From positions 1-60,878 of the forward strand of contig JAKBCS010000011.1 of NCBI GenBank assembly GCA_021807595.1: a stretch of DNA of 60,878 nt, given 5' to 3'. The position numbers and the translations under genes are program-made. Of this stretch, positions 1-60,878 are shown one piece after another (the first letter of the stretch is position 1; each line of letters opens with the position of its first letter). The notes under the pieces were generated by a model. That model had not been told where the DNA came from. It did no database searches and saw only the letters and a list, made by a program, of their open reading frames with translations. Source of the stretch: Planctomycetota bacterium. Lineage in GTDB: Bacteria > Planctomycetota > Planctomycetia > Gemmatales > Gemmataceae.

Positions 1-1106
1 AACTCCTCCGGCTTCGGCAAAATGCCGGCGGCATCGAGATAGGTGCGGCGCAGGAACTCGGCATCGGTACACAACGGCGATGGCGGAATGCGTAGGCTCT
101 CCAGTTTTTTGAGGACCAGTCCATCGATGCGATCCGACGCGGAGCGTGGGATCGAGAATTGGGGCGTTGCGAACACCTTTGGATCGAGGGTGTCCGGCAG
201 CGGAACGGCGATGCGGTTGGCGGCGACGAGGTTGGAATACCAAACGGTGATTGCGGTTTCGCCGTGACCGACCACCGTGGCCTTGCCGTCGGCGTTGACC
301 GTGGCGACGAGATCCGCACTGCTGTTGAACTTGGCCCAGCGCGTCACGTCCTCGCTGTGTCCGTCGGCGTACCAGGCGCGGACGACGATTTGCTGTGCGT
401 CCTTCGACTTCAGGACGGCGACGGACGGCAACAATTCGAGGCGCTGGATACGAGTATCGTTGGCGCGCGGCCCCGGCGCGCCGCCGGCGATCCAGTCGGC
501 GAGGACGCGATAATCCGTCGAACCGGGTTCGATCTTCTGTCCGCCGCCGTGGGCTACCGCCTGCGTCGGCTTAAGCAAGAACAGGCTTCGCCCCGGCTCA
601 TTTCGATCGATGCGCCGTCCCAATGCTTGCCGCGTCAGTGCGAAATGGTCGCTATCGGGATCGTAGCCGCGCAGCGACAGTTTCAATCCGCCCTTGCCGG
701 CCAGCGCACCGTGACATGCCCCGGAGTTACAACCCGCCCTTGTCATCAGCGGGATGACGTGATTGCGAAAACTCCAAGTGTACGGCTCCTTCGTCTTGCG
801 AACCGTCACTTGGATCGACGATTGTTTGCCGTCCACGCCGGCTGCGATTGTCGTCTCGCCATCGCCGACGGCACGCACAATCCCGACGGAATCCACGATG
901 GCAACGCTCGGATGCGAGGAAGAAAACTTCGCTTGCGACGTGCGTTCGCCGACGACTTGACCGTTCTCCTCCGCGACGACGAGCAGACGTTGAGCGGCGT
1001 GCGGGCCGGTTAGCGCGACGTCGGACGGCAAGATTTTCAATTCCTCGGCGAAGAGCGCCGACGGCCAAAAGACAAAGCAGAAACCAACAATGAAAATAGT
1101 TCGCAT
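1..1106 (-). CDS. DUF1549-family secreted protein with Big_2 and cytochrome-like motif (partial)
   Basis: The minus-strand frame opens at ATG 1106 and stays open to the left edge, so the C-terminal part is outside the window (368 codons visible). Residues 1-20 form a signal peptide (MRTIFIVGFCFVFWPSALFA). A bacterial Ig-like group 2 region follows (about 25-105), then a haem-type motif GCNSGACHG near residue 124 with CX4CH spacing, and the first part of a DUF1549 domain with CTDAEFLRRTYLDAAGILP close to the edge. This is the standard planctomycete arrangement, usually continued by DUF1553. The function is unknown; such proteins are thought to act outside the cytoplasm. It lies downstream of a DUF1501 gene (3777-5147), its common partner, but four unrelated genes separate them. 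Long plus-strand frames here are antisense shadows. Confidence 0.88.
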   Translation of the reverse strand, partial: MRTIFIVGFCFVFWPSALFAEELKILPSDVALTGPHAAQRLLVVAEENGQVVGERTSQAKFSSSHPSVAIVDSVGIVRAVGDGETTIAAGVDGKQSSIQVTVRKTKEPYTWSFRNHVIPLMTRAGCNSGACHGALAGKGGLKLSLRGYDPDSDHFALTRQALGRRIDRNEPGRSLFLLKPTQAVAHGGGQKIEPGSTDYRVLADWIAGGAPGPRANDTRIQRLELLPSVAVLKSKDAQQIVVRAWYADGHSEDVTRWAKFNSSADLVATVNADGKATVVGHGETAITVWYSNLVAANRIAVPLPDTLDPKVFATPQFSIPRSASDRIDGLVLKKLESLRIPPSPLCTDAEFLRRTYLDAAGILPKPEE

Positions 1107-1147
1107 GATGCTTCTCGAAAGACATTGCCGTATTGGATCGTTCGCTC

Positions 1148-1768
1148 TCAGGCTTCCTCGCTGCCCAGCTGGCGGGCTTGATATTCGTCCTCTCGACGCT
1201 TCTCTTCCAAACATTCGATGTAATCGCTTCGCACCGAAGGATGCAGACGCTCCGCGAACGGTTCTTCAAGTTGATGAACGCGGATGAGGGAGACGACATC
1301 GGCGAAGTCTTGATGACGCCGCGCCGCGAGCTTCAACTGAAGGAGTGTAGCAAGATCGATAACTTGCATTTCCTCGATAGTTTCGCTCGCCGCCGACGGA
1401 TCGGGAAAGATAATCGGCCCAGGCTGGCCATTGCCTGGATAGAGGCCGGCAAGTAAGAAATCGATCGTCACTCCATTTTTGCGATCGGTGAACCGGCGTG
1501 AGAGTTGTGGAGTGATCTCGTAGTGTTCGGGCACGAATCGCTTGCGAAACTCGGCCAAACCCTCTTTCGTCAAGAGGACATCCAGGTCGTCTGTCGTCCG
1601 TCGATGACCGTGAGCGTTCACCGCCATGCCGCCGACGATGGCATAAGGGATCTTGGCTTTCAGCAATTGTTTGACGAACCGCCGCATCGTCTTATAGACG
1701 GGGTCGTTTTTCTGGAAGAACATATCGACTTCCTTGATTCTATCCCAGACGCTGACAGGGGTTTTCAT
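1148..1768 (-). CDS. Nucleotidyltransferase-fold protein, paralogue 1
   Basis: A 206-residue protein with a nucleotidyltransferase-fold signature: VGGMAVNAHGHRRTTDDLD (about residues 45-63), giving the GG turn and Asp-x-Asp pair, plus a third acidic residue in VTIDFLLAG near residue 99. The C-terminal third is charged and helical. It is clearly homologous over its full length to the protein at 2215-2838, so the two are tandem paralogues. ATG 1768 matches the paralogue's MKT start; a TTG six bases upstream sits closer to the GAGG ribosome-binding sequence and is an alternative. Families with this fold include AbiEii/MenA-type toxins and other small NTases, but no antitoxin-like partner is obvious. 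The substrate is unknown. Confidence 0.8.
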   Translation of the reverse strand: MKTPVSVWDRIKEVDMFFQKNDPVYKTMRRFVKQLLKAKIPYAIVGGMAVNAHGHRRTTDDLDVLLTKEGLAEFRKRFVPEHYEITPQLSRRFTDRKNGVTIDFLLAGLYPGNGQPGPIIFPDPSAASETIEEMQVIDLATLLQLKLAARRHQDFADVVSLIRVHQLEEPFAERLHPSVRSDYIECLEEKRREDEYQARQLGSEEA

Positions 1769-1872
1769 CGCCAATCAACTTCCTCTGTGGGCAATCCTTT
1801 ACGATTAATAAAGTAAGGCGGTTTTCCGCATGGTATTTCCCAACGTTTTCCTCAAGACGAATCCGCTCACCT

Positions 1873-2181
1873 TCATTCGTCGCCCCACTTCTTGAGTCTG
1901 CAATGCAGACATCGCCGACCCAATTGGTTGACAAACATTCCTCGCTGGAAAAAAAATCGGCGGCATCGGGGACAACGCCAGTAAGTCAATCGAATGCCGG
2001 CCGCCGCGAAGGCGAGCATCCATGCGCCGGCGATGGCGGGGAATATGCGCTCGACAAGATTACCGGGCAGCACTTGGCTCAGGAGGATGCCAACGCCTGC
2101 GACGAGAGGAATGCCTCCCAACCACATGCTCCAGAACATCAACAGCCGCTTGCGATACTCGTTCCATTGTTCAGCGTACAT
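1873..2181 (-). CDS. Small membrane protein with C-terminal zinc ribbon
   Basis: A 102-residue protein. Two hydrophobic segments (about 13-37 and 47-66) suggest two membrane spans. The soluble tail carries paired cysteines CPRCRRFFF and CLHC, a likely zinc ribbon. ATG 2181 is preceded by GGGAGG nine bases upstream, a strong ribosome-binding site. It lies between the two nucleotidyltransferase-fold genes (33 bases after the upstream one), so all three are probably co-transcribed. I do not recognise a named family; small zinc-ribbon membrane proteins of this kind are common in Gemmata-like genomes. Confidence 0.75.
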   Translation of the reverse strand: MYAEQWNEYRKRLLMFWSMWLGGIPLVAGVGILLSQVLPGNLVERIFPAIAGAWMLAFAAAGIRLTYWRCPRCRRFFFQRGMFVNQLGRRCLHCRLKKWGDE

Positions 2182-2214
2182 GAGTACATACCTCCCTTCG
2201 GGCTACAGACGCAG

Positions 2215-2838
2215 TCAGATTTCACCCTCGCCCAGTTGCCGCGCCTCGTATTCCTCTTCGCGCCGTTTCTCTTCCAGACATTCGATGAAATCTTTCCGCA
2301 CCGATGGATGCAGTCGCTCCGCGAACGATTCGTCGAGTTGATGGACGCGGATCAGCGACACGACATCGGCGAAGTCCTGATAGCGTCGAGCGGCCAGCTT
2401 CAGTTGAATCAGCGTCGGCAAATTGACGACCTCGATGTTGTCGATCCGCTCGCGCACGGCGACGGGATCGGGATAAGCGATGGGGCCGGGCTTCCCTGTG
2501 CCGGGAAATAGGCCCGTGACCAGAACGTCCAGCGACACGGCGTTGCCTCGATCGACGAAGCGGCGTGGGCGGCCGGAGATTGCGTCGAAGTCCTGTCCGA
2601 CGAACTGTTTGTGAAATTCCGCGAACCCCTCCGGCGTCAGCAATATGTCGAGGTCATCGGTAGTTCGTCGATGGCGATGAGCGTTGACAGCCATGCCGCC
2701 GACCACGGCATAGGGGATGTTGGCTTTCTCCAATTCCACCGCGACCCAATTCATGGTCTTATGAACGGGATCGGTGCCTTGGAAGAACCTATCGATCTCC
2801 TTCAGACGATTCTGGAAGTTGAACGGTGCTGTTTTCAC
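2215..2838 (-). CDS. Nucleotidyltransferase-fold protein, paralogue 2
   Basis: A 207-residue protein starting at GTG 2838, supported by AAGGAA about six bases upstream and by alignment with its paralogue at 1148-1768. It keeps the fold signature: VGGMAVNAHRHRRTTDDLD, and VSLDVLVTGLFPG for the third acidic residue. The most conserved stretch shared with the paralogue is LKLAARRxQDFADVVSLIRV, followed by FAERLHPSV. The gene begins 36 bases after the Uma2-like gene. Because the putative catalytic acidic residues are intact in both copies, neither looks like a decaying duplicate. The substrate is unknown. Confidence 0.8.
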   Translation of the reverse strand: MKTAPFNFQNRLKEIDRFFQGTDPVHKTMNWVAVELEKANIPYAVVGGMAVNAHRHRRTTDDLDILLTPEGFAEFHKQFVGQDFDAISGRPRRFVDRGNAVSLDVLVTGLFPGTGKPGPIAYPDPVAVRERIDNIEVVNLPTLIQLKLAARRYQDFADVVSLIRVHQLDESFAERLHPSVRKDFIECLEEKRREEEYEARQLGEGEI

Positions 2839-2874
2839 AATCGTTCCTTCCCCTCGGTCGAGCGCGGTTTTTCG

Positions 2875-3777
2875 CTACTCTGGCGATTTCGGAAACCGTA
2901 GACGCATCTCTTCCAGTTCGCGGCGCAGCCGAGTCATCTCTGTTTCGGCAGCGTCGGCGCGTTGTTTTTCCTGTTCGGCGTTCTGTTGAGCGGCGTCGGC
3001 GCGTTGTTTTTCCTGTTCGGCGTTCTGTTGAGCGGCGTCGGCGCGTTGTTTTTCTTGTTCGGCGCGTTGTTTTTCTTGTTCGGCGCGTTGTTCCATTCGC
3101 TCGTCTTCGCGCAGAATGAGCCGTCCGGATTCGTTGTAAAATCGCAACCAAGTCGTGGTTTCGCCCAGATAGGTTCCTTTCCAAGGCCCCACCCATAGCC
3201 GCAATTGATCGCTCCACAGCCAGCCGCGCTTGTCGGGCTTTATCGGCTCATAGACTTGGTGTTCGTTCAATCGCAAACCTTCGAGAGTGTTCACCTGCGG
3301 CTGGCACAAGAAATACTCCGGGGTGCGGAAGGTGTCTTGGTATAATGCGCGTTTGTCGACGCGATCGATCTTCTCGGTAGTCGGAGACAGCAATTCGACG
3401 ATTACATTGGGATAGTGCCCCTGTTCGTCCCACACGGCATAAAAGAGACGCGGACGGCGGCGTTCCACGCCGGATACATAAAAGAAATCGGGTCCGCGAA
3501 ACTTGGGACGATTGTCCTCCTCGCCCCACTGTTCTTGGCGATAGTACAAGAACATATTGCCACCGACGTAAAAATCCTCGCGTTCGCGGAAGTGGCAGGC
3601 GATCGAATCGATCAGCAGATTCATGGCGGAGCGATGCCAGGGTGTTTCCAAGGGTTCACCATCGTCGTAAGGGAGATCGGTGGGTGGCGGCACCAGCAAC
3701 TCGATCGGATCGGGCACCCATTCGCAACCGGGAGGAGAGGGCGCTTCCGACGGAAGGACAACGGCTTGAGGATTCAT
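2875..3777 (-). CDS. Uma2-family (DUF820) nuclease-like protein with coiled-coil tail
   Basis: A 300-residue protein. The first about 210 residues match the Uma2/DUF820 restriction-endonuclease-like fold: RGPDFFYV supplies the acidic residue and NVIVELLSP followed by KIDRVDKRALY supplies the E and downstream K/R pattern. The family is greatly expanded in planctomycetes and cyanobacteria, with no settled function. The tail (about 225-300) is a Q/E/K/A-rich coiled coil made of 14-residue repeats (AEQEKQRADAAQQN), encoded by an imperfect 42-bp tandem repeat at about 2951-3092. ATG 3777 shares one base with the stop of the upstream DUF1501 gene (TGATG), which suggests translational coupling; a TTG one codon earlier is less likely. 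Confidence 0.88.
   Translation of the reverse strand: MNPQAVVLPSEAPSPPGCEWVPDPIELLVPPPTDLPYDDGEPLETPWHRSAMNLLIDSIACHFREREDFYVGGNMFLYYRQEQWGEEDNRPKFRGPDFFYVSGVERRRPRLFYAVWDEQGHYPNVIVELLSPTTEKIDRVDKRALYQDTFRTPEYFLCQPQVNTLEGLRLNEHQVYEPIKPDKRGWLWSDQLRLWVGPWKGTYLGETTTWLRFYNESGRLILREDERMEQRAEQEKQRAEQEKQRADAAQQNAEQEKQRADAAQQNAEQEKQRADAAETEMTRLRRELEEMRLRFPKSPE
2951..3092 (-). repeat. 42-bp in-frame tandem repeat encoding a coiled coil
   Basis: Within the Uma2-like gene a 42-bp unit occurs about two and a half times, then decays into shorter copies of the same GAGCGG/TTTTTC pattern. Each unit encodes 14 residues, two coiled-coil heptads. In-frame units of this kind readily change copy number, so tail length probably varies between strains. 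The plus-strand frame over this stretch is Leu/Phe-rich but is only the antisense of the repeat. Confidence 0.8.
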
Positions 3778-5147
3778 CAAAACAACTCCTTTATCGGCTG
3801 GGCATCGTAATCGGCCAGTGGCATAGGGCGATTCTGTGGTCCTGGCAGTTCGCGGTGCGGATCGAGTCCGAGTCCCTTGTAGATCGTTGCCGCAACCATG
3901 GCCGGGGTGACGGGCCTGGTCTTGGGAAGATAGCCGAGTTCGTCGGATTCGCCGACGACGCGCCCTCCCTGGATGGGACCGCCCCCCATGAGGATCGTCC
4001 AGACGCCGGGGTGATGATCGCGTCCTCCGGCGGGATTGATCTTCGGCGTGCGGCCAAACTCGCCCATCGCCGTTACGATGGTGGTTTTCAAAAGGCCGCG
4101 ATCGTGGAGATCTTCCAGGAGCGTGCTATAGGCGCGGTCGAAGTCGGGGGCGACGAGCCGAGACATCTCGGCGATGTCGGTGAACGGCCTCGATCCGTGG
4201 ATGTCCCAGGTAATCTCGTCGAATACCGTTTCGTACATATTCACCGTGACGAAGCGGACGCCTCGTTCGATGAGCCGTCGCGCCAGCAAGCAGCTTTGCC
4301 CGAAGCGCGTCCGTCCATAGCGTTCGCGTGTGGCAGCGGGTTCTTTGTCCAGCGCGAACGCCTCGCGCGCCTGGGGACTCGACATTAAGCGATATGCGAG
4401 ATTGAAACTGTCGTCGAGTTGCTTCGCTTGAGCATTCTTTTCAAAGGTATCGAGCGCGCCTTCGACGGCGTCGCGCATCCGTTGTCGCCGTTTGGCGCGG
4501 ACGGCGGAGATGTAGTCCGGCGGCAACAGGTCGGGAACCTTGAAGTCCTTGGCCGACGGATCGGCGTTGAGAACGAAGGGATCGTGCTGCTTGCCGAGGT
4601 AACCGGCCGTTTGGCCGTGCGGCATGTTCCCGCCGGTGCGTCCCATCGGTCGCGGCAACAGGACGTGGGCCGGCACTTCGCCGCGCTGCCCCTTCAGATA
4701 GCCGAGGACGCAGCCGATGTGCGGATGCTCGATGCCGCCGCCGAACAGCCGACCCGTCTGCATCATCTGATGTCCCGTGTCGTGGACGGCGGCAGCGGTA
4801 TGATACACACTGCGAATTAGCGAATACTTATCGGCCTGTTGGGCCATCTTCGGAAAGATCTCCGTGATGCGGATGCCCTCGGCCTTGGTGGCGATGGTTT
4901 TGTACGGACCCCGTATCTCGGCGGGCGCGTCCGGTTTGGGATCCCAAGTGTCGATGTGACTGGGAGCGCCGAGCAAAAACAGCATGATACAGTTGACGTC
5001 CTTGCTCGGCTCTTCCGCGGAGGCCCGAGCGGCGAACAATCCGGGCAGCGTCAATCCGAGCAATGGTACCGCGCCCGCGTGCAGGAAGTCGCGGCGTGTC
5101 AAACCATCGCAGACCGAAACACCTCGATCGGCCTCGAAACGCAGCAT
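3777..5147 (-). CDS. DUF1501 protein, Tat-exported
   Basis: A 456-residue protein with a twin-arginine signal near the N terminus (TRRDFLHAG, then a hydrophobic stretch and an ARASA cleavage-like site). The rest is a typical DUF1501 protein of the alkaline-phosphatase/sulfatase-like superfamily: MLFLLGAPSHIDTWDPKP, GEFGRTPKINPAGGRDHHP and the C-terminal half are recognisable. The biochemical role is unknown. These proteins are usually encoded beside a DUF1549/DUF1553 gene; here the partner is 2.7 kb downstream (1-1106). ATG 5147 is preceded by GGAG ten bases upstream. Export would need the Tat system; two tatA genes are in this window at 54881-55516. Confidence 0.93.
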   Translation of the reverse strand: MLRFEADRGVSVCDGLTRRDFLHAGAVPLLGLTLPGLFAARASAEEPSKDVNCIMLFLLGAPSHIDTWDPKPDAPAEIRGPYKTIATKAEGIRITEIFPKMAQQADKYSLIRSVYHTAAAVHDTGHQMMQTGRLFGGGIEHPHIGCVLGYLKGQRGEVPAHVLLPRPMGRTGGNMPHGQTAGYLGKQHDPFVLNADPSAKDFKVPDLLPPDYISAVRAKRRQRMRDAVEGALDTFEKNAQAKQLDDSFNLAYRLMSSPQAREAFALDKEPAATRERYGRTRFGQSCLLARRLIERGVRFVTVNMYETVFDEITWDIHGSRPFTDIAEMSRLVAPDFDRAYSTLLEDLHDRGLLKTTIVTAMGEFGRTPKINPAGGRDHHPGVWTILMGGGPIQGGRVVGESDELGYLPKTRPVTPAMVAATIYKGLGLDPHRELPGPQNRPMPLADYDAQPIKELF

Positions 5148-5319
5148 GACGGGCTATCTCCATGGAGTACGTTGTACGTTGGGCGGCAAGTCCGGGGATG
5201 TAGTCATTTTAAGGTACTCTCCGTCAAAGGAGAAGGCAACGAAAAAGATCGCCGCGTGGATCGAACTCGGCAACTCGCCCCTCTATCACAGTCTCTTTTC
5301 TTCGTGTAGGATCGCGGTG

Positions 5320-5901
5320 ATGAAAGACGAATCGACTGCTCCAGACTTCGACGAGCTTGCCGTTAAGATCGCGCGATTGGTCCAAGAGCGCGGATGGAAT
5401 AAAGAAGAGTTTGCGCGCATCGCCAGGCTCAATCGTCACACGGTTCGACAAATCCTATCGCCGGGGGAACATCGACGTTTGCGCAACGCCACCATCGGCG
5501 CGTGCGCCCGCGCGCTGGGGCTAACGGTTCACGAACTGCGCGCGATGCCGTTGGAGCGTTTGTTGCCGCGCATGAACGAAGGGCATCCAGCCAACAGCGC
5601 TTCCCCGCTTCGCCGTCTCTACGAAAAGGCCGATCGGCTAGAGTTGGTGACTTGGATCGAACGCAATCCCGATCGCGCCCAGCAATTGTCCGATGGCGAG
5701 GTCGATGAACTGTTAGCGCTGCAAGAATCGATCGACGCCTTAGATGCGGTGGGTGTTGAGGAGTTTGTAAGGCGATTGGAACGCCACCGTCGCCTGGTGC
5801 AACAAGTCCAGGTCATCGAAGCCAGCGAATATCGTGATCTGCTCGAACAGTTGGTCGATTTATTGTATGAGAAGACGCAGACCGAGCGCGAGGGATCGTA
5901 A
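5320..5901 (+). CDS. Helix-turn-helix regulator
   Basis: A 193-residue protein. Residues about 10-70 resemble an XRE-type helix-turn-helix (ARLVQERGWNKEEFARIARL, then NRHTVRQIL and a second helix pair ending ALGLTVHEL). The remainder is acidic and helical without recognisable domains, perhaps for oligomerisation. The frame is open upstream, but residues before ATG 5320 are antisense to the DUF1501 gene's promoter side and look non-coding; a GTG at 5317 is also possible, with AGGA upstream. It is divergent from the DUF1501 operon and 40 bases upstream of the MFS gene, so it could regulate either. That target is inference. Confidence 0.8.
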   Translation: MKDESTAPDFDELAVKIARLVQERGWNKEEFARIARLNRHTVRQILSPGEHRRLRNATIGACARALGLTVHELRAMPLERLLPRMNEGHPANSASPLRRLYEKADRLELVTWIERNPDRAQQLSDGEVDELLALQESIDALDAVGVEEFVRRLERHRRLVQQVQVIEASEYRDLLEQLVDLLYEKTQTEREGS

Positions 5902-5907
5902 GTCGTC

Positions 5908-5938
5908 TTGACCCGTGGAGGCGATTACATAATATAAG
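5908..5938 (+). promoter_or_regulatory. Candidate promoter for the MFS gene
   Basis: TTGACC (5908-5913) is followed after 19 bases by TATAAG (5933-5938); CATAAT at 5929-5934 is an alternative with 15-base spacing. The ATG at 5942 comes almost immediately after, and the nearest GGAGG is about 20 bases away. The message would therefore be leaderless if this promoter is used. Found by eye only. Confidence 0.3.
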
Positions 5939-5941
5939 ACT

Positions 5942-7366
5942 ATGTCTCAGCAAGCCGCTTCGACTTCCATCGCTTCCACTCGGCTCTCCCAATCGAGATT
6001 TCACTGGCACACCGACACCTTCCGCGCGCTTCGACATCGCAATTATCAGCTGTACTTTTTCGGTCAATTCGTCTCGGTCACAGGCTCGTGGGCGCAGAGC
6101 GCGGCGCTGACGTGGTTGGCCTACGATTTGACGAAAGAACTGAGTTGGCCGGCGCGGGTCGGAGCCATGCAGGTGCTGCCAACCTTTTTACTGGGTGCAT
6201 GGGGAGGGAGCCTCGCGGATCGATGGCCCAAGCGCCCTCTCATCTTTGTAGCACAGGCGATGCTGCTCTTTCTCGCACTCTTGCTCGGTACACTGGTGCT
6301 GTTCGGACAGGCGACTCCTTGGCTTCTGTTAACGGTGGCTGCGGCGGCGGGCATCGTCAATGCCATCGACCTGCCCGCCCGTCTGTCGTTCGTCATCGAC
6401 CTTGTGGGACGCGAAGACTTGCCCAACGCCATCGCGCTAAACTCGATGTTGTTCAATCTGGCGCGGATGCTCGGGCCGATTGTCAGTGGCGTTCTCTTCG
6501 CCGTTGCCGGAGGAGGACGAACCGGACAAAATGCCGCCGCCGTCTGTTTCCTACTGAATGGGCTGAGCTTTGTCGGCGTCCTGATCGCACTCGCCTGGAT
6601 GGACTTGCCTCCCGCCCTCGTCGGTCGAGCGCACGCAAAGGGAAGGGACTCGTTGGGCGAAGGGTTCCGTTATGTGGGCCGTCATCCCCGCCTAATGCTG
6701 CTCTTCCTGCTCTCTGGGGCCATGTCCTTCTTCGGTTGGCCGATCCTGTCGTTGTTGCCTGCCGTGGCCGATCAACGCCTGCGGGGTAGTGCGGATTGTT
6801 ATGCGTGGCTGCTCAGCGCCATTGGCGGCGGCGCGGGAATCGCCTCGCTTCTAGTGGCTTCGTTTGGTTCGCGGCTTCCGCGACGCTGGTTTTTGGCCGC
6901 TGGGGTAACGTTGGCTTCATCTTCTTTACTCGTTCTGGCTTCGGCTCGTTCTCTCCCCTTAGCCATGACCTGCTGCGCCTTCCTCGGTTGCGGCCTGATT
7001 CTGTTCTTCCCTACCAGTCAGGCGATCGTGCAGCTGAACTCTGCGGATCGCATGCGCGGGAGAGTGATGGGTATCTGGTCAATGGTCCTCAGCGGTGCCT
7101 ATCCTTTGGGACATTTACTAGCCGGCCATGCGGCAGACCGTTGGCTCAAAAGCGGCATCGACTCTGCAATTCTGAGCCGCGGACTCAACGTGCAACCCAA
7201 CGAAGCGCAAGGGTTGCCGTTGGTCTTGGCCATCATGGGATTGGGCATCGCCGTTTCTTCCGCGCTCGCTTTCGCCTTGGCTCTCAAGGCATCCGCTTCC
7301 ACATGCCGCCGTCGCCTCGCAGTGACCGACGGCGAGCAAAAATGCAACAAGGCGCTTCAGCTTTGA
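5942..7366 (+). CDS. MFS transporter (DHA3/MFS_3-like exporter)
   Basis: A 474-residue integral membrane protein with about 12 hydrophobic segments. The opening FRALRHRNYQLYFFGQFVSVTGSWAQ region and the loop GSLADRWPKRP (the MFS signature between segments 2 and 3) match the MFS_3 / EntS-like group, often annotated as drug or siderophore exporters. The central loop GRDSLGEGFRYVGRHP separates the two six-helix halves. The substrate cannot be told from sequence. The next methionine is deep in the protein, so ATG 5942 is the only reasonable start despite poor ribosome-binding spacing. Confidence 0.9.
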   Translation: MSQQAASTSIASTRLSQSRFHWHTDTFRALRHRNYQLYFFGQFVSVTGSWAQSAALTWLAYDLTKELSWPARVGAMQVLPTFLLGAWGGSLADRWPKRPLIFVAQAMLLFLALLLGTLVLFGQATPWLLLTVAAAAGIVNAIDLPARLSFVIDLVGREDLPNAIALNSMLFNLARMLGPIVSGVLFAVAGGGRTGQNAAAVCFLLNGLSFVGVLIALAWMDLPPALVGRAHAKGRDSLGEGFRYVGRHPRLMLLFLLSGAMSFFGWPILSLLPAVADQRLRGSADCYAWLLSAIGGGAGIASLLVASFGSRLPRRWFLAAGVTLASSSLLVLASARSLPLAMTCCAFLGCGLILFFPTSQAIVQLNSADRMRGRVMGIWSMVLSGAYPLGHLLAGHAADRWLKSGIDSAILSRGLNVQPNEAQGLPLVLAIMGLGIAVSSALAFALALKASASTCRRRLAVTDGEQKCNKALQL

Positions 7367-7733
7367 GCAGTCGATTCCCGTTCTCAAGAGTGCGACAAAA
7401 ACGAATGCGTCGGAGCTTCCAAGGCAATCGAAAGCGCAACTCATTCTTTTTATTACTGTTAGGAGAACCCTCCCTCCTAATCCGCAAAACCGTGTCCGAG
7501 ACGACGCATTTGGCACGACGATTGCTCACTTTTCCCTTGCCTACCGAATGGTCTTGATGAGATGTTGGCTTGGCAAGACCCTCCTTAAAACTTGCTCCGA
7601 CTGAGATGTATCGGGTTGTCATCCCCTGCGACGGAGTCTACCTCCAACAATTGCATCCTTCGTCGATGTCGGTTGGATGTAAACTGCTTTTGACCCCGCC
7701 AATGACTTTTTTGTCCTTCCTTCAGGGAGTCTC
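7367..7733. other. Intergenic stretch, no gene seen
   Basis: This 367-bp region contains only short or antisense-looking frames. One small stem is visible: TTAGGAG (7459-7465) pairing with CTCCTAA (7474-7480), with no following T-run, so it is a weak terminator candidate at best. Nothing else is supported. Confidence 0.5.
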
Positions 7734-8207
7734 GTGTTGTTGAAGCATTGCGTGCGGCTTGCACTAATTGCCGGTGTCTTCACGACTTTGTATGCGGTCG
7801 TGTCTCATTTGATGGTTTCCAGCGTGGACGGCGAGAGCGTAAACCTTGCTCGTAGCTTCTTGACCGAATTCCGGCGTTCGGAAGCGCTCGAAGTGCGCGG
7901 CATCGAGATTGCCCAGTCGATGCAAGTGAAGAAGGCGATCGTCGAAGATCTGATCGCCGATCGCTTATCCTTGCGCGAGGCCGAGGAAAGGTTCCTCGAC
8001 TCCGATTCGATGGTCGAGGCGGATCAGAACGGCTTAGTGCCGCGCTACCGATCCCCCGAATCGGAACAGGATCTCTGTCGTCAGGTCGTGGCTTGGACGA
8101 CTTCTCTTCTCGACGAGAAAGGCACTCCGCAAGAAGCGAAACGTGTTCGGCGTCGATTGATGCGTCAGATCGAAGAACAGTTTCCGCATCAGAAATTGCT
8201 CTATTGA
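7734..8207 (+). CDS. Small membrane-anchored or secreted protein of unknown function
   Basis: A 157-residue protein starting at GTG 7734, with AGGGAG about six bases upstream. Residues 4-30 are hydrophobic (uncleaved anchor or signal peptide). The rest is charged and helical, with a MQVKKAIVEDLIADRLSLREA segment and an Arg-rich C terminus (RVRRRLMRQIEEQFP). The combination of an N-terminal anchor and LREA-type helices is common in short planctomycete proteins, some encoded near sigma factors, but I cannot name a family. It is monocistronic: the next plus-strand gene is over 1 kb away and the minus-strand gene at 8304 converges on it. Confidence 0.7.
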   Translation: MLLKHCVRLALIAGVFTTLYAVVSHLMVSSVDGESVNLARSFLTEFRRSEALEVRGIEIAQSMQVKKAIVEDLIADRLSLREAEERFLDSDSMVEADQNGLVPRYRSPESEQDLCRQVVAWTTSLLDEKGTPQEAKRVRRRLMRQIEEQFPHQKLLY

Positions 8208-8303
8208 ACCAGGAAGTCGAGTGAAAATCGCCCATGCTCTGCTAAACGATCCCCGTCGAGAACCGAGGCCGTACGCGCCTCAATCGTCCATTCGCGAGGC
8301 GCT

Positions 8304-9413
8304 TTAGCCTTCGTCGTAACGCAACCCGGTTGCATCGCGGAGCGCAAATGCGATCTCTTTCATCTGCATCTCGCTCCAGCCGGAATACACGGTGTATGCC
8401 GGGAAGCCGTGATCGCGGCACAGCGAAACGTGGAAGGTGACTTGGTGGATGACAAAATACCACCAGACGATGCCGGGGAGAAGGCCGGAAGCGAGCAAGA
8501 CAAAACACACAAAATACTCTAAGTACCCCAGTTCTCGATGTCTCCCGCTGGCGATGCCTTCGAAGCCGCGCACGTCGATCGTCTGAGGTTTCCGGGCAAA
8601 GAATCCGAAGCGCCACGTCTTCGTCAACTGCACGCGCCCGCGCGAGTCGCGCGTGAGACGAAGGTGGTCGAAGGTGCCAAGCAAGAAAGCCAGCATCGCC
8701 GTGACGAGGCTGATGCAGAAGAGAAAGACGACGAAAGAAAACTCGTAGCGCAGCACGCCGAGCAATCCCGCGACGAAGAGACCGAGCGCGCAAGATGCGA
8801 AGATGGTGAAACGTCTCGAATAACCGACGTTCGTTTCCCAAGCGCGGTCGAGAGGTTGATAGCTTTTGGCGATCTTCTTCCGCTTCTTAAGGTGATAGCC
8901 GCAGCGAATGCACAACACGGAGCCGGACGGCAGCAGTAGGCCGCATTTCGGACAGGGCACATCGTCCGCGCCCGTCACGGCATAGGGCGACGAATCGTCT
9001 TCGTCGTCGCCCTGGCGGTCGTCGGGCTCATCCACGGAAGGGCACCATACTGGTTCCACGCCGACGGCGGGCCTCGTGTCCCGATCGCATTCGGGACATT
9101 CGCGTTGTCGTCGCAAGAGCCGACCGCAGCGACGGCATGGAAACCGTAACTCATCGGCCGGTCTCTCGCCTGCCGGTTCGGTTGGCTCTGTCACCGGCGT
9201 CTCGTCGTCGAGCAGCCAGCGTTCGGCTTGCTCCTCGACGACAGGCTTGGATCGAGCAATGTCCTGCATCATTTTCGGACTCGGTGCGTCTACTTCTTGT
9301 CGCGCCGAGTCTGGAACCTCGCAGATCACGCCGCACGAACATTGAATTTTGTTGCGCCGATAACCGTTGGGAATCGCCACGCGATGCCCGCAGCCCTGGC
9401 AAATAATGGGCAT
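8304..9413 (-). CDS. Zinc-ribbon membrane protein
   Basis: A 369-residue protein with three cysteine clusters in the first 180 residues: CQGCGHRVAIP with CSCG; CRRCGRLLRRQRECPEC; and CPKCGLLLPSGSVLCIRCG. They are separated by acidic, low-complexity linkers. Three or four hydrophobic segments follow (two between about 205 and 250, one or two around 295-330), then a short cytoplasmic-type tail. Zinc ribbons joined to a membrane domain are characteristic of Gemmata-like planctomycetes, and the role is unknown. ATG 9413 starts MPIICQGCG. It is divergent from the gene at 9502. Confidence 0.85.
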   Translation of the reverse strand: MPIICQGCGHRVAIPNGYRRNKIQCSCGVICEVPDSARQEVDAPSPKMMQDIARSKPVVEEQAERWLLDDETPVTEPTEPAGERPADELRFPCRRCGRLLRRQRECPECDRDTRPAVGVEPVWCPSVDEPDDRQGDDEDDSSPYAVTGADDVPCPKCGLLLPSGSVLCIRCGYHLKKRKKIAKSYQPLDRAWETNVGYSRRFTIFASCALGLFVAGLLGVLRYEFSFVVFLFCISLVTAMLAFLLGTFDHLRLTRDSRGRVQLTKTWRFGFFARKPQTIDVRGFEGIASGRHRELGYLEYFVCFVLLASGLLPGIVWWYFVIHQVTFHVSLCRDHGFPAYTVYSGWSEMQMKEIAFALRDATGLRYDEG

Positions 9414-9501
9414 AACGCAATCCCCTCCTCACGGGTCGAAAACGATCCGAACGACTACCCTTATCGTATCTCGATAGAGAGATGGATAACATGGGAGTAG
9501 T

Positions 9502-10863
9502 GTGGTAGGGCGGATCGTGGGTCTCATTCCTCGACTCGCCCCTTTGCATTTACGACGGAGTGACATTCCCTTGGCGAACGAATCCCACGATCGGTTCAAT
9601 CGGAACACGATCGAACGAGGACTGTACGGTGGCTTCGATGCGGGCGGGTATCGCTTCTTGGCGCGTTCGCCGGGGTTTGACGACCGATGGCTGGCGGAAG
9701 CGGAACAGTTGTGTACTGGTTTCGGCGAGAGACCAGCCGGCGTCGCCTGTCCGTTGGCGATCTTCGCCCGTCCCTTTGGGCGCGAGCGGGTCGCCGTCGT
9801 GCAGGCATCCGATCGGGGAACCGACGATGCCGGACGCCCCGGCGCGCTGGGGTTTTACCTTCTCGTCTTGCCGCGCGAGCTGTATCGAAAACTGGGAGGC
9901 GATCCCTTCTTTCTCGCCCAGCGATTTCCACCTCCGTGGGAGGCGAGGGGAGCTTTGCCGCCTCTCGATGGAGGCGTGGAGCCGCCGCCGGCTCGAACCG
10001 TAGCCATGCTTCAGAAAGTCTTGAACGTCCCCAATAGTGCCACCTTACTCGGCGGCGTGCAGATATTGCTCGACGGCGGGCGGCTCGTTCTCGAGCGAGG
10101 CCGACCCGACGACGCGATTCTGCGCAGCTTGTGGGCATTGCTGCCGACCCGCGAACGCGGCGAGTTGTGGCCCGCCAGTTTCGCCTTCTCCAACGCGCAC
10201 GGATTCGATGTCCTGGTAGTGCCGCGCGCAACCGATGCCGAGTACGAGCATTTTATCACCGAGGAGAAGGCCGGAGACTATCCCGAAGGACGATACGAGA
10301 GCAATCTCCAAAGCGCCATCGAAACCGGCGATCAACGCGAAATCGACTCCTTGTTGCACTATAACCGTTCGCATCTGTTGCGATTAATCGTCGTCTTGCT
10401 CGTCGTGGTCGCGGCGCTTACCTTCGCGGTCAATCGCCTGATGCCCGAACGCTCGCGGACCACTCCAAGTTCGGGGGATCCTCGAAGCGCGATTCCGATT
10501 CTCGAGCTTCCGCCGGTCGAGCAATGTCCATCGCTAAGTCTCCGCGAACGGAACGAGTTGTCCGAGCGCTTGCAAGCACTTGGGAAGCGATGGCACGTCG
10601 AGATGACTCCGGGTGAGACCGAGGAAGAGCTAACCGTTCTATTGGCCGCGCTCGACCAACGATGGGACGCGACCGCACGCCATCGCGATCCTCGACCGTT
10701 GCGTACGTTCGGCCCCATCCAACGGCAGTTGCGAGTTCTGTTGTGGAAACAGGGCGTCGCCGATTACAATGCGCGCGGACTGAATACGGTCGAGTTGCTC
10801 GAACGACTCGAAAAACAACTCAACCGAGAACCAATGCGGACGGAGAAGGCTGGGGATGGATAA
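9502..10863 (+). CDS. Large single-pass protein, possibly GAP1-like N-terminal domain
   Basis: A 453-residue protein. The N-terminal half (about 30-265) is soluble, with GLYGGFDAGGYRFLARSPGF and a later GALGFYLLVLPRELY stretch that remind me of the N-terminal domain of GTPase-associated protein 1 (GAP1-N); this resemblance is weak. A single transmembrane segment follows (about 291-312, LRLIVVLLVVVAALTF), then an about 140-residue charged helical tail. GTG 9502 is the longest start; later starts such as TTG 9571 are possible, since the first about 25 residues look poorly conserved. It overlaps the Nudix-like gene by eight bases, so the two are probably co-expressed. Confidence 0.75.
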   Translation: MVGRIVGLIPRLAPLHLRRSDIPLANESHDRFNRNTIERGLYGGFDAGGYRFLARSPGFDDRWLAEAEQLCTGFGERPAGVACPLAIFARPFGRERVAVVQASDRGTDDAGRPGALGFYLLVLPRELYRKLGGDPFFLAQRFPPPWEARGALPPLDGGVEPPPARTVAMLQKVLNVPNSATLLGGVQILLDGGRLVLERGRPDDAILRSLWALLPTRERGELWPASFAFSNAHGFDVLVVPRATDAEYEHFITEEKAGDYPEGRYESNLQSAIETGDQREIDSLLHYNRSHLLRLIVVLLVVVAALTFAVNRLMPERSRTTPSSGDPRSAIPILELPPVEQCPSLSLRERNELSERLQALGKRWHVEMTPGETEEELTVLLAALDQRWDATARHRDPRPLRTFGPIQRQLRVLLWKQGVADYNARGLNTVELLERLEKQLNREPMRTEKAGDG

Positions 10864-11458
10864 ATCCGCCGAGCGCGTTCTGGTCGTGCCCACATCGCGC
10901 TTTCATGCGATCGGTCTCTTCCAAGGATTCTGTCCCCGCGTGGGCGCTTATTTGTCTCCACTGCTCGATCCGGCTCATCTCCGCTTCCTGCCTCGCGGCC
11001 TGGTCGAGAACGATCCGACTTTCAAGCAACTCATCCCCTATGTGATCCTGCGCTGGCGCGATTGTCTCTTCTCGTACACGCGCGGCCGAACCGGCGGCGA
11101 GACGCGCTTGCGCGCCTTGCGTTCGCTCGGCATCGGTGGACACATTTGCGCCGAAGACGCGGAAGGCGCGGGCGATCCGTATCGAACGGGCATGTTACGA
11201 GAGTTAGAAGAGGAAGTATATCTCGATTCGGCGTACACCGAGCGCGCCATCGGTCTCATCAACGACGACCGCTCTCCGGTCGGCCAAGTGCATTTGGGCA
11301 TCGTCCACATCCTGGATGTGGAGGAACCGGCGGTGCGTCAGCGCGAGGAAGCGTTGGTCGGCGGCGCGTTCGCGCCGTTGAAGCAGCTGCGCCAACTGCG
11401 CGACGAGTTCGAGACTTGGTCGCAGTTTCTCCTCGATGCGGATTGCTTGGGAGAATAG
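10856..11458 (+). CDS. Nudix-family predicted phosphoesterase (COG4112-like)
   Basis: A 200-residue protein with a Nudix box: GIGGHICAEDA, then after a short insertion RELEEEVYL (about 96-124). Nudix enzymes hydrolyse nucleoside diphosphates linked to other groups. The N-terminal VLVVPTSRFHAIGLFQGF and SYTRG segments resemble the small COG4112 group rather than MutT. The substrate is unknown. ATG 10856 lies inside the end of the upstream gene (eight-base overlap). Its last 121 bases overlap the end of the convergent FtsQ-like frame on the other strand. Confidence 0.82.
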   Translation: MDKSAERVLVVPTSRFHAIGLFQGFCPRVGAYLSPLLDPAHLRFLPRGLVENDPTFKQLIPYVILRWRDCLFSYTRGRTGGETRLRALRSLGIGGHICAEDAEGAGDPYRTGMLRELEEEVYLDSAYTERAIGLINDDRSPVGQVHLGIVHILDVEEPAVRQREEALVGGAFAPLKQLRQLRDEFETWSQFLLDADCLGE

Positions 11459-12315
11459 AGAGAGACCGCGGTTATGGGGGCATCCACGGCCAACGGAAAG
11501 TGTCCCTGATACGCCATCATGCGAACATCGTGTTCCAGGCTATCCAATTCTCCATGTTCCTTTTGATAATCGAGTAGACGGCGCAATTTCTCTTTCGCGG
11601 GAGCTTCGTCCGCTTTCTCCTGCCCCGGAGCGTGGCCCCAGACGATGCGAACGCCCGATCGGCGGAAGACGATCTCGCCGTCGATCACCTCAACCCGGCA
11701 GTCGTCCAATCGCAATTGTGTCAAGTTGGCGTGCAAGAAGTCGAGGGTTTTAGCCGCGGCGGCCACACGGCTGTCGCGCCATCGGGTTCCCTCTGTCGTC
11801 GCAGGTTCGCGCACCTCGTTTGCAAGCACAGGAATATGTTCGGGCACGGATGCGCGCGGCAGCAGCACACCATAGCGATCCACCAGTCGCAGGCCCCTGT
11901 CCTCCGATACTTCTCGCCCCTTGACTTCGGAGCCGAGGGGGACGGCAAGCACCGGCCGTCGATAGACCAGTTCGAGACGAATTCCTACCTTCGCATCGTC
12001 GGACGACCTCAACTCCACGCGGCGAACCGATTCGACCCAAGGGTGAACGAGGAACGCACGATGCAGTTGCGCGAGGAAGTCGTCGTCGAGCAGCTGGACC
12101 GACTCGGAGCGACGTGTGAGCGCGCTTACTTCATCGAGAAACGCGAACCGCGACAGCCCGGCGGGAGGAACACACTCGATGGCGTGGAAGGCGACGCAGT
12201 AGGTCTCGCGCGATTGAAGCGCGGCCCGCGCGGCTCTGCCCATGCCGACGACCCCAAGCAAGAGCGAGACTCCACCCACGACCGGCAAAAGTCCTTGAAG
12301 TATCCACTTTTGCAT
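11338..12315 (-). CDS. FtsQ/DivIB-like protein (POTRA-type), membrane anchored
   Basis: A 325-residue protein with an N-terminal transmembrane segment (about 5-28). The middle resembles the POTRA and beta regions of FtsQ: HPWVESVRRVELR, then IRLELVYRRPVLAV, RLVDRYGVLLP and IPVL. In other bacteria FtsQ/DivIB is a division protein that recruits FtsB/FtsL. Synteny fits, since the gene follows the murB homologue by 22 bases. ATG 12315 has a strong GAGGAG nine bases upstream. The last about 40 residues are antisense to the Nudix-like gene and have poor composition, so the natural stop may have been lost. Many planctomycetes lack FtsZ, so the role here may differ. Confidence 0.72.
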   Translation of the reverse strand: MQKWILQGLLPVVGGVSLLLGVVGMGRAARAALQSRETYCVAFHAIECVPPAGLSRFAFLDEVSALTRRSESVQLLDDDFLAQLHRAFLVHPWVESVRRVELRSSDDAKVGIRLELVYRRPVLAVPLGSEVKGREVSEDRGLRLVDRYGVLLPRASVPEHIPVLANEVREPATTEGTRWRDSRVAAAAKTLDFLHANLTQLRLDDCRVEVIDGEIVFRRSGVRIVWGHAPGQEKADEAPAKEKLRRLLDYQKEHGELDSLEHDVRMMAYQGHFPLAVDAPITAVSLYSPKQSASRRNCDQVSNSSRSWRSCFNGANAPPTNASSR

Positions 12316-12337
12316 GGCTCGTATCTCCTCGACCGCT

Positions 12338-13216
12338 CTACCAAACGGCGATCTCTTGTTCGAGCGCGACGTTGAATTTCTCATGAACCCGGCTGCGCAC
12401 CAAGTCGATGAGGCGCAGCACGTCGCGGGTACATGCGCCTGGATGAACGATGAAGTAATTCGCATCGCGGTCGCTGACCTCGACGCCGCCGACGCGCGTT
12501 CGAGCCAATCCGGCCTGTTCGATGAGTGCGGCGGCACTCAGGCCGCGTGGATCGGCGAAGATGCGCGCCGCCGCCTGAAAGCTAAGCGGCCGCGCCGCCT
12601 TGCGCGCGATCCAGGCTTTCCTCATGCGCTTGACGATGGCGTCGGCACTGTCGGATTCCAATTGAAACGAAGCCGTCAGCAGAACTGGATCGTCCAGATT
12701 GCTGATATGCTCGCCAAAACGCAACTCGTCTCGGTCGCGCACTTGCGTGTTCCCCTCGCCGTCCATGACCTCGACTTGGCGAACGAACTGGCCGATGTCG
12801 CCGTAGCGATCGCCGGCATTGCAGCGCAACGCGCCGCCGACGCTACCGGGGATGCCTACCAGCGTCTCGAACCCGGCCAAGCCGTGACGAGCCACCTGAG
12901 AAATCAACGCCGACACGGCCGCACCCGTTCCGGCATGAACGCGCGTCCCATCGACGGTAATGGCCGTGAAGGCGGGTTCGCTCAAACGCAGAACCGCGCC
13001 GCGCACTCCTTCGTCGCGCACCAATAGGTTGCATCCGTTGCCCAGAGGGCGCAAAGGGATACCCTCCCGATAGCAGTAGCGCACAAACTGCGCCAGCTCC
13101 TCGCGGGAGCGAGGCTGTACCAACATCTCCGCCGGCCCGCCCAGTTTCAGATACAAGTACGGAGCCAGTGGTTCGTCGCGCTTGATGAAGGCGCTGAAAT
13201 CGTCGAGGCCAGCCAT
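12338..13216 (-). CDS. murB: MurB homologue (UDP-N-acetylenolpyruvoylglucosamine reductase family), catalytic residues altered
   Basis: A 292-residue protein with both FAD-binding signatures: LGNGCNLLVRDEGVRG (about 58-73) and GIPGSVGGALRCNAG (121-135). MurB reduces UDP-GlcNAc-enolpyruvate to UDP-MurNAc in peptidoglycan synthesis. Two positions that carry catalytic residues in MurB look replaced. The usual FGYRxS reads FGEHIS (His170 for Arg), and the usual AGS/C-F-KNP reads AARIFADP (Arg218 for Ser/Cys). The C-terminal Glu motif (LEQE) is kept. It may be a divergent enzyme or a non-reductase paralogue. ATG 13216 has GGAAGGAG eight bases upstream; the longer GTG start at 13225 sits too close to that site. 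Confidence 0.85.
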   Translation of the reverse strand: MAGLDDFSAFIKRDEPLAPYLYLKLGGPAEMLVQPRSREELAQFVRYCYREGIPLRPLGNGCNLLVRDEGVRGAVLRLSEPAFTAITVDGTRVHAGTGAAVSALISQVARHGLAGFETLVGIPGSVGGALRCNAGDRYGDIGQFVRQVEVMDGEGNTQVRDRDELRFGEHISNLDDPVLLTASFQLESDSADAIVKRMRKAWIARKAARPLSFQAAARIFADPRGLSAAALIEQAGLARTRVGGVEVSDRDANYFIVHPGACTRDVLRLIDLVRSRVHEKFNVALEQEIAVW

Positions 13217-13254
13217 GACGCACACTCCTTCCTGACAAACAATTATTCCTCATC

Positions 13255-13431
13255 TTAGGGCGGGCTGCCCGACGGGGTCAACGCGGGAAGCCTCCGATCC
13301 CGCAGTTGCGCATCGAGAAGCGACCGAATCTGACGAATACAACGCTTGCATCGAGATCGAACGACCTCTTGTGTTTCGTGGTAGAAGGGCGCGGCGCGGC
13401 TATCGTACTCCCATCCCCAAAAGTCCAGCAT
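13255..13431 (-). CDS. Possible 58-residue protein upstream of murB
   Basis: A short frame reading MLDFWGWEYDSRAAPFYHE at its start, with a CKRC pair near residue 30 and a basic helical middle. AAGGAG directly abuts the ATG, closer than ideal spacing. It ends 38 bases before the murB homologue on the same strand, so it could be the first gene of that operon. The aromatic, charged N terminus looks protein-like rather than random, but I recognise no family. Confidence 0.35.
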   Translation of the reverse strand: MLDFWGWEYDSRAAPFYHETQEVVRSRCKRCIRQIRSLLDAQLRDRRLPALTPSGSPP

Positions 13432-13508
13432 CTCCTTAAACTAAATTAAGGTAATCTCCAATGGTCTACGAAGTTCGATGGGTTGTGTTCGACGATTGAG
13501 GATTGGAA

Positions 13509-16500
13509 ATGCTGATACCCGCCTTTACTGGCACACGTGCCGTTCTGGAAGATTTGATGGCGCAGCGAGTCCTGGTACTCGACGGTTCGATGGGCGCGTT
13601 CATCTACGGACGCGGCCCGCAGGAAGAGGATTATCGCGGACAACGCTTCCGCAACCATCCCAAGCCGCTCAAGAATTGCACTGAGGCGCTGGTGCTGACG
13701 CAGCCCGAACTCATCGATGAGATTCATCGCGCGTACCTCGACGCCGACGCGGACATTATCGAAACCTGTACGTTCAACGCCACGCCACTGGCCCTAACCG
13801 AGTTCGGTTTGCAGGAACACGCGGTCGAGATTAATCGCGCCGCCGCCGAGATCGCGCGCCGCGCCGCCGACGACTTCACGCGCCGCAATCCGGATCGACC
13901 GCGTTTCGTCGCCGGGAGTATAGGGCCGACGACGAAAACTCTGTACATCGAACCGGGCCACGAACCGTCCGACACACGCTCCTTCTCTTTCGATGACTTC
14001 GTAGCCAGTTACACGACGCAAATCGAGGCCCTTGTCGCAGGAGGAGTCGATCTGATTGCCGTGGAGACGGGTAACGACATCCTCATCCTCAAGGCGTGTT
14101 TGGCGGCGCTGGATCAGTACATGGCCGAACATCGCATCGACTTGCCGACCATCGTCTCCGGCACGATCTACGACAACGGACGCACATTACTCGCGCAGAC
14201 GCCAGAGGCGTTCTATGTCTCGGTATCGCATTTCGACGCCTTGGCTGTCGGCTTCAACTGCGGCGTCGGCGCGGATTTGCTTCGCGGACCCGTCGAGAGT
14301 TTGGCGGCCGTATCGCGGAAGCCGATCTCCGTGTATCCCAACGCCGGTCTGCCCGACGGCATGGGCGGCTTCACCGGCGACCGCGATCGTACGGCGGCCC
14401 TGCTCGGCGAGTTTGCCCGCAACGGTTGGGTCAACATCGTCGGGGGCTGCTGCGGGACGACGCCGGAATGGATCGCGGCCATCGGCCGCGCCGTCGAAGG
14501 CATCGCGCCGCGCAAGAAGCCCGAACTGCCGCCGTGGTCTTATTACTGCGGCAACGAGGTTCTGGTCGTTCGTCCCGAGACGAACTTCGTCATGATCGGC
14601 GAGCGCTGCAACATCACCGGCTCGCTCAAATTCAAGCGACTCATTCAGGAGGAGAATTTCGACGCGGCGATCCAGGTGGCGCGCGAGCAAGTGCAAAGCG
14701 GAGCCAACATCCTCGACATCAACATGGACGCCGATCTAATCGACTCCGAAGAGGCCATGACGCGGTTCCTGCGGTTGTTGGCGAACGAACCCGACCTGGC
14801 CGGCATCCCGCTGATGATCGACAGCTCCAAGTGGACTGCGATCGCCGCGGGCTTGAAGTGCGTGCAGGGCAAGTCGATCGTCAACTCGATCAGCTTGAAA
14901 GAGGGCGAGGACAAGTTTCTCGAACAGGCGCGACTGGTCAAGCGCTATGGCGCGGCGGTCGTGGTCATGGCATTCGACGAAGAAGGGCAAGCCGTCACCG
15001 CCGAGCGTAAAGTTGAGATCGCCGCGCGGGCATATCGTCTCTTAACCGAAGAAGTCGGCTTCGCGCCCGGCGACATTATCTTCGATACGAACATTCTGAC
15101 CGTCGGCACTGGCATGGAGGAACACTCCAATTACGCCGTTGAGTTCTTCGAGGCGGTGCGTCGGCTCAAGGAGAAGTTCCCCGAAGCGAAAACGTCTGGC
15201 GGCGTCAGCAACGTCTCGTTCGCTTTTCGCGGCAAGGAAAACGAGGTGGTGCGCGAGGCGATGAACTCGGCGTTCCTCTATCATGCCATCCGCGCCGGTT
15301 TGGACATGGGCATCGTCAACGCCGGTCAACTTCAAGTTTACGATGAGATCCCCAAAGATTTGCGGGATCGCGTCGAGGACGTGTTGCTCAACCGTCGTCC
15401 CGATGCCACGGAACGCCTAGTCGAATTTGCCAAGCGAACCGGCAGCGTTAGCGGCCGGGTGGACCAGCCGACGGCCAACACTGCCGATACGCCTTCTTGG
15501 CGCGATCTGCCGGTCAAGGAACGGTTGACACACGCTTTGATTCAGGGCATTACCGATTGCATCGACGACGACGTGGAGGAGTGCCGTCACCTGTTTCAGC
15601 GACCGCTCGAAGTGATCGAGGGACCGTTGATGGACGGCATGAATGTCGTCGGCGATCTGTTCGGCGCGGGAAAAATGTTTCTGCCCCAAGTGGTCAAGAG
15701 CGCCCGCGTGATGAAGAAAGCCGTCGCCTATTTGCTACCCTTTATGGAGGAAGAGCGCAAAAAGTCCGGCTGCGAACACAAGTCGCGCGGCAAGGTGTTG
15801 ATGGCCACGGTCAAGGGCGATGTTCACGACATTGGCAAGAACATCGTCGGAGTCGTTCTCGGATGCAACGATTTCGAGGTCATCGATCTTGGCGTCATGG
15901 TTCCTTGCGAGAAGATTCTGCAAGAAGCCCGCAAACATGCCGTGGACATGATCGGTCTGTCCGGCCTCATCACGCCGTCGCTGGACGAGATGATTCATGT
16001 GGCCAAGGAGATGGAACGCGAGGGATTTCAATTGCCGTTGCTGATCGGTGGCGCGACTACCAGCGCCAAGCACACGGCGGTCAAGATCGCTCCGGCATAT
16101 CACGAGACGGTCGTTTATGTGAAGGATGCCTCGCGCAGCGTCGGTGTGGTCGAGCGCCTCACGCGCCCCGAAGAAAAGCGTAAACTGGATGCGGAAAATC
16201 GGCGCATGCAGGCCGGGGAGCGCGAGAGCTTTTCGCGCCGCCGACAGCGCAAACTGGTTCCATACGCCGAGGCGCGGAACCGTCATTTCCGTATCGACTG
16301 GCAAAACGCGCCGATCTCGATACCGTCGTTTCTCGGCGTCCGCCAACTGCGCGATTTTCCCCTCTCCGAGATCGTGCCCTATATCGACTGGTCGCCGTTC
16401 TTCATGGCTTGGGAGATGAACGGCAAGTATCCGCAGATTCTTTCGGATGCGAAAGTCGGCAGCGAGGCGCGCAAGCTGTTCGAGGAGGCCAACCGATTGA

Positions 16501-17231
16501 TGGATCGCATTTTGACGGATAAGTTGTTATCGGCGAATGCGGTTTACGGCTTCTTCCCAGCCAACAGTTCCGGCGACGACATTCTCCTTTTCACCGACGA
16601 CACGCGGGAGCGCGAAAAGATGCGCCTACCAATGCTGCGGCAACAATGGGAGCGCGAAGGGCAGACCTCCTTCCGCAGTCTCTCCGACTATCTCGCTCCC
16701 ATCGAAAGCGGTCGAACCGACTACCTCGGTGCGTTCGCGCTGACGGCGGGACTCGGCGCGGAGGAGTTGGCGGCCCGCTTTGAAGCGGAACAAGATCCCT
16801 ATCTCGCCATTATGACCAAGGCGTTGGCCGACCGTCTCGCGGAGGCGTTCGCCGAACTACTGCACGAGCGCGTCCGCCGCGAGTGGGTCTATGGAAGCGA
16901 GGAGCGTCTCACGAGAGAACAGTTGATTGCCGAGGATTATCGCGGCATCCGTCCGGCAGCGGGCTATCCGTCTTGCCCCGATCACAGTGAAAAAGCCAAG
17001 TTGTGGGCGCTGTTGAACGCGGACGCCGTGGGAGTTCATCTGACGGAGAGTTTCGCCATGACTCCGGCAGCCTCGGTCAGCGGCCTGTACTTCGCACATC
17101 CAGAAGCGAGCTATTTCGCCGTCGATTTGATCACCCGCGATCAAGTTGAGAGTTACGCGAAACGCAAGGGCATCAGTCGTGCCGAGGCCGAACGCTGGCT
17201 CGCGCCCAACCTGGGGTACGACGTGGAGTGA
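13509..17231 (+). CDS. metH: Cobalamin-dependent methionine synthase
   Basis: A 1240-residue, full-length MetH that transfers a methyl group from methyl-tetrahydrofolate to homocysteine. Domains in order: homocysteine/zinc domain (about 10-330, Cys in FNCGVG near 249 and the CC pair in [10 protein letters not shown] near 313); pterin domain (about 350-630, [12 protein letters not shown]); cap and cobalamin domain (about 660-900, with the cobalt-ligand motif [11 protein letters not shown] near 767); and the S-adenosylmethionine reactivation domain (about 915-1240, [12 protein letters not shown] near 1147). ATG 13509 gives the normal N terminus; a TTG two codons upstream is possible. I found no clear cobalamin riboswitch in the 277 bases upstream. 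A strong palindrome follows the stop. Confidence 0.97.
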
Positions 17232-17240
17232 GCCGAAGCT

Positions 17241-17301
17241 CGGTTAGGCGCGACGCGGAGCGGAGCGCGAGGGATGCTCCTCTCCGCGTCGCGCCTAACC
17301 G
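17241..17301. repeat. REP-like palindrome after metH
   Basis: A perfect 20-bp inverted repeat, CGGTTAGGCGCGACGCGGAG (17241-17260) with its complement at 17282-17301, and an inner GGAGC/GCTCC pair in the loop. It begins nine bases after the metH stop and could act as a terminator-like structure, but there is no T-run. Related elements occur at 37095-37118, 41627-41688 and 49066-49127, so it belongs to a dispersed family. Confidence 0.8.
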
Positions 17302-17406
17302 GGTTCCGTGCCTCCCGTTCCCTCGATAATGGGATTGCTTCGACGCATGTTCGCATGTTAATGTTGGATTCGCCATTCCATTCGGAGGTGCGAGAGGAGT
17401 CGTATC

Positions 17407-18117
17407 ATGTGGCAATCCAAGGTCTGCCTCAGCTCTGCTGTTGCTGCTTTGTTCATAATTCTTATCCCGAAGGTTGAAGGCAGCGCGATTACTCCCGATT
17501 CCATTCTCAATCCGCCTGCGGCGGTTAACTCGGCGAGCGGAACCATCGTTCCTGCGCAACAAATGGTGACTACGCAATATAGCGGACTCGGGCTAAGCTT
17601 CACGGCCACGGCGATCTCGCAATTGAAAGGGGTCGCCGTGTGGGCACCCATCAATGATGCGTTCGCCGTCCCGGCAAGTCAGGTCGTCGGTCAGCCGCCT
17701 CCAAACCCTCCGCCGCCGAGCATCGGCTATGGGATGTGGACGGGAGACGGTCAGTTCGTTGTCCCCGGCACGACCGAGAAAACTTCAGTAAGCTCGTTCG
17801 GCTTAGAGATCGTAGGAAGCCGTGGCACGGGAGTGTATGTTTTCAACCGTCAATGGCAGACCATCGGTTTTGCCAACCCGGTGGGCACGGGACCGCACGG
17901 TGGAGAAATCTACACATATAGTGGTGGAAATGCGAGTGCTTTTTCGATTTTTGTACCGATCGCGGATGGAATGCCCTACAACGATTATCCGCCTTGGGGC
18001 ATCGCCGAGATCTCCTTCATCGCCACCCCCGAACCGTCCGCACTCCTACTTGCCGCTCTGGGCTTTCTTGCCTACATTTTATCATTTAGGCTAAAAAGAG
18101 TAGGATTGTCGATATAA
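17407..18117 (+). CDS. PEP-CTERM exported protein
   Basis: A 236-residue protein with an N-terminal signal peptide (about 1-26) and a C-terminal PEP-CTERM sorting signal: TPEPSAL, then a hydrophobic segment (LLAALGFLAYIL) and a basic end (RLKR). Such proteins are processed by an exosortase, which is not encoded here, and delivered to the cell surface or matrix. The middle is Gly/Thr/Pro-rich, probably beta structure, with no recognised catalytic motif. ATG 17407 has GAGGAG about nine bases upstream. It stands alone, converging with the LarA-like gene. Confidence 0.88.
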   Translation: MWQSKVCLSSAVAALFIILIPKVEGSAITPDSILNPPAAVNSASGTIVPAQQMVTTQYSGLGLSFTATAISQLKGVAVWAPINDAFAVPASQVVGQPPPNPPPPSIGYGMWTGDGQFVVPGTTEKTSVSSFGLEIVGSRGTGVYVFNRQWQTIGFANPVGTGPHGGEIYTYSGGNASAFSIFVPIADGMPYNDYPPWGIAEISFIATPEPSALLLAALGFLAYILSFRLKRVGLSI

Positions 18118-18161
18118 ATCGAGTGATTGCAACGTGGAAACCCCGTCCGTCTTCTTCGTTC

Positions 18162-19361
18162 TCATTCGAGAACGGCAAGCATCTTGTGAGCGTCCGAAAG
18201 GAAGATGCAAGAATCGCTGCGGTCGAGCAATCGCTGCACTTCGCGCGGTTCGTGCAGAGGCGTGGCGAACAGTTCTTCGACCGTGTCGTCTGGAAGGCCG
18301 CTCATTAGATTGATATTCGCCTGGCTTGCCGCGCTGGACCATTGAAGTGCCCAGAGCGTTTCGGGGCCGATGTCGCCTCGCAATCGTTGGTACAGTTGTC
18401 GCGGATCGTCGGACGAGCGGATGATCTCCATCTCGTTTCCAAGTTTCGGATCGGCTTGGGTCAGCAAGACGATGCGTCCGCCCGGTTGCACGACGCGCGC
18501 GGCACAGGACAGCGCTGCGGCCATCGAAGTCAAGGTGTGCCGGGTCGGATCGCCGCTCATACCGGCGACGACGAGATCGGCGGGACGCGCAATCGCATGA
18601 CGCCAACAGGCATCGAGTTGGCGTCGCGCCTCGCGGGCGGCTTGAACGGAGCCTGCAACGACTTGGGCGATCCCGTCGCCCTGGGACTCAATGGCTTGGA
18701 TGTAGAATGGCGCGCCTAACAGCCATGCCGTCTCGGCTGCCGCTCGCCGAGCCGGCCAAGCTTCGTCGCCGGGCGGTTCGAGATATAAGCCAAGGCTCAA
18801 CTGTTGCAAGGTCTCCCGATCGGCGAACGCGGGATAGAGCGCGCCTTCCGCTCCGCTGTAGCCCAAGAGAGGATCGTACCGGATCCCAGACAATGCGACG
18901 ATTTGATCGGCCTCGACCAGAGTGCGATTCAAATAAAGTCGGTCGCCACGATTCGTAGTCGCCAAATAAGCCAGGCGCTTGCGGTCGCTGGGATCAGTGA
19001 TTTCGACGCGAACGTCTTGAAAATCGTCGGGCAATTCGTCGATCCACGTCTGCGGCGACGACGACGGAGTACAGAGCAGAGTCGTCGCTTCCGGGGCCAC
19101 TCCAGCCTCGTTCAGATGTTTCAGCACGGGAACCAATAATTCGACGAGGCGCGGCAATTGCTCGTCGAGAACGATGGCGACGCAATCGTCGGGCGTCAGT
19201 GCCTGGCGGAGAGCGGGATACTCGTGCGGTTGCTCTAACGCAGCGCGAACGGCGGCGGAAGGATCGGTCAACGGATTAGGAGTTTGCGGATGGCTAATCA
19301 GTCTGTTGTCTGCAACCTCGAACTCGAGTTGCTTCCATCCGCGATTTAAGGCCCTACGCAT
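18162..19361 (-). CDS. LarA-like (DUF2088) protein lacking key lactate racemase residues
   Basis: A 399-residue protein of the LarA/DUF2088 family. LarA racemases use a nickel pincer nucleotide bound through a lysine and several histidines. The family framework is present (YLNRTLVEADQIVALSGIRY, GYSGAEGALYPAFADRET, and AGMSGDPTR in the second half). The usual PH...SGGxK segment reads RY...SGAEGA, so the histidine and the lysine (Gly173 here) are missing. The early GxHR motif is also absent (LLCTPSSSP). It is probably not a nickel racemase of the known kind. ATG 19361 has AAGGAG five bases upstream; the longer frame to 19457 overlaps the def promoter. Confidence 0.85.
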   Translation of the reverse strand: MRRALNRGWKQLEFEVADNRLISHPQTPNPLTDPSAAVRAALEQPHEYPALRQALTPDDCVAIVLDEQLPRLVELLVPVLKHLNEAGVAPEATTLLCTPSSSPQTWIDELPDDFQDVRVEITDPSDRKRLAYLATTNRGDRLYLNRTLVEADQIVALSGIRYDPLLGYSGAEGALYPAFADRETLQQLSLGLYLEPPGDEAWPARRAAAETAWLLGAPFYIQAIESQGDGIAQVVAGSVQAAREARRQLDACWRHAIARPADLVVAGMSGDPTRHTLTSMAAALSCAARVVQPGGRIVLLTQADPKLGNEMEIIRSSDDPRQLYQRLRGDIGPETLWALQWSSAASQANINLMSGLPDDTVEELFATPLHEPREVQRLLDRSDSCIFLSDAHKMLAVLE

Positions 19362-19460
19362 TGACTCTCCTTGCCCCGCGTCGAAGAGGGAGAATACGAT
19401 CTCCCTCCATTGTACGCATCCGTTGGACCGAGACACGAGCAAAAGGCGGAACGTCACCCT

Positions 19461-19488
19461 TTGTCGCGGCGTTCGCCAACGCTATAAT
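19461..19488 (+). promoter_or_regulatory. Candidate promoter for def-fmt-rsmB
   Basis: TTGTCG (19461-19466) and a consensus TATAAT (19483-19488) are 16 bases apart, about 44 bases upstream of the def start. They lie in the divergent gap with the LarA-like gene. Identified by eye against the sigma-70 consensus. Confidence 0.5.
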
Positions 19489-19531
19489 CCACTCATTACC
19501 CGAAGTTGATATCTCCGCCGTTGAGAGTGGC

Positions 19532-20155
19532 ATGAAGATCGTTTATTATCCGCATCCGGCTCTGCGCCATCCAACCAAGCCGTTGTCCGCCATCGATCGG
19601 CAGGTTCACCTCGACGCCGGCCGAATGCTCGATTTGATGTACGAAAACAAAGGACTTGGATTGGCTTCCAATCAGGTCTTCCTCTCCTATCGCATCGTCG
19701 TCCTCAATCCGACCGGCGATCCGCAACAGCGCGACAAGGAAGAAGTCCTCCTCAATCCCGTCGTGTTGGAACGAAAGGGAACGATCGAGGGCGAGGAGGG
19801 GTGTCTCAGCTTCCCCGACTTGTTTCAGAAAATTCGTCGGGCAAAAACCGTCTGCGTTCAGGCATATAATCTTCGAGGTGAAGTCGTGGAAAAGACCATC
19901 GGCGATCTGGAAGCGCGCCTGTGGCAGCACGAAGTCGATCATCTCGACGGTATTCTGTTCATCGACAAAATGGGGCCTATCGCCCGTCTTAGCAGTCGGG
20001 CCTCGCTGAAGAAGTTTGAGCAAGATTTTCAGCGCGGACGCGAAAGGGGAGAGATTCCCCCTGAAGTAGAACTCGAACGCATGCTTCAGGCACATGAGGA
20101 GGAGTTGGAGAAGAACGGCGGCACGCCTCCTTTGGAGCGGCCCCCAGCCATTTGA
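19532..20155 (+). CDS. def: Peptide deformylase
   Basis: A 207-residue enzyme that removes the formyl group from the initiator methionine of new proteins. All three family motifs are visible: GLGLASNQ (variant of GxGLAAxQ), EEGCLSFP with the metal-ligand Cys, and HEVDHLDG with the two metal-ligand His and the catalytic Glu. A C-terminal extension of about 40 charged residues (EELEKNGGTPPLE) follows the usual end. The family start MKIVYYPHP fixes ATG 19532. It is followed 17 bases later by fmt, which adds the formyl group that this enzyme removes. Confidence 0.96.
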   Translation: MKIVYYPHPALRHPTKPLSAIDRQVHLDAGRMLDLMYENKGLGLASNQVFLSYRIVVLNPTGDPQQRDKEEVLLNPVVLERKGTIEGEEGCLSFPDLFQKIRRAKTVCVQAYNLRGEVVEKTIGDLEARLWQHEVDHLDGILFIDKMGPIARLSSRASLKKFEQDFQRGRERGEIPPEVELERMLQAHEEELEKNGGTPPLERPPAI

Positions 20156-20172
20156 CCTAGGGATACTTGCGA

Positions 20173-21156
20173 ATGCGTCTCGTGATGATGGGAACCGGCT
20201 TATTCGCCGAGCCGACCTTGGAAGCATTGATAAACAGTCCGCATCAAGTCGTCGGCCTGGTTACGCAACCGGATCGCGCCATCGGTTCCGAACGCGGATC
20301 GACGCGGCAGACGGGACGCGGCATGAAGACGATCGCCTTAGAGAAGGGCGTCCCGGTAATGCAACCGGAGAGCATCAACACGCCAGAAGGGGTGGCCGCG
20401 CTGACGGAGTTGAAGCCCGATTTGCTCGTCGTCGCCGCCTACGGGCAAATCCTGTCGCGCGATGTTCTCGCCGTGCCGCCGCTCGGCGGTATTAACGTCC
20501 ATGCGTCGCTGCTTCCAAAGTATCGCGGAGCGGCACCCATCGCTTGGGCCATCTATCACGGCGAAACGCAGACGGGCGTGACGATTATCAGGATGTCGGT
20601 ATCCCTCGATGCGGGCGATATGCTGGCGCAGGAAGTCATCGACATCGGATTCGAGGAAACGGCGGGCGAGGTTGAGGCGAGACTGGCACCGTTCGGAGCG
20701 CGGTTGGCAATCCAGGCGATCGAGCAGATTCAGAACGGGACGGTGCAGGGCCGCAAACAAGATCCGACCCAGGTGACGAAAGCGCCGAAACTGAAGAAGG
20801 AAAATGGGCTGATCGACTGGAGTCGCACTCCCGCTCAGGCACGCGACCAGATCCGAGCCATGCAGCCGTGGCCGACCGCTTTCACGTTTCTGCACCGGCA
20901 AGGACAACCACCGATACGGGTACTTATCAATCGGGCGGGACGGATATTCCTGATACGTCCCGACTCGGCTGCTACCGCGCCGGGATCGATAATGTTATTA
21001 AAAGATAACAAGAGTATCTTTGTAACCACAGGCGGAGACGGCGGCATCGAAATCCTCGAAGTTCAGCCGTCCGGCAAGCGGCGCATGACGGCGGAGGATT
21101 TTCTACGCGGCCATCGGTTGCAAGCGGGCGATTCCTTCGGCTCGGAGAAGTCATGA
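20173..21156 (+). CDS. fmt: Methionyl-tRNA formyltransferase
   Basis: A 327-residue enzyme that formylates initiator Met-tRNA using 10-formyl-tetrahydrofolate. The N-terminal Rossmann domain begins RLVMMGTGLFA. Catalytic residues are in GGINVHASLLPKYRGAAP (Asn and His) and LDAGDML (Asp). The C-terminal OB-like domain for tRNA binding starts around residue 210 (GLIDWSRTPAQ). ATG 20173 is preferred; a TTG two codons earlier is possible. Its TGA overlaps the ATG of rsmB (ATGA), so the two are translationally coupled. Confidence 0.96.
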   Translation: MRLVMMGTGLFAEPTLEALINSPHQVVGLVTQPDRAIGSERGSTRQTGRGMKTIALEKGVPVMQPESINTPEGVAALTELKPDLLVVAAYGQILSRDVLAVPPLGGINVHASLLPKYRGAAPIAWAIYHGETQTGVTIIRMSVSLDAGDMLAQEVIDIGFEETAGEVEARLAPFGARLAIQAIEQIQNGTVQGRKQDPTQVTKAPKLKKENGLIDWSRTPAQARDQIRAMQPWPTAFTFLHRQGQPPIRVLINRAGRIFLIRPDSAATAPGSIMLLKDNKSIFVTTGGDGGIEILEVQPSGKRRMTAEDFLRGHRLQAGDSFGSEKS

Positions 21157-22544
21157 AACGAGCCTCGCCGACTTTTCGCGGTACCGCGCACACCGCGCGA
21201 ACTCTCTCTCTGCAAGCCCTTCTGGAATGCCGTCGTCACGATTCGTTCGTTCAAGAGATCTTGGATCGACAATTTGCGGAACATTCGTTATCGGCCGTGG
21301 ATCGCAGGCTCGTCACGCAACTGACCTACGGAGTTCTGCGTCGTCGCGGCACGTTGGAAGCGATCCTGGCACCGCTCATCAATCGTCCTGGGCGCGGCGT
21401 GGAACCTTGGCTATGGGATGCTCTCTTCCTCGGTGCCTATCAGTTGACCCTGTTATCGCACATACCCATCCACGCCGCCGTGCATGAGACCGTCGAATTG
21501 GCCGTCGCATTCGGCAGGCCCGAAGCGCGCGGCTTCCTCAACGGCATTTTACGCCGGGTAGCCGAACTCACGACGGATGAGAAGGCGTCGATGCCCGCGG
21601 CGAATGCATTCCCCTTGGAGGATGGCACCTATCGCCTCCTCGCCCACGCCGTTTTTCCCGATCCAGCGACGCACCCGTTGGCTTATCTATCTCAGGCATT
21701 CGGTCTTCCCGAATGGTTGACGGCGCGCTGGTTGTCGCGCTTCGGCTTCGAGGAATGTAGTCGTCTTGGCTTCTGGTTCGCCGGCTCGCCCGGACTGACA
21801 CTGCGTTGTCATCTCTTGCGTTGTCGCCGTGAAGTATTACTGGAGGCATTGCGTGCCGCCGGTTGCGAGGCCGAGGCTGGCTCGCACCCACAGGCGATCC
21901 GCCTCCGTCGTGCCGGTGCTATCCGCGATCTGCCCGGATATGCCGACGGTTGGTTCAGCGTTCAAGACGAATCGGCGATGCGCGTCGCTTCGGCACTCGA
22001 TCCACAACCTGGCGAAAGCGTCCTCGATCTCTGCGCCGCCCCCGGTGGCAAAACGACGCATCTCGCGGAGTACATGAGAAACACCGGACGCATAGTTGCC
22101 TGCGATGTGGACGAGAAGCGATTGCGGACGGTCGAGAGTTTGGCCCAGCGACTTCGGTTGTCGATTCTCGAAACACATCGCCTCCGCGGCTCGAGCGGCG
22201 ACGATCTCCCCGAGGGGCCATTCGATCGCATCTTGGTGGATGTGCCGTGCAGCAATACCGGCGTTCTCGGCAAACGTCCCGAAGCACGTTGGCGATTGCG
22301 CGCCGAGGAGATTGCGAAGTTGGCCGAACTGCAGAAGCGGCTCTTGTGCGCGGCGTGTCGGCGCGTCCGCGGTGGAGGCACGGTTGTCTACTCGACGTGC
22401 AGCATCGAACCGGAGGAGAATCGGCAGGTCGTTGAGAACGTCTTGCGTGCGTTCCCCAACTTGCGGCTGGAGGCGGAGGGGGTCGCGCTCCCCGGACAAC
22501 CTGCCGACGGCGGTTATTGGGCGCGCCTCCGCGGAAACCCGTGA
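21153..22544 (+). CDS. rsmB: 16S rRNA m5C967 methyltransferase
   Basis: A 463-residue protein with an N-terminal NusB-like RNA-binding domain (about 10-150) and a C-terminal m5C RNA methyltransferase domain. The S-adenosylmethionine site is LDLCAAPGGKTTHLA (about 291-305). The two catalytic cysteines lie in VDVPCSNTG and YSTCSIEPEEN (near 413). RsmB methylates cytosine 967 of 16S rRNA. Its place after def and fmt is a widely conserved arrangement. It overlaps fmt by four bases. Confidence 0.95.
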   Translation: MKRASPTFRGTAHTARTLSLQALLECRRHDSFVQEILDRQFAEHSLSAVDRRLVTQLTYGVLRRRGTLEAILAPLINRPGRGVEPWLWDALFLGAYQLTLLSHIPIHAAVHETVELAVAFGRPEARGFLNGILRRVAELTTDEKASMPAANAFPLEDGTYRLLAHAVFPDPATHPLAYLSQAFGLPEWLTARWLSRFGFEECSRLGFWFAGSPGLTLRCHLLRCRREVLLEALRAAGCEAEAGSHPQAIRLRRAGAIRDLPGYADGWFSVQDESAMRVASALDPQPGESVLDLCAAPGGKTTHLAEYMRNTGRIVACDVDEKRLRTVESLAQRLRLSILETHRLRGSSGDDLPEGPFDRILVDVPCSNTGVLGKRPEARWRLRAEEIAKLAELQKRLLCAACRRVRGGGTVVYSTCSIEPEENRQVVENVLRAFPNLRLEAEGVALPGQPADGGYWARLRGNP

Positions 22545-22655
22545 TCCTGCCCAACACCTCGACCGCACTCCGTTCCACTGGTTCTGCTCTTGTCTGCCGA
22601 TCCGAACCGGGACATACTCCGCTATTCCCTCTCGCCCATAACGGGGAGCGAAGTC

Positions 22656-23051
22656 ATGCGATACCGATGGATACTTGTAGGGACCGTCTCTTTGTGCGGC
22701 TGTAGCGACGATGTGGACCGACTGGGGCGCATTTTTCAAAAGTCGGCTTCCAAGATCGAGAGCGCGACCGAACCCATGCGCGACCGCCTCCATAGCGGTC
22801 GCGATCCCCTGCGCAGCGCGGACGCCGAACCGAGCTTGGAAACGCGCGTGACCCTGCGCATGCGCTGGGACGCGGACATGGCCGGCGTCGAAGTACAAGC
22901 ACATCTCGTCGGGCCTGGAACGATCGAACTAACGGGAACGGTGGGCGAACTGGCGCAACAGCGACGCGCCGTCGAATTGGCTCAGACCACACTCGGCGTC
23001 GAAAAGGTTCTCGATCGTACCGCCCTCGCGGTTGGCGAAGACAAACCTTAA
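22656..23051 (+). CDS. BON-domain lipoprotein
   Basis: A 131-residue protein. The N terminus is a lipoprotein signal with Cys in VSLCGCS (about residue 16). The C-terminal about 60 residues (VEVQAHLVGPGTIELTGTV, then QRRAVELAQTTLGVEKVLD) match a BON domain, which in other proteins binds lipids or supports envelope integrity. ATG 22656 gives the signal peptide and has GGGGAG upstream; the frame is open further upstream but that part is not signal-like. It is encoded 111 bases after rsmB and may be transcribed with it. Confidence 0.8.
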   Translation: MRYRWILVGTVSLCGCSDDVDRLGRIFQKSASKIESATEPMRDRLHSGRDPLRSADAEPSLETRVTLRMRWDADMAGVEVQAHLVGPGTIELTGTVGELAQQRRAVELAQTTLGVEKVLDRTALAVGEDKP

Positions 23052-23064
23052 GCATACAGCTCTA

Positions 23065-23098
23065 TTTCCCTCCCCCTTTACTCAGGGGAGAGGAGAGA
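23065..23098. repeat. CT/GA-rich intergenic repeat, copy 1
   Basis: A pyrimidine-rich run (TTTCCCTCCCCCTTTACTC) followed by a purine-rich complement (AGGGGAGAGGAGAG), forming an imperfect hairpin just after the BON lipoprotein gene. The same CTCCCC...AGGGGAGAGGGG pattern recurs at 38495-38546, 38583-38631 and 43748-43775, always between genes. Confidence 0.55.
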
Positions 23099-23141
23099 AT
23101 CCGAGAGTCGTGCTTTACGGTTAATCGATGCGATGCGCGGC

Positions 23142-23169
23142 TTGCGTGTCGGAGTCTTCTTCTTATAAT
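23142..23169 (+). promoter_or_regulatory. Candidate promoter overlapping the GNAT gene start
   Basis: TTGCGT (23142-23147) and a perfect TATAAT (23164-23169) are 16 bases apart. The -10 box overlaps the ATG at 23168. If it is active, translation must begin downstream, for example at GTG 23231. Confidence 0.4.
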
Positions 23170-24202
23170 GCAAACCGAGAGTAGCGATCTCGATCGAACA
23201 CCGTCGAAAGAGGCTGGAAAGGCAAGCCGTGTGATTCACTATCGAACCTTTCGTAACAACGACCCGCCCGGACTGGTCGAAGTCTGGAACGAAGCGTTCA
23301 CCGGTCGCGGCGCGGCGCGCCTGCTCGGCAGCGCCTGGATGGAGTATTTCTTCTTCTCGAAGCCCTACTTTGATCCGGAGGAGTTGATCCTTGTCTGCGA
23401 CGACGATCGCATCGTCGGTTTCGTCTGGTCCGGCTTTGGACCGGACGAAACGGAAAGCTGCCTCAATGGCGATGTCGGCGTCGTCTGTCTTCTCGGCGTG
23501 ATGCCTTCCCATCGTCGCCGAGGCATCGGTTCGGAACTGCTCCGCCGCGCAGAAGCGGGGCTACGCAAACGCGGAGTCAAAGAGCTATTCGCGGGTCCAT
23601 TGTATCCGCTGAACCCATTCTCGTTCGGTGTCTACGGCGGTAGTTCTTCCCCTGGATTCCTCGAAAGCGATCCGTTGGCCGCTCCCTTTTTCGAGCATCG
23701 GGGCTACGTCGTCGATAGGGGTTGCCTGGTCTTTCAACGCAAACTTTCCACCGCCCTCAATCCGGCCGACGGCCGATTCGCCGCCCATCGGTTGCGCTAC
23801 CAGGTTCATACTAATCCATTTCAGGGAACGACGTGGTGGCAAGAGTGCATTCTCGGTCCCGTGGAATTGCACGAGTATCGCCTCCAGGACAAATTGACCG
23901 GCCACACCGTCGCGCGCGCTCTGTTGTGGGAGATGGAGACGTATCGAGAATCATGGAACGAACACGCCCTCGGCATTACCGATATCGTTGTGGCCGCCCC
24001 GCTACGCCGTCAAGGTCTGGCCAAGTTTCTGATGGCGCAACTCGTGCGCTACTTGCAAGACCAATTCTTCAGCCTTTTGGAAATCCAAGTACGCGCCGAT
24101 AATCTGCCCGCGCTCGGTTTGGTTCAGAGTCTCGGATTCGAGCCGGTGGATCGGGGTCACATCTATCGGCACTCCTCGTTTCCTCTCGGGGGCAGTGCAT
24201 GA
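23168..24202 (+). CDS. Double-GNAT acetyltransferase
   Basis: A 344-residue protein with two GNAT-like halves. The N-terminal half (about 22-160) has the acetyl-CoA loop in VMPSHRRRGIGSELLRRAE. The C-terminal half (about 220-335) has a second one in VAAPLRRQGLAKFLMAQLV, with ALGLVQSLGFEPVDRG at its end. It acetylates an unknown amine. ATG 23168 is the longest start, but a TATAAT overlaps it and the first 20 residues look unconserved, so GTG 23231 (VIHYRTF) is a serious alternative. It overlaps the following AtuA-like gene by four bases (ATGA), a strong sign of linked function. Confidence 0.88.
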   Translation: MQTESSDLDRTPSKEAGKASRVIHYRTFRNNDPPGLVEVWNEAFTGRGAARLLGSAWMEYFFFSKPYFDPEELILVCDDDRIVGFVWSGFGPDETESCLNGDVGVVCLLGVMPSHRRRGIGSELLRRAEAGLRKRGVKELFAGPLYPLNPFSFGVYGGSSSPGFLESDPLAAPFFEHRGYVVDRGCLVFQRKLSTALNPADGRFAAHRLRYQVHTNPFQGTTWWQECILGPVELHEYRLQDKLTGHTVARALLWEMETYRESWNEHALGITDIVVAAPLRRQGLAKFLMAQLVRYLQDQFFSLLEIQVRADNLPALGLVQSLGFEPVDRGHIYRHSSFPLGGSA

Positions 24203-25557
24203 AGAGCGTTCGCATCGGCAACGGTTGCGGCTTTTGGGGCGACAACCTCGACGCGCCGCGCGCCCTGGCAGAAAACGGTCATTTAGACTATCTCACTCTC
24301 GAATATCTCGCCGAATTGACCATGTCCATCTTGGCGCTTCAGAAGCAGCGCCATCCGGAAGCCGGTTATGCGGGCGATTTCCTCGACGTTCTCTCACAAC
24401 TGACGCCGATTCTACGACAGCAATCGCATTTGAAGATCGTCACCAACGCGGGCGGAATGAATCCGCGCGGCTGTGCCCTCCGCGCGCGCGCCCTTCTCGA
24501 TGAGGCCGACTTGAAAGAGCGTCGCCTCGCCATCGTCTTCGGCGACGACTTGATGCCCAACCTCGACCGGCTACTCTGTCAAGGACATTCGTTCGTCAAC
24601 CTCGATACCGGCGAGCCGTTGAACGCGATTCGCGATCGTATCGTCAGCGCCAACGCCTATCTCGGCTGTCGGCCGATTGTCACCGCGCTGCAGATGAATG
24701 CGGACGTGGTTATTACCGGGCGCGTTGCCGATGCGTCGCTCACACTAGGCCCAGCGGTTCACGAACTGGGATGGAAATGGCACGAGTGGGATCGTTTGGC
24801 GGCGGGAACGGTCGCGGGACATCTCATCGAATGCGGCGCGCAGGCTACCGGAGGGTTGTGGTGTAACGGGATGGAAACCGATCTCTCTCTCGTCGGCTAT
24901 CCATACGTCGATCTGGAAGAAAGCGGTTCTTTTGTTGTGAGCAAGCCGGACGGGAGCGGCGGTGCGGTCAACGGGGAGACGGTCGCCGAACAACTACTGT
25001 ATGAAGTAGGCGACCCAGCCGCGTACCTGACGCCGGATGTCGTTGCCGACTTCACCGGCATCGAGCTTACGGAGAGCGGGGCGAATCGAGTGCGCGTCTT
25101 CGGGGCGCGCGGTAAACCCGCTACCGACTCGTACAAGGTCTCCATCGCTTATCGAGACGGTTGGACCGCCAGCGGCACACTCTTAATCGCCGGTCCTCAG
25201 GCGGCTGCGAAGGCTCGGCGATGCGGCGACATGATCTTCGCTCGTCTCCGTCGCGCGGGCGTGGTTCCGGCGCAGCGCAACGTCGAGTGTCTGGGCGCGG
25301 GTGAGAGTTTGCCGGGCGTCCTACCAACTGCGGACGCGCCCGAGGTCGTCCTGCGCGTCTCGGTGCGCGACCCCCAGCGCGCCGTCGTCGAACGCTTCAG
25401 CAAGGAGTTTGCTCCGCTGGTGACTTCCGGGCCGCCCGGCGTAACGGGGTATACTTCGGGACGGCCCAACGTGCGCGAAGTATTCGCGTATTGGCCGGCC
25501 CTGATCGACAAGAACGCCGTCGAGGCTCAAGTGGAATGGATAGGGGCCGAGAGCTAG
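24199..25557 (+). CDS. AtuA-like (DUF1446) protein
   Basis: A 452-residue cytoplasmic protein of the DUF1446/AtuA family, named for an acyclic-terpene utilisation gene in Pseudomonas; its biochemical activity is not established. Visible family segments are RIGNGCGFWGDN at the start, LKIVTNAGGMNPRGCA (about 78-93), DVVITGRVADASLTLGP and GLWCNGMETDL. It overlaps the GNAT gene by four bases, suggesting a two-gene catabolic or modification unit. No terpene genes are nearby, so the AtuA name should not be read as a pathway assignment. Confidence 0.88.
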   Translation: MKSVRIGNGCGFWGDNLDAPRALAENGHLDYLTLEYLAELTMSILALQKQRHPEAGYAGDFLDVLSQLTPILRQQSHLKIVTNAGGMNPRGCALRARALLDEADLKERRLAIVFGDDLMPNLDRLLCQGHSFVNLDTGEPLNAIRDRIVSANAYLGCRPIVTALQMNADVVITGRVADASLTLGPAVHELGWKWHEWDRLAAGTVAGHLIECGAQATGGLWCNGMETDLSLVGYPYVDLEESGSFVVSKPDGSGGAVNGETVAEQLLYEVGDPAAYLTPDVVADFTGIELTESGANRVRVFGARGKPATDSYKVSIAYRDGWTASGTLLIAGPQAAAKARRCGDMIFARLRRAGVVPAQRNVECLGAGESLPGVLPTADAPEVVLRVSVRDPQRAVVERFSKEFAPLVTSGPPGVTGYTSGRPNVREVFAYWPALIDKNAVEAQVEWIGAES

Positions 25558-25655
25558 AATCTATTCTCGGAATCAAGACTCGTAGGCATTGCGTTGCCGT
25601 CTCGTAGGTGGTGGCAAGTCGCATCGAATCCTTTGGATGAGCCGGAGGAAATCTC

Positions 25656-25748
25656 ATGAACGACGAAGCGATCGAACCTGAGTCCGTGGCTTCGTACTTC
25701 GGGATTCTTTTTTTTCGTCACCTTCGACCCACGAGATCGGCTTCCTAA
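25656..25748 (+). CDS. Possible 30-residue ORF with strong ribosome-binding site
   Basis: A 30-codon frame (starts MNDEAIEPESVASYFG) preceded by GGAGG eight bases upstream. It includes an eight-T run at about 25708-25715. It could be a small peptide, a leader for the PQQ-propeller gene 150 bases downstream, or a remnant of a longer gene shifted at the T-run. The surrounding 25558-25900 region (343 bp) otherwise shows no gene. Confidence 0.25.
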   Translation: MNDEAIEPESVASYFGILFFRHLRPTRSAS

Positions 25749-25900
25749 GGGTATCTTCTCGCCTCGTCGGGCTTGACGTTACGCGATCCTCTTTTCTTAC
25801 TTCCTTTCGGCGCGATACAATGGGGGGGATATTGCCCTATCATCCCCAAGTTGCGGCGGGGAAAGTGCCTGCGAGAGGGTTGGCTCTTTTGTCGAGGTCG

Positions 25901-26998
25901 ATGATGGTTTATCGAGCGCTCCTGGGTCTGGGTTTTCTTATATCACTCTCGACTTTCGGCTTGGCGGAGTGGTCTGTTTTTCGCGGAAATGCCAAGCAGA
26001 CAGGAACATCTGCCGTCGGATTGCCGGATAAGCTTCAATTGCTCTGGAAATACTCCACGAAGGATAGCATAGAGGGCGCTCCGGCCATCGTGGACGGTTG
26101 CGTGTACATTGGCTCTTACGACGAATATCTGTACGCTCTCGACCTCGCCGACGGAAAGGCGAAATGGAAGTACAAATGCGGTCCCATCAAGGCGTCTCCG
26201 GCGGTACGTCAGGGCAGGATCTACATTGGCAACGCCGACGGCGTCTTCCATTGCCTGGATGCTGCGAAAGGTGACAAATGCTGGACCTTTGAGACCGAGG
26301 GCGAGATCACGTCTGGAGCCAATTTCCACGGTGATTTAATCCTATTCGGATCCCACGATGAAACGCTGTACTGTGTGACGAAGGAAGGTAAGGAGAAGTG
26401 GAAGTTCAAGACCCAGGGTCCGGTGTACGGCTCGGCGGCGGCGGCGAACGGGAAGACGTTCGTAGCCGGTTGCGACAGCATGGTACACGTTCTGGACATC
26501 GCCAGCGGCAACGAGGATCGAGCCGTCGATCTCGGTGGACAGACCGCGGCGAGTGGGGCGGTTTCCGGTTCATTTCTTTACATCGGCACGATGACCAATC
26601 AGTTCCAGGCCATCGACTGGAAACGAGGTCGCATCGCGTGGACTTTTCAGGCCGAACAGCGTCCTCAACCGTTCTATTCGTCGGCGTGCGTGACCGATGA
26701 CCTCGTACTCGCCGGCAGCCGCGATCGGCGTCTGCACGCCCTCGACCGCAAAACCGGCAAGGAAGTCTGGAGTTTCGCCACGGAAGGGAAGGTCGATGGC
26801 TCTCCGGTAGTCGCCGGCCGGCGTGTCTTCGTTCCCTCCATGGACGGCAATTTGTATATTCTCGATCTGAAAAAGGGCGATCAGCTCGACAAGATCAGGC
26901 TCGATGGCCCCATACTTGGATCGCCGGCCGTGTCCGACGGTTGTTTGGTCGTCGGAACCAGCAAGGGAACCGTATACTGCTTCGGCGAAAAGAAATGA
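25901..26998 (+). CDS. Secreted PQQ-type beta-propeller protein
   Basis: A 365-residue protein with a signal peptide (about 1-22, ending STFGLA). The rest is made of repeats of about 40 residues with the pattern GxxYxGxxDxxxYALDxxxGKxxWxxxxxG, typical of PQQ-like/BamB-type propellers. It lacks the catalytic features of PQQ dehydrogenases, so it is more likely a binding scaffold in the periplasm. Start: ATG 25901 or 25904, both after GAGG; the in-frame ATG at 25820 would bury the signal peptide. It is the first of three secreted proteins on this strand up to the terminator at 32345. Confidence 0.85.
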   Translation: MMVYRALLGLGFLISLSTFGLAEWSVFRGNAKQTGTSAVGLPDKLQLLWKYSTKDSIEGAPAIVDGCVYIGSYDEYLYALDLADGKAKWKYKCGPIKASPAVRQGRIYIGNADGVFHCLDAAKGDKCWTFETEGEITSGANFHGDLILFGSHDETLYCVTKEGKEKWKFKTQGPVYGSAAAANGKTFVAGCDSMVHVLDIASGNEDRAVDLGGQTAASGAVSGSFLYIGTMTNQFQAIDWKRGRIAWTFQAEQRPQPFYSSACVTDDLVLAGSRDRRLHALDRKTGKEVWSFATEGKVDGSPVVAGRRVFVPSMDGNLYILDLKKGDQLDKIRLDGPILGSPAVSDGCLVVGTSKGTVYCFGEKK

Positions 26999-27268
26999 TC
27001 GGTCGAGTCCCAATCGTCTGCTCGGAGGGGCCGCGAGCAACGGGCAACAGCCGGGTAGGAGAGGATATGGTTTTGCCCCACGATTTCTCGCAAGCGCGCC
27101 GGCAGAAGACTAGCGAAAGCAAAAAGCTCGGCGTCAAAAGAAATCCCTTGAAGCGCGGATCGCGATCTGCGAAGATATGCCTGTCGATTGACTGACTCCC
27201 GCCTCCATTGTCCTCGTCGCCGCGAGGTTTGCTCTCCTACCGACGGAATGCTTTTCGAGGGATGACAC

Positions 27269-28744
27269 ATGAAATGGCTCCTTTGCCTCCTCATATCCTG
27301 TGCGATGCCGGTTCTCTCCGCTCCGGGCATGGCGGCGGCCGAACCGGCCGAAAAGAAAGAAGCCAAGGACATTAGCTACTACAAGGATGTTCGTCGTGTC
27401 TTTCAACAGCATTGTCAGGGCTGCCATCAGCCGGCCAAACCGCAGGGCGGCTATGTGATGACCGGATTCGCCGACCTGCTCAAGAAGGGCGATCACGAAC
27501 AGCCGGGTATCGTGCCCGGTCATCCCGAACAGAGCATGGTCGTCGATCAGATTCTCTCGAAGAACGGCAAGAAACCTGCCATGCCCAAGGGTAAGGAACC
27601 GCTCTCCGCCCCCGACATCGACGCCATCACGAAATGGATCGCCGCAGGAGCGAAGAACGACACGCCCAAGACGCAAGAAATACTCATCGACGCCACGCAT
27701 CCGCCGGTGTATGCGGTGTCGCCCGATTTGAGTTGCGTCGCCTTCTCGCCGGACGGCAAACTTCTCGCCGTATCCGGCTATCACGAAGTCTTATTGCACA
27801 AGGGCGACGGTTCGGGATTGGTGGCGCGTTTGGTCGGCGAATCGGAGCGCATCGAGTCGATTGCCTTCTCGCCGGACGGCAAGCGCTTGGCCGTCGCAGG
27901 CGGTTCGCCCGGACGATTCGGCGAGATCCAGGTCTGGGACACTGAGAAGCGTCAACTGAAATTATCGGTCTCCGTCACGTTCGATACCGTTTACGGCATC
28001 AGCTGGTCGCACGATGGCAGCAAATTGGCGGTTGGCTGCGCCGACAATACCGTTCGTGCCTTCGACGCCGCGACGGGCAAACAGATTCTCTATCAAGGTG
28101 CCCACGACGATTGGGTGTTGGGAACCGTGTTCTCGAAGGATTCGACCTTTCTCGTCTCCATCGGTCGGGATCGCTCGATGAAGTTGACGGAAGTTGCAAC
28201 GCAGCGGTTCATCGACAACATCACCAGTATCACGCCGGGCGCGCTCAAGGGCGGTTTGTTGGCCGTGGCTCGCAATCCGATCCAGAGAGACACCAAGGTT
28301 AAGAATACGGCCCAGGGAACCGATCAGAGCGAGAAATGGTACGACGAACTGCTCATCGGCGGTGACGACGGCACGCCGCGCCTTTATAAAATGCACCGCA
28401 CCACCAAGCGCGTCATCGGCGACGATGCGAACAAGGTGCGCGAATACGAGAAGATGCCCGGCTTGATCTACAGCCTCGCTTTCAGTGCCGATGGCAGTCT
28501 GTTCGCGGCAGGCAGCAGCCTCGATGGCAAGGGCGAACTGCGCGTCTATCAGACGGCCGATGGGAAAGTTATCTCCAAACTCGCGGACACAGGGCCGATT
28601 TACACGGTATCCTTTAGCCCCGACGGTCGAGTCGTCGCCTCCGCCGGCTTTGACGGCAAGGTGCGCTTGAGCGACGTCAAGACCGGCAAGATTGTCAAGG
28701 AGTTCCTCCCCGTCCCGCTAATAAAGCCGAAATCGACACGATGA
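27269..28744 (+). CDS. Planctomycete cytochrome c-WD40 fusion protein
   Basis: A 491-residue secreted protein with a signal peptide (about 1-24). A planctomycete-type cytochrome c domain (about 35-135) carries one haem motif CQGCH and a distal methionine candidate in KPAMPKGKEPLS. WD40-like repeats fill the rest (VAFSPDGKLLAVSG, IAFSPDGKRLAVAGG, VSFSPDGRVVASAG). Such fusions are common in planctomycetes and are thought to work in periplasmic electron transfer, but no pathway is known. ATG 27269 has GAGGGA upstream. It precedes a DUF1549/DUF1553 protein, a frequent partner. Confidence 0.92.
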   Translation: MKWLLCLLISCAMPVLSAPGMAAAEPAEKKEAKDISYYKDVRRVFQQHCQGCHQPAKPQGGYVMTGFADLLKKGDHEQPGIVPGHPEQSMVVDQILSKNGKKPAMPKGKEPLSAPDIDAITKWIAAGAKNDTPKTQEILIDATHPPVYAVSPDLSCVAFSPDGKLLAVSGYHEVLLHKGDGSGLVARLVGESERIESIAFSPDGKRLAVAGGSPGRFGEIQVWDTEKRQLKLSVSVTFDTVYGISWSHDGSKLAVGCADNTVRAFDAATGKQILYQGAHDDWVLGTVFSKDSTFLVSIGRDRSMKLTEVATQRFIDNITSITPGALKGGLLAVARNPIQRDTKVKNTAQGTDQSEKWYDELLIGGDDGTPRLYKMHRTTKRVIGDDANKVREYEKMPGLIYSLAFSADGSLFAAGSSLDGKGELRVYQTADGKVISKLADTGPIYTVSFSPDGRVVASAGFDGKVRLSDVKTGKIVKEFLPVPLIKPKSTR

Positions 28745-28805
28745 AGCGGCCGGGAGACGTTCCTCCCTTAGGGAATCAACCTGCGCTCCGCTATTGGTAG
28801 GCAAG

Positions 28806-28832
28806 TTGACTTTCGGGTTCGAGGAATATACT
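28806..28832 (+). promoter_or_regulatory. Candidate promoter for the DUF1549/DUF1553 gene
   Basis: TTGACT (28806-28811) and TATACT (28827-28832) are 15 bases apart. The leader to the preferred ATG at 28985 would be about 145 bases. The frame upstream of that ATG is open but not signal-peptide-like. Confidence 0.4.
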
Positions 28833-28984
28833 TGCTCCCGGCGCGTTCATCTGCGAAGATGATTCTCATAGAAGCGATTACCTACCTGCCCGTTGCATTT
28901 GTGAGCTTGAGTATCCGACCGGGTTTTGCGTTGAGCCGTTGCGAATTGATCTCCTTCGAGTCGGCCAACATTTCGAGGACCACC

Positions 28985-31900
28985 ATGATTCGATACCTGC
29001 CGTTCGTTTCGATACTTTTTTCGTTTGCTGCGTCGGCGATTGCCGCGTCCGATGAAACGCTGCCGAGCGGAGCGAAGATCGTAAAGCTCGAAGCGCAGCC
29101 TTCTCGCGTCGAATTGAATACGCCGTTCGAGTACCGTCAGTTGTTGTTGACCGCGCGTCTGGCGAACGGCGACCTACTCGACGTGACTCGTCTGGCCAAG
29201 ATCGAAACGCCTTCGCAGCTGGTCCGCGTCAATGCAACAGGCGTCGTTCGCCCCATTGCCGACGGTAAAGGGAACATTACCGTTCGCGTCCAAGATCAAA
29301 GTTTGACGATTCCCGTGTCGGTCGCACGACAGAAGGACAAGTACAACGTCAGCTTTGTCCGCGATGTGATGCCGACACTGTCGCGCATGGGATGTAACGC
29401 CGGAACCTGCCACGGTGCGGCAAAAGGTAAGAACGGCTTCAAACTGTCGCTCCGCGGTTACGATCCGTCTTTCGATTATCGTTCGTTGACGGACGATCTC
29501 AAGGGCCGTCGCTTCAATCGCGCCGCTCCCGATGCCAGTTTGATGTTGCTCAAGTGTACCGGAACCGTCGCCCACGTTGGCGGCGTGCTGACCCAGTCCG
29601 GCGAGCCGTTCTACGAGTTGCTGCGCAGCTGGATCGCCGACGGCGTCAAACTCGATCTCGATAGTCCGCGCGTTCAGAGCCTCGAAGTGTTGCCGAAGAA
29701 CACCGTCGTGCCGTTGCCGAACATGAAGCAACAAATGGCTGTTTGGGCCACGTTCTCCGATGGCAGTGTACGCGATGTCAGCGTCGAAGCCTTTCTGGAC
29801 AGCAGCAATACCGAAGTGGCGACCGTCGATCGCTCCGGGACAGTGACGGCCGTGCGTCGCGGCGAGACGACCATTCTCGCCCGTTACGAGGGAGCCTACG
29901 CCGCCGCCAACCTCGTCATCATGGGCGAGCGCAAGGGCTTTCAGTGGCGCGATGTGCCCGAGTACAGCTACCTCGACAAACTCGTCGATGCCAAGCTGAA
30001 GCAGATGAAGATTGTGCCGAGCGATCCGTGTACCGATGTCGAGTTTATCCGTCGGCTCTTTCTCGATCTGACGGGATTGCCACCGGAACCGGCAGAGGTG
30101 CGCGCCTTCCTCGCCGACAATCGCCCGACGCGCGTCAAGCGCGAAGCCTTGGTCGACAAACTCGTCGGCAGCCCCGACTTCATCGAACATTGGACGAATA
30201 AATGGGCCGATTTGCTCCAAGTCAATCGCAAGTTTCTGGAAGCGGACGGTGCGACGGAGTTTCGTAAGTACATCCGCGATGCCATTGCCTCGAACAAGCC
30301 CTACGACAAATTCGTCTACGATATTCTGACGGCCAGCGGGTCGAATCGGGAGAATCCTGCCGCCAGCTACTACAAGATTCTGCGCGACGCCGACTCGGCA
30401 ATGGAGAACACGACCCAACTGTTCTTGGCCGTGCGCTTCAATTGCAACAAGTGCCACGATCACCCGTTCGAGCGCTGGACGCAGGATCAGTATTATGAAA
30501 CCGCCGCCTTCTTCTCACAAGTCGAGCGCAAAGAAGATCCCAAGTTTAAGGGCAAGCGAATCGGTGGAACCGCCGTCGAGGGCGCGACGCCGTTGGTCGA
30601 GATTATTGCCGATGCCAAGAGCGGCGAGGAGAAACATCTGCGTACGGGCCAAGTGGCCAAACCGACTCTTCCGTATCGGCACAAAGATCTCGCTCCGCCC
30701 ACCGCGCCTCGCCGCGTCCAGCTGGCTCATTGGGTCGTGTCCAAGGACAATCCCTACTTCGCACGCAGCTATGTCAATCGCCTGTGGAGTTATTTGCTCG
30801 GCGTCGGGATCATCGAACCCATCGACGACATCCGCGCCGGCAATCCGCCGACCAATCCGGCGCTGCTCGACGCCCTGACCGACGATTTCGTGAAGAGCGG
30901 CTTCAACGTCCAACACATGATAAAAACGATCTGTAAATCGCGCGTTTATCAGCAATCGGTGCAGACCAACAAGTTCAACCGCGACGATGAAATCAACTAT
31001 TCGCACGCTCTCGCGCGTCGTTTGCCCGCCGAGGTGTTGTACGATGCCATCTATCGCGCCACTGGCTCGTTGACTCGTCTGCCGGGCCTTCCTGCGGGTG
31101 CGCGAGCGGCGCAGATGCTCGATTCGCGCGAAGACGTACCGGGCGGATTCTTCGTCCTCTTCGGCAAACCGGCCCGCGAAAGTGCATGCGAATGCGAACG
31201 CTCGCCGACCATGATGCTCGGTTCCGTTCTCGCCTTGGTCAATGGCCCCGTGGTCAGCAACCCCATCAAAGATCCCGGCAATCGCCTCGCCAAGTTGGTC
31301 GCAACCGAGAAGGACGACGCCAAAGTTGTCGAAGAGATCTACTTGGCCATGCTCAGTCGGCTGCCTACGAAGGCGGAGTTGCAGGTCGGCATTGAGTCGC
31401 TCCGTCTAGGCGAAGAGGATTACCTCGCCTTGGCTGCCGAAGCCAAACAACACCAAGAAACCCTGGCCGCTTACGAAAAGAGTCTGGATTCTCGGCAGGC
31501 GCAATGGGAAGCGAGCGTCAAGAACACTCTCCCGCCGACGTGGACGCCGGTGGAAGTCGTCAAGGCCACCTCCAGAAGCGGGGCTACATTCACCACTTTG
31601 GCGGACGGTTCGCTGCTTGCGGGCGGCAAAAATCCAGAGAAAGATACGTTCGTCCTGACGGCGCAGGCGAAACTCAATGAAATCCGAGGGATTCGCCTGG
31701 AGGTCATGCCCGATGCGAGCCTACCGGCCAAGGGGCCGGGACGGGCCGACAATGGCAACTTCGTCCTGAACGAGTTTAAGGTTGCCGTGTCCTTGCCGGG
31801 TGCGAACAAACCGCAACCCGTTGCCTTGAAGAATCCCCAAGCCGATTTCGCTCAGGCAACATTCCCTCCCGGCAACGCCATCGATAACAATCTTGCAACG

Positions 31901-32305
31901 GGTTGGGCGATCGCTCCTGAGTTTGGCAAAGCTCACGCCGCCTACTTCGAGTTGGCTGCCCCCGTGTCCCTGCCCGCCGGCGCAAAGCTGACGTTTACCC
32001 TGGTGCAGCAATTCGGCACGAAACACGTCATCGGTCGTTTCCGCATCTCGCTGACGGCGAACTCATCGCTGTCCCTTAAAGGCCCGCCCGCGCCGATTGC
32101 CAAGATTCTCCTCATTGAACCGGCCAAACGCACGCCCGCGCAGAAGACCGAGTTGCGCAACCATTATCGTTCGCTCGATCTGGAGCTTTCTCGCCTCCAA
32201 CAAATGACGGCGGAGCATCCGATGCCAGTCGATAAGCGTTTGCCCGGGGCGCAAGATTTGGCTTGGGCTTTGATAAACTCGAAGGCGTTCCAGTTCAATC
32301 ATTGA
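28985..32305 (+). CDS. DUF1549/DUF1553 secreted protein with Big_2 and galactose-binding-like region
   Basis: An 1106-residue protein with a signal peptide (about 1-21). It has an Ig-like group 2 region (about 30-115), the haem-type motif GCNAGTCHG (CX4CH) near residue 140, a second Ig-like region (about 230-300), DUF1549 (about 325-530, ending in the family motif CNKCHDHPFERW), and DUF1553 (about 585-850, LAHWVVSKDNPYFARSYVNR). A further beta-rich region resembling a carbohydrate-binding fold (about 860-1030) interrupts the usual C terminus ALINSKAFQFNH. The function is unknown. It is homologous to the partial protein at 1-1106. ATG 28985 follows GAGG. Confidence 0.92.
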   Translation: MIRYLPFVSILFSFAASAIAASDETLPSGAKIVKLEAQPSRVELNTPFEYRQLLLTARLANGDLLDVTRLAKIETPSQLVRVNATGVVRPIADGKGNITVRVQDQSLTIPVSVARQKDKYNVSFVRDVMPTLSRMGCNAGTCHGAAKGKNGFKLSLRGYDPSFDYRSLTDDLKGRRFNRAAPDASLMLLKCTGTVAHVGGVLTQSGEPFYELLRSWIADGVKLDLDSPRVQSLEVLPKNTVVPLPNMKQQMAVWATFSDGSVRDVSVEAFLDSSNTEVATVDRSGTVTAVRRGETTILARYEGAYAAANLVIMGERKGFQWRDVPEYSYLDKLVDAKLKQMKIVPSDPCTDVEFIRRLFLDLTGLPPEPAEVRAFLADNRPTRVKREALVDKLVGSPDFIEHWTNKWADLLQVNRKFLEADGATEFRKYIRDAIASNKPYDKFVYDILTASGSNRENPAASYYKILRDADSAMENTTQLFLAVRFNCNKCHDHPFERWTQDQYYETAAFFSQVERKEDPKFKGKRIGGTAVEGATPLVEIIADAKSGEEKHLRTGQVAKPTLPYRHKDLAPPTAPRRVQLAHWVVSKDNPYFARSYVNRLWSYLLGVGIIEPIDDIRAGNPPTNPALLDALTDDFVKSGFNVQHMIKTICKSRVYQQSVQTNKFNRDDEINYSHALARRLPAEVLYDAIYRATGSLTRLPGLPAGARAAQMLDSREDVPGGFFVLFGKPARESACECERSPTMMLGSVLALVNGPVVSNPIKDPGNRLAKLVATEKDDAKVVEEIYLAMLSRLPTKAELQVGIESLRLGEEDYLALAAEAKQHQETLAAYEKSLDSRQAQWEASVKNTLPPTWTPVEVVKATSRSGATFTTLADGSLLAGGKNPEKDTFVLTAQAKLNEIRGIRLEVMPDASLPAKGPGRADNGNFVLNEFKVAVSLPGANKPQPVALKNPQADFAQATFPPGNAIDNNLATGWAIAPEFGKAHAAYFELAAPVSLPAGAKLTFTLVQQFGTKHVIGRFRISLTANSSLSLKGPPAPIAKILLIEPAKRTPAQKTELRNHYRSLDLELSRLQQMTAEHPMPVDKRLPGAQDLAWALINSKAFQFNH

Positions 32306-32344
32306 TGTTGAGGCACGGTTGCTCTCGAATGGATGGTTCGCAAT

Positions 32345-32391
32345 GGCACGGCGCGGACGGGTTGTACTCGTCCGACCGTGCCCTTTTTTTT
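32345..32391 (+). terminator. Rho-independent terminator
   Basis: A stem GGCACGG...GGACG pairs with CGTCC...CCGTGCC (32345-32382) around a short loop, followed by eight T residues (32384-32391). It closes the secreted-protein cluster 39 bases after the DUF1549/DUF1553 stop. Confidence 0.85.
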
Positions 32392-32452
32392 GCGCTTCTC
32401 GATACTTGACGTACCTTCTTTCCGCCCCCTTGGGTCGTGATAGAATGGCCGT

Positions 32453-33397
32453 ATGACACTGCTCTACACCGATCCGCTGTTTTTACAACACGACACCGGA
32501 GAACATCCCGAAACGGCGAATCGACTGCGTTCGGTCACGGCTCGACTGGAGAAAACCAATCTGCCCTCGCGCTGTCGGCCCGGTAAATATCGACCGCTGA
32601 CGACCGAGGCGTTGATACCCATCCACTCGCGGCAAATGATCCGTTCCGTCGAGGAGATGGCGAAGAGCGGTGGAGGCCGCGTCGATCCAGACACCGTTGT
32701 CTCCCCCGACTCCTTCGCGGTGGCCTTGGCTGCGGCGGGGGCGTGTGTGTCCGCTGTCGAGGCCGTGCTGTGCGGCGACGACACAAACGCGCTGTGCCTC
32801 GTCCGACCGCCAGGCCATCATGCCGCCCCGACGCACAGCATGGGCTTTTGTCTCTTCAACAACATCGCCTTGGCCGCCCATCGCGCGATAACGGCTCTGG
32901 CGCTCGACCGCGTTTTGATTGTCGATTGGGACGTACACCACGGAAACGGCACGCAAGACATTTTCTATTCCGATTCTCGCGTCTTATTCTTCAGTATCCA
33001 CCGTTTTGGGATGGGCTTCTATCCCGGCACGGGCGGCGACGAGGAGACCGGCACGGGACGGGGGTTAGGATGGACCAGGAATGTCCCCATTCGCCACGGC
33101 ACCTCCCGTATGAATTACCTCGCTGCTTTTCGTAATGCCCTGGAGAATGCAGCCGATAAAATCAAGCCGCAACTCGTCCTTCTCAGTGCCGGCTTCGACG
33201 CGCACGCGCTCGATCCCATCGGCTCGCTCGGACTAGAGGTCGAAGATTTCGAGGCCATGACGCAGCTCGTTCTCGACGTGGCACGCACCAACTGCAACGG
33301 GAAACTGGTGAGTTGTCTCGAAGGCGGATACAATTTGGAGGTATTGGCCGATTCGGTACAGGTTCATTTGGAGAACCTTGTAGAAAGTTCGCCTTGA
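32453..33397 (+). CDS. Histone deacetylase-family deacetylase
   Basis: A 314-residue class II-type HDAC/acetoin-utilisation/polyamine amidohydrolase family member. The zinc and catalytic motifs are intact: RPPGHHAAPTHSMGFCLFNN (paired His), VDWDVHHGNGTQ (Asp/His zinc ligands), SAGFDAH (Asp ligand) and LEGGYN near the end. It would remove acetyl groups from proteins or small amines; bacterial members act on lysines or acetylpolyamines. ATG 32453 starts MTLLYTDPLFLQHD, close to the family start. It comes directly after the terminator, so it has its own promoter. Confidence 0.93.
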   Translation: MTLLYTDPLFLQHDTGEHPETANRLRSVTARLEKTNLPSRCRPGKYRPLTTEALIPIHSRQMIRSVEEMAKSGGGRVDPDTVVSPDSFAVALAAAGACVSAVEAVLCGDDTNALCLVRPPGHHAAPTHSMGFCLFNNIALAAHRAITALALDRVLIVDWDVHHGNGTQDIFYSDSRVLFFSIHRFGMGFYPGTGGDEETGTGRGLGWTRNVPIRHGTSRMNYLAAFRNALENAADKIKPQLVLLSAGFDAHALDPIGSLGLEVEDFEAMTQLVLDVARTNCNGKLVSCLEGGYNLEVLADSVQVHLENLVESSP

Positions 33398-33555
33398 AGC
33401 GCAAGAATGCGTTCGAGCCTCCGCGAGAACGATTCCCGCGCGAGATAAATGCCGATGCTTGAAGCTGCTACCTCTATTTCAACCTCGCCGTCGCCGAGTC
33501 GTTGCGGTAAGATCCACTGTACCTCTCCCGCAACCTGGATAGACACGGAACGCGC

Positions 33556-33903
33556 ATGAAACTGATTCTCGCCATCATTCAACCTGCGAAGCTGGAAGCG
33601 GTAAAGGAAGCGCTCAATAAGGTCGAGGTGTTTCGCCTGACGATCGTTGACGTGCAAGGGTTCGGAAGACAAAAGGGACACTCGGAAGTCTATCGCGGCC
33701 ACGAGCTAACGGTAAATCTGCTGCGTAAAGTTCAACTTCAGATCGCCGTCAACGAGGATTTCGTGGAGCCGACCGTCAATGCCATCATGGAAGCGGGGCG
33801 AACCGGACCCGAAGGTCGTATTGGCGACGGCAAAATTTTTATTCTGCCGCTGGAGGATTGCGTCCGCATCCGCACCGGCGAACGCGGCCCAGAAGCAATC
33901 TAA
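33556..33903 (+). CDS. glnB: PII nitrogen signalling protein, Leu at position 51
   Basis: A 115-residue PII protein (GlnB/GlnK). PII trimers bind ATP/ADP and 2-oxoglutarate and control nitrogen metabolism. Recognisable parts are the start MKLILAIIQPAKL, the T-loop GHSEVYRGHELTV, and GRIGDGKIFILP. Numbered from Met1, residue 51, the tyrosine uridylylated in enterobacterial PII, is Leu, and residue 49, the serine phosphorylated in cyanobacteria, is His. Tyr46 is kept. There is also an about three-residue insertion before RIGDG. No amtB, glnA or glnD is adjacent. Confidence 0.92.
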   Translation: MKLILAIIQPAKLEAVKEALNKVEVFRLTIVDVQGFGRQKGHSEVYRGHELTVNLLRKVQLQIAVNEDFVEPTVNAIMEAGRTGPEGRIGDGKIFILPLEDCVRIRTGERGPEAI

Positions 33904-33983
33904 CGACGCGGATAACCGAGATCGAAGAGTTGATAGAGGAAATATATCTCTATCTCTGCGCGGCCACGTTTGAGGACAATGCC

Positions 33984-34370
33984 ATGCCTTGGGGCTTACT
34001 CTTGAGCGACGATCTCTTGTTCGCCAGCCGCATCGCGGGTCAGGCGCAAGCGCTCGCATTATCGCTGAAATCCGCCCGCACGCTCGATCGGTTTTTTGAC
34101 TTGGCGCATCGAGAGATGCCTTCTTGCGCGATCCTCGATTTGTCGTTTCCTGGACTCGATCTCGCCTCCTTGTTCCAAAGATTGAGTGAGACCACGACTA
34201 CCATGCCGCGCGTCGTCGCCTACGGTTCGCACGTCGATGTCGAGAGGTTGCGTTCGGCGCGAGCGGCCGGATGCGATCCCGTGTTGCCTCGCAGCAAGTT
34301 CATCGACGACTTGCCGCACTCGCTTCCGATATGGATATCGGACGAGGAAGAGCGGAGCATCCGAGAGTAA
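33984..34370 (+). CDS. Receiver-like small protein
   Basis: A 128-residue protein whose layout follows a CheY-type receiver: LLLSDDLLFASRI at the first strand, CAILDLSFPGLDL around the phospho-acceptor position, VVAYGSHVD, and VLPRSKF where the conserved lysine would be. The Asp in AILDL could be phosphorylated, but the usual Thr/Ser and flanking residues are altered, so it may be a degenerate receiver. ATG 33984 has GAGGA upstream; the part of the frame before it is not protein-like. It follows the PII gene by 80 bases on the same strand. Confidence 0.7.
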   Translation: MPWGLLLSDDLLFASRIAGQAQALALSLKSARTLDRFFDLAHREMPSCAILDLSFPGLDLASLFQRLSETTTTMPRVVAYGSHVDVERLRSARAAGCDPVLPRSKFIDDLPHSLPIWISDEEERSIRE

Positions 34371-34437
34371 CGTCCTCTTTTCGCTCATCTCGCTCGTTGG
34401 GACATGCTTGGCAAACGAGAACGACCCCGAGTGTGAC

Positions 34438-36249
34438 ATGAAAACGATCGCAACGAGTCTTGCCCTGCTCGGCCTCTGTTTGGGAACGATCGTATTACCG
34501 TGTATTGGCGGCTGTCAGTCGCGGTCGAACTTACCTTCGCTGCCGGAAGAAAAGACGACGAGCCTTGCCGCTCCACCATTCTTCGAGGACATTACCGGCA
34601 CTTCGGGGGTCGATTTCAGCTATCGCAATGGCGAGGAGACGGCGGATCATGTGGCGATTCTCGAATCGTTGGGCGGAGGTGCCGCGCTGCTCGACTACAA
34701 CGGCGACAATCTTCTCGACATTTACCTGACCGGAGGCGGCTTTTATACGGGTGAGGATAAAAAGACCATCGCGGGCTACCCCGGAAAACTGTACGAGAAT
34801 CTGGGCAATAATCGATTTCAAGACGCGACGGTCGAGGCAGGTCTGGGAAAGCTCGCGGGAGAGCAACCTTGGTTCTACTCGCACGGCGCGACGGTTGCCG
34901 ACTACGACCGCGACGGCTGGCCGGATTTACTCGTAACGGGATGGGGCCATATCTCACTATTCCATAACGTTCCCATCGACGCATCCAATCCGCGGCGGGG
35001 CCGCCGATTCGTCGATGTCACCTCCGAAGCCGGGCTGGATCGAGGAATTACATGGGCCACCAGCGCGGCTTTTGGCGATCTCGACGGCGATGGGTTTCCC
35101 GATCTCTACGTCTGCCAATATGTCAACTGGTCGTTCGCCCACAATATACACTGTTCCGATGGAAAGATTCTCGATATTTGTCCCCCGAAAAACTTCGACG
35201 GGCTGCCCCACAAGGTGTATCGCAATAATGGCAGAGGGCGCTTTATTGATGTGAGTGATACGGCGGGGTTGGTCGCGGCGGGGCGCGATTCCTGCAAGGG
35301 ATTGGGCGTCTTGATGGTCGATTTGAACGACGACGGCAAACCGGATATTTACGTCGCCAACGATACGACCAAGAAGCTTCTTTATATCAACCGCTCGAAA
35401 CCGGGGGCGATTCGCTTCGAGGAAGTTGGCTCGACGAGCGGCACGGCATTCGACGATCGAGGGAACACTAACGGCAGCATGGGAGTGGATGCCGCCGATT
35501 TCGACGAAAGCGGCAAACCCTGCCTCTGGGTAACGAACTACGAAAACGAACTGCACGGCCTGTATCGCAACCAGATTCGGTCGAATCGCGTTGCCTTTCA
35601 ATTTCAAACCAACGTCGTCGGCCTGGCTGAAATGGGGCAGAAGTACGTCGGTTGGGGAACGGCCTTCCTCGATATGGATGCCGATGGCTGGGAGGATTTA
35701 TTTGTCGCTAATGGCCATGTGATGCGCTTCCAGCATTTCGAGGGTGTGACGAGGCACCAGCCCGCCTTGCTCTTTCGCAATCTCGGCGGCAGGTTTATCG
35801 ACGTTCGCGGCCAGCTCGGCGAGTACGGGCGAACGAGCCATCTGGCGCGGGGCGTGGCCGTCGGCGATCTCGACAACGATGGCCGGCCCGATCTCGTTAT
35901 CTGCCATCAAAACGAACCGACGGCGCTTCTACGCGGCATCGGCGGGAAGGGGAGCCACTGGCTCGGCGTGCAACTGGCGGGTACCGCGAATGCCGATGCG
36001 GTGGGAGCCAAGGCAGTGTTGCGCGTCGGCAAGCGCACCCTCACGCGCTTCGTCAAGGGCGGCGGCTCGTATCTGTCGGCGAGCGATCGCAGGCTTTTGT
36101 TCGGACTCGGCGAGTCAACGAAAGTGGATTCCTTGACGGTGACCTGGCCAAATCGCGATAAACAAGAGTTTCGCAATCTTTCACTCGACTGCTATCACCG
36201 TATCCAACAAGGAAAGGCGACGACCGAGCCGATTCTCGCACCGAAATGA
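34438..36249 (+). CDS. ASPIC/UnbV (CRTAC1-like) FG-GAP lipoprotein
   Basis: A 603-residue protein with a lipoprotein signal (Cys in CIGGCQS, about residue 24). Several FG-GAP/VCBS-type repeats with calcium-binding loops follow (LDYNGDNLLDIYL, ADYDRDGWPDLLV, GDLDGDGFPDLYV, VDLNDDGKPDIYV, LDMDADGWEDLFV, GDLDNDGRPDLVI). The C-terminal about 110 residues match the ASPIC/UnbV domain (VGAKAVLRVGKRTLTRFVKGGGSYLSASDRRLLFGLG). The protein is a likely surface-attached, calcium-stabilised propeller of unknown function; this family is abundant in planctomycetes. ATG 34438 gives the signal peptide. Its end is one base from the convergent gene's stop. Confidence 0.92.
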   Translation: MKTIATSLALLGLCLGTIVLPCIGGCQSRSNLPSLPEEKTTSLAAPPFFEDITGTSGVDFSYRNGEETADHVAILESLGGGAALLDYNGDNLLDIYLTGGGFYTGEDKKTIAGYPGKLYENLGNNRFQDATVEAGLGKLAGEQPWFYSHGATVADYDRDGWPDLLVTGWGHISLFHNVPIDASNPRRGRRFVDVTSEAGLDRGITWATSAAFGDLDGDGFPDLYVCQYVNWSFAHNIHCSDGKILDICPPKNFDGLPHKVYRNNGRGRFIDVSDTAGLVAAGRDSCKGLGVLMVDLNDDGKPDIYVANDTTKKLLYINRSKPGAIRFEEVGSTSGTAFDDRGNTNGSMGVDAADFDESGKPCLWVTNYENELHGLYRNQIRSNRVAFQFQTNVVGLAEMGQKYVGWGTAFLDMDADGWEDLFVANGHVMRFQHFEGVTRHQPALLFRNLGGRFIDVRGQLGEYGRTSHLARGVAVGDLDNDGRPDLVICHQNEPTALLRGIGGKGSHWLGVQLAGTANADAVGAKAVLRVGKRTLTRFVKGGGSYLSASDRRLLFGLGESTKVDSLTVTWPNRDKQEFRNLSLDCYHRIQQGKATTEPILAPK

Positions 36250-36250
36250 G

Positions 36251-37075
36251 TCATGCCCATTGGGCCGCTTCTTCGCCGTCGAGCCGAAGCGTCAAACATT
36301 TGGCGCTCCCGCCCGACTTGATGAACTCATCCAATTCGACCGCTTTGGTCGTGTAACCCAACGATTTCAAGTCGGCGGCCAATTTATCGCAGCCGGCGTT
36401 GATGACGACCGTCTTTCCGACGACCACGGCATTACAGCCGAAGCAGCGAGCTTCCGCTTCGTTGGCCGCGATCAGGCGCGGAATGTGATTCTCGATCACT
36501 CGCCGTCCGTAAGCGTCGAACGCTTCGGGATACCACAAAGCCTCTCCGGGCGCGAGCGGACAGAAACAGGTATCGAGATGGTAGAAATAGGCGTTAATCA
36601 GCTCCAGCGGCAAAACTTGAACGTGCAGTAGGCCGCCAAGAGATTGATGCCCCTGCACGTCGCTGCGAATGCGATAGCCCGCGAACAGCGTGGTACCGCA
36701 GAAAAGTGCGTCGCCTGCCCCCTCGAAATACATCTCTTCGGGCAGATGCTCGACGGTGAAGCCTTTCGACGCAAACCAGGTGTCGAAATGCGGCGTCTCG
36801 CGGGCCCGCTCCTCATGGCGAAAACGCGAACTGAAAAAGCGATCTCCGTACACCAAACCGGCATTGGCGGTGAACACGAGATCGGGCAGTCCCGGCTGCG
36901 GCTGCAATAGCTCGACGACAACGCCGAGGCCCACAAGTGTATCGTGCAGCTGTTGCCACTGTTGACGCGCTCGTTCGCGCGAACTGCCGCGCGCGCGATT
37001 CATCCACGGGTTGATCTCGTATTCGATGCCATAATAATCCGGCGGACACATGAGAATACGCGGTTGACGCTGCAC
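36251..37075 (-). CDS. Arginine dihydrolase (ArgZ/AgrE N-terminal type)
   Basis: A 274-residue guanidino-group-modifying enzyme, matching the N-terminal half of cyanobacterial ArgZ/AgrE, which splits arginine into ornithine, CO2 and two ammonia. Visible catalytic-type positions are Asn71 in FTANAGL (the residue recalled as essential in ArgZ), Glu118 in YFEGAGD, His166 in YHLDTCF and Cys260 in SAKCLT. It starts at GTG 37075, ten bases after GAGGAG, giving MQRQPRILMCPPDYYGIEYE; the ATG eight codons later lacks a ribosome-binding site. It follows the cyclodeaminase-like gene by 44 bases. In cyanobacteria the two activities are one polypeptide. A dimethylargininase-type activity is an alternative. 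Confidence 0.85.
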   Translation of the reverse strand: MQRQPRILMCPPDYYGIEYEINPWMNRARGSSRERARQQWQQLHDTLVGLGVVVELLQPQPGLPDLVFTANAGLVYGDRFFSSRFRHEERARETPHFDTWFASKGFTVEHLPEEMYFEGAGDALFCGTTLFAGYRIRSDVQGHQSLGGLLHVQVLPLELINAYFYHLDTCFCPLAPGEALWYPEAFDAYGRRVIENHIPRLIAANEAEARCFGCNAVVVGKTVVINAGCDKLAADLKSLGYTTKAVELDEFIKSGGSAKCLTLRLDGEEAAQWA

Positions 37076-37094
37076 GATTGTAGATCTCCTCGTG

Positions 37095-37118
37095 TAGCCA
37101 CGCGGCGGGACGCGGCTA
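37095..37118. repeat. Small REP-like hairpin between the arginine genes
   Basis: TAGCC-A-CGCG (37095-37104) pairs with CGCGGCTA (37111-37118), a shortened version of the GGTTAGCCGCG palindromes seen after metH and after the WD40 giant. It sits in the 44-base gap between the two arginine-pathway genes and might influence their relative expression. Confidence 0.45.
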
Positions 37119-37119
37119 A

Positions 37120-38376
37120 CTATGCGATTGATTTCTCTCGTTCTAGTTCCGCCACCAATGCGCGCAGGAACGGCTCGGCATCGGTGATCACGCCGACCGT
37201 CTGAATACTGCCGCGATCCGTCAGCTTCGTTACCGTGGCAGGGTTTATGTCCACGCATGCCACCTTGACCCAGGCCGGCAAGAGATTGCCGGTCGCGATC
37301 GAGTGCAACATGGTCGCCATCATCAAACAAAAACCGACGCCGTGAATCATCTCGCGCATGCGCCGTTGAGCTTCCAGAACATCGGTGACAACTTCCGGCA
37401 AAGGTCCATCGTCGCGAATGCTGCCGGCCAACAGGAAGGGAATGTCGTGGCGGATGCATTCGTACATGATTCCACTTTTGAGCATGCCGCGCTCCACGGC
37501 TCGGCGAATACCGCCGATCCGCCGTATCGTGTTGATGGCCCGCAGGTGGTGTTCGTGCCCTTCCTCCATCGGCAGGCCGCGATCGAGGGAGATGCCGAGG
37601 CTGGTATTAAACAAGGCCTGCTCGATGTCGTGGGTGGCCAACGCATTGCCGGCAAACAGCACGTTCAGGTAACCGCCGCGTATCAGTTTGCAGATGTGTT
37701 CCACGCTGCCGGTGTGGACAATGGCGGGACCGAGGACGGCCAAGATCTTCTCGCCGGATTCCTTGGTCCGCTTCATGGCGGCGGCGATTTCGCGGACGGT
37801 AACGCCTTTGGGTTTCTCGCTGGATACGGGACTGGCCATGAACTCGAACAGATTCGACCGTGCCGCCGTCTCGGCGGGAAAGACGCGCAAACCATCGCGG
37901 CCAACCACGATCCGATCGCCGAGGCGCACCTCCGTCATGGGCACGCAGCGGGCCGCGGACTCTTCGGGATCGACGAGGATGCCGCAATCCATTTCCTGAT
38001 CCTCCACGTCGATCCACTCGCCGTTCAGGCGCACCTGCGTGCGATAATTCGTCGTACTGTAGAAGTGTTCGGGAAACGCGCCGTCCATGTCGGCGGCGAC
38101 GGTCTGACAGTCGCGCACCGCGACCGGAACCGCACCGTGATCGTGAATGATGTCGAGGATTTCATTCAGCTTCTCACTATTGTCGGCACGGACTTCGATG
38201 CGGGCATGGCTGGCGTCGGTTTGTCGTTGGCCGATCTTAATGTCTTTGATGACATAAGAACCACCGCGCGTGAGGATCTCATCGAGTACCTTGGGCAAAA
38301 TCAAGGAGTCGATGATATGTCCCTGAATTTCGACTTCTTCGACGAACCCTTGTTTGCCCGTAGCGTTGTGGGCCAT
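37120..38376 (-). CDS. Ornithine cyclodeaminase of the LOR/SDH-like (TIGR00300) family
   Basis: A 418-residue protein matching the TIGR00300/LOR-SDH family, the C-terminal half of cyanobacterial AgrE, reported to convert ornithine to proline with release of ammonia. Features seen are the N-terminal GHIIDSLILPKVLDEI, YRTQVRLNGEW, the CGILVDPEES and FAGNALATHDIEQAL segments, and the NAD-binding-type C-terminal half (KVACVDINPATVTKLTDRG). ATG 38376 has GGAG eight bases upstream. Together with the downstream dihydrolase it would form an arginine-to-proline route releasing ammonia. A saccharopine-dehydrogenase-related reaction is an alternative. Confidence 0.85.
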   Translation of the reverse strand: MAHNATGKQGFVEEVEIQGHIIDSLILPKVLDEILTRGGSYVIKDIKIGQRQTDASHARIEVRADNSEKLNEILDIIHDHGAVPVAVRDCQTVAADMDGAFPEHFYSTTNYRTQVRLNGEWIDVEDQEMDCGILVDPEESAARCVPMTEVRLGDRIVVGRDGLRVFPAETAARSNLFEFMASPVSSEKPKGVTVREIAAAMKRTKESGEKILAVLGPAIVHTGSVEHICKLIRGGYLNVLFAGNALATHDIEQALFNTSLGISLDRGLPMEEGHEHHLRAINTIRRIGGIRRAVERGMLKSGIMYECIRHDIPFLLAGSIRDDGPLPEVVTDVLEAQRRMREMIHGVGFCLMMATMLHSIATGNLLPAWVKVACVDINPATVTKLTDRGSIQTVGVITDAEPFLRALVAELEREKSIA

Positions 38377-38494
38377 GACGGCGTCTCCACGTTCGAGGAA
38401 CGATGCGCAGTCCCGTTGACCGCACCGTCATTCTATGAGTCGATGTCGCGTAACGCCGTGTAGGAAGACTAACCGTACAGCGCTACTCTCCAAT

Positions 38495-38546
38495 TTTCCC
38501 CTCTCCCCTGTGCTGCGGGGAGGGTGTGGGGGGTGAGGGGAGGTGA
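38495..38546. repeat. CT/GA-rich intergenic repeat, copy 2
   Basis: A pyrimidine run (TTTTCCCCTCTCCCCTGTGC) followed by a purine run with GGGGAGGGTG and GGGTGAGGGGAGG, upstream of the outer-membrane barrel gene. It is one of two neighbouring copies. Confidence 0.55.
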
Positions 38547-38582
38547 CGGATGAGGACGTCGAACCCCCTCGTTCTCGCCAAA

Positions 38583-38631
38583 CCCCTCATCCCCGGCCTC
38601 TCTCCCCTGTACCCAAGGGAGAGGGGAGTAG
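38583..38631. repeat. CT/GA-rich intergenic repeat, copy 3
   Basis: CCCCTCATCCCCGGCCTCTC, then TCCCCTGTACCCAAGGGAGAGGGGAG, forming a good hairpin (CTCTCCCCT...AGGGAGAGGGGAG). This is the clearest copy and contains the common core CCCTGTACC...AGGGGA. The 38377-38743 gap otherwise holds no gene. Confidence 0.6.
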
Positions 38632-38743
38632 GGCTGAACGACTAACCGCCGTCAAACTTGAGCTTGATTCTTGGCTTTTCGCAGAATATACGACTCCTCT
38701 TGTGGTTGTGGAGAGGGTCCGCGTTGTCGCCGGAGAGGAAGGC

Positions 38744-39841
38744 ATGACGGACAAGCTCAGGAGAATGTTTGAAGTTGCGCTGTTGATCGTGGCGGTGTTG
38801 ACTGTACCGCTTCGGGCAATGGCTCAGCAAGCGTTGCCGGGCAATGGGGCCGTCCTGCTTCCGCCTCGCACCGACGTGCCGCCGCCGCCGCCGTCCCAGG
38901 GACCGCCCGCGCCTGCCTCTGGACCTTTTGCTCCCTCGCCCCAGTCTTCTCCCTTTGCCGTGCCGGATGCGGAAGATCCGCTGTATAAGCCCAACGATCC
39001 CGGAAGCAACGGCTGGGGATGGTACGATTTACCCTCTCTACCGGAGCATCTCTTTTTCGATGTCGAGGTGGACATCCTGAAGCCGCACTTGAAGTCGGCA
39101 CTCTCCAATGCCGTTACTTTTCCCGATGGATCGCAGGTCAATGTGCAGCCTCCGACCACGCAGATGGGTTGGACGGCCGCGCCGCGCGTTGAAGTCGGTT
39201 GGTCATTGCCGCAGAGTCTCGGCTACTTCGCGATCAGCTATCGAGGGTTCGCCGATCAAGCCGAGCAAACCACGACGGCACCCGGTGGAGTAACTTACGG
39301 CCTGCGCACGCGCTTGGACTTGAACCAGGCAGCTTTCGATTACGGAACGACGCCGTATTCTTTTTCACCGCGCTGGTATGCCGCCGGTCGCATCGGCATT
39401 GCGGGAGCCGATCTCTTTTTCGACAATCGCGCCGTCAGCCCCGCGCAAACGCAGTCGGCCAGCAACACGTTCTACGGTGCGGGACCGCACGTTCGATTCG
39501 ATCTTTGGCGCGACTTTAACCTGTTGCCTGGCCTGAGCGTGTTCGCGCAGCCCGATCTCATCGTCATGGTCGGTCAAATTCGCCAACATTTCTACGAAGA
39601 AAACCTCAACGCTGGAGGCGGAGCCCAGCAAGGCTTTTTCCTCCAACGCAAAACGCAGACCGCTCCGGTTTTTACGTTGCGCACCGGATTGTCGTACACG
39701 CCGCGCAATCTGGCACAATGGAAGTTCATGGCCGGTTACGAGTTTGAGGAATGGTGGTTCGTCGGTCAGGTCGATGGACTTAATTCGCGCGGACAGTTTA
39801 GCACCAACGGCGTCTTCCTCCGCGCATACTTCTCGTTCTGA
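38744..39841 (+). CDS. Outer-membrane beta-barrel protein (BBP7/Lpg1974-like)
   Basis: A 365-residue protein with a signal peptide (about 1-27, ending LRAMAQ), a Pro-rich linker (about 40-75), then an about 280-residue region with alternating hydrophobic strands (VEVGWSLPQSLGYFAISYRG, RWYAAGRIGIAGADLFFDN, GPHVRFDLWRDF, WKFMAGYEFEEWWFVGQVDG). It ends in aromatic AYFSF, as expected for an outer-membrane barrel. Planctomycetes encode many such barrels of the BBP7/Lpg1974 type. The cargo is unknown. ATG 38744 has GGAGAGG upstream; the longer open frame crosses an intergenic repeat and is not credible. Confidence 0.8.
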   Translation: MTDKLRRMFEVALLIVAVLTVPLRAMAQQALPGNGAVLLPPRTDVPPPPPSQGPPAPASGPFAPSPQSSPFAVPDAEDPLYKPNDPGSNGWGWYDLPSLPEHLFFDVEVDILKPHLKSALSNAVTFPDGSQVNVQPPTTQMGWTAAPRVEVGWSLPQSLGYFAISYRGFADQAEQTTTAPGGVTYGLRTRLDLNQAAFDYGTTPYSFSPRWYAAGRIGIAGADLFFDNRAVSPAQTQSASNTFYGAGPHVRFDLWRDFNLLPGLSVFAQPDLIVMVGQIRQHFYEENLNAGGGAQQGFFLQRKTQTAPVFTLRTGLSYTPRNLAQWKFMAGYEFEEWWFVGQVDGLNSRGQFSTNGVFLRAYFSF

Positions 39842-40011
39842 CCTACTCATCTCCGACGAATCCTTTCATTCGTCTCACTCGTAAACGGCGGAGTCCCTTC
39901 CCGCCGCATCGGATCGTCGCAAGACCTCGATTCGAATTAACGAACGGAGTGGGTAGGGTCGCGGCGATTCTTGGCAGGACATCGACCGCGCGATTTCGTA
40001 TATTAGCTTTA

Positions 40012-40031
40012 TGCGAATGGATCGATTCGCA
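40012..40031. promoter_or_regulatory. Near-perfect 20-bp palindrome, candidate operator
   Basis: TGCGAATGGATCGATTCGCA is palindromic at 9 of 10 pairs. It lies about 115 bases upstream of the ATP-grasp gene start and just after TATATT (39999-40004), so a repressor bound here could block transcription of the triad. The 39842-40144 gap (303 bp) has no other supported feature; a 37-codon frame across it lacks a ribosome-binding site. Confidence 0.4.
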
Positions 40032-40144
40032 GCTCTCTCCCTCCTCTCCCGAGAGTCCCGAACGCAACCGAACGAGGTACTCGTCCGGAGGTTTCGTTTG
40101 CTGCGCGCGGCGATCCCTCCGTAACTTTCGTGCGCTCCGTGACC

Positions 40145-41617
40145 ATGCTGGAATTCTCTACCGATAGGCTACTGCCGAACGCCGACTTGTTTTCGGGTTA
40201 CACGCTCGGAACGGCCTACGACGAAATGTTCGAGGCGACGGATCGACCGCGCCCCCACTATCGGGCGCTGTACCGCCGGCTGCAATTGCTTTCACCAGAC
40301 GAGTTTCGTCGCCGCAAAGCCATGTCCGATCTGTCGATGTTGCAAAACGGCGTCGGCTTCACCGTCTACCGGCAAGAGGAAGGCATCGAACGCATTTGGC
40401 CGATGGACCCCGTGCCGCGCATTATTCCCGCTGGCGAATGGCGACAAATCGAGCGGGGTTTGATTCAACGTCTGCTGGCCTTGAATCTCTTCCTCAAAGA
40501 CATTTATCACGACCAACTGATCCTCCGCGATCGCGTCGTCGATCCGCGCTTGATCTACGAGGGGGCCTTCTTTCGGCGCGAATTCATGGGCGCGACCGTG
40601 CCGCGCGACATCTACATCCACGTCTGCGGTACCGATTTGATCCGCGACCTCGACGGACGCTATCTCGTCCTGGAAGACAATGCGCGGACGCCGTCCGGCG
40701 TCAGTTACATGCTGCACAATCGACAAGTACTAAAGCGCGTATTTCCGCCGCTGTTCGAACAATGCGATGTGCGCGGGACCGACGATTACCCCGCAGCGCT
40801 GTTGGACGTGCTGAAGTACATCGCTCCACCGGGCCGGCTCGATCCCACCGTGGTCTTGCTCAGTCCCGGCATTTACAACTCCGCCTATTTCGAACACACA
40901 TTTCTGGCACAGCGTATGGGCATCGAATTGGTCGAGGGACGCGATTTGGTGGTCGATGGCAACCGCGTTCACATGCGGACGACGCGCGGGTTGGAGCGCG
41001 TCGATGTCATCTATCGCCGCATCGACGACGATTTTCTCGATCCGTTGACCTTTCGGGCCGACAGCGCCTTAGGGGTGCCGGGATTGGTCAATGTGTATCG
41101 AGCGGGACAGGTAGCGTTGGCCAACAGTATCGGCACCGGCATTGCCGACGATAAGGGCATCTATCCGTTTGTGCCCGACATCATTCGCTATTATCTGAAG
41201 CAAGATGCGATCTTGCCCAACGTCGAGACTTTCCGTCCGTTGGTGGCCAATCATCTGAGCCATATTCTGCACAATCTTGACAAGTTGGTGGTGAAGACCG
41301 TAAACGAATCGGGCGGCTACGGCATGTTGATCGGTCCCGCTTCGACGGCGGCGCAGCGCGAGGAGTTTTCCGCGCGCGTCCGCGCGCATCCGCGGGATTA
41401 CATTGCCCAGCCCACCATCCAGTTGTCTACGCATCCGACCTTCGTGGACGGGAGTTTGGAGGGACGCCACGTCGATCTACGGCCGTTCGTATTGTGCGGC
41501 GAGAAGATCACCGTGGTGCCGGGCGCTCTCACGCGCGTGGCCCTGCCGCGCGGCAGCCTCGTCGTCAATAGCTCGCAGGGCGGAGGGAGCAAGGATACCT
41601 GGGTTCTGGCGGAATGA
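40145..41617 (+). CDS. Circularly permuted type 2 ATP-grasp protein
   Basis: A 490-residue cytoplasmic protein of the circularly permuted ATP-grasp family (older DUF404/DUF407). Visible family segments are [18 protein letters not shown], the ligand-binding [36 protein letters not shown], and [17 protein letters not shown] with [13 protein letters not shown] at the end. ATP-grasp enzymes form amide or peptide-like bonds using ATP. ATG 40145 ([11 protein letters not shown]) is preferred over an upstream GTG at 40130. It is the first gene of a conserved triad with alpha-E and transglutaminase proteins, proposed by comparative genomics to make and process an unknown peptide. Confidence 0.92.
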
Positions 41618-41626
41618 TCGTGGTTT

Positions 41627-41688
41627 GCCGCGACGCGGAGCGGAACGGAGCGCGGATTCGCTCCCTCGCTCTGCTCCGTTTCGCTGCT
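41627..41688. repeat. REP-like palindrome between triad genes
   Basis: GCCGCGACGCGGAGCGGAAC... (41627-41650) is roughly matched by CTCTGCTCCGTTTCGCTGC (41670-41688), an imperfect member of the GCGACGCGGAGCGG palindrome family. It fills the 95-bp gap between the ATP-grasp and alpha-E genes. Confidence 0.55.
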
Positions 41689-41712
41689 TACCCGCCATGA
41701 GGGTCCGCTTGC

Positions 41713-42669
41713 ATGTTAAGCCGTGTCGCCGATGCTCTGTTCTGGATGAGCCGCTATTTGGAGCGGGCCGAACAGACTGCGCGCTTGCTCGACGTCTGTT
41801 TTCACTTGGAATTGGATCTGCACGGCGTCGGTGCCGGGCCGCACGAGTTACACTGGACGAGTCTGGCGGCGACCTTGCGTCAACGAGTGCCGTCCGCTCA
41901 TCTCGAGTCTTCCACGCCGCAGGCGGCTCTGAGCGAATGGCTGATGTTTCGCGCCGATAATGCCGACAGCATACTCTCGTGCGTCTCCCGCGCGCGCGGC
42001 AACGCCCGCAACATTCGCAGTGCCCTCCACCCCGCTCAGTGGCGCGAGTTGAACAAGTTGTATTGGCAGCTGAGCGATGCCGAGTTTCGAGAGCGGGCGC
42101 GCGAATCGCCTCACGATTTCTTGCACGCCGTGGAGTGCGGCAACTGTTTGTTTCAGGGAATATGCGACTCGCTTTGCAACCACGATGAGGGCTGGCAGTT
42201 CTTGCAGCTGGGGAAGTTTCTCGAACGCGCCGCCACCACCCTGCGCATTTTGGATATTCAATATCACTTACTCACCGATCTTTCCAATCCGCTCGATCTG
42301 CCGTTGGCCAATCTCGAATGGGCCGCAGTGCTGCGCGGTTGTCAATCGTACGACGCCTACCAACGGTTGCACGGCGGCCGCATCGAACCGGAAGGGGTGG
42401 TCGGATTTCTGCTCGCGCGCGGCGATTCTCCACGCTCGGTTCGCTTTTGCTTGGAAGCGGCGGAGCGCGCGCTGAAATCGATTGAGGAAAACTCCACGCG
42501 CCGCGGATTGAGTCATCCCGAGCGCATCCTCGGTCTGATGCGCGCCGATTTGGAGTATCGGGGGCTGGACGAGATCTTGACGGCTCCGCTTCACGTTTTC
42601 CTTACCCTCATGCAGGATCGCTGCGCCGAGGTGAGCCGCGTCGTTCAAGAGCGTTATTCTTTACAGTAG
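41713..42669 (+). CDS. Alpha-E (DUF403) protein
   Basis: A 318-residue, largely helical protein of the alpha-E family. It begins with the family signature MLSRVADALFWMSRYLERAEQTARLLDV and carries acidic positions through the helices (HAVECGNCLFQGICDSLC, FLQLGKFLERA). No enzymatic activity has been established. It is nearly always encoded with a circularly permuted ATP-grasp protein and a transglutaminase, as here. It starts at ATG 41713 and is followed 26 bases later by the transglutaminase gene. Confidence 0.93.
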   Translation: MLSRVADALFWMSRYLERAEQTARLLDVCFHLELDLHGVGAGPHELHWTSLAATLRQRVPSAHLESSTPQAALSEWLMFRADNADSILSCVSRARGNARNIRSALHPAQWRELNKLYWQLSDAEFRERARESPHDFLHAVECGNCLFQGICDSLCNHDEGWQFLQLGKFLERAATTLRILDIQYHLLTDLSNPLDLPLANLEWAAVLRGCQSYDAYQRLHGGRIEPEGVVGFLLARGDSPRSVRFCLEAAERALKSIEENSTRRGLSHPERILGLMRADLEYRGLDEILTAPLHVFLTLMQDRCAEVSRVVQERYSLQ

Positions 42670-42695
42670 TCGATGGCCCAACGTCCGAGGTTACC

Positions 42696-43640
42696 ATGAT
42701 CCTCGAAGTTCAGCATGAAACGCGCTTCAGCTATTCCCGTCCCGTGACCGAGACCATCGCCGAGGTGCGCATGGAGCCTACCAGCGACACGGAGCAAAGC
42801 TGTCGCTCCTTCGCCCTTCAAGTAAGCCCGCGCACCGAGAGTTTTCGTTATTGCGACGGTTTAGGCAATTCCGTGCATCACTTCAACGTGCTGGAATCGC
42901 ACGATGAGATACGCATCTTGGCAGCGAGCGTGATTGAGACGCATCCCCGCCCTCGCTCCGTCGATGCCTGCCGCGCGCTCTATCCTCTCGATCTTTCCGG
43001 AGCGGGCCTGGAAATTCTCGATTACTTGAAACTGCGCGGTCCCATTAGCTGGACGCCGCGTTTACCGCCCCTTTTGGAGACGCTACGACCGGCAGAAGGT
43101 TCCTCGGTCGCCGCGTTCGTCCGCAACGTCGCCGACTATATTCGCACGCATTTCGAGTACGCTTCCGACGTGACGTTGGCCAATTCACCCATCGACGATG
43201 TTCTCGAACAAGGCAAGGGCGTCTGTCAAGATTTTACCCACCTGATGATCGCCGTCTTGCGATACTACGGTGTTCCGGCGCGCTACGTCAGCGGCTACCT
43301 CCATCGTCCCCACGAACACTCGCAGAGCCATGCCTGGTGCGAAGTTTGGCTGCCGGATTTGGGGTGGTTCGGAGTCGATCCCACGAACGATTCCCCGGTC
43401 AACGAACATTACGTTAAAGTGGCGGTGGGACGCGATTTCACCGATGTCTCGCCGAACCGGGGAACCTATCGGGGCGAGGCGCGGGAAGAGATTTTTGTCC
43501 GCGTGGAGACGCGCACTCTGACGAGCTTGCCTTCGCGCTCCTGGCAAGAGCAGCTGCCACCCCTGCATGTCCCGCTTACCGCCATCGTGCCCCGCAAACG
43601 CCCTTCGTCGAACCACCAAGACGAACAGCAGCAACAATAA
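42696..43640 (+). CDS. Transglutaminase-family cysteine protease
   Basis: A 314-residue protein. The N-terminal about 100 residues match the bacterial transglutaminase N-terminal region (HETRFSYSRPVTETIAEVRM). The papain-like core carries the catalytic triad: Cys in GKGVCQDFTHL (about 176), His in SHAWCEVWLP (about 211) and Asp in GVDPTND (about 228). Bacterial members are usually proteases or amidases rather than crosslinking enzymes. It has no signal peptide, so it acts in the cytoplasm with the other two triad proteins. The tail is Gln-rich. Confidence 0.93.
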   Translation: MILEVQHETRFSYSRPVTETIAEVRMEPTSDTEQSCRSFALQVSPRTESFRYCDGLGNSVHHFNVLESHDEIRILAASVIETHPRPRSVDACRALYPLDLSGAGLEILDYLKLRGPISWTPRLPPLLETLRPAEGSSVAAFVRNVADYIRTHFEYASDVTLANSPIDDVLEQGKGVCQDFTHLMIAVLRYYGVPARYVSGYLHRPHEHSQSHAWCEVWLPDLGWFGVDPTNDSPVNEHYVKVAVGRDFTDVSPNRGTYRGEAREEIFVRVETRTLTSLPSRSWQEQLPPLHVPLTAIVPRKRPSSNHQDEQQQQ

Positions 43641-43747
43641 GACTCGGCTCGAAGTTTGAGAGGCGGACAATTCCGAAAGGTTTTCCCAAGCGATTGTCCT
43701 TGCCGATTTTACCAGAAAGATGGAGAGTAAGAGCCTGTCGCAACAGC

Positions 43748-43775
43748 TCCCTCACCCCCTTCGTACAGGGGAAAG
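43748..43775. repeat. CT/GA-rich intergenic repeat, copy 4
   Basis: CTCCCTCACCCCCTTCGTAC followed by AGGGGAAAGGGA, a shorter relative of the copies at 38495 and 38583. It lies between the transglutaminase gene and the small protein at 43947. Confidence 0.5.
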
Positions 43776-43862
43776 GGACGCTTATGAGACAATCTCTAAG
43801 ACTTCCCCTCGACTTGCAGCTGCGGCAGGCTGAAAATACTTGACAAAAAATGAAATCCTTCC

Positions 43863-43890
43863 TTGCCCCCGATTGGTTTACCGATATACT
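43863..43890 (+). promoter_or_regulatory. Candidate promoter for the 60-residue protein
   Basis: TTGCCC (43863-43868) and TATACT (43885-43890) are 16 bases apart, about 57 bases before the ATG at 43947. A consensus TTGACA at 43840-43845 lies nearby but without a well-spaced -10 box. The rest of the 43641-43946 gap holds only the CT/GA repeat. Confidence 0.35.
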
Positions 43891-43946
43891 TTTTAAGCAT
43901 CTGAGGGAGGGGAGTTCCATTCATTCTGTCGAGAGGGAATTGGTTT

Positions 43947-44129
43947 ATGTTAAGCAGTGTCGAGGCGGAGGTTGATTTCATCGAGGAGTTGCGTCTGCGT
44001 CGGTGGGCGCGCGAACACTATGTGTCGCGGAATCAACGGGATGAATTCTGGCACCCGGTCATTCTCGACGAGATGAGCCGAAAAGAGCGGGAAGTGGCCA
44101 ACGCCGAGCCAGTCTTTACCTGCGCTTGA
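43947..44129 (+). CDS. Small conserved-looking acidic protein, 60 residues
   Basis: A 60-residue protein (LRLRRWAREHYVSRNQRDEFWHP... as core). I recall short planctomycete proteins with a similar RRWARxxYV...WHPxxxDEM pattern, but this has not been checked. It is charged and helical, with no membrane segment or cysteine pair. Promoter-like boxes upstream and a hairpin with 10-bp arms downstream (44155-44191) suggest it is transcribed on its own. The function is unknown. Confidence 0.65.
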   Translation: MLSSVEAEVDFIEELRLRRWAREHYVSRNQRDEFWHPVILDEMSRKEREVANAEPVFTCA

Positions 44130-44154
44130 TGCTCTCCCCCCACACAATAAGTAG

Positions 44155-44191
44155 AACCCCGAAGCGGTCGAATCTTTGATCCTTCGGGGTT
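44155..44191 (+). terminator. Terminator-like hairpin
   Basis: AACCCCGAAG (44155-44164) pairs perfectly with CTTCGGGGTT (44182-44191), 17-base loop. The downstream sequence is only mildly T-rich (TGGCGTTTC). It lies 25 bases after the small protein's stop. The rest of the gap to 44364 shows nothing further. Confidence 0.55.
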
Positions 44192-44363
44192 TGGCGTTTC
44201 TAGGGCGTCGCCTTTCGATTCGAGCGTGCTGTTCTCCCTTCGCTTCCCCTGTCGCCTTTTATCTCCTCATCGTCGATTGACACCACCGTAGCGGCGCGGG
44301 AAACTGCATTTCCTCGCCTTGCCTTCGATTTGCATCCCGAACCCACCCGCTTGGAGGTAGATC

Positions 44364-47300
44364 ATGCGTCCCCGCTTCACTTTACACTCGCTTCTCCTGG
44401 GTACACTCGCGCTCGTATTCGTACTCCCGTGGGTTCCGGCGGCGGAAGACCCCGGTGCGCCGGGACTTATTGCCACGCTTAAGGGACACGGTGAGGCCGT
44501 TTACGCCGTGGGCTTCTCGCCGGATGGGAAGTACGTCGTAAGCGGCAGCGGTGATAAAATGCTCAAAATCTGGGACGGCGCGACCGGCAAAGAATTGAAG
44601 AGCTACGGCGGGCCGACCGGCCACCAGAGTCTCGTACTCAGTGTTTCTCTCAATCGAGAGGGAACGCTCATCGCCACGGGCGGCTCGGACAATACGGCCA
44701 AGCTATGGGACTTTCCCGGCTCCAGTCCGATCCGTGCCCTAGCCAAAAGCGAAGGTGCTAAAACTCTCGCGGTCAGCAACGACGGGGCGAAATTGGCTGG
44801 AGGCGACAAGGACGGAACCATCAAAATATGGAACAGCGCGGATGGCAAGGAACTCCTAAAGTTTCAAGGACATCGCGGTATCGTGACGGGCTTGGCGTTC
44901 GGCGGCAACGGACAAATACTCGTCTCCTCAGGCGCGGACAAGACCGTTCGCTTCTGGAATCCCGCCAACGGTCAGAGCCTCGGCGTCGTGGGAGCGCACG
45001 CTTCGGAGGCACGAGGCGTCGCCTTCAACCCGAACGGCAGCGCGGTCTACAGCGTGGGCGCGGACGGTCTCTTGAAATTCTGGCCGCTTCCCCCGGTGGC
45101 TTCCAAGCCGGTCGGATCGCCTCACGGGGACGCGGTGTCGGCCTTGGCGCTGTCCCCCGACGGTAATACCCTCGTCTCCGCCAGTGCCGATAAAACCGTG
45201 CGTGTGGCAAACGCTGGCAGCGGTCAACTCGTCCGCGAGTTGAAGGGTGCGAACGCCGCCGTCGAATCGGCAGCGCTCTCGCCCAACGGTGCGATCGTCG
45301 CGGCGGGGACGGCGGACAAACACTTGCTCGTTTGGCAAACGAAAGACGGCCAACTGCTCGCCGACGTGGCCAATCCGACTGCGGGACTTGCCTTCCATCC
45401 GACCTCGAATCAGCTGATAACGGGCGGGAGTGACGGAGCGCTGAAACTCTGGGCCATGCCGCCGACTCCGGAGCGCATCTTGGCGCACGCCGATGCCGTT
45501 CGAGCGGCAGTCGCCAGCGCCGATGGGAAACGACTCTTCACCGGTGGCGCGGACAAGATCGTTCGCTCGTGGAACCTTGCCGACACGAAGCAACCGGAGC
45601 GTCAATTCTCCGGCCATACCGCGGCCGTCAATGCCGTATCGATTAGCGGCAACGGTCAATTGCTCGCTTCGACAGGAGACGATGGAACCGTCCGCTTTTG
45701 GAACCAGAGCAACGGCCAATCGACCGTATGGCTCGGCGTACACGAAGCCCCTGCGACGAGTTTGGCCTTCGATGGAAGCAATCGAGTTCTCAGCGCATCG
45801 GCCGACGGCAGCATAAAGCTGTGGCAACCTCCCACGAATATGGGCAAGCTACTCGCGCATCCCGCTCCGGTCGTCTCCGCCATGCTCAGTTCGGACGGCA
45901 CGCGCCTGTTGACGGGATGCGGCGACAAGCAAGTGCGTTTATGGAATTCGACGAGCGGGAAGCTCGAACGTCCTTTTACCGGACACGCGCTCGGCGTGCT
46001 GTGCGTGGCGATGAACCCCTCCGGCACCCAAGTGGCCGGCGGCGGGGCCGACAAGACGCTCCTCTTATGGGAGACGGCCAACGCCAAGGAGATCAAGAGA
46101 TTTGTCCTGCCCGCCGCGGTCATCAGCTTGGCGTTCGCTCCGGACGGGAAAAAGCTCGCCGTCGGCCTTGCCGACAACAGCATCCATTTGTTCGACCCGA
46201 CAATGGGCAAGGAGATCAAGACGATAACGGGACATATGGGGCCAGTAAACTCTCTTGTTTTTACCGCGAAGGGGGATCGACTCATCTCCGCCAGCGCCGA
46301 TAAGTCGATCCAAGTTTGGAGCCTCGCCGAGGGCAAGTCGGAAAAGAAGCTGGATTACGGTGGTTCGGTATCGACGGTCGCGCTGAGCAAGGACGAAGCG
46401 CGCATCGCGGCCGGCGGCGCGAATAAGACCGTCGAAGTCTGGACGCTGGCGGACGGTAAATCGCAAGTGAAATTTGCCACGCCCGCCAGCGTGCATGGAG
46501 TGTGCTTCAGCCCCGATGGATCGCGCCTCCTCGTTGCCAACGACGATAATAAAGCGCGCCTCTACGGACTCGACGGGAAACTCGTTGAGTTCTTTGGCCA
46601 CGATGGCCCCGTCCACGCTGTCGCCTTCCACAACGACGGCAAGAGCGTTTTCACGGCCAGCGCGGATAAGACGGCGCGCTCGTGGCCGTTGTCCTTGGCG
46701 TGGCAGGCGCGACACGATGGCCCCGTGAGGCAAGCCATTTTCAATGCTCGCTTCGACCGCGTCGTATCTTGCGGCGACGACAAGACCGTCAAGATTTGGA
46801 ATGCGGCCGACGGGAAGCTCGTCAAGTCGCTGGTCGCGCACGATGCGCCCGTCGTCGGGGTTGCCGTCAACGCCGATGCCACGCGCATCGTCTCTTGCGG
46901 CGCAGACAAGACGGTCAAAGTCTTTACCCTGGCAGCAAAGGCCGATGCGAAAGCGGATAACCCCGTCACCGTCAACCTGCCGGCTCCCGCTTCCGCCGTC
47001 GCGCTGAGTCCCAATGGGCGGTATCTCGCCGTCGCCGTCGAAGAGAAATCCCGTGCCCGCGTACTCGTCCTCGATGCGGCCACTGGCAAGGAGTTGCTCG
47101 TTTATGCGGATCGAACGGGTGCGATCCTTTCTTTGAGCTTTCTGGCCGATAATCGCACGCTGATTTCGGCTGGGACGGATAAAGTCGTTCGGCTTTCCGA
47201 TATGAACCTGATTTCAACCTTCGATGCTTCTTCCGGCGGCGTGGCAAGCGTGGCCATTTCAAGTAATGGATCGCAAGTGCTTTCTGGAGGCGCGGACAAA

Positions 47301-48989
47301 ACGGTCAAGCTCTGGGACGCGGCCAAAGGACAAATAGTGAAGACGTTCGGTCCCCTGCCGGAGGCGGTTCGCGCCGTCTCCTTCAACCGGGCGGGAACCC
47401 AGATCGGAGCAGTCGCCGGCAAGCTGGCCACCGTGTGGAACCTCGCCGACGGCAAGGAAGTACGCAAGCTCGATCATCCCGACGATGTGCTGTCTCTCTC
47501 GTTCAGCGCCGACGGAACCCGGCTCTCGACCGGCGGAAGCGACAAAGAAGTACACGTTTGGGAGTTGACGACAGGGCGAGAATTGCAGGCGTTTCCGCAG
47601 GAGGGAGCCGTTCGCGCTGTGGTTTTCCACCCCAGCAACAACGCGCTCCTCTTCTCCGCCGGTACCGAGAAGAGCGTGAACCGTCACACGACGACCATCG
47701 CGCGCGTCGTGCCCGTCGGCACGCCTTTGCACGCCCTCAATGTCGCATCGAACGGCGCTCACGTTTTAACGGCCGGCGACGATGGCAAAATCAAGCTGTG
47801 GAACACCGGCAACGGCAACAACGAACGCACGTTCGACGCGGGCGACAAGGCGATCCACGCCCTTACGGTGTCGAAAAGCAACATACTGCTCGCCTCCGGA
47901 GGAGTCGACCGAATTGTCCGCGTTTTCTCGTTCAACGACGGCAAACTACTCGCCGAGATCAAAGCTCCCGGAGCAATTCGCGGCCTTACGTTCGCGCCAG
48001 ACGGTCGGACGCTGGCAGCAGCTTGCGCGCCCGCTCAAGGCGCAGGGATATTGCAAACGTGGAATGTGGTCTACAATTCCGGTCAGCCGACGCCCGCCGA
48101 GTTTGGGAAGCCGATTCAGGGCTACGGTGAGGCCGGCGCTGTAGGCGACCTCGTCTTCGATCCCAAAGGCGATCTCGTCTATTCCGGCAGCGGAGACAAG
48201 GCGATTCAAGTCTGGAAGTTCGCCTCGGACGCTCCGACGAAGAGTTTCCAACATCCCAACCTCGTCGATGTGGTGGCGTTTAGCCCGGACGGAACCCAAT
48301 TGGCCACCGGCTGTCACGATGGCCGCGTGCGTCTGTTCGATGTGGCCAAGGGCACGGTCATCCGCGAGATCCAGGCGCATGTCACCGTGCCTCAACCGTC
48401 GGCGGTGTACTGTCTCGCTTGGAGCGCCGACGGCAAACAGATCGTCTCCGGCAGTTTCGATCGCACCCTGAAGCTATGGAACGTCGCCGACGGCAAGTTG
48501 ATCCGCGAGTTCAAAGCCTACGAGGACAAAAAGTTCGAGAAGGGGCATCGCGACAGCGTGGTCAGTTTGGCCTTGTCGCCCGATGGAAAGATGCTGGCGT
48601 CCGGCGATTGGGATCACTCTATCAAAATCTGGAATGTCGCCGACGGCAGCGTCGTGCGCGATCTGATAAACCCGACCCTGAAGCCACGTCCGGATTCGCC
48701 GCAAGCTCATCCCGGCGTGGTATATGCGCTGCGCTTCACACCAGACGGCAAGCGTTTGGTGAGTGCCGGCGGAGCGCCGCGCCTACACGGCTATTTGGCG
48801 ATCTGGAATGTGGCTGACGGCAAGCTCCTTCACGGTAGTGAGCAAGCGTGGGGAACCCTGTTCTCTTTGGCTTTGTCGGCGGACGGCAAGTATCTCGCCG
48901 TTGGGACGGGCGGCTCCAACACGCCGGGAGAAGAGGGCAACAAGAATAACGCCTATGTGATGAAACTGCCGCCGAATGAGCAGAAGTAG
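44364..48989 (+). CDS. Giant secreted WD40-repeat protein
   Basis: A 1541-residue protein with a signal peptide (about 1-27, ending VPAAEDPG). The rest consists of about 40-residue WD40 repeats with patterns such as VAFSPDGKxLxSGSxDKxxKIWD; I estimate 30 or more, enough for four or five seven-bladed propellers. No catalytic domain, haem motif or membrane anchor is visible, so it is probably a periplasmic or surface scaffold. Many repeats share the phrase GGADKTVxLW. ATG 44364 has a perfect GGAGG eight bases upstream. It appears monocistronic. Confidence 0.93.
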   Translation: MRPRFTLHSLLLGTLALVFVLPWVPAAEDPGAPGLIATLKGHGEAVYAVGFSPDGKYVVSGSGDKMLKIWDGATGKELKSYGGPTGHQSLVLSVSLNREGTLIATGGSDNTAKLWDFPGSSPIRALAKSEGAKTLAVSNDGAKLAGGDKDGTIKIWNSADGKELLKFQGHRGIVTGLAFGGNGQILVSSGADKTVRFWNPANGQSLGVVGAHASEARGVAFNPNGSAVYSVGADGLLKFWPLPPVASKPVGSPHGDAVSALALSPDGNTLVSASADKTVRVANAGSGQLVRELKGANAAVESAALSPNGAIVAAGTADKHLLVWQTKDGQLLADVANPTAGLAFHPTSNQLITGGSDGALKLWAMPPTPERILAHADAVRAAVASADGKRLFTGGADKIVRSWNLADTKQPERQFSGHTAAVNAVSISGNGQLLASTGDDGTVRFWNQSNGQSTVWLGVHEAPATSLAFDGSNRVLSASADGSIKLWQPPTNMGKLLAHPAPVVSAMLSSDGTRLLTGCGDKQVRLWNSTSGKLERPFTGHALGVLCVAMNPSGTQVAGGGADKTLLLWETANAKEIKRFVLPAAVISLAFAPDGKKLAVGLADNSIHLFDPTMGKEIKTITGHMGPVNSLVFTAKGDRLISASADKSIQVWSLAEGKSEKKLDYGGSVSTVALSKDEARIAAGGANKTVEVWTLADGKSQVKFATPASVHGVCFSPDGSRLLVANDDNKARLYGLDGKLVEFFGHDGPVHAVAFHNDGKSVFTASADKTARSWPLSLAWQARHDGPVRQAIFNARFDRVVSCGDDKTVKIWNAADGKLVKSLVAHDAPVVGVAVNADATRIVSCGADKTVKVFTLAAKADAKADNPVTVNLPAPASAVALSPNGRYLAVAVEEKSRARVLVLDAATGKELLVYADRTGAILSLSFLADNRTLISAGTDKVVRLSDMNLISTFDASSGGVASVAISSNGSQVLSGGADKTVKLWDAAKGQIVKTFGPLPEAVRAVSFNRAGTQIGAVAGKLATVWNLADGKEVRKLDHPDDVLSLSFSADGTRLSTGGSDKEVHVWELTTGRELQAFPQEGAVRAVVFHPSNNALLFSAGTEKSVNRHTTTIARVVPVGTPLHALNVASNGAHVLTAGDDGKIKLWNTGNGNNERTFDAGDKAIHALTVSKSNILLASGGVDRIVRVFSFNDGKLLAEIKAPGAIRGLTFAPDGRTLAAACAPAQGAGILQTWNVVYNSGQPTPAEFGKPIQGYGEAGAVGDLVFDPKGDLVYSGSGDKAIQVWKFASDAPTKSFQHPNLVDVVAFSPDGTQLATGCHDGRVRLFDVAKGTVIREIQAHVTVPQPSAVYCLAWSADGKQIVSGSFDRTLKLWNVADGKLIREFKAYEDKKFEKGHRDSVVSLALSPDGKMLASGDWDHSIKIWNVADGSVVRDLINPTLKPRPDSPQAHPGVVYALRFTPDGKRLVSAGGAPRLHGYLAIWNVADGKLLHGSEQAWGTLFSLALSADGKYLAVGTGGSNTPGEEGNKNNAYVMKLPPNEQK

Positions 48990-49065
48990 ACACGCCCCGA
49001 CTTCCGCTCGCGCCGCCCAATGCGCAAACGTCTTGAAACATTGTCGTGCGTATTACGCACAACTC

Positions 49066-49127
49066 GGTTAGCCGCGGCGCGCAGCGGAGCTTGCTGCCCC
49101 ACGCTCCGCTGCGCGGCGCGGCTAACC
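49066..49127. repeat. REP-like palindrome after the WD40 gene
   Basis: A 25-bp inverted repeat with one mismatch: GGTTAGCCGCGGCGCGCAGC... (49066-49090) with its partner ending ...GCGCGGCTAACC (49103-49127). It is the best-matched relative of the metH-downstream element. It lies in the 304-bp gap 48990-49293, which has no other clear feature. Confidence 0.8.
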
Positions 49128-49293
49128 AAGACCGTTCGTCGTATGTAACCCGAAAACAAATCGCATTAGTTTGCTTCTCGTCAAACCCACACCCGTTTAC
49201 ATTTCATCTATGGTTTGTATGCCTTCCCTTCCCTCGACGGTATCGTTACACTGAACGAGTCCCTGATACTACCGGGTGGAATGGATCGATTTC

Positions 49294-50721
49294 ATGACGT
49301 CAAAGAGTTTTGCGTTCGTCAGTTTGGGTTGCCCGAAAAACCTCGTCGATTCCGAGCGGATGCTCGGCAAGTTGGCTCAGGACGGTTATAGTCTCACCCC
49401 CGATGCCGACGGTGCCGATGTTGTGGTCATCAACACCTGCGGATTCATCGAACCGGCGCGGCAGGAATCGCTCGGCGTGATCCGCGAAATGCTCGCTTTG
49501 AAAGAACAAGGTCGGGTTGGGGCCGTGGTTGTGGCCGGCTGTCTGGCCGAACGCAAGAAAGACGATCTACTCGAAGAAGTGCCGGGTGTCGATCACATCG
49601 TCGGCGTCTTTGGCCGCGAGGAGATCGCCCACGTTCTCAACCGCGCCATCGCGCGGCAGTCGGCGGTCGAAAGTCTTTCGGAATCGAATGTCGAACTAGG
49701 TAGGATCGGGCCGAAAGCTGAAGGCCGATTGCCGACGGTCGCCGAGCAACGCAGCCTCTTTCGGCCCGCTCCCGTGCGCGCGCTCGAAGATACCGCTCGC
49801 CTGCGCATCACGCCGCGCCATTATGCCTATCTCAAAATCTCGGAGGGATGCGACCGTCTTTGTACGTTTTGCGCCATTCCTGGGATGCGTGGCAAACACG
49901 TCACTAAACCGATTGAGGAAGTGCTGCGCGAGGCGCGCGAGTTGGCCGAAGACGGGGTGCGAGAACTGATCGTCGTGGCACAGGACACCACCTATTACGG
50001 TCTCGATTTGTACGGCAAGGTTCGTCTCGCCGAACTGCTGCGAAAGCTGAACGATGTCGAAGGGTTGGAGTGGATTCGCATTCTGTATGCGTATCCCATC
50101 CACTTCACCGATGAATTGATTCAGACTTTGGCCGAAACGCCCAAGATTGTGCCGTATCTCGATATGCCGTTGCAGCACATCAACGACCGTTTACTGAAGC
50201 GGATGCAACGCCGCGTCAATCGAGCGGAGACGGAAGATTTGCTGTCTCGACTTCGGCACGCGATTCCCCAACTGGCTCTAAGGACGACGTTTATCGTCGG
50301 CTTTCCCGGCGAGACGGAAGCGGAGTTCGAGGAACTGTGCGGTTTTGTTCGCGATTCGCGGTTCGAGCGCGTCGGCGTCTTTCCCTATTCGTTGGAGCCG
50401 GGTACGCCGGCGGAACGACTACCAGATCGCGTGCCGGAAGAGATTCAACAAGCGCGGCGGGATCGACTCATGGAATTGCAGCAAGACATTGCCTTCGCCT
50501 GGACGCGCCAACAAGTCGGCAAAGAGTGCGAAGTGATTGTCGATAGTCCCGACCCCGAGGTCCCCGGCCATTTTTTGGCGCGGAGCCACGCCGACGCGCC
50601 GGACATCGACTGTGTGGTGCGTCTGAAAGGCAAGGGGATCCGCGGCGGCGATCTCGTACGCGCGCGCGTCACCGGAGCCGACGGGTACGATTTGGCCGCA
50701 CGCGCGCTGCGCGTCCGCTGA
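49294..50721 (+). CDS. rimO: Ribosomal protein S12 methylthiotransferase
   Basis: A 475-residue radical-SAM methylthiotransferase that modifies an Asp of ribosomal protein S12. The N-terminal domain has three cluster-binding Cys (SLGCPKN, INTCGF, VAGCLAE). The radical-SAM domain has CDRLCTFC (CxxxCxxC) followed by IPGMRGKH, and a C-terminal TRAM domain holds the last about 65 residues. RimO is favoured over MiaB by the SLGCPKNLVDSE start and the YLDMPLQH motif. ATG 49294 is the usual family start; a GTG six codons earlier is open. It leads an operon with pgsA 19 bases downstream. Confidence 0.95.
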   Translation: MTSKSFAFVSLGCPKNLVDSERMLGKLAQDGYSLTPDADGADVVVINTCGFIEPARQESLGVIREMLALKEQGRVGAVVVAGCLAERKKDDLLEEVPGVDHIVGVFGREEIAHVLNRAIARQSAVESLSESNVELGRIGPKAEGRLPTVAEQRSLFRPAPVRALEDTARLRITPRHYAYLKISEGCDRLCTFCAIPGMRGKHVTKPIEEVLREARELAEDGVRELIVVAQDTTYYGLDLYGKVRLAELLRKLNDVEGLEWIRILYAYPIHFTDELIQTLAETPKIVPYLDMPLQHINDRLLKRMQRRVNRAETEDLLSRLRHAIPQLALRTTFIVGFPGETEAEFEELCGFVRDSRFERVGVFPYSLEPGTPAERLPDRVPEEIQQARRDRLMELQQDIAFAWTRQQVGKECEVIVDSPDPEVPGHFLARSHADAPDIDCVVRLKGKGIRGGDLVRARVTGADGYDLAARALRVR

Positions 50722-50740
50722 AGCAAGGAGGCGAAAGCGC

Positions 50741-51334
50741 ATGGCCACCCTCACACCGCCCAAGAAGCCAAAAGTTTGGAACCTGCCCAATCAATTGACC
50801 GCGTCTCGATTCGTGCTGGCTCTGGTGTTGTTCGCACTCATCTCCCACGAATTATGGTCGTGGTGTCTGACGGTGTTTGTCGTCGCCGCTTTTACGGATT
50901 GGCTCGACGGCTATCTCGCCCGGAAGCAAAATCTAACCAGTACGCTGGGACGCATTCTCGATCCCCTGGTCGACAAGGTGTTGATGTGCGGCGCGTACAT
51001 TTGTCTTTTGCCCCTCGGCGTTAGAGGGGAGTGGCTGTGGCCGTGGATGGTTACGGTCGTGGTCGCCCGCGAATTGGTCATTACGGGGTTGCGCAGCTGG
51101 ATGGAGTCGCACGAGGCGAGCTTCGGCGCAGATTGGCTCGGCAAGTTCAAGATGGGCTTGCAGTGCGCTGCCGTCATCGCCGTGTTCGTGGCGTTTCTTG
51201 TCCCCGAATCGATGACCGATGTCCGATACTTTTTTGACGCGGTGCGCAATCTCCTCATCTGGGCGATGACCACGGTGACGTTGCTGAGCGGTTTGCAATA
51301 CGTCTGGAAGGCCGCTTCCCTGTTAAATCTCTGA
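50741..51334 (+). CDS. pgsA: CDP-diacylglycerol-glycerol-3-phosphate 3-phosphatidyltransferase
   Basis: A 197-residue membrane enzyme making phosphatidylglycerol-phosphate. The CDP-alcohol phosphotransferase motif is complete: DGYLAR, eight residues, G, three, D, three, D (in DGYLARKQ...GRILDPLVD, about 56-78). Four to five hydrophobic segments surround it. Synteny with rimO supports PgsA over other family members such as cardiolipin or phosphatidylserine synthases. ATG 50741 has AAGGAGG about nine bases upstream. Confidence 0.93.
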   Translation: MATLTPPKKPKVWNLPNQLTASRFVLALVLFALISHELWSWCLTVFVVAAFTDWLDGYLARKQNLTSTLGRILDPLVDKVLMCGAYICLLPLGVRGEWLWPWMVTVVVARELVITGLRSWMESHEASFGADWLGKFKMGLQCAAVIAVFVAFLVPESMTDVRYFFDAVRNLLIWAMTTVTLLSGLQYVWKAASLLNL

Positions 51335-51345
51335 AGGCGATCTCC

Positions 51346-52410
51346 ATGCTCTCCCTCGCTTCGCCAATTGGTTTCGCCATCGTCGGCTGCGGTATGATCG
51401 CGCGCTTCCACGCCCGCGCGCTTGCGGAGATTCCCGACGCTCGGCTGGTTGCGCTCGTCAGCCGGCGCGAGCCTGCGGCGCGCGCCATGGCGGATGAACT
51501 GGGGCTACAATGCTCCCTCGCCACCGATCTGCCTGCCGTTCTCGCCCGATCCGACGTACATGTCGTCATCGTCGCGACGCCCAGCGGTGCCCATCTGGAA
51601 CCCTCCGTGGCAGCGGCGCGGGCCGGGAAGCACGTTGTCGTCGAGAAACCGTTGGAGATTTCGAGCGAGCGCTGCGATCGAATCATCGAGGCGTGCGACA
51701 AAAACCGCGTCAAACTGTGTACGATATTCCCTTCGCGGTTCGGCGATGCCAACCGCGCGCTCAAGACTGCTGTGGACGCGGGGCGTTTCGGCCGTCTGAC
51801 GTTGGGCGAGACGACGTGCAAATGGTGGCGGCCGCAATCGTATTACGATGAGGGCGGCTGGAAGGGCACGAAGGCGCTCGACGGCGGCGGCGCGCTGATG
51901 AATCAGGCTATCCACAATGTCGATCTGTTATTGTGGTTGATGGGAAATGTCACTCACATAAGCGGTTTCACGGCCACGCTGGCGCACGAACGCATTGAGG
52001 TCGAGGATACCGCCGTGGCCTGTTTGCGTTTCGCCAACGGCGCTTTGGGAGTCATTGAGGCGGCGACGAGCGTGCATCCGGGGTTGCCCAAGACCGTCGC
52101 CATCCACGGCGATCGCGGCTCCGCGGTCATCGAGCAAGACGACGTTTTGCGCTGGGAGTTGACGCCGGAAACGGCGGAAGATCGGGCCATCAAGGAACGT
52201 TTCGCCCACAAAACGGGTGAAACGGGAGGTTCGAGTAATCCGGCTGCCATTTCGCACACCGGACATGCCCGTCAACTTGCCGATTTCGTTCGCGCCATAC
52301 GAACCGACACCGCGCCCCTCGTCGATGGCCGCGAGGGACGCAAGGCCGTCGCCGTCATTGAGGCCATCTATCGCTCGGCAACGAGCGGCAGCGCCGTGAC
52401 ACTGGGTTAG
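51346..52410 (+). CDS. Gfo/Idh/MocA-family oxidoreductase
   Basis: A 354-residue NAD(P)-dependent oxidoreductase. The N-terminal Rossmann fold begins FAIVGCGMIARFHARAL; the family lysine motif is in GKHVVVEKPLEI (about 92-103), and the second-domain motif GGALMNQAIHNVDLLLWLMG (about 183-202) contains the His. Members oxidise or reduce sugars and related compounds, so the substrate cannot be read from sequence. It starts 11 bases after pgsA and is followed by an acyltransferase gene, so a role in cell-envelope sugar metabolism is plausible but inferred. Confidence 0.92.
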   Translation: MLSLASPIGFAIVGCGMIARFHARALAEIPDARLVALVSRREPAARAMADELGLQCSLATDLPAVLARSDVHVVIVATPSGAHLEPSVAAARAGKHVVVEKPLEISSERCDRIIEACDKNRVKLCTIFPSRFGDANRALKTAVDAGRFGRLTLGETTCKWWRPQSYYDEGGWKGTKALDGGGALMNQAIHNVDLLLWLMGNVTHISGFTATLAHERIEVEDTAVACLRFANGALGVIEAATSVHPGLPKTVAIHGDRGSAVIEQDDVLRWELTPETAEDRAIKERFAHKTGETGGSSNPAAISHTGHARQLADFVRAIRTDTAPLVDGREGRKAVAVIEAIYRSATSGSAVTLG

Positions 52411-52471
52411 CGTGTGGTTTTCCGTTTGCGGTCCATCGAATTGCGTCCCACTTGCCAAAGGAGTGGCTTGT

Positions 52472-53407
52472 ATGTCGAAAAAACGATCTCCCGCCGAAGA
52501 TTTCACCGTCTACCTTGCCGTTCGCGCGATTGTGTGTCTCGTGCAGGCCATGTCGTTCAACACCGCCTGCAAAATGGCCCGTCTTCTCGCGTGGATTATC
52601 TACAAAGTCGATCGCCGACATCGCCTCGTAGCCCTGGATAATCTGCGTCACGCCTTCGGAGAGTGCGATCCCGGCGAGCGCGACCGGCAGGTGCGAGCCG
52701 TGTATCGCCATTTCTGTACCGTCCTCGTCGAAATCGTGCATCTACCTCGGATCTTGCATGCGCACAATTGGAAACAGCACATCGCGATCCGCAACTCTCA
52801 ACTCGCACTCGACGCCTTGTTGTCGGATCGGCCGGTTCTTCTGGTGAGCGGCCATTTCGGGAATTGGGAGTACGGCGGTTACACGCTCGCCCTTTTAGGT
52901 TTCCGCACCAACGCCATCGCGCGACCGTTGGACAATCCCTACGTCGATGGCTTTTTGCGACGCTTTCGCGAGCAGACCGGGCAACAGGTATTGCGCAAGG
53001 ACGGGGATTTCGACCGAATGCAACGGGTGTTGGCGGCGGGGGGCGTCCTGTTGACCCTCGGCGATCAGGATGCCGGACAAAAAGGACAGTTTGTGAATTT
53101 TTTTGGCCGTCCCGCTTCGACGCACAAAGCCGTCGCCCTTCTCGCGCTCGAATACAATGTTCCCATGGTCGTGCTGAGTTGCGCGCGCTTGTCGCAGGAC
53201 GGCGAAGTACCTCGCTACGAGATCGCGGCGGCCGATGCGATCGATCCCGCCGAATACGCGGATCGTCCCGACGCGGTCCCCGCGCTTACACAGCGTTTCA
53301 CGACGGCGCTGGAGAACGAGATTCGCCGCCACCCGGAGCAATACTTCTGGCTGCATCGCCGATGGAAACATCAACCGAAGCTAAAGAAAGCGAAGAAAGC
53401 GGCCTGA
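52472..53407 (+). CDS. Lipid A biosynthesis-type acyltransferase (LpxL/HtrB family)
   Basis: A 311-residue protein of the LpxL/HtrB family, which adds secondary acyl chains to lipid A. The catalytic HX4E motif is in SGHFGNWEYGG (about 125-135). Other family segments are ARPLDNPYVDGFLRRFREQ, GVLLTLGDQDAG and FFGRPASTHKA. A hydrophobic N-terminal stretch (about 15-45) probably anchors it to the inner membrane, and the C terminus is Lys-rich. ATG 52472 has AAAGGAG eight bases upstream. A related family makes phosphatidylinositol mannosides, but a Gram-negative-type envelope favours lipid A. Confidence 0.88.
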   Translation: MSKKRSPAEDFTVYLAVRAIVCLVQAMSFNTACKMARLLAWIIYKVDRRHRLVALDNLRHAFGECDPGERDRQVRAVYRHFCTVLVEIVHLPRILHAHNWKQHIAIRNSQLALDALLSDRPVLLVSGHFGNWEYGGYTLALLGFRTNAIARPLDNPYVDGFLRRFREQTGQQVLRKDGDFDRMQRVLAAGGVLLTLGDQDAGQKGQFVNFFGRPASTHKAVALLALEYNVPMVVLSCARLSQDGEVPRYEIAAADAIDPAEYADRPDAVPALTQRFTTALENEIRRHPEQYFWLHRRWKHQPKLKKAKKAA

Positions 53408-53509
53408 ACTCGTGGAGATAGAACTGGGGTGACGCGCGAGCGTCTACTACCGCTCGGCCGAAAGAGCGGCCAGCAAAAACGACTATAGAGACAGAGAAAG
53501 GATTGTTTC

Positions 53510-53920
53510 GTGCTAACGGGACCGAACGTCATTCTAACGCTGAAAATCGCCGTTGCCGCCGTCACCGTGTTGTTCGTCGCCGCCATCGTCGCCGTGGCGC
53601 GCGGCAACGCTAGGCTGCACGGACGCATCAACTTGGTCTTCTTCACGCTCACGCTCATGGCCGTCTTGGGCCTCGAGTTGATTGTGCGCGTACTTGCTCC
53701 GGACGTGTTCGACTATTTCAATGCCGATCCGGCGTTGCGCCACGCGCTGAATCGGCATCTGTGGTTTTCCGTGCCGTCCACGTTCGTCATGCCCGCCATG
53801 CTGTACACGGGAGTGAAAGGCCACGTTCGACTTCATCTCACCTTGGCGGTGTGCTTCGTCTTGCTGTGGACCGGCACGTTCGTCACCGGCATCTTCTTCT
53901 TGCCGCCCACACCGTGGTAA
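53510..53920 (+). CDS. DUF420 membrane protein
   Basis: A 136-residue integral membrane protein with four hydrophobic segments (about 9-29, 41-63, 82-101, 109-131). The histidines LHGRINLVFF, NRHLWFSV and GHVRLHLTL resemble DUF420 proteins, which are often encoded near cytochrome oxidase genes and proposed to bind haem. No oxidase genes are nearby. It starts at GTG 53510 with AAAGGA upstream. Its stop is two bases from the convergent gene at 53923. Confidence 0.8.
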   Translation: MLTGPNVILTLKIAVAAVTVLFVAAIVAVARGNARLHGRINLVFFTLTLMAVLGLELIVRVLAPDVFDYFNADPALRHALNRHLWFSVPSTFVMPAMLYTGVKGHVRLHLTLAVCFVLLWTGTFVTGIFFLPPTPW

Positions 53921-53922
53921 CG

Positions 53923-54585
53923 CTACTTCCCGGCAGCCTCGAATTTCTCCAAGACAATCTCCGCCTTGGCGTCGCCGATATCGATCAGCTGCTTCACCAT
54001 GCCGACGCCCTGGGCGTAATACGTCGTTATGACGGGAGCCGGTTTCAAAGCCGTTCCTTCGACATCCTGCCCGATTACACGAAAGGCTTTGAACTTGCCG
54101 GCGGGAACGGTGATCTCTTGCTCCTCGTCTACCTTGAAGTTTCCGCGGAAGACTTCCACCTCGCCCTGAGAGGCGACCTTCCAGACGTCGCCTATCTTCG
54201 GCGGTAGTTTCAAAACGAGCATCGGCGGCTTCAGAGTCTCCGTGCGGAATTCCTCCCCTGCTTTCGTCTTCAATCGAGGTGTGTCGGAATTGAAAAACGA
54301 AGACACATCGTACCGATAAACGCCTTGGTCCTTGACGGCCAAATGCTCTCGACCTCCGACTTTACCTTCACGCTTCGATTCCAACAGCGCACAGAGGACA
54401 TCCCCAACCTTTTCGTGCTTGACGACTCGCACTGTGATTTTGCTTTCACCGAGACGATAGTGCCAAGTAGTGCCCACTTGGAGCGGATAAAATGGCGTTT
54501 CCTTGAGCTTCTCTTGCCCGGTCGAATGAGGGGTGGGAACACAGAGGACTATCGACAGGATGGCAACGCGGATCAGCCGTGGCAT
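53923..54585 (-). CDS. Secreted protein of unknown function
   Basis: A 220-residue protein with an N-terminal signal peptide (MPRLIRVAILSIVLCVPTPH as its start). The mature part is beta-rich: FYPLQVGTTWHYRLGESKI, VAGKFKAFRVIGQD-like turns and a YYAQGVGMVKQL stretch. The overall pattern (processed length about 200, WxYR near the N terminus, GVGMV near the C terminus) is shared by many bacterial periplasmic proteins of unknown role. ATG 54585 has GGAG eight bases upstream. No enzymatic motif is seen. Confidence 0.78.
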   Translation of the reverse strand: MPRLIRVAILSIVLCVPTPHSTGQEKLKETPFYPLQVGTTWHYRLGESKITVRVVKHEKVGDVLCALLESKREGKVGGREHLAVKDQGVYRYDVSSFFNSDTPRLKTKAGEEFRTETLKPPMLVLKLPPKIGDVWKVASQGEVEVFRGNFKVDEEQEITVPAGKFKAFRVIGQDVEGTALKPAPVITTYYAQGVGMVKQLIDIGDAKAEIVLEKFEAAGK

Positions 54586-54698
54586 GCTCGTTTCTCCGAA
54601 GGAACCTCGTTCGTCGAGAACCATTGCGGGAGCGGTTAATCTACGCCGTAAAACATCGAGCGGCATGGGTTCCGTCTTCTCAAACGAAAAATGTTTGT

Positions 54699-54737
54699 GT
54701 TTTCCGCTTGTCTTCCCTCCTGGAGCAGAGATAGAAT
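54699..54737 (+). promoter_or_regulatory. Candidate promoter of the first tatA gene
   Basis: GTTTTCCGCTTGTCT (54699-54713) includes the -35-like TTGTCT (54708-54713). TAGAAT (54732-54737) follows after 18 bases. The same 15-mer with 18-base spacing to a -10 box precedes the second tatA gene, which raises confidence. The leader to ATG 54881 would be about 137 bases. Confidence 0.5.
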
Positions 54738-54880
54738 AATAGAGTCCAGAGAACTGGATACCCCGCAGGGTGTCGTTGCTCCGACCCCTCCCCCAATCCG
54801 TCGTCCTTCCTCACCCTCCGGCAGTTGCGCCGACGACGGAGGTTCGATGACTTCCCTTCCAACCCACGGGAGAAATCCTC

Positions 54881-55045
54881 ATGTTTGGACTTGGCATGGC
54901 TGAAATTCTGGTTATCTGCGCGATCGGCCTGTTGTTGTTCGGAAACAAGCTGCCTTCACTGGCTCGTTCCTTGGGTAAATCGCTCGTCGAGTTCCGCAAG
55001 GAGTTTAAGGGTATCGAAGAAGATGTTCGCGGCTCGGTGCGCTAA
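54881..55045 (+). CDS. tatA: Twin-arginine translocase TatA-type protein 1
   Basis: A 54-residue protein, very short but complete: a membrane segment (MAEILVICAIGLLLFGNKLP), the hinge FGNKLP, then the amphipathic helix LARSLGKSLVEFRKEFKG and an acidic end. TatA forms the pore of the Sec-independent exporter for folded proteins. It lacks the long tail of typical TatA. The DUF1501 protein in this window is a likely Tat client. No tatC lies in the window. The shared structure and close position with the second tatA suggest a duplication. Confidence 0.9.
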   Translation: MFGLGMAEILVICAIGLLLFGNKLPSLARSLGKSLVEFRKEFKGIEEDVRGSVR

Positions 55046-55093
55046 TGACCGCACATTCGATCCATCCCGCTGCGAGGAATACGACCTCCGGAC

Positions 55094-55132
55094 GTTTTCC
55101 GCTTGTCTGCGCCCTTGCACCGTTGCTATATT
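55094..55132 (+). promoter_or_regulatory. Candidate promoter of the second tatA gene
   Basis: GTTTTCCGCTTGTCT (55094-55108) is identical to the 15-mer upstream of the first tatA. TATATT (55127-55132) follows TTGTCT by 18 bases. The leader to ATG 55205 would be about 65 bases. Confidence 0.5.
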
Positions 55133-55204
55133 TATTTGGAGCGGCTCGTTGAAGACCAGCCGCACCGAGAAATCCCGAAAAAACCCTCAAAGAGGTCCGC
55201 TTCC

Positions 55205-55516
55205 ATGTCTCCATTGTTTGGCCTATTCAATCTCGGTGCCCAAGAGATGCTGATCCTTCTCGTAATCGGCGTTCTACTCTTCGGTCGCAAGCTGCCGGAG
55301 GTGGGCCGATATTTGGGCAAAGGTATCGTCGAATTCAAGAAGGGCATCAAGGGTCTCGAAGACGACTTCGACCCTTCGGCCTCCTCGACGCCGCGACAGG
55401 AACCAATGGCTCTGGAGCCACCGCGTCCGCCGCAACGCATCACGACGACGGCCCCCAAGTTCGAAGATGGCATCACGGCGGCATCCAACAACATCACTGC
55501 GCCGCCGAAGGGGTAA
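55205..55516 (+). CDS. tatA: Twin-arginine translocase TatA-type protein 2
   Basis: A 103-residue protein with the TatA layout: membrane segment (AQEMLILLVIGVLLFGRKLP), hinge FGRKLPE, amphipathic helix VGRYLGKGIVEFKKGIKG, and a Pro/Thr-rich tail of about 55 residues. ATG 55205 has AGAGG eight bases upstream. It lies 160 bases after the first tatA and has its own promoter-like element. Two TatA-type proteins with different tail lengths may form different pores or be expressed under different conditions. Confidence 0.92.
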   Translation: MSPLFGLFNLGAQEMLILLVIGVLLFGRKLPEVGRYLGKGIVEFKKGIKGLEDDFDPSASSTPRQEPMALEPPRPPQRITTTAPKFEDGITAASNNITAPPKG

Positions 55517-55584
55517 GTTGATAAGATAAACCTTTTAGTCCGGCTCGCCTCTCCGACTCCGATCGGTGCGGGCCGGGTTGATTC

Positions 55585-55657
55585 GGGCGCTTAACTCAGC
55601 GGCTAGAGTGCCATCCTCACACGGTGGAAGTCACTGGTTCGAATCCAGTAGCGCCCA
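55585..55657 (+). tRNA. tRNA-Val (anticodon CAC)
   Basis: A complete 73-base cloverleaf: acceptor GGGCGCT pairs with AGCGCCC; D-stem ACTC/GAGT; anticodon stem CCATC/GGTGG with loop CTCACAC, so the anticodon is CAC reading GTG (Val); variable loop AAGTC; T-stem ACTGG/CCAGT with TTCGAAT loop; discriminator A. The CCA end is not encoded (ATTTCA follows). Confidence 0.95.
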
Positions 55658-55782
55658 TTTCAGCTAACTTATTCTCAAGTCGTAGGTTACGTTTACATTA
55701 CAATCGAAGCCCATTCGAGTGGTTCTCTATACCTACATACGGACGACTCCAATTCGATGCGTCCGAACGGGGAAACCGACGC

Positions 55783-56880
55783 TCAATTCTCACTTTCGTT
55801 CGTCGGTGGTTGAGGAGACAACGAATTGCCGCCGGACATGCGTTCGTAGTCGCTGACCTTCTTGTGCAGCGTATTGCGATTTATTCCCAAACGCTTGGCT
55901 GCTGTCACCTGAACTCGACCGCAGGTTATCATCACTTGTTCGATGAGTTCGCGCTCCACAGCCCCGACGATGCGCTCGTTGAGCGAGCCATCCGGAAGCG
56001 ACTGTACGCCGGTGCGAACCAGCTGCTGGATCTGGCTTTGGAGATCGTTTCCTCCTCGTCCTCGGACGACTCGCCAACGGCGCGCGCCTTGCCCGGGCGG
56101 GGTCAGCAGGTCCGGCGTCAAGGGCCCGCCTCCCGATAAAACCACGGCACGTTCCATGTAGTTTTCGAGTTCGCGCACGTTGCCCGGCCAATCGTGATTG
56201 AGCAAGATTTTAATCACCTCGGAGGTCAGCTCCGGCGCATCGCGACGATGCTCCTCGCTGTGTCGTTCGAGAAAGAATCGCGCCAAGGACGGGATGTCTT
56301 CGCGCCGTTCGCGGAGCGGCGGCAATTCGATGGCCACAACGTTGAGACGGTAATAAAGATCGTCGCGGAATCGGCCGGCGACAATCTCGTCTTCCAGATA
56401 TTGATTGGTGGCGGCGATGACGCGGGTATCCACGCGAATGGTTCGACTCTCGCCGACGCGCTCAAACTCTTTCTCTTGCAAGACGCGCAGCAGTTTGACT
56501 TGCAGTTTCGGACTCATGCTGGAGATTTCATCGAGGAAGATGGTACCGCCGTGTGCCGCCTCGAATCGTCCGGTCTTGTTGTCGATGGCTCCGGTGAACG
56601 CGCCTTTGACGTGGCCGAACAGCTCGCTCTCCAAAAGGCTCTCGGCTAAGGCACAGCAATTGACTCGGACATACGGACCTTCGGCGCGCGGACTGAGACG
56701 ATGCAAAGAGCGGGCGAGAACCTCCTTGCCGGTTCCCGTCTCGCCAACGAGCAACACGCTCGCCGGAGTCGGCGCGACCAGGCGGACCAGACGATAGACC
56801 TCGCGCATGGCCGGGGAGTCTCCCACGATCCCCGGCAACAGATTTCCGTCTTCGGTGTCGGACGATTCGGACCATTTCAT
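55783..56880 (-). CDS. Sigma-54-dependent transcriptional activator (AAA+ and Fis domains)
   Basis: A 365-residue sigma-54 activator. The AAA+ domain (about 18-250) has Walker A GETGTGKE, the sigma-54 contact loop GAFTGA, Walker B GGTIFLDE and the arginine-finger region. A Fis-type helix-turn-helix is at the C terminus ([21 protein letters not shown]). There is no N-terminal receiver, PAS or GAF domain, so activity must be controlled by another protein or by expression. ATG 56880 follows GAGGAGGA by about 10 bases; a TTG three codons earlier is less likely. It lies 69 bases after a sigma-70-family gene on the same strand. Confidence 0.92.
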
Positions 56881-56949
56881 GCGTTGCAATCCTCCTCGCA
56901 GAGGTCGGGCATTCGTACCCGACGAGATACCATAACGGGCTGCTCCGTC

Positions 56950-57885
56950 TCATTCTCTCGGTAAATCGTTGGGGAGCCTTTTGCCGCCCTCCGCCAACAA
57001 GCTGGCCAAACGATCGGCGGAGAGACGCGGCTCGTCTAGTAATAGATTATCCATTTCTTTGAAAACAAATCCGCTCAAATCGTCTCCGCTCCAACCGAGC
57101 GCGCGCAAATGTTCGCCGATTTGCTCGAAACAGCGATCCCGCATCTTCGACGTTTGCCGCGACACATTGCCTTCGTGTACGTTCAGAAGTTGGGCCACCT
57201 CGCGCTGACTGAGACGATAGCGCATGCGAAGCCCTAAAATCAGGATTTCTCGATCGCTCAGATTATCGAGCCATTCGCTTGCCGCCGCGCGAAACTCATC
57301 GTGCCAGCGCTCGTGGCCCCCGTCGTCGCAGGGTAGATCGCGTTCGCCAAGCTCATCGTGCGGCAACGGTTGAAGACCTCGACGATCGCGCAATCCGGAA
57401 AGCTGCTTGTTCTGAAAGACGCGGATGAGCCAAGGGACGAGCGGTCGCTGGCCGTCGTAGCGCGCCAAGACCGAGGGTGTGCCTTCGCGTTCCCCGGCCA
57501 GTAGGAAACCCCAGAAGTCGGCCACCGCCTCCTCTTGTCGCTCGGTATCGCGGGGAAACAAGCGCGCGGCGCGCAGTCGCAGCGCATCGACGAGAAGACA
57601 ATCCGTGCGATTGGCGCGGGCGGCGAAGAGTGTCTCCCAGGCCGCGTTTCGACCTTCAAGGCAGGCGCAAGCCAAAAACCAATCCACCGCGTGCAGATTC
57701 TCCAAAAAGTTCTCCCAGGTCATCGCTTCGCCTTTGCCAGCCCGCTTGCATTGAGTCATCTTGAAAGCCCGCAGTAAATGATGCTCGAAACGGGAGCGCG
57801 ATAACTCCAAGGCCGGCAATCGCAGGCGACAAAAATGGTACAACAGCTGTTTGTCCGCGGTGCGAGGGACGTTTTCGTTAGTCAT
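56950..57885 (-). CDS. Sigma-70 family (ECF-like) factor
   Basis: A 311-residue protein. The C-terminal region contains a sigma-4-type helix-turn-helix (LSDREILILGLRMRYRLSQREVAQLLNVHEGNVSRQTSKM, about 205-245). The region before it (RLVPWLIRVFQNKQLSGLRDRRG-like) resembles the sigma-2 to sigma-4 linker of planctomycete ECF factors. The N terminus (about 1-70) and a C-terminal extension after the HTH (LSGFVFKEMDNLL) are unusual and may hold regulatory elements. No anti-sigma gene is beside it. ATG 57885 is the only early start. Confidence 0.78.
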   Translation of the reverse strand: MTNENVPRTADKQLLYHFCRLRLPALELSRSRFEHHLLRAFKMTQCKRAGKGEAMTWENFLENLHAVDWFLACACLEGRNAAWETLFAARANRTDCLLVDALRLRAARLFPRDTERQEEAVADFWGFLLAGEREGTPSVLARYDGQRPLVPWLIRVFQNKQLSGLRDRRGLQPLPHDELGERDLPCDDGGHERWHDEFRAAASEWLDNLSDREILILGLRMRYRLSQREVAQLLNVHEGNVSRQTSKMRDRCFEQIGEHLRALGWSGDDLSGFVFKEMDNLLLDEPRLSADRLASLLAEGGKRLPNDLPRE

Positions 57886-57973
57886 AGGTTATTCGTCCGT
57901 CCAACGCATTCCGGTGTTCTCGGCACGAGAGAGACTTTTTCTTGGCCGCACACTTCCAGAAGCGGACGAGGAA

Positions 57974-59020
57974 CTATCCTTGAGGTACGAACACCAACAC
58001 CTCCACGCGCGCCGCGGGCAGATCGTCGCTCTCCGACTGTGGCGGAAGATGCACCCCTCGGCCCAGCGCTGTCACTTTCCGCGACGTGAACCATCCCATC
58101 TTCTGGACGGAATGTTGCTTTTTCAGATATTCGCTCACCGCCTCGCTCTGTTGCTTGGTCAAGGTTTGGGCCACGATCGGCGTCGTCTTTTTGGGATCGG
58201 CATAGGCGGCAATCACGATCTCGGAACCCTTATGCTTCATTCCCTCTAACCACGGGGCCAGAGCGTCCAATCGCTGTCGTCCCTGTGCCGTCAGAACCGC
58301 GCGGCCCGGATCGAACAAGTCCGACTCGGCAAAATACTGGCGATTCCGCTCGCAATTGGGGCGAATCAACAACTCGTTGGCGTCCTCGACATACGATCGA
58401 ACTACGGGTAGATGTTTGACGGCATCGGCGCTTTGGCCGATGGATGCCATCGTGTCGTGGCTCTGTTGAATCAATGCCAGCAACGCCTCGTAGGCTTTCG
58501 GATCGTGCGCCAGCTTTCCGAGCGTGCCCTCGCCACTCTGAATGCCTTGCAGCGTTTGTTTCACCTGTACGAGTACATCCGCCAATTCGGTGCTGGCTTC
58601 CGAATCGAGCAGGGCGTCTTCTTGTACAGACTCGTCGAGTTGTCCCGATTTGGCTCGGCCGCGATGGATCTCCAACACTTTGCCGCCAAGCATTCCTTCG
58701 CCGACGATTTGGACGGTGGAGGAAGTTCGCACCAAACGGCGGTATTCGTCCTTGAGCGCCAAACGCAGAACGATGGCTTCCTCTGGGGCTTCCGGAGGCA
58801 GAATGGCCACGACCTCCCCGGCGTCGATGCCTTGGATGCGGACTCGCGTGCCTACCTCGACGCCGCGTATCTCATGAAACCCCGCGCGGATGTGCAATGG
58901 CCGATTGCCCCACCACCCTCGACTTCCAATCGAGAACAGGCCGAGCATTCCCAACCCCAAGCCGGCAACGACGAGGACCCCCAACACCAACGCTTGCCAG
59001 CGCGATAGCGTTCGAGTCAC
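57974..59020 (-). CDS. MCE (MlaD-like) protein with OmpA-like C-terminal domain
   Basis: A 348-residue protein. It has an N-terminal membrane anchor (about 7-30), an MCE domain (about 40-120, FHEIRGVEVGTRVRIQGIDAGEV, then IVGEGMLGGKVLEI), a helical middle (about 145-225), and a C-terminal OmpA-like domain (about 230-345, FDPGRAVLTAQGRQRLDALAP, VEVLVFVP). MCE proteins form lipid-transport rings on the inner membrane, while OmpA-like domains bind peptidoglycan, so the protein could span the periplasm. No mlaE/mlaF genes are nearby. GTG 59020 (VTRTLSRW) has GGGAG eight bases upstream; the longer TTG start at 59065 is less likely. Confidence 0.82.
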   Translation of the reverse strand: MTRTLSRWQALVLGVLVVAGLGLGMLGLFSIGSRGWWGNRPLHIRAGFHEIRGVEVGTRVRIQGIDAGEVVAILPPEAPEEAIVLRLALKDEYRRLVRTSSTVQIVGEGMLGGKVLEIHRGRAKSGQLDESVQEDALLDSEASTELADVLVQVKQTLQGIQSGEGTLGKLAHDPKAYEALLALIQQSHDTMASIGQSADAVKHLPVVRSYVEDANELLIRPNCERNRQYFAESDLFDPGRAVLTAQGRQRLDALAPWLEGMKHKGSEIVIAAYADPKKTTPIVAQTLTKQQSEAVSEYLKKQHSVQKMGWFTSRKVTALGRGVHLPPQSESDDLPAARVEVLVFVPQG

Positions 59021-59368
59021 GTTCCATACTCCCAGATTCGGCACCCCGTTCGGACGGACAAACAAACGACTCCAGCTTCTTGCTTATTATAACGCTCACC
59101 CCCCACCCCGTCGCAAGCGAGTCTTCTCACAAAGAGCCTGTTCAACCAGCTGCACGTTCGATTTTCAGAGCGAATGACGCGGGTTCGCCAGTCTCCATTT
59201 GGTCCGCCGTTTCTCGAATGATAAGGATCTCCATCGGCAGCTGAGGCAACCGATTTGCCTGACCTTGTCATCGAATCGCTTCGGAAAATGGTGGGAAGGC
59301 GTCCTTTCGCGCCAACGAGTGAAGGGGGGACAGCGTTAGAAATTTTATCGAATCGGTCGATTTGTCCT

Positions 59369-59398
59369 TTGCAAGCCCCCCCATCGGGTGGTTATGAT
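59369..59398 (+). promoter_or_regulatory. Candidate promoter for the collagen-like protein gene
   Basis: TTGCAA (59369-59374) and TATGAT (59393-59398) are 18 bases apart, about 75 bases before ATG 59473. The rest of the 452-bp gap 59021-59472 shows no convincing gene; the frames crossing it have random composition. Confidence 0.35.
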
Positions 59399-59472
59399 AG
59401 AGGGAGTTGGATCTCGTAATCTACTCGGCATTACGCACCTGGCATTCGCTGGCCCGTGACGGAGAGTTGTTC

Positions 59473-60878
59473 ATGGCCGTGCAAAGTAGTTTCAAGCAAC
59501 AGTGTCCAAGTTGTGAGGCAATGGTGCCGATTCGCGATCCGAAGCTCATCGGACGTAAAATCGACTGCCCTAAATGCAAATATCGCTTCATCGTCGAAGA
59601 ACCTGTGGACGATGTGGATGAAATCGACGAAGATGTCCCCGTCAAAAAAGGCAAAGCGGGAGCCAACGGCATCTCCACCAAGAAGCCGATGAACGGCAAG
59701 GTCGGCAAACCGACTGCCAAGAGGCGCGACGACGATGATGAGGACGAAGTCAAGCCGAAGAAGAAAAAGAGCGGCGGCTCCGGCATGTTGATCCTCGGCA
59801 TCAGTTTAGCCGCCGTCGCGCTCATCGCGCTGGCGGTGGGCGGCTGGATGCTGTTCGGCGGCAAGGAGAAAGACAAAGAGAGCAGTAACAATTCGACGGG
59901 CGGGCCTTCGGCGAACATCACTCCACCCCCCGGAGGCGGCGGCGAAGTCAAGCCTCCCGAAGGTCCGAAACCACCTCCCAAACCGACGGTGAAAGCGAAG
60001 CAAGAGGACATCACGAATCTGCTGCCCAACGACACGCAGATTGTACTCAATCTGCCGTTGGAGCAGTTCTTCGCCAATCCCAAGTTCAATCAAGGCTTTC
60101 TGAAGACGCCGGGTGCCTATCACGAAGGAGCATTCCAGCGCGTGTGGGGTATCGCGCCGTCGGACGTTCAGCGCGTGGTGGTTGGTTACAACATTCAGAA
60201 GAACGCCGTTTTTTCGGTGATGCGCACGATTCAGGCGATGAAAGAAGAACAGATCGTCGCTGGGCTTAAGCTCCGCATGGAGACACCGATTCAAGGACAG
60301 AAGTATTATCTCCTCAAGAAGCCGCTCGACGCGCTCGGCAATTCATTGCTCAAAGGCGGCATCCAACACGGTACAGTCGCATTACACTTCATGGATCCCA
60401 TCACTTTGGTTTGCGCCGATGTGGGACCAATGCAGCAGTTTTTGCAAGAGAAGGGACATCCGAAGGAACTTAGCAAAACACCCGTCGAGGAACCGCGCGG
60501 CGGCAATCCTGGTGGTCCTCCGGGAATGGGTGGTCCTCCGGGAATGGGTGGTCCTCCGGGAATGGGCGGTCCTCCGGGAATGGGTGGTCCTCCGGGAATG
60601 GGTGGTCCTCCAGGCGGTCCAGGCGGTCCAGGCGGTCCTCCAGGCGGTCCAGGCGGTCCAGGCGGTCCTCCAGGCGGTCCAGGCGCTCCTCCAGGCGGTC
60701 CGAGTGGTAAGCCTCCTATTGGTCCAGGTGGCCCAGGCGGCGCTCCAGGTGGTCCAGGTGGTCCAGGTGGCCCAGGTGGCGCTCCTGGCGGTCCTGGTGG
60801 TCCAGGTGGATTTCAACCGCCTCCAGGCATGAATCCTGGCATGATGCCTCCCGGCATGTTTCCAGGTAGCGGTGGCGG
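59473..60878 (+). CDS. Zinc-ribbon membrane protein with collagen-like Gly-Pro repeats (partial)
   Basis: The frame opens at ATG 59473 (GGAGAG six bases upstream) and continues past the right edge (468 codons visible). Residues about 9-45 form an MJ0042-type zinc ribbon (CPSC...CPKC). A basic/acidic linker, one transmembrane segment (about 103-120, LILGISLAAVALIALAVGGW) and an about 170-residue globular domain follow. From about 335 the protein becomes collagen-like: GGPPGMGGPPGM repeats, then GGPGGPPGGP. The family is typical of planctomycetes, and the function is unknown. The long minus-strand frame here is antisense to the repeats. Confidence 0.88.
   Translation, partial: MAVQSSFKQQCPSCEAMVPIRDPKLIGRKIDCPKCKYRFIVEEPVDDVDEIDEDVPVKKGKAGANGISTKKPMNGKVGKPTAKRRDDDDEDEVKPKKKKSGGSGMLILGISLAAVALIALAVGGWMLFGGKEKDKESSNNSTGGPSANITPPPGGGGEVKPPEGPKPPPKPTVKAKQEDITNLLPNDTQIVLNLPLEQFFANPKFNQGFLKTPGAYHEGAFQRVWGIAPSDVQRVVVGYNIQKNAVFSVMRTIQAMKEEQIVAGLKLRMETPIQGQKYYLLKKPLDALGNSLLKGGIQHGTVALHFMDPITLVCADVGPMQQFLQEKGHPKELSKTPVEEPRGGNPGGPPGMGGPPGMGGPPGMGGPPGMGGPPGMGGPPGGPGGPGGPPGGPGGPGGPPGGPGAPPGGPSGKPPIGPGGPGGAPGGPGGPGGPGGAPGGPGGPGGFQPPPGMNPGMMPPGMFPGSGG
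60514..60603 (+). repeat. 18-bp tandem repeat (five copies) within the collagen-like region
   Basis: Five head-to-tail copies of GGTCCTCCGGGAATGGGT (with one C/T difference), encoding GPPGMG. They are followed by 9-bp GGTCCAGGC-type copies to about 60815. Near-identity at the DNA level suggests recent expansion by slippage. Confidence 0.9.

Follow-up and report, generated by a model that had tools for sequence, protein, structure and literature searches.

Members of the LarA/LarAH superfamily are NPN-dependent 2-hydroxyacid racemases and epimerases. Two reports (PMC7583248, PMC11770544) give R75, the cofactor-tethering K184, and the nickel ligand H200 as the NPN-binding residues of LarA, and H108, H174, and K298 (with D72) as the catalytic ones. 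The former report (Desguin et al. 2020, PMC7583248) describes LarAH groups 12, 13, and 16 as LarA homologues that do not conserve the catalytic and NPN-binding residues and that probably work without NPN. The single-histidine LarA-like enzymes LarA_Bw and LarA_Sp (PDB 9q3j and 9q3k) have Asn at the H174 equivalent, and one of the two was solved NPN-loaded (PMC12611868). A second protein family enters the account below as a proposed functional partner, not as a homologue. This is YgfZ/IBA57 (COG0354), a GcvT-like protein that is folate dependent (PMC3223725) and supports [4Fe-4S] enzymes, including MiaB and RimO (PMC10002905).

Here we describe a LarA-like protein, pseudo-LarA, encoded in the window, the whole 60,878-nt stretch of planctomycete DNA that was analyzed. 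Its gene occupies positions 18162 to 19361, as originally predicted, lies on the minus strand, and encodes 399 aa plus a stop; the plus strand is interrupted by stops over the same interval. The open frame reaches an upstream GTG at 19457, and the starts of the orthologues match the ATG at 19361. Lar_N (PF09861) matched the protein with 69.4 bits (E = 3.2e-19; gathering cutoff, 23.3) and was the sole Pfam match at E ≤ 1, the C-terminal domain being recognized via its fold. The top NCBIfam profile, and the closest LarAH profile, was LarAH6 malate racemase at 125 bits compared to an equivalog cutoff of 500, and the closest PDB sequences were the malate racemase Mar2 and a broad-spectrum LarA. 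An AlphaFold2 model, built on an input alignment of 51 orthologues, had a mean pLDDT of 94.8. This model matched 9eid in Foldseek with an E value of 2.5e-30, all 19 Foldseek matches at E ≤ 0.001 were LarA-type proteins, and VIA-align placed the model on 8ezh, 9eia, and 5huq with Z scores of ∼40 over 390 to 398 residues. The matches cover the whole chain, and pseudo-LarA is by fold a true LarA homologue. As modeled, it is a member of the LarA structural superfamily with a complete two-domain fold, which bears out the clear two-domain framework of the original prediction. The closest structure is LarA of Isosphaera pallida (9EIA/9EID; 22% identity to 9eia), and the features shared with the superfamily include, besides the fold and Lar_N, the motifs AD, GysG, and P177.

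What separates pseudo-LarA from LarA/LarAH is the active site, where the equivalents of R75, H108, H174, K184, H200, Q295, and K298 are each changed or deleted. First, the site of the DxxR motif (D72/R75) reads EQLP (residues 67 to 70; 19152 to 19163, minus strand, as for all sites below), so that Pro70 stands for R75; the D72 position is taken by Asp66 or Glu67, varying with the alignment. Second, the canonical TGxHRP loop with H108, which can be read in the canonical paralogue of the same genome, is shortened to TPSSSPQT (residues 97 to 104; 19050 to 19073) and has no His, matching the reported absence of an early GxHR motif. Third, in the segment RYDPLLGYSGAEGA (residues 161 to 174), Asp163 (18873 to 18875) replaces the catalytic H174, and Gly173 (18843 to 18845) sits opposite the tethering K184 in the alignment, the same Gly-for-Lys change that had been read from the PH...SGGxK segment. 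Finally, Ser189 (18795 to 18797) replaces the nickel ligand H200, and SMAA (residues 279 to 282; 18516 to 18527) replaces QxxK, with Ser279 for Q295 and Ala282 for K298. Alignments to 34 canonical proteins, whether or not divergent paralogues were included, revealed no His or Lys at shifted positions, and the original prediction of missing cofactor residues is confirmed. The canonical set comprised 20 LarAs from the class Planctomycetia and 14 from other parts of the phylum, and D72, R75, H108, H174, K184, H200, Q295, and K298 were all kept in 34 of 34. A further difference was seen at residue 122, which is Thr in this protein and His in ∼87% of its clade and in canonical LarA.

The altered active site is not peculiar to one genome. 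The 84 pseudo-LarA orthologues represent about 20 families of Planctomycetia and group in a single clade (SH-aLRT, 100) with a long stem of 1.38 changes per site. At the K184 position, the clade has Gly, Ser, Ala, or Thr, with no Lys among the counts listed; at the H174 position, His is found in 2 of 84; the R75 position is Pro in 65 of 84; the H108 column is gapped in 63 of 84; and the H200 position varies. Set against 34 of 34 canonical LarAs with every residue in place, this difference is much larger than chance would produce. Some kind of LarA match was present in 284 of 297 sampled Planctomycetia genomes, and in most cases a profile of the clade scored its members at about 190 to 540 bits and canonical LarAs no higher than about 178 bits, the classification being ambiguous for a few genomes. 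In the genomes sampled from the rest of the phylum, this profile had only lower-scoring matches and no member of the clade was seen, and the 14 best-scoring LarA-like proteins examined from them all keep the residues. On these alignments, loss of NPN cofactor use by the clade is a well-supported reading, and we infer that pseudo-LarA does not bind NPN. The clade resembles LarA_Bw and LarA_Sp in having a LarA fold with an altered active site, but those enzymes are the milder case since pseudo-LarA lacks the whole set. It may belong to LarAH groups 12, 13, and 16, which share the absence of these residues and with which it is set side by side by description only; the accessible portion of Desguin et al. 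2020 (PMC7583248) reports no ygfZ linkage or class-wide analysis. In nearly every Planctomycetia genome, the genes annotated as "lactate racemase" would include one that is unable to act by the known LarA mechanism.

The gene neighborhood pointed to a possible role. When 15-kb contexts were compared across 19 genomes, the immediate downstream neighbor on the same strand belonged to one family in 10 contexts, compared to 4 contexts for the second most recurrent neighbor family. This neighbor is YgfZ/CAF17-like (GCV_T; TIGR03317 at 74.9 bits, cutoff 49). Over the class, about 13 of 20 families have ygfZ as the next gene downstream in the same orientation (f1, f2 at one of five loci, f3, f6, f7, f9, f11, f14, f17, f18, and f21, and, from coordinates, f10 and f13); the linkage was not seen in f4, f5, f8, f12, f15, f19, f20, and most of f2. 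In the window genome and the rest of its genus, ygfZ is unlinked, lying in the window genome on another contig (C110). Around canonical larA, no ygfZ was found at 20 loci with flanks of about 0.7 to 1.7 kb. The two proteins also tend to be missing together: pseudo-LarA is absent from 6 of 13 genomes without YgfZ compared to about 21 of 284 with YgfZ (Fisher P = 4e-4, or 0.03 after family f8 was collapsed), in counts for which genomes were classified by hand and relatedness was handled only roughly. The ygfZ linkage is a new observation: literature searches on LarA with YgfZ, or on DUF2088 with Planctomycetes, returned nothing relevant and no paper on the clade or the link.

Since the cofactor-less form was kept across the whole class, often beside ygfZ, it has probably had another job since long ago. 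The explanation we favor, with slightly less than even confidence, is that pseudo-LarA derives from an NPN hydroxyacid racemase, lost the cofactor and catalytic set while keeping the fold, and has a non-racemase role in the YgfZ pathway. Its origin from the racemase would predate the radiation of the class Planctomycetia; the whole set would have been lost with the two-domain hinged fold retained; and the protein would have become a non-catalytic partner, or a ligand-binding regulator acting via the old inter-domain cleft, in the folate-dependent YgfZ pathway for the upkeep of [4Fe-4S] enzymes, among them the MiaB/RimO methylthiotransferases. The YgfZ-pathway role is a hypothesis drawn from gene linkage and joint absence. 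That the class has a LarA-derived non-catalytic YgfZ partner in [4Fe-4S] enzyme maintenance known from no other bacterium is a more doubtful proposition. If the favored reading is right, the clade documents deep repurposing of a nickel-pincer enzyme and offers YgfZ/IBA57 a candidate partner that can be put to the test. Both Planctopirus limnophila and Gemmata can be grown in culture, and genetic tools are available in this phylum. The main text of a P. limnophila essential-gene paper (PMC10632474) names neither the pseudo-LarA gene nor ygfZ.

The positions that are conserved in the clade and new relative to canonical LarA bear on whether pseudo-LarA is instead an enzyme that uses another cofactor or no cofactor. 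Its cleft would then be rebuilt around Asp163, an Arg or other polar residue at the K298 position, and further residues specific to the clade, and its substrate would be an organic acid or nucleotide. The fold that bears the cleft is intact, and Asp163 together with the cleft could form a different active site: Asp occupies the H174 position in 62 of 84 members and the Q295 site in 33, Arg occupies the K298 position in 42, and the conservation of E362 is about 0.7. However, no new polar residue is invariant clade-wide, and the more divergent families do not keep Asp163. The new conserved positions are mostly P70, W213, W253, A391, D163, and E362; Asp163 apart, the strongly conserved ones are mostly structural or aromatic (P70, W213, W253, and A391, i.e., Pro, Trp, and Ala), E362 is intermediate, and no complete new catalytic set is visible among them. 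This scarcity of new polar residues at the old active site favors a non-catalytic, repurposed, or ligand-sensing role over another cofactor, and we consider a rebuilt enzyme unlikely, although it is the strongest competitor. Of the two outcomes named in the original prediction, a subfamily with another cofactor or no racemase activity, the second is strongly supported by a class-wide monophyletic clade lacking the NPN and catalytic set, whereas another cofactor found no positive support.

The ygfZ adjacency might also be nothing but inherited gene order, in which case pseudo-LarA would be a non-catalytic protein with an unrelated role. One ancestral pair would explain adjacency in all families retaining it, adjacency is absent in seven of about 20 families, and each protein also occurs alone: YgfZ was not detected in three genomes that have pseudo-LarA (G281, G070, and G279), and at least 17 have YgfZ and no pseudo-LarA. 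Yet other neighbors were reshuffled over the same span, the joint absence is significant, and the intergenic gaps are operon-like, being mostly <65 nt; in four cases, start and stop codons overlap by 4 nt. We therefore judge mere inheritance of the order improbable and retain the YgfZ-pathway reading ahead of it.

The other Lar genes of the window genome raise the question of whether pseudo-LarA still meets NPN, for example as a carrier or regulator of its supply to other LarA paralogues. LarB, LarC, and LarE are all encoded there, and LarC is present in most genomes with the clade. The window genome has four Lar_N proteins, of which pseudo-LarA is the only one without the residues: a canonical LarA on contig C273 keeps the His and Lys positions, and two DUF2088-type proteins on contigs C119 and C251 retain His and Lys at the aligned positions. 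The search for larB, larC, and larE suggested with the original prediction thus recovered all three genes, together with three paralogues whose intact residues explain their presence; NPN is probably made and used in this organism, though not by pseudo-LarA. Pseudo-LarA has none of the NPN contacts R75, K184, and H200, no lar biosynthesis gene is recurrent beside it in the contexts compared, and genome G116 and genus g54 retain pseudo-LarA with no detectable LarC. A carrier or regulator of NPN is therefore a very improbable reading. We did not take the absence of LarC as proof of NPN independence, since g54 and G116 still bear other LarA-like proteins. In g54 (high-completeness genomes G045 and G077), this is a protein with His and Lys (PHEVLGFANHNK), and G116, also a high-completeness genome, has another LarA-like protein; these genomes may encode a LarC that has diverged or may obtain the cofactor by a different route. 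The two DUF2088/Lar_N proteins of the window genome (C119:11647-12087 and C251:25830-26210) are divergent and carry the motifs MGSHGG, KPHT, GK, and HHR/YHR.

A decaying gene, which the lost catalytic residues might suggest, is refuted by class-wide retention, by frames that are intact in nearly all genomes, and by dN/dS values of about 0.06 to 0.2 between close pairs of pseudo-LarA genes, well below 1 and indicating purifying selection. As judged from these sequences, pseudo-LarA is an old maintained protein. In one genome (G022:C147:55100-56213), it is divided between two frames that overlap, apparently through a frameshift or an error in the assembly. Two MAG contigs titled Alphaproteobacteria (VGES01000130.1) and Bacteroidales (JAIXLE010000177.1) bear Gemmataceae-type pseudo-LarA and look mislabeled or misbinned.

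Other neighbors of the gene in the window, namely, metH, a PEP-CTERM protein, and def/fmt/rsmB, were dropped as functional clues, any sharing of them being confined to the nearest species. The PEP-CTERM-type secreted protein is encoded just downstream on the opposite strand (17407 to 18117) and lies beside the gene only in the nearest species. Some of the Gemmataceae loci (e.g., L151, L152, L160, L163, and L164) have divergent upstream genes identified by eye as aldehyde dehydrogenase-like and aminotransferase-like, which were observed at 12 and 10 loci, respectively.
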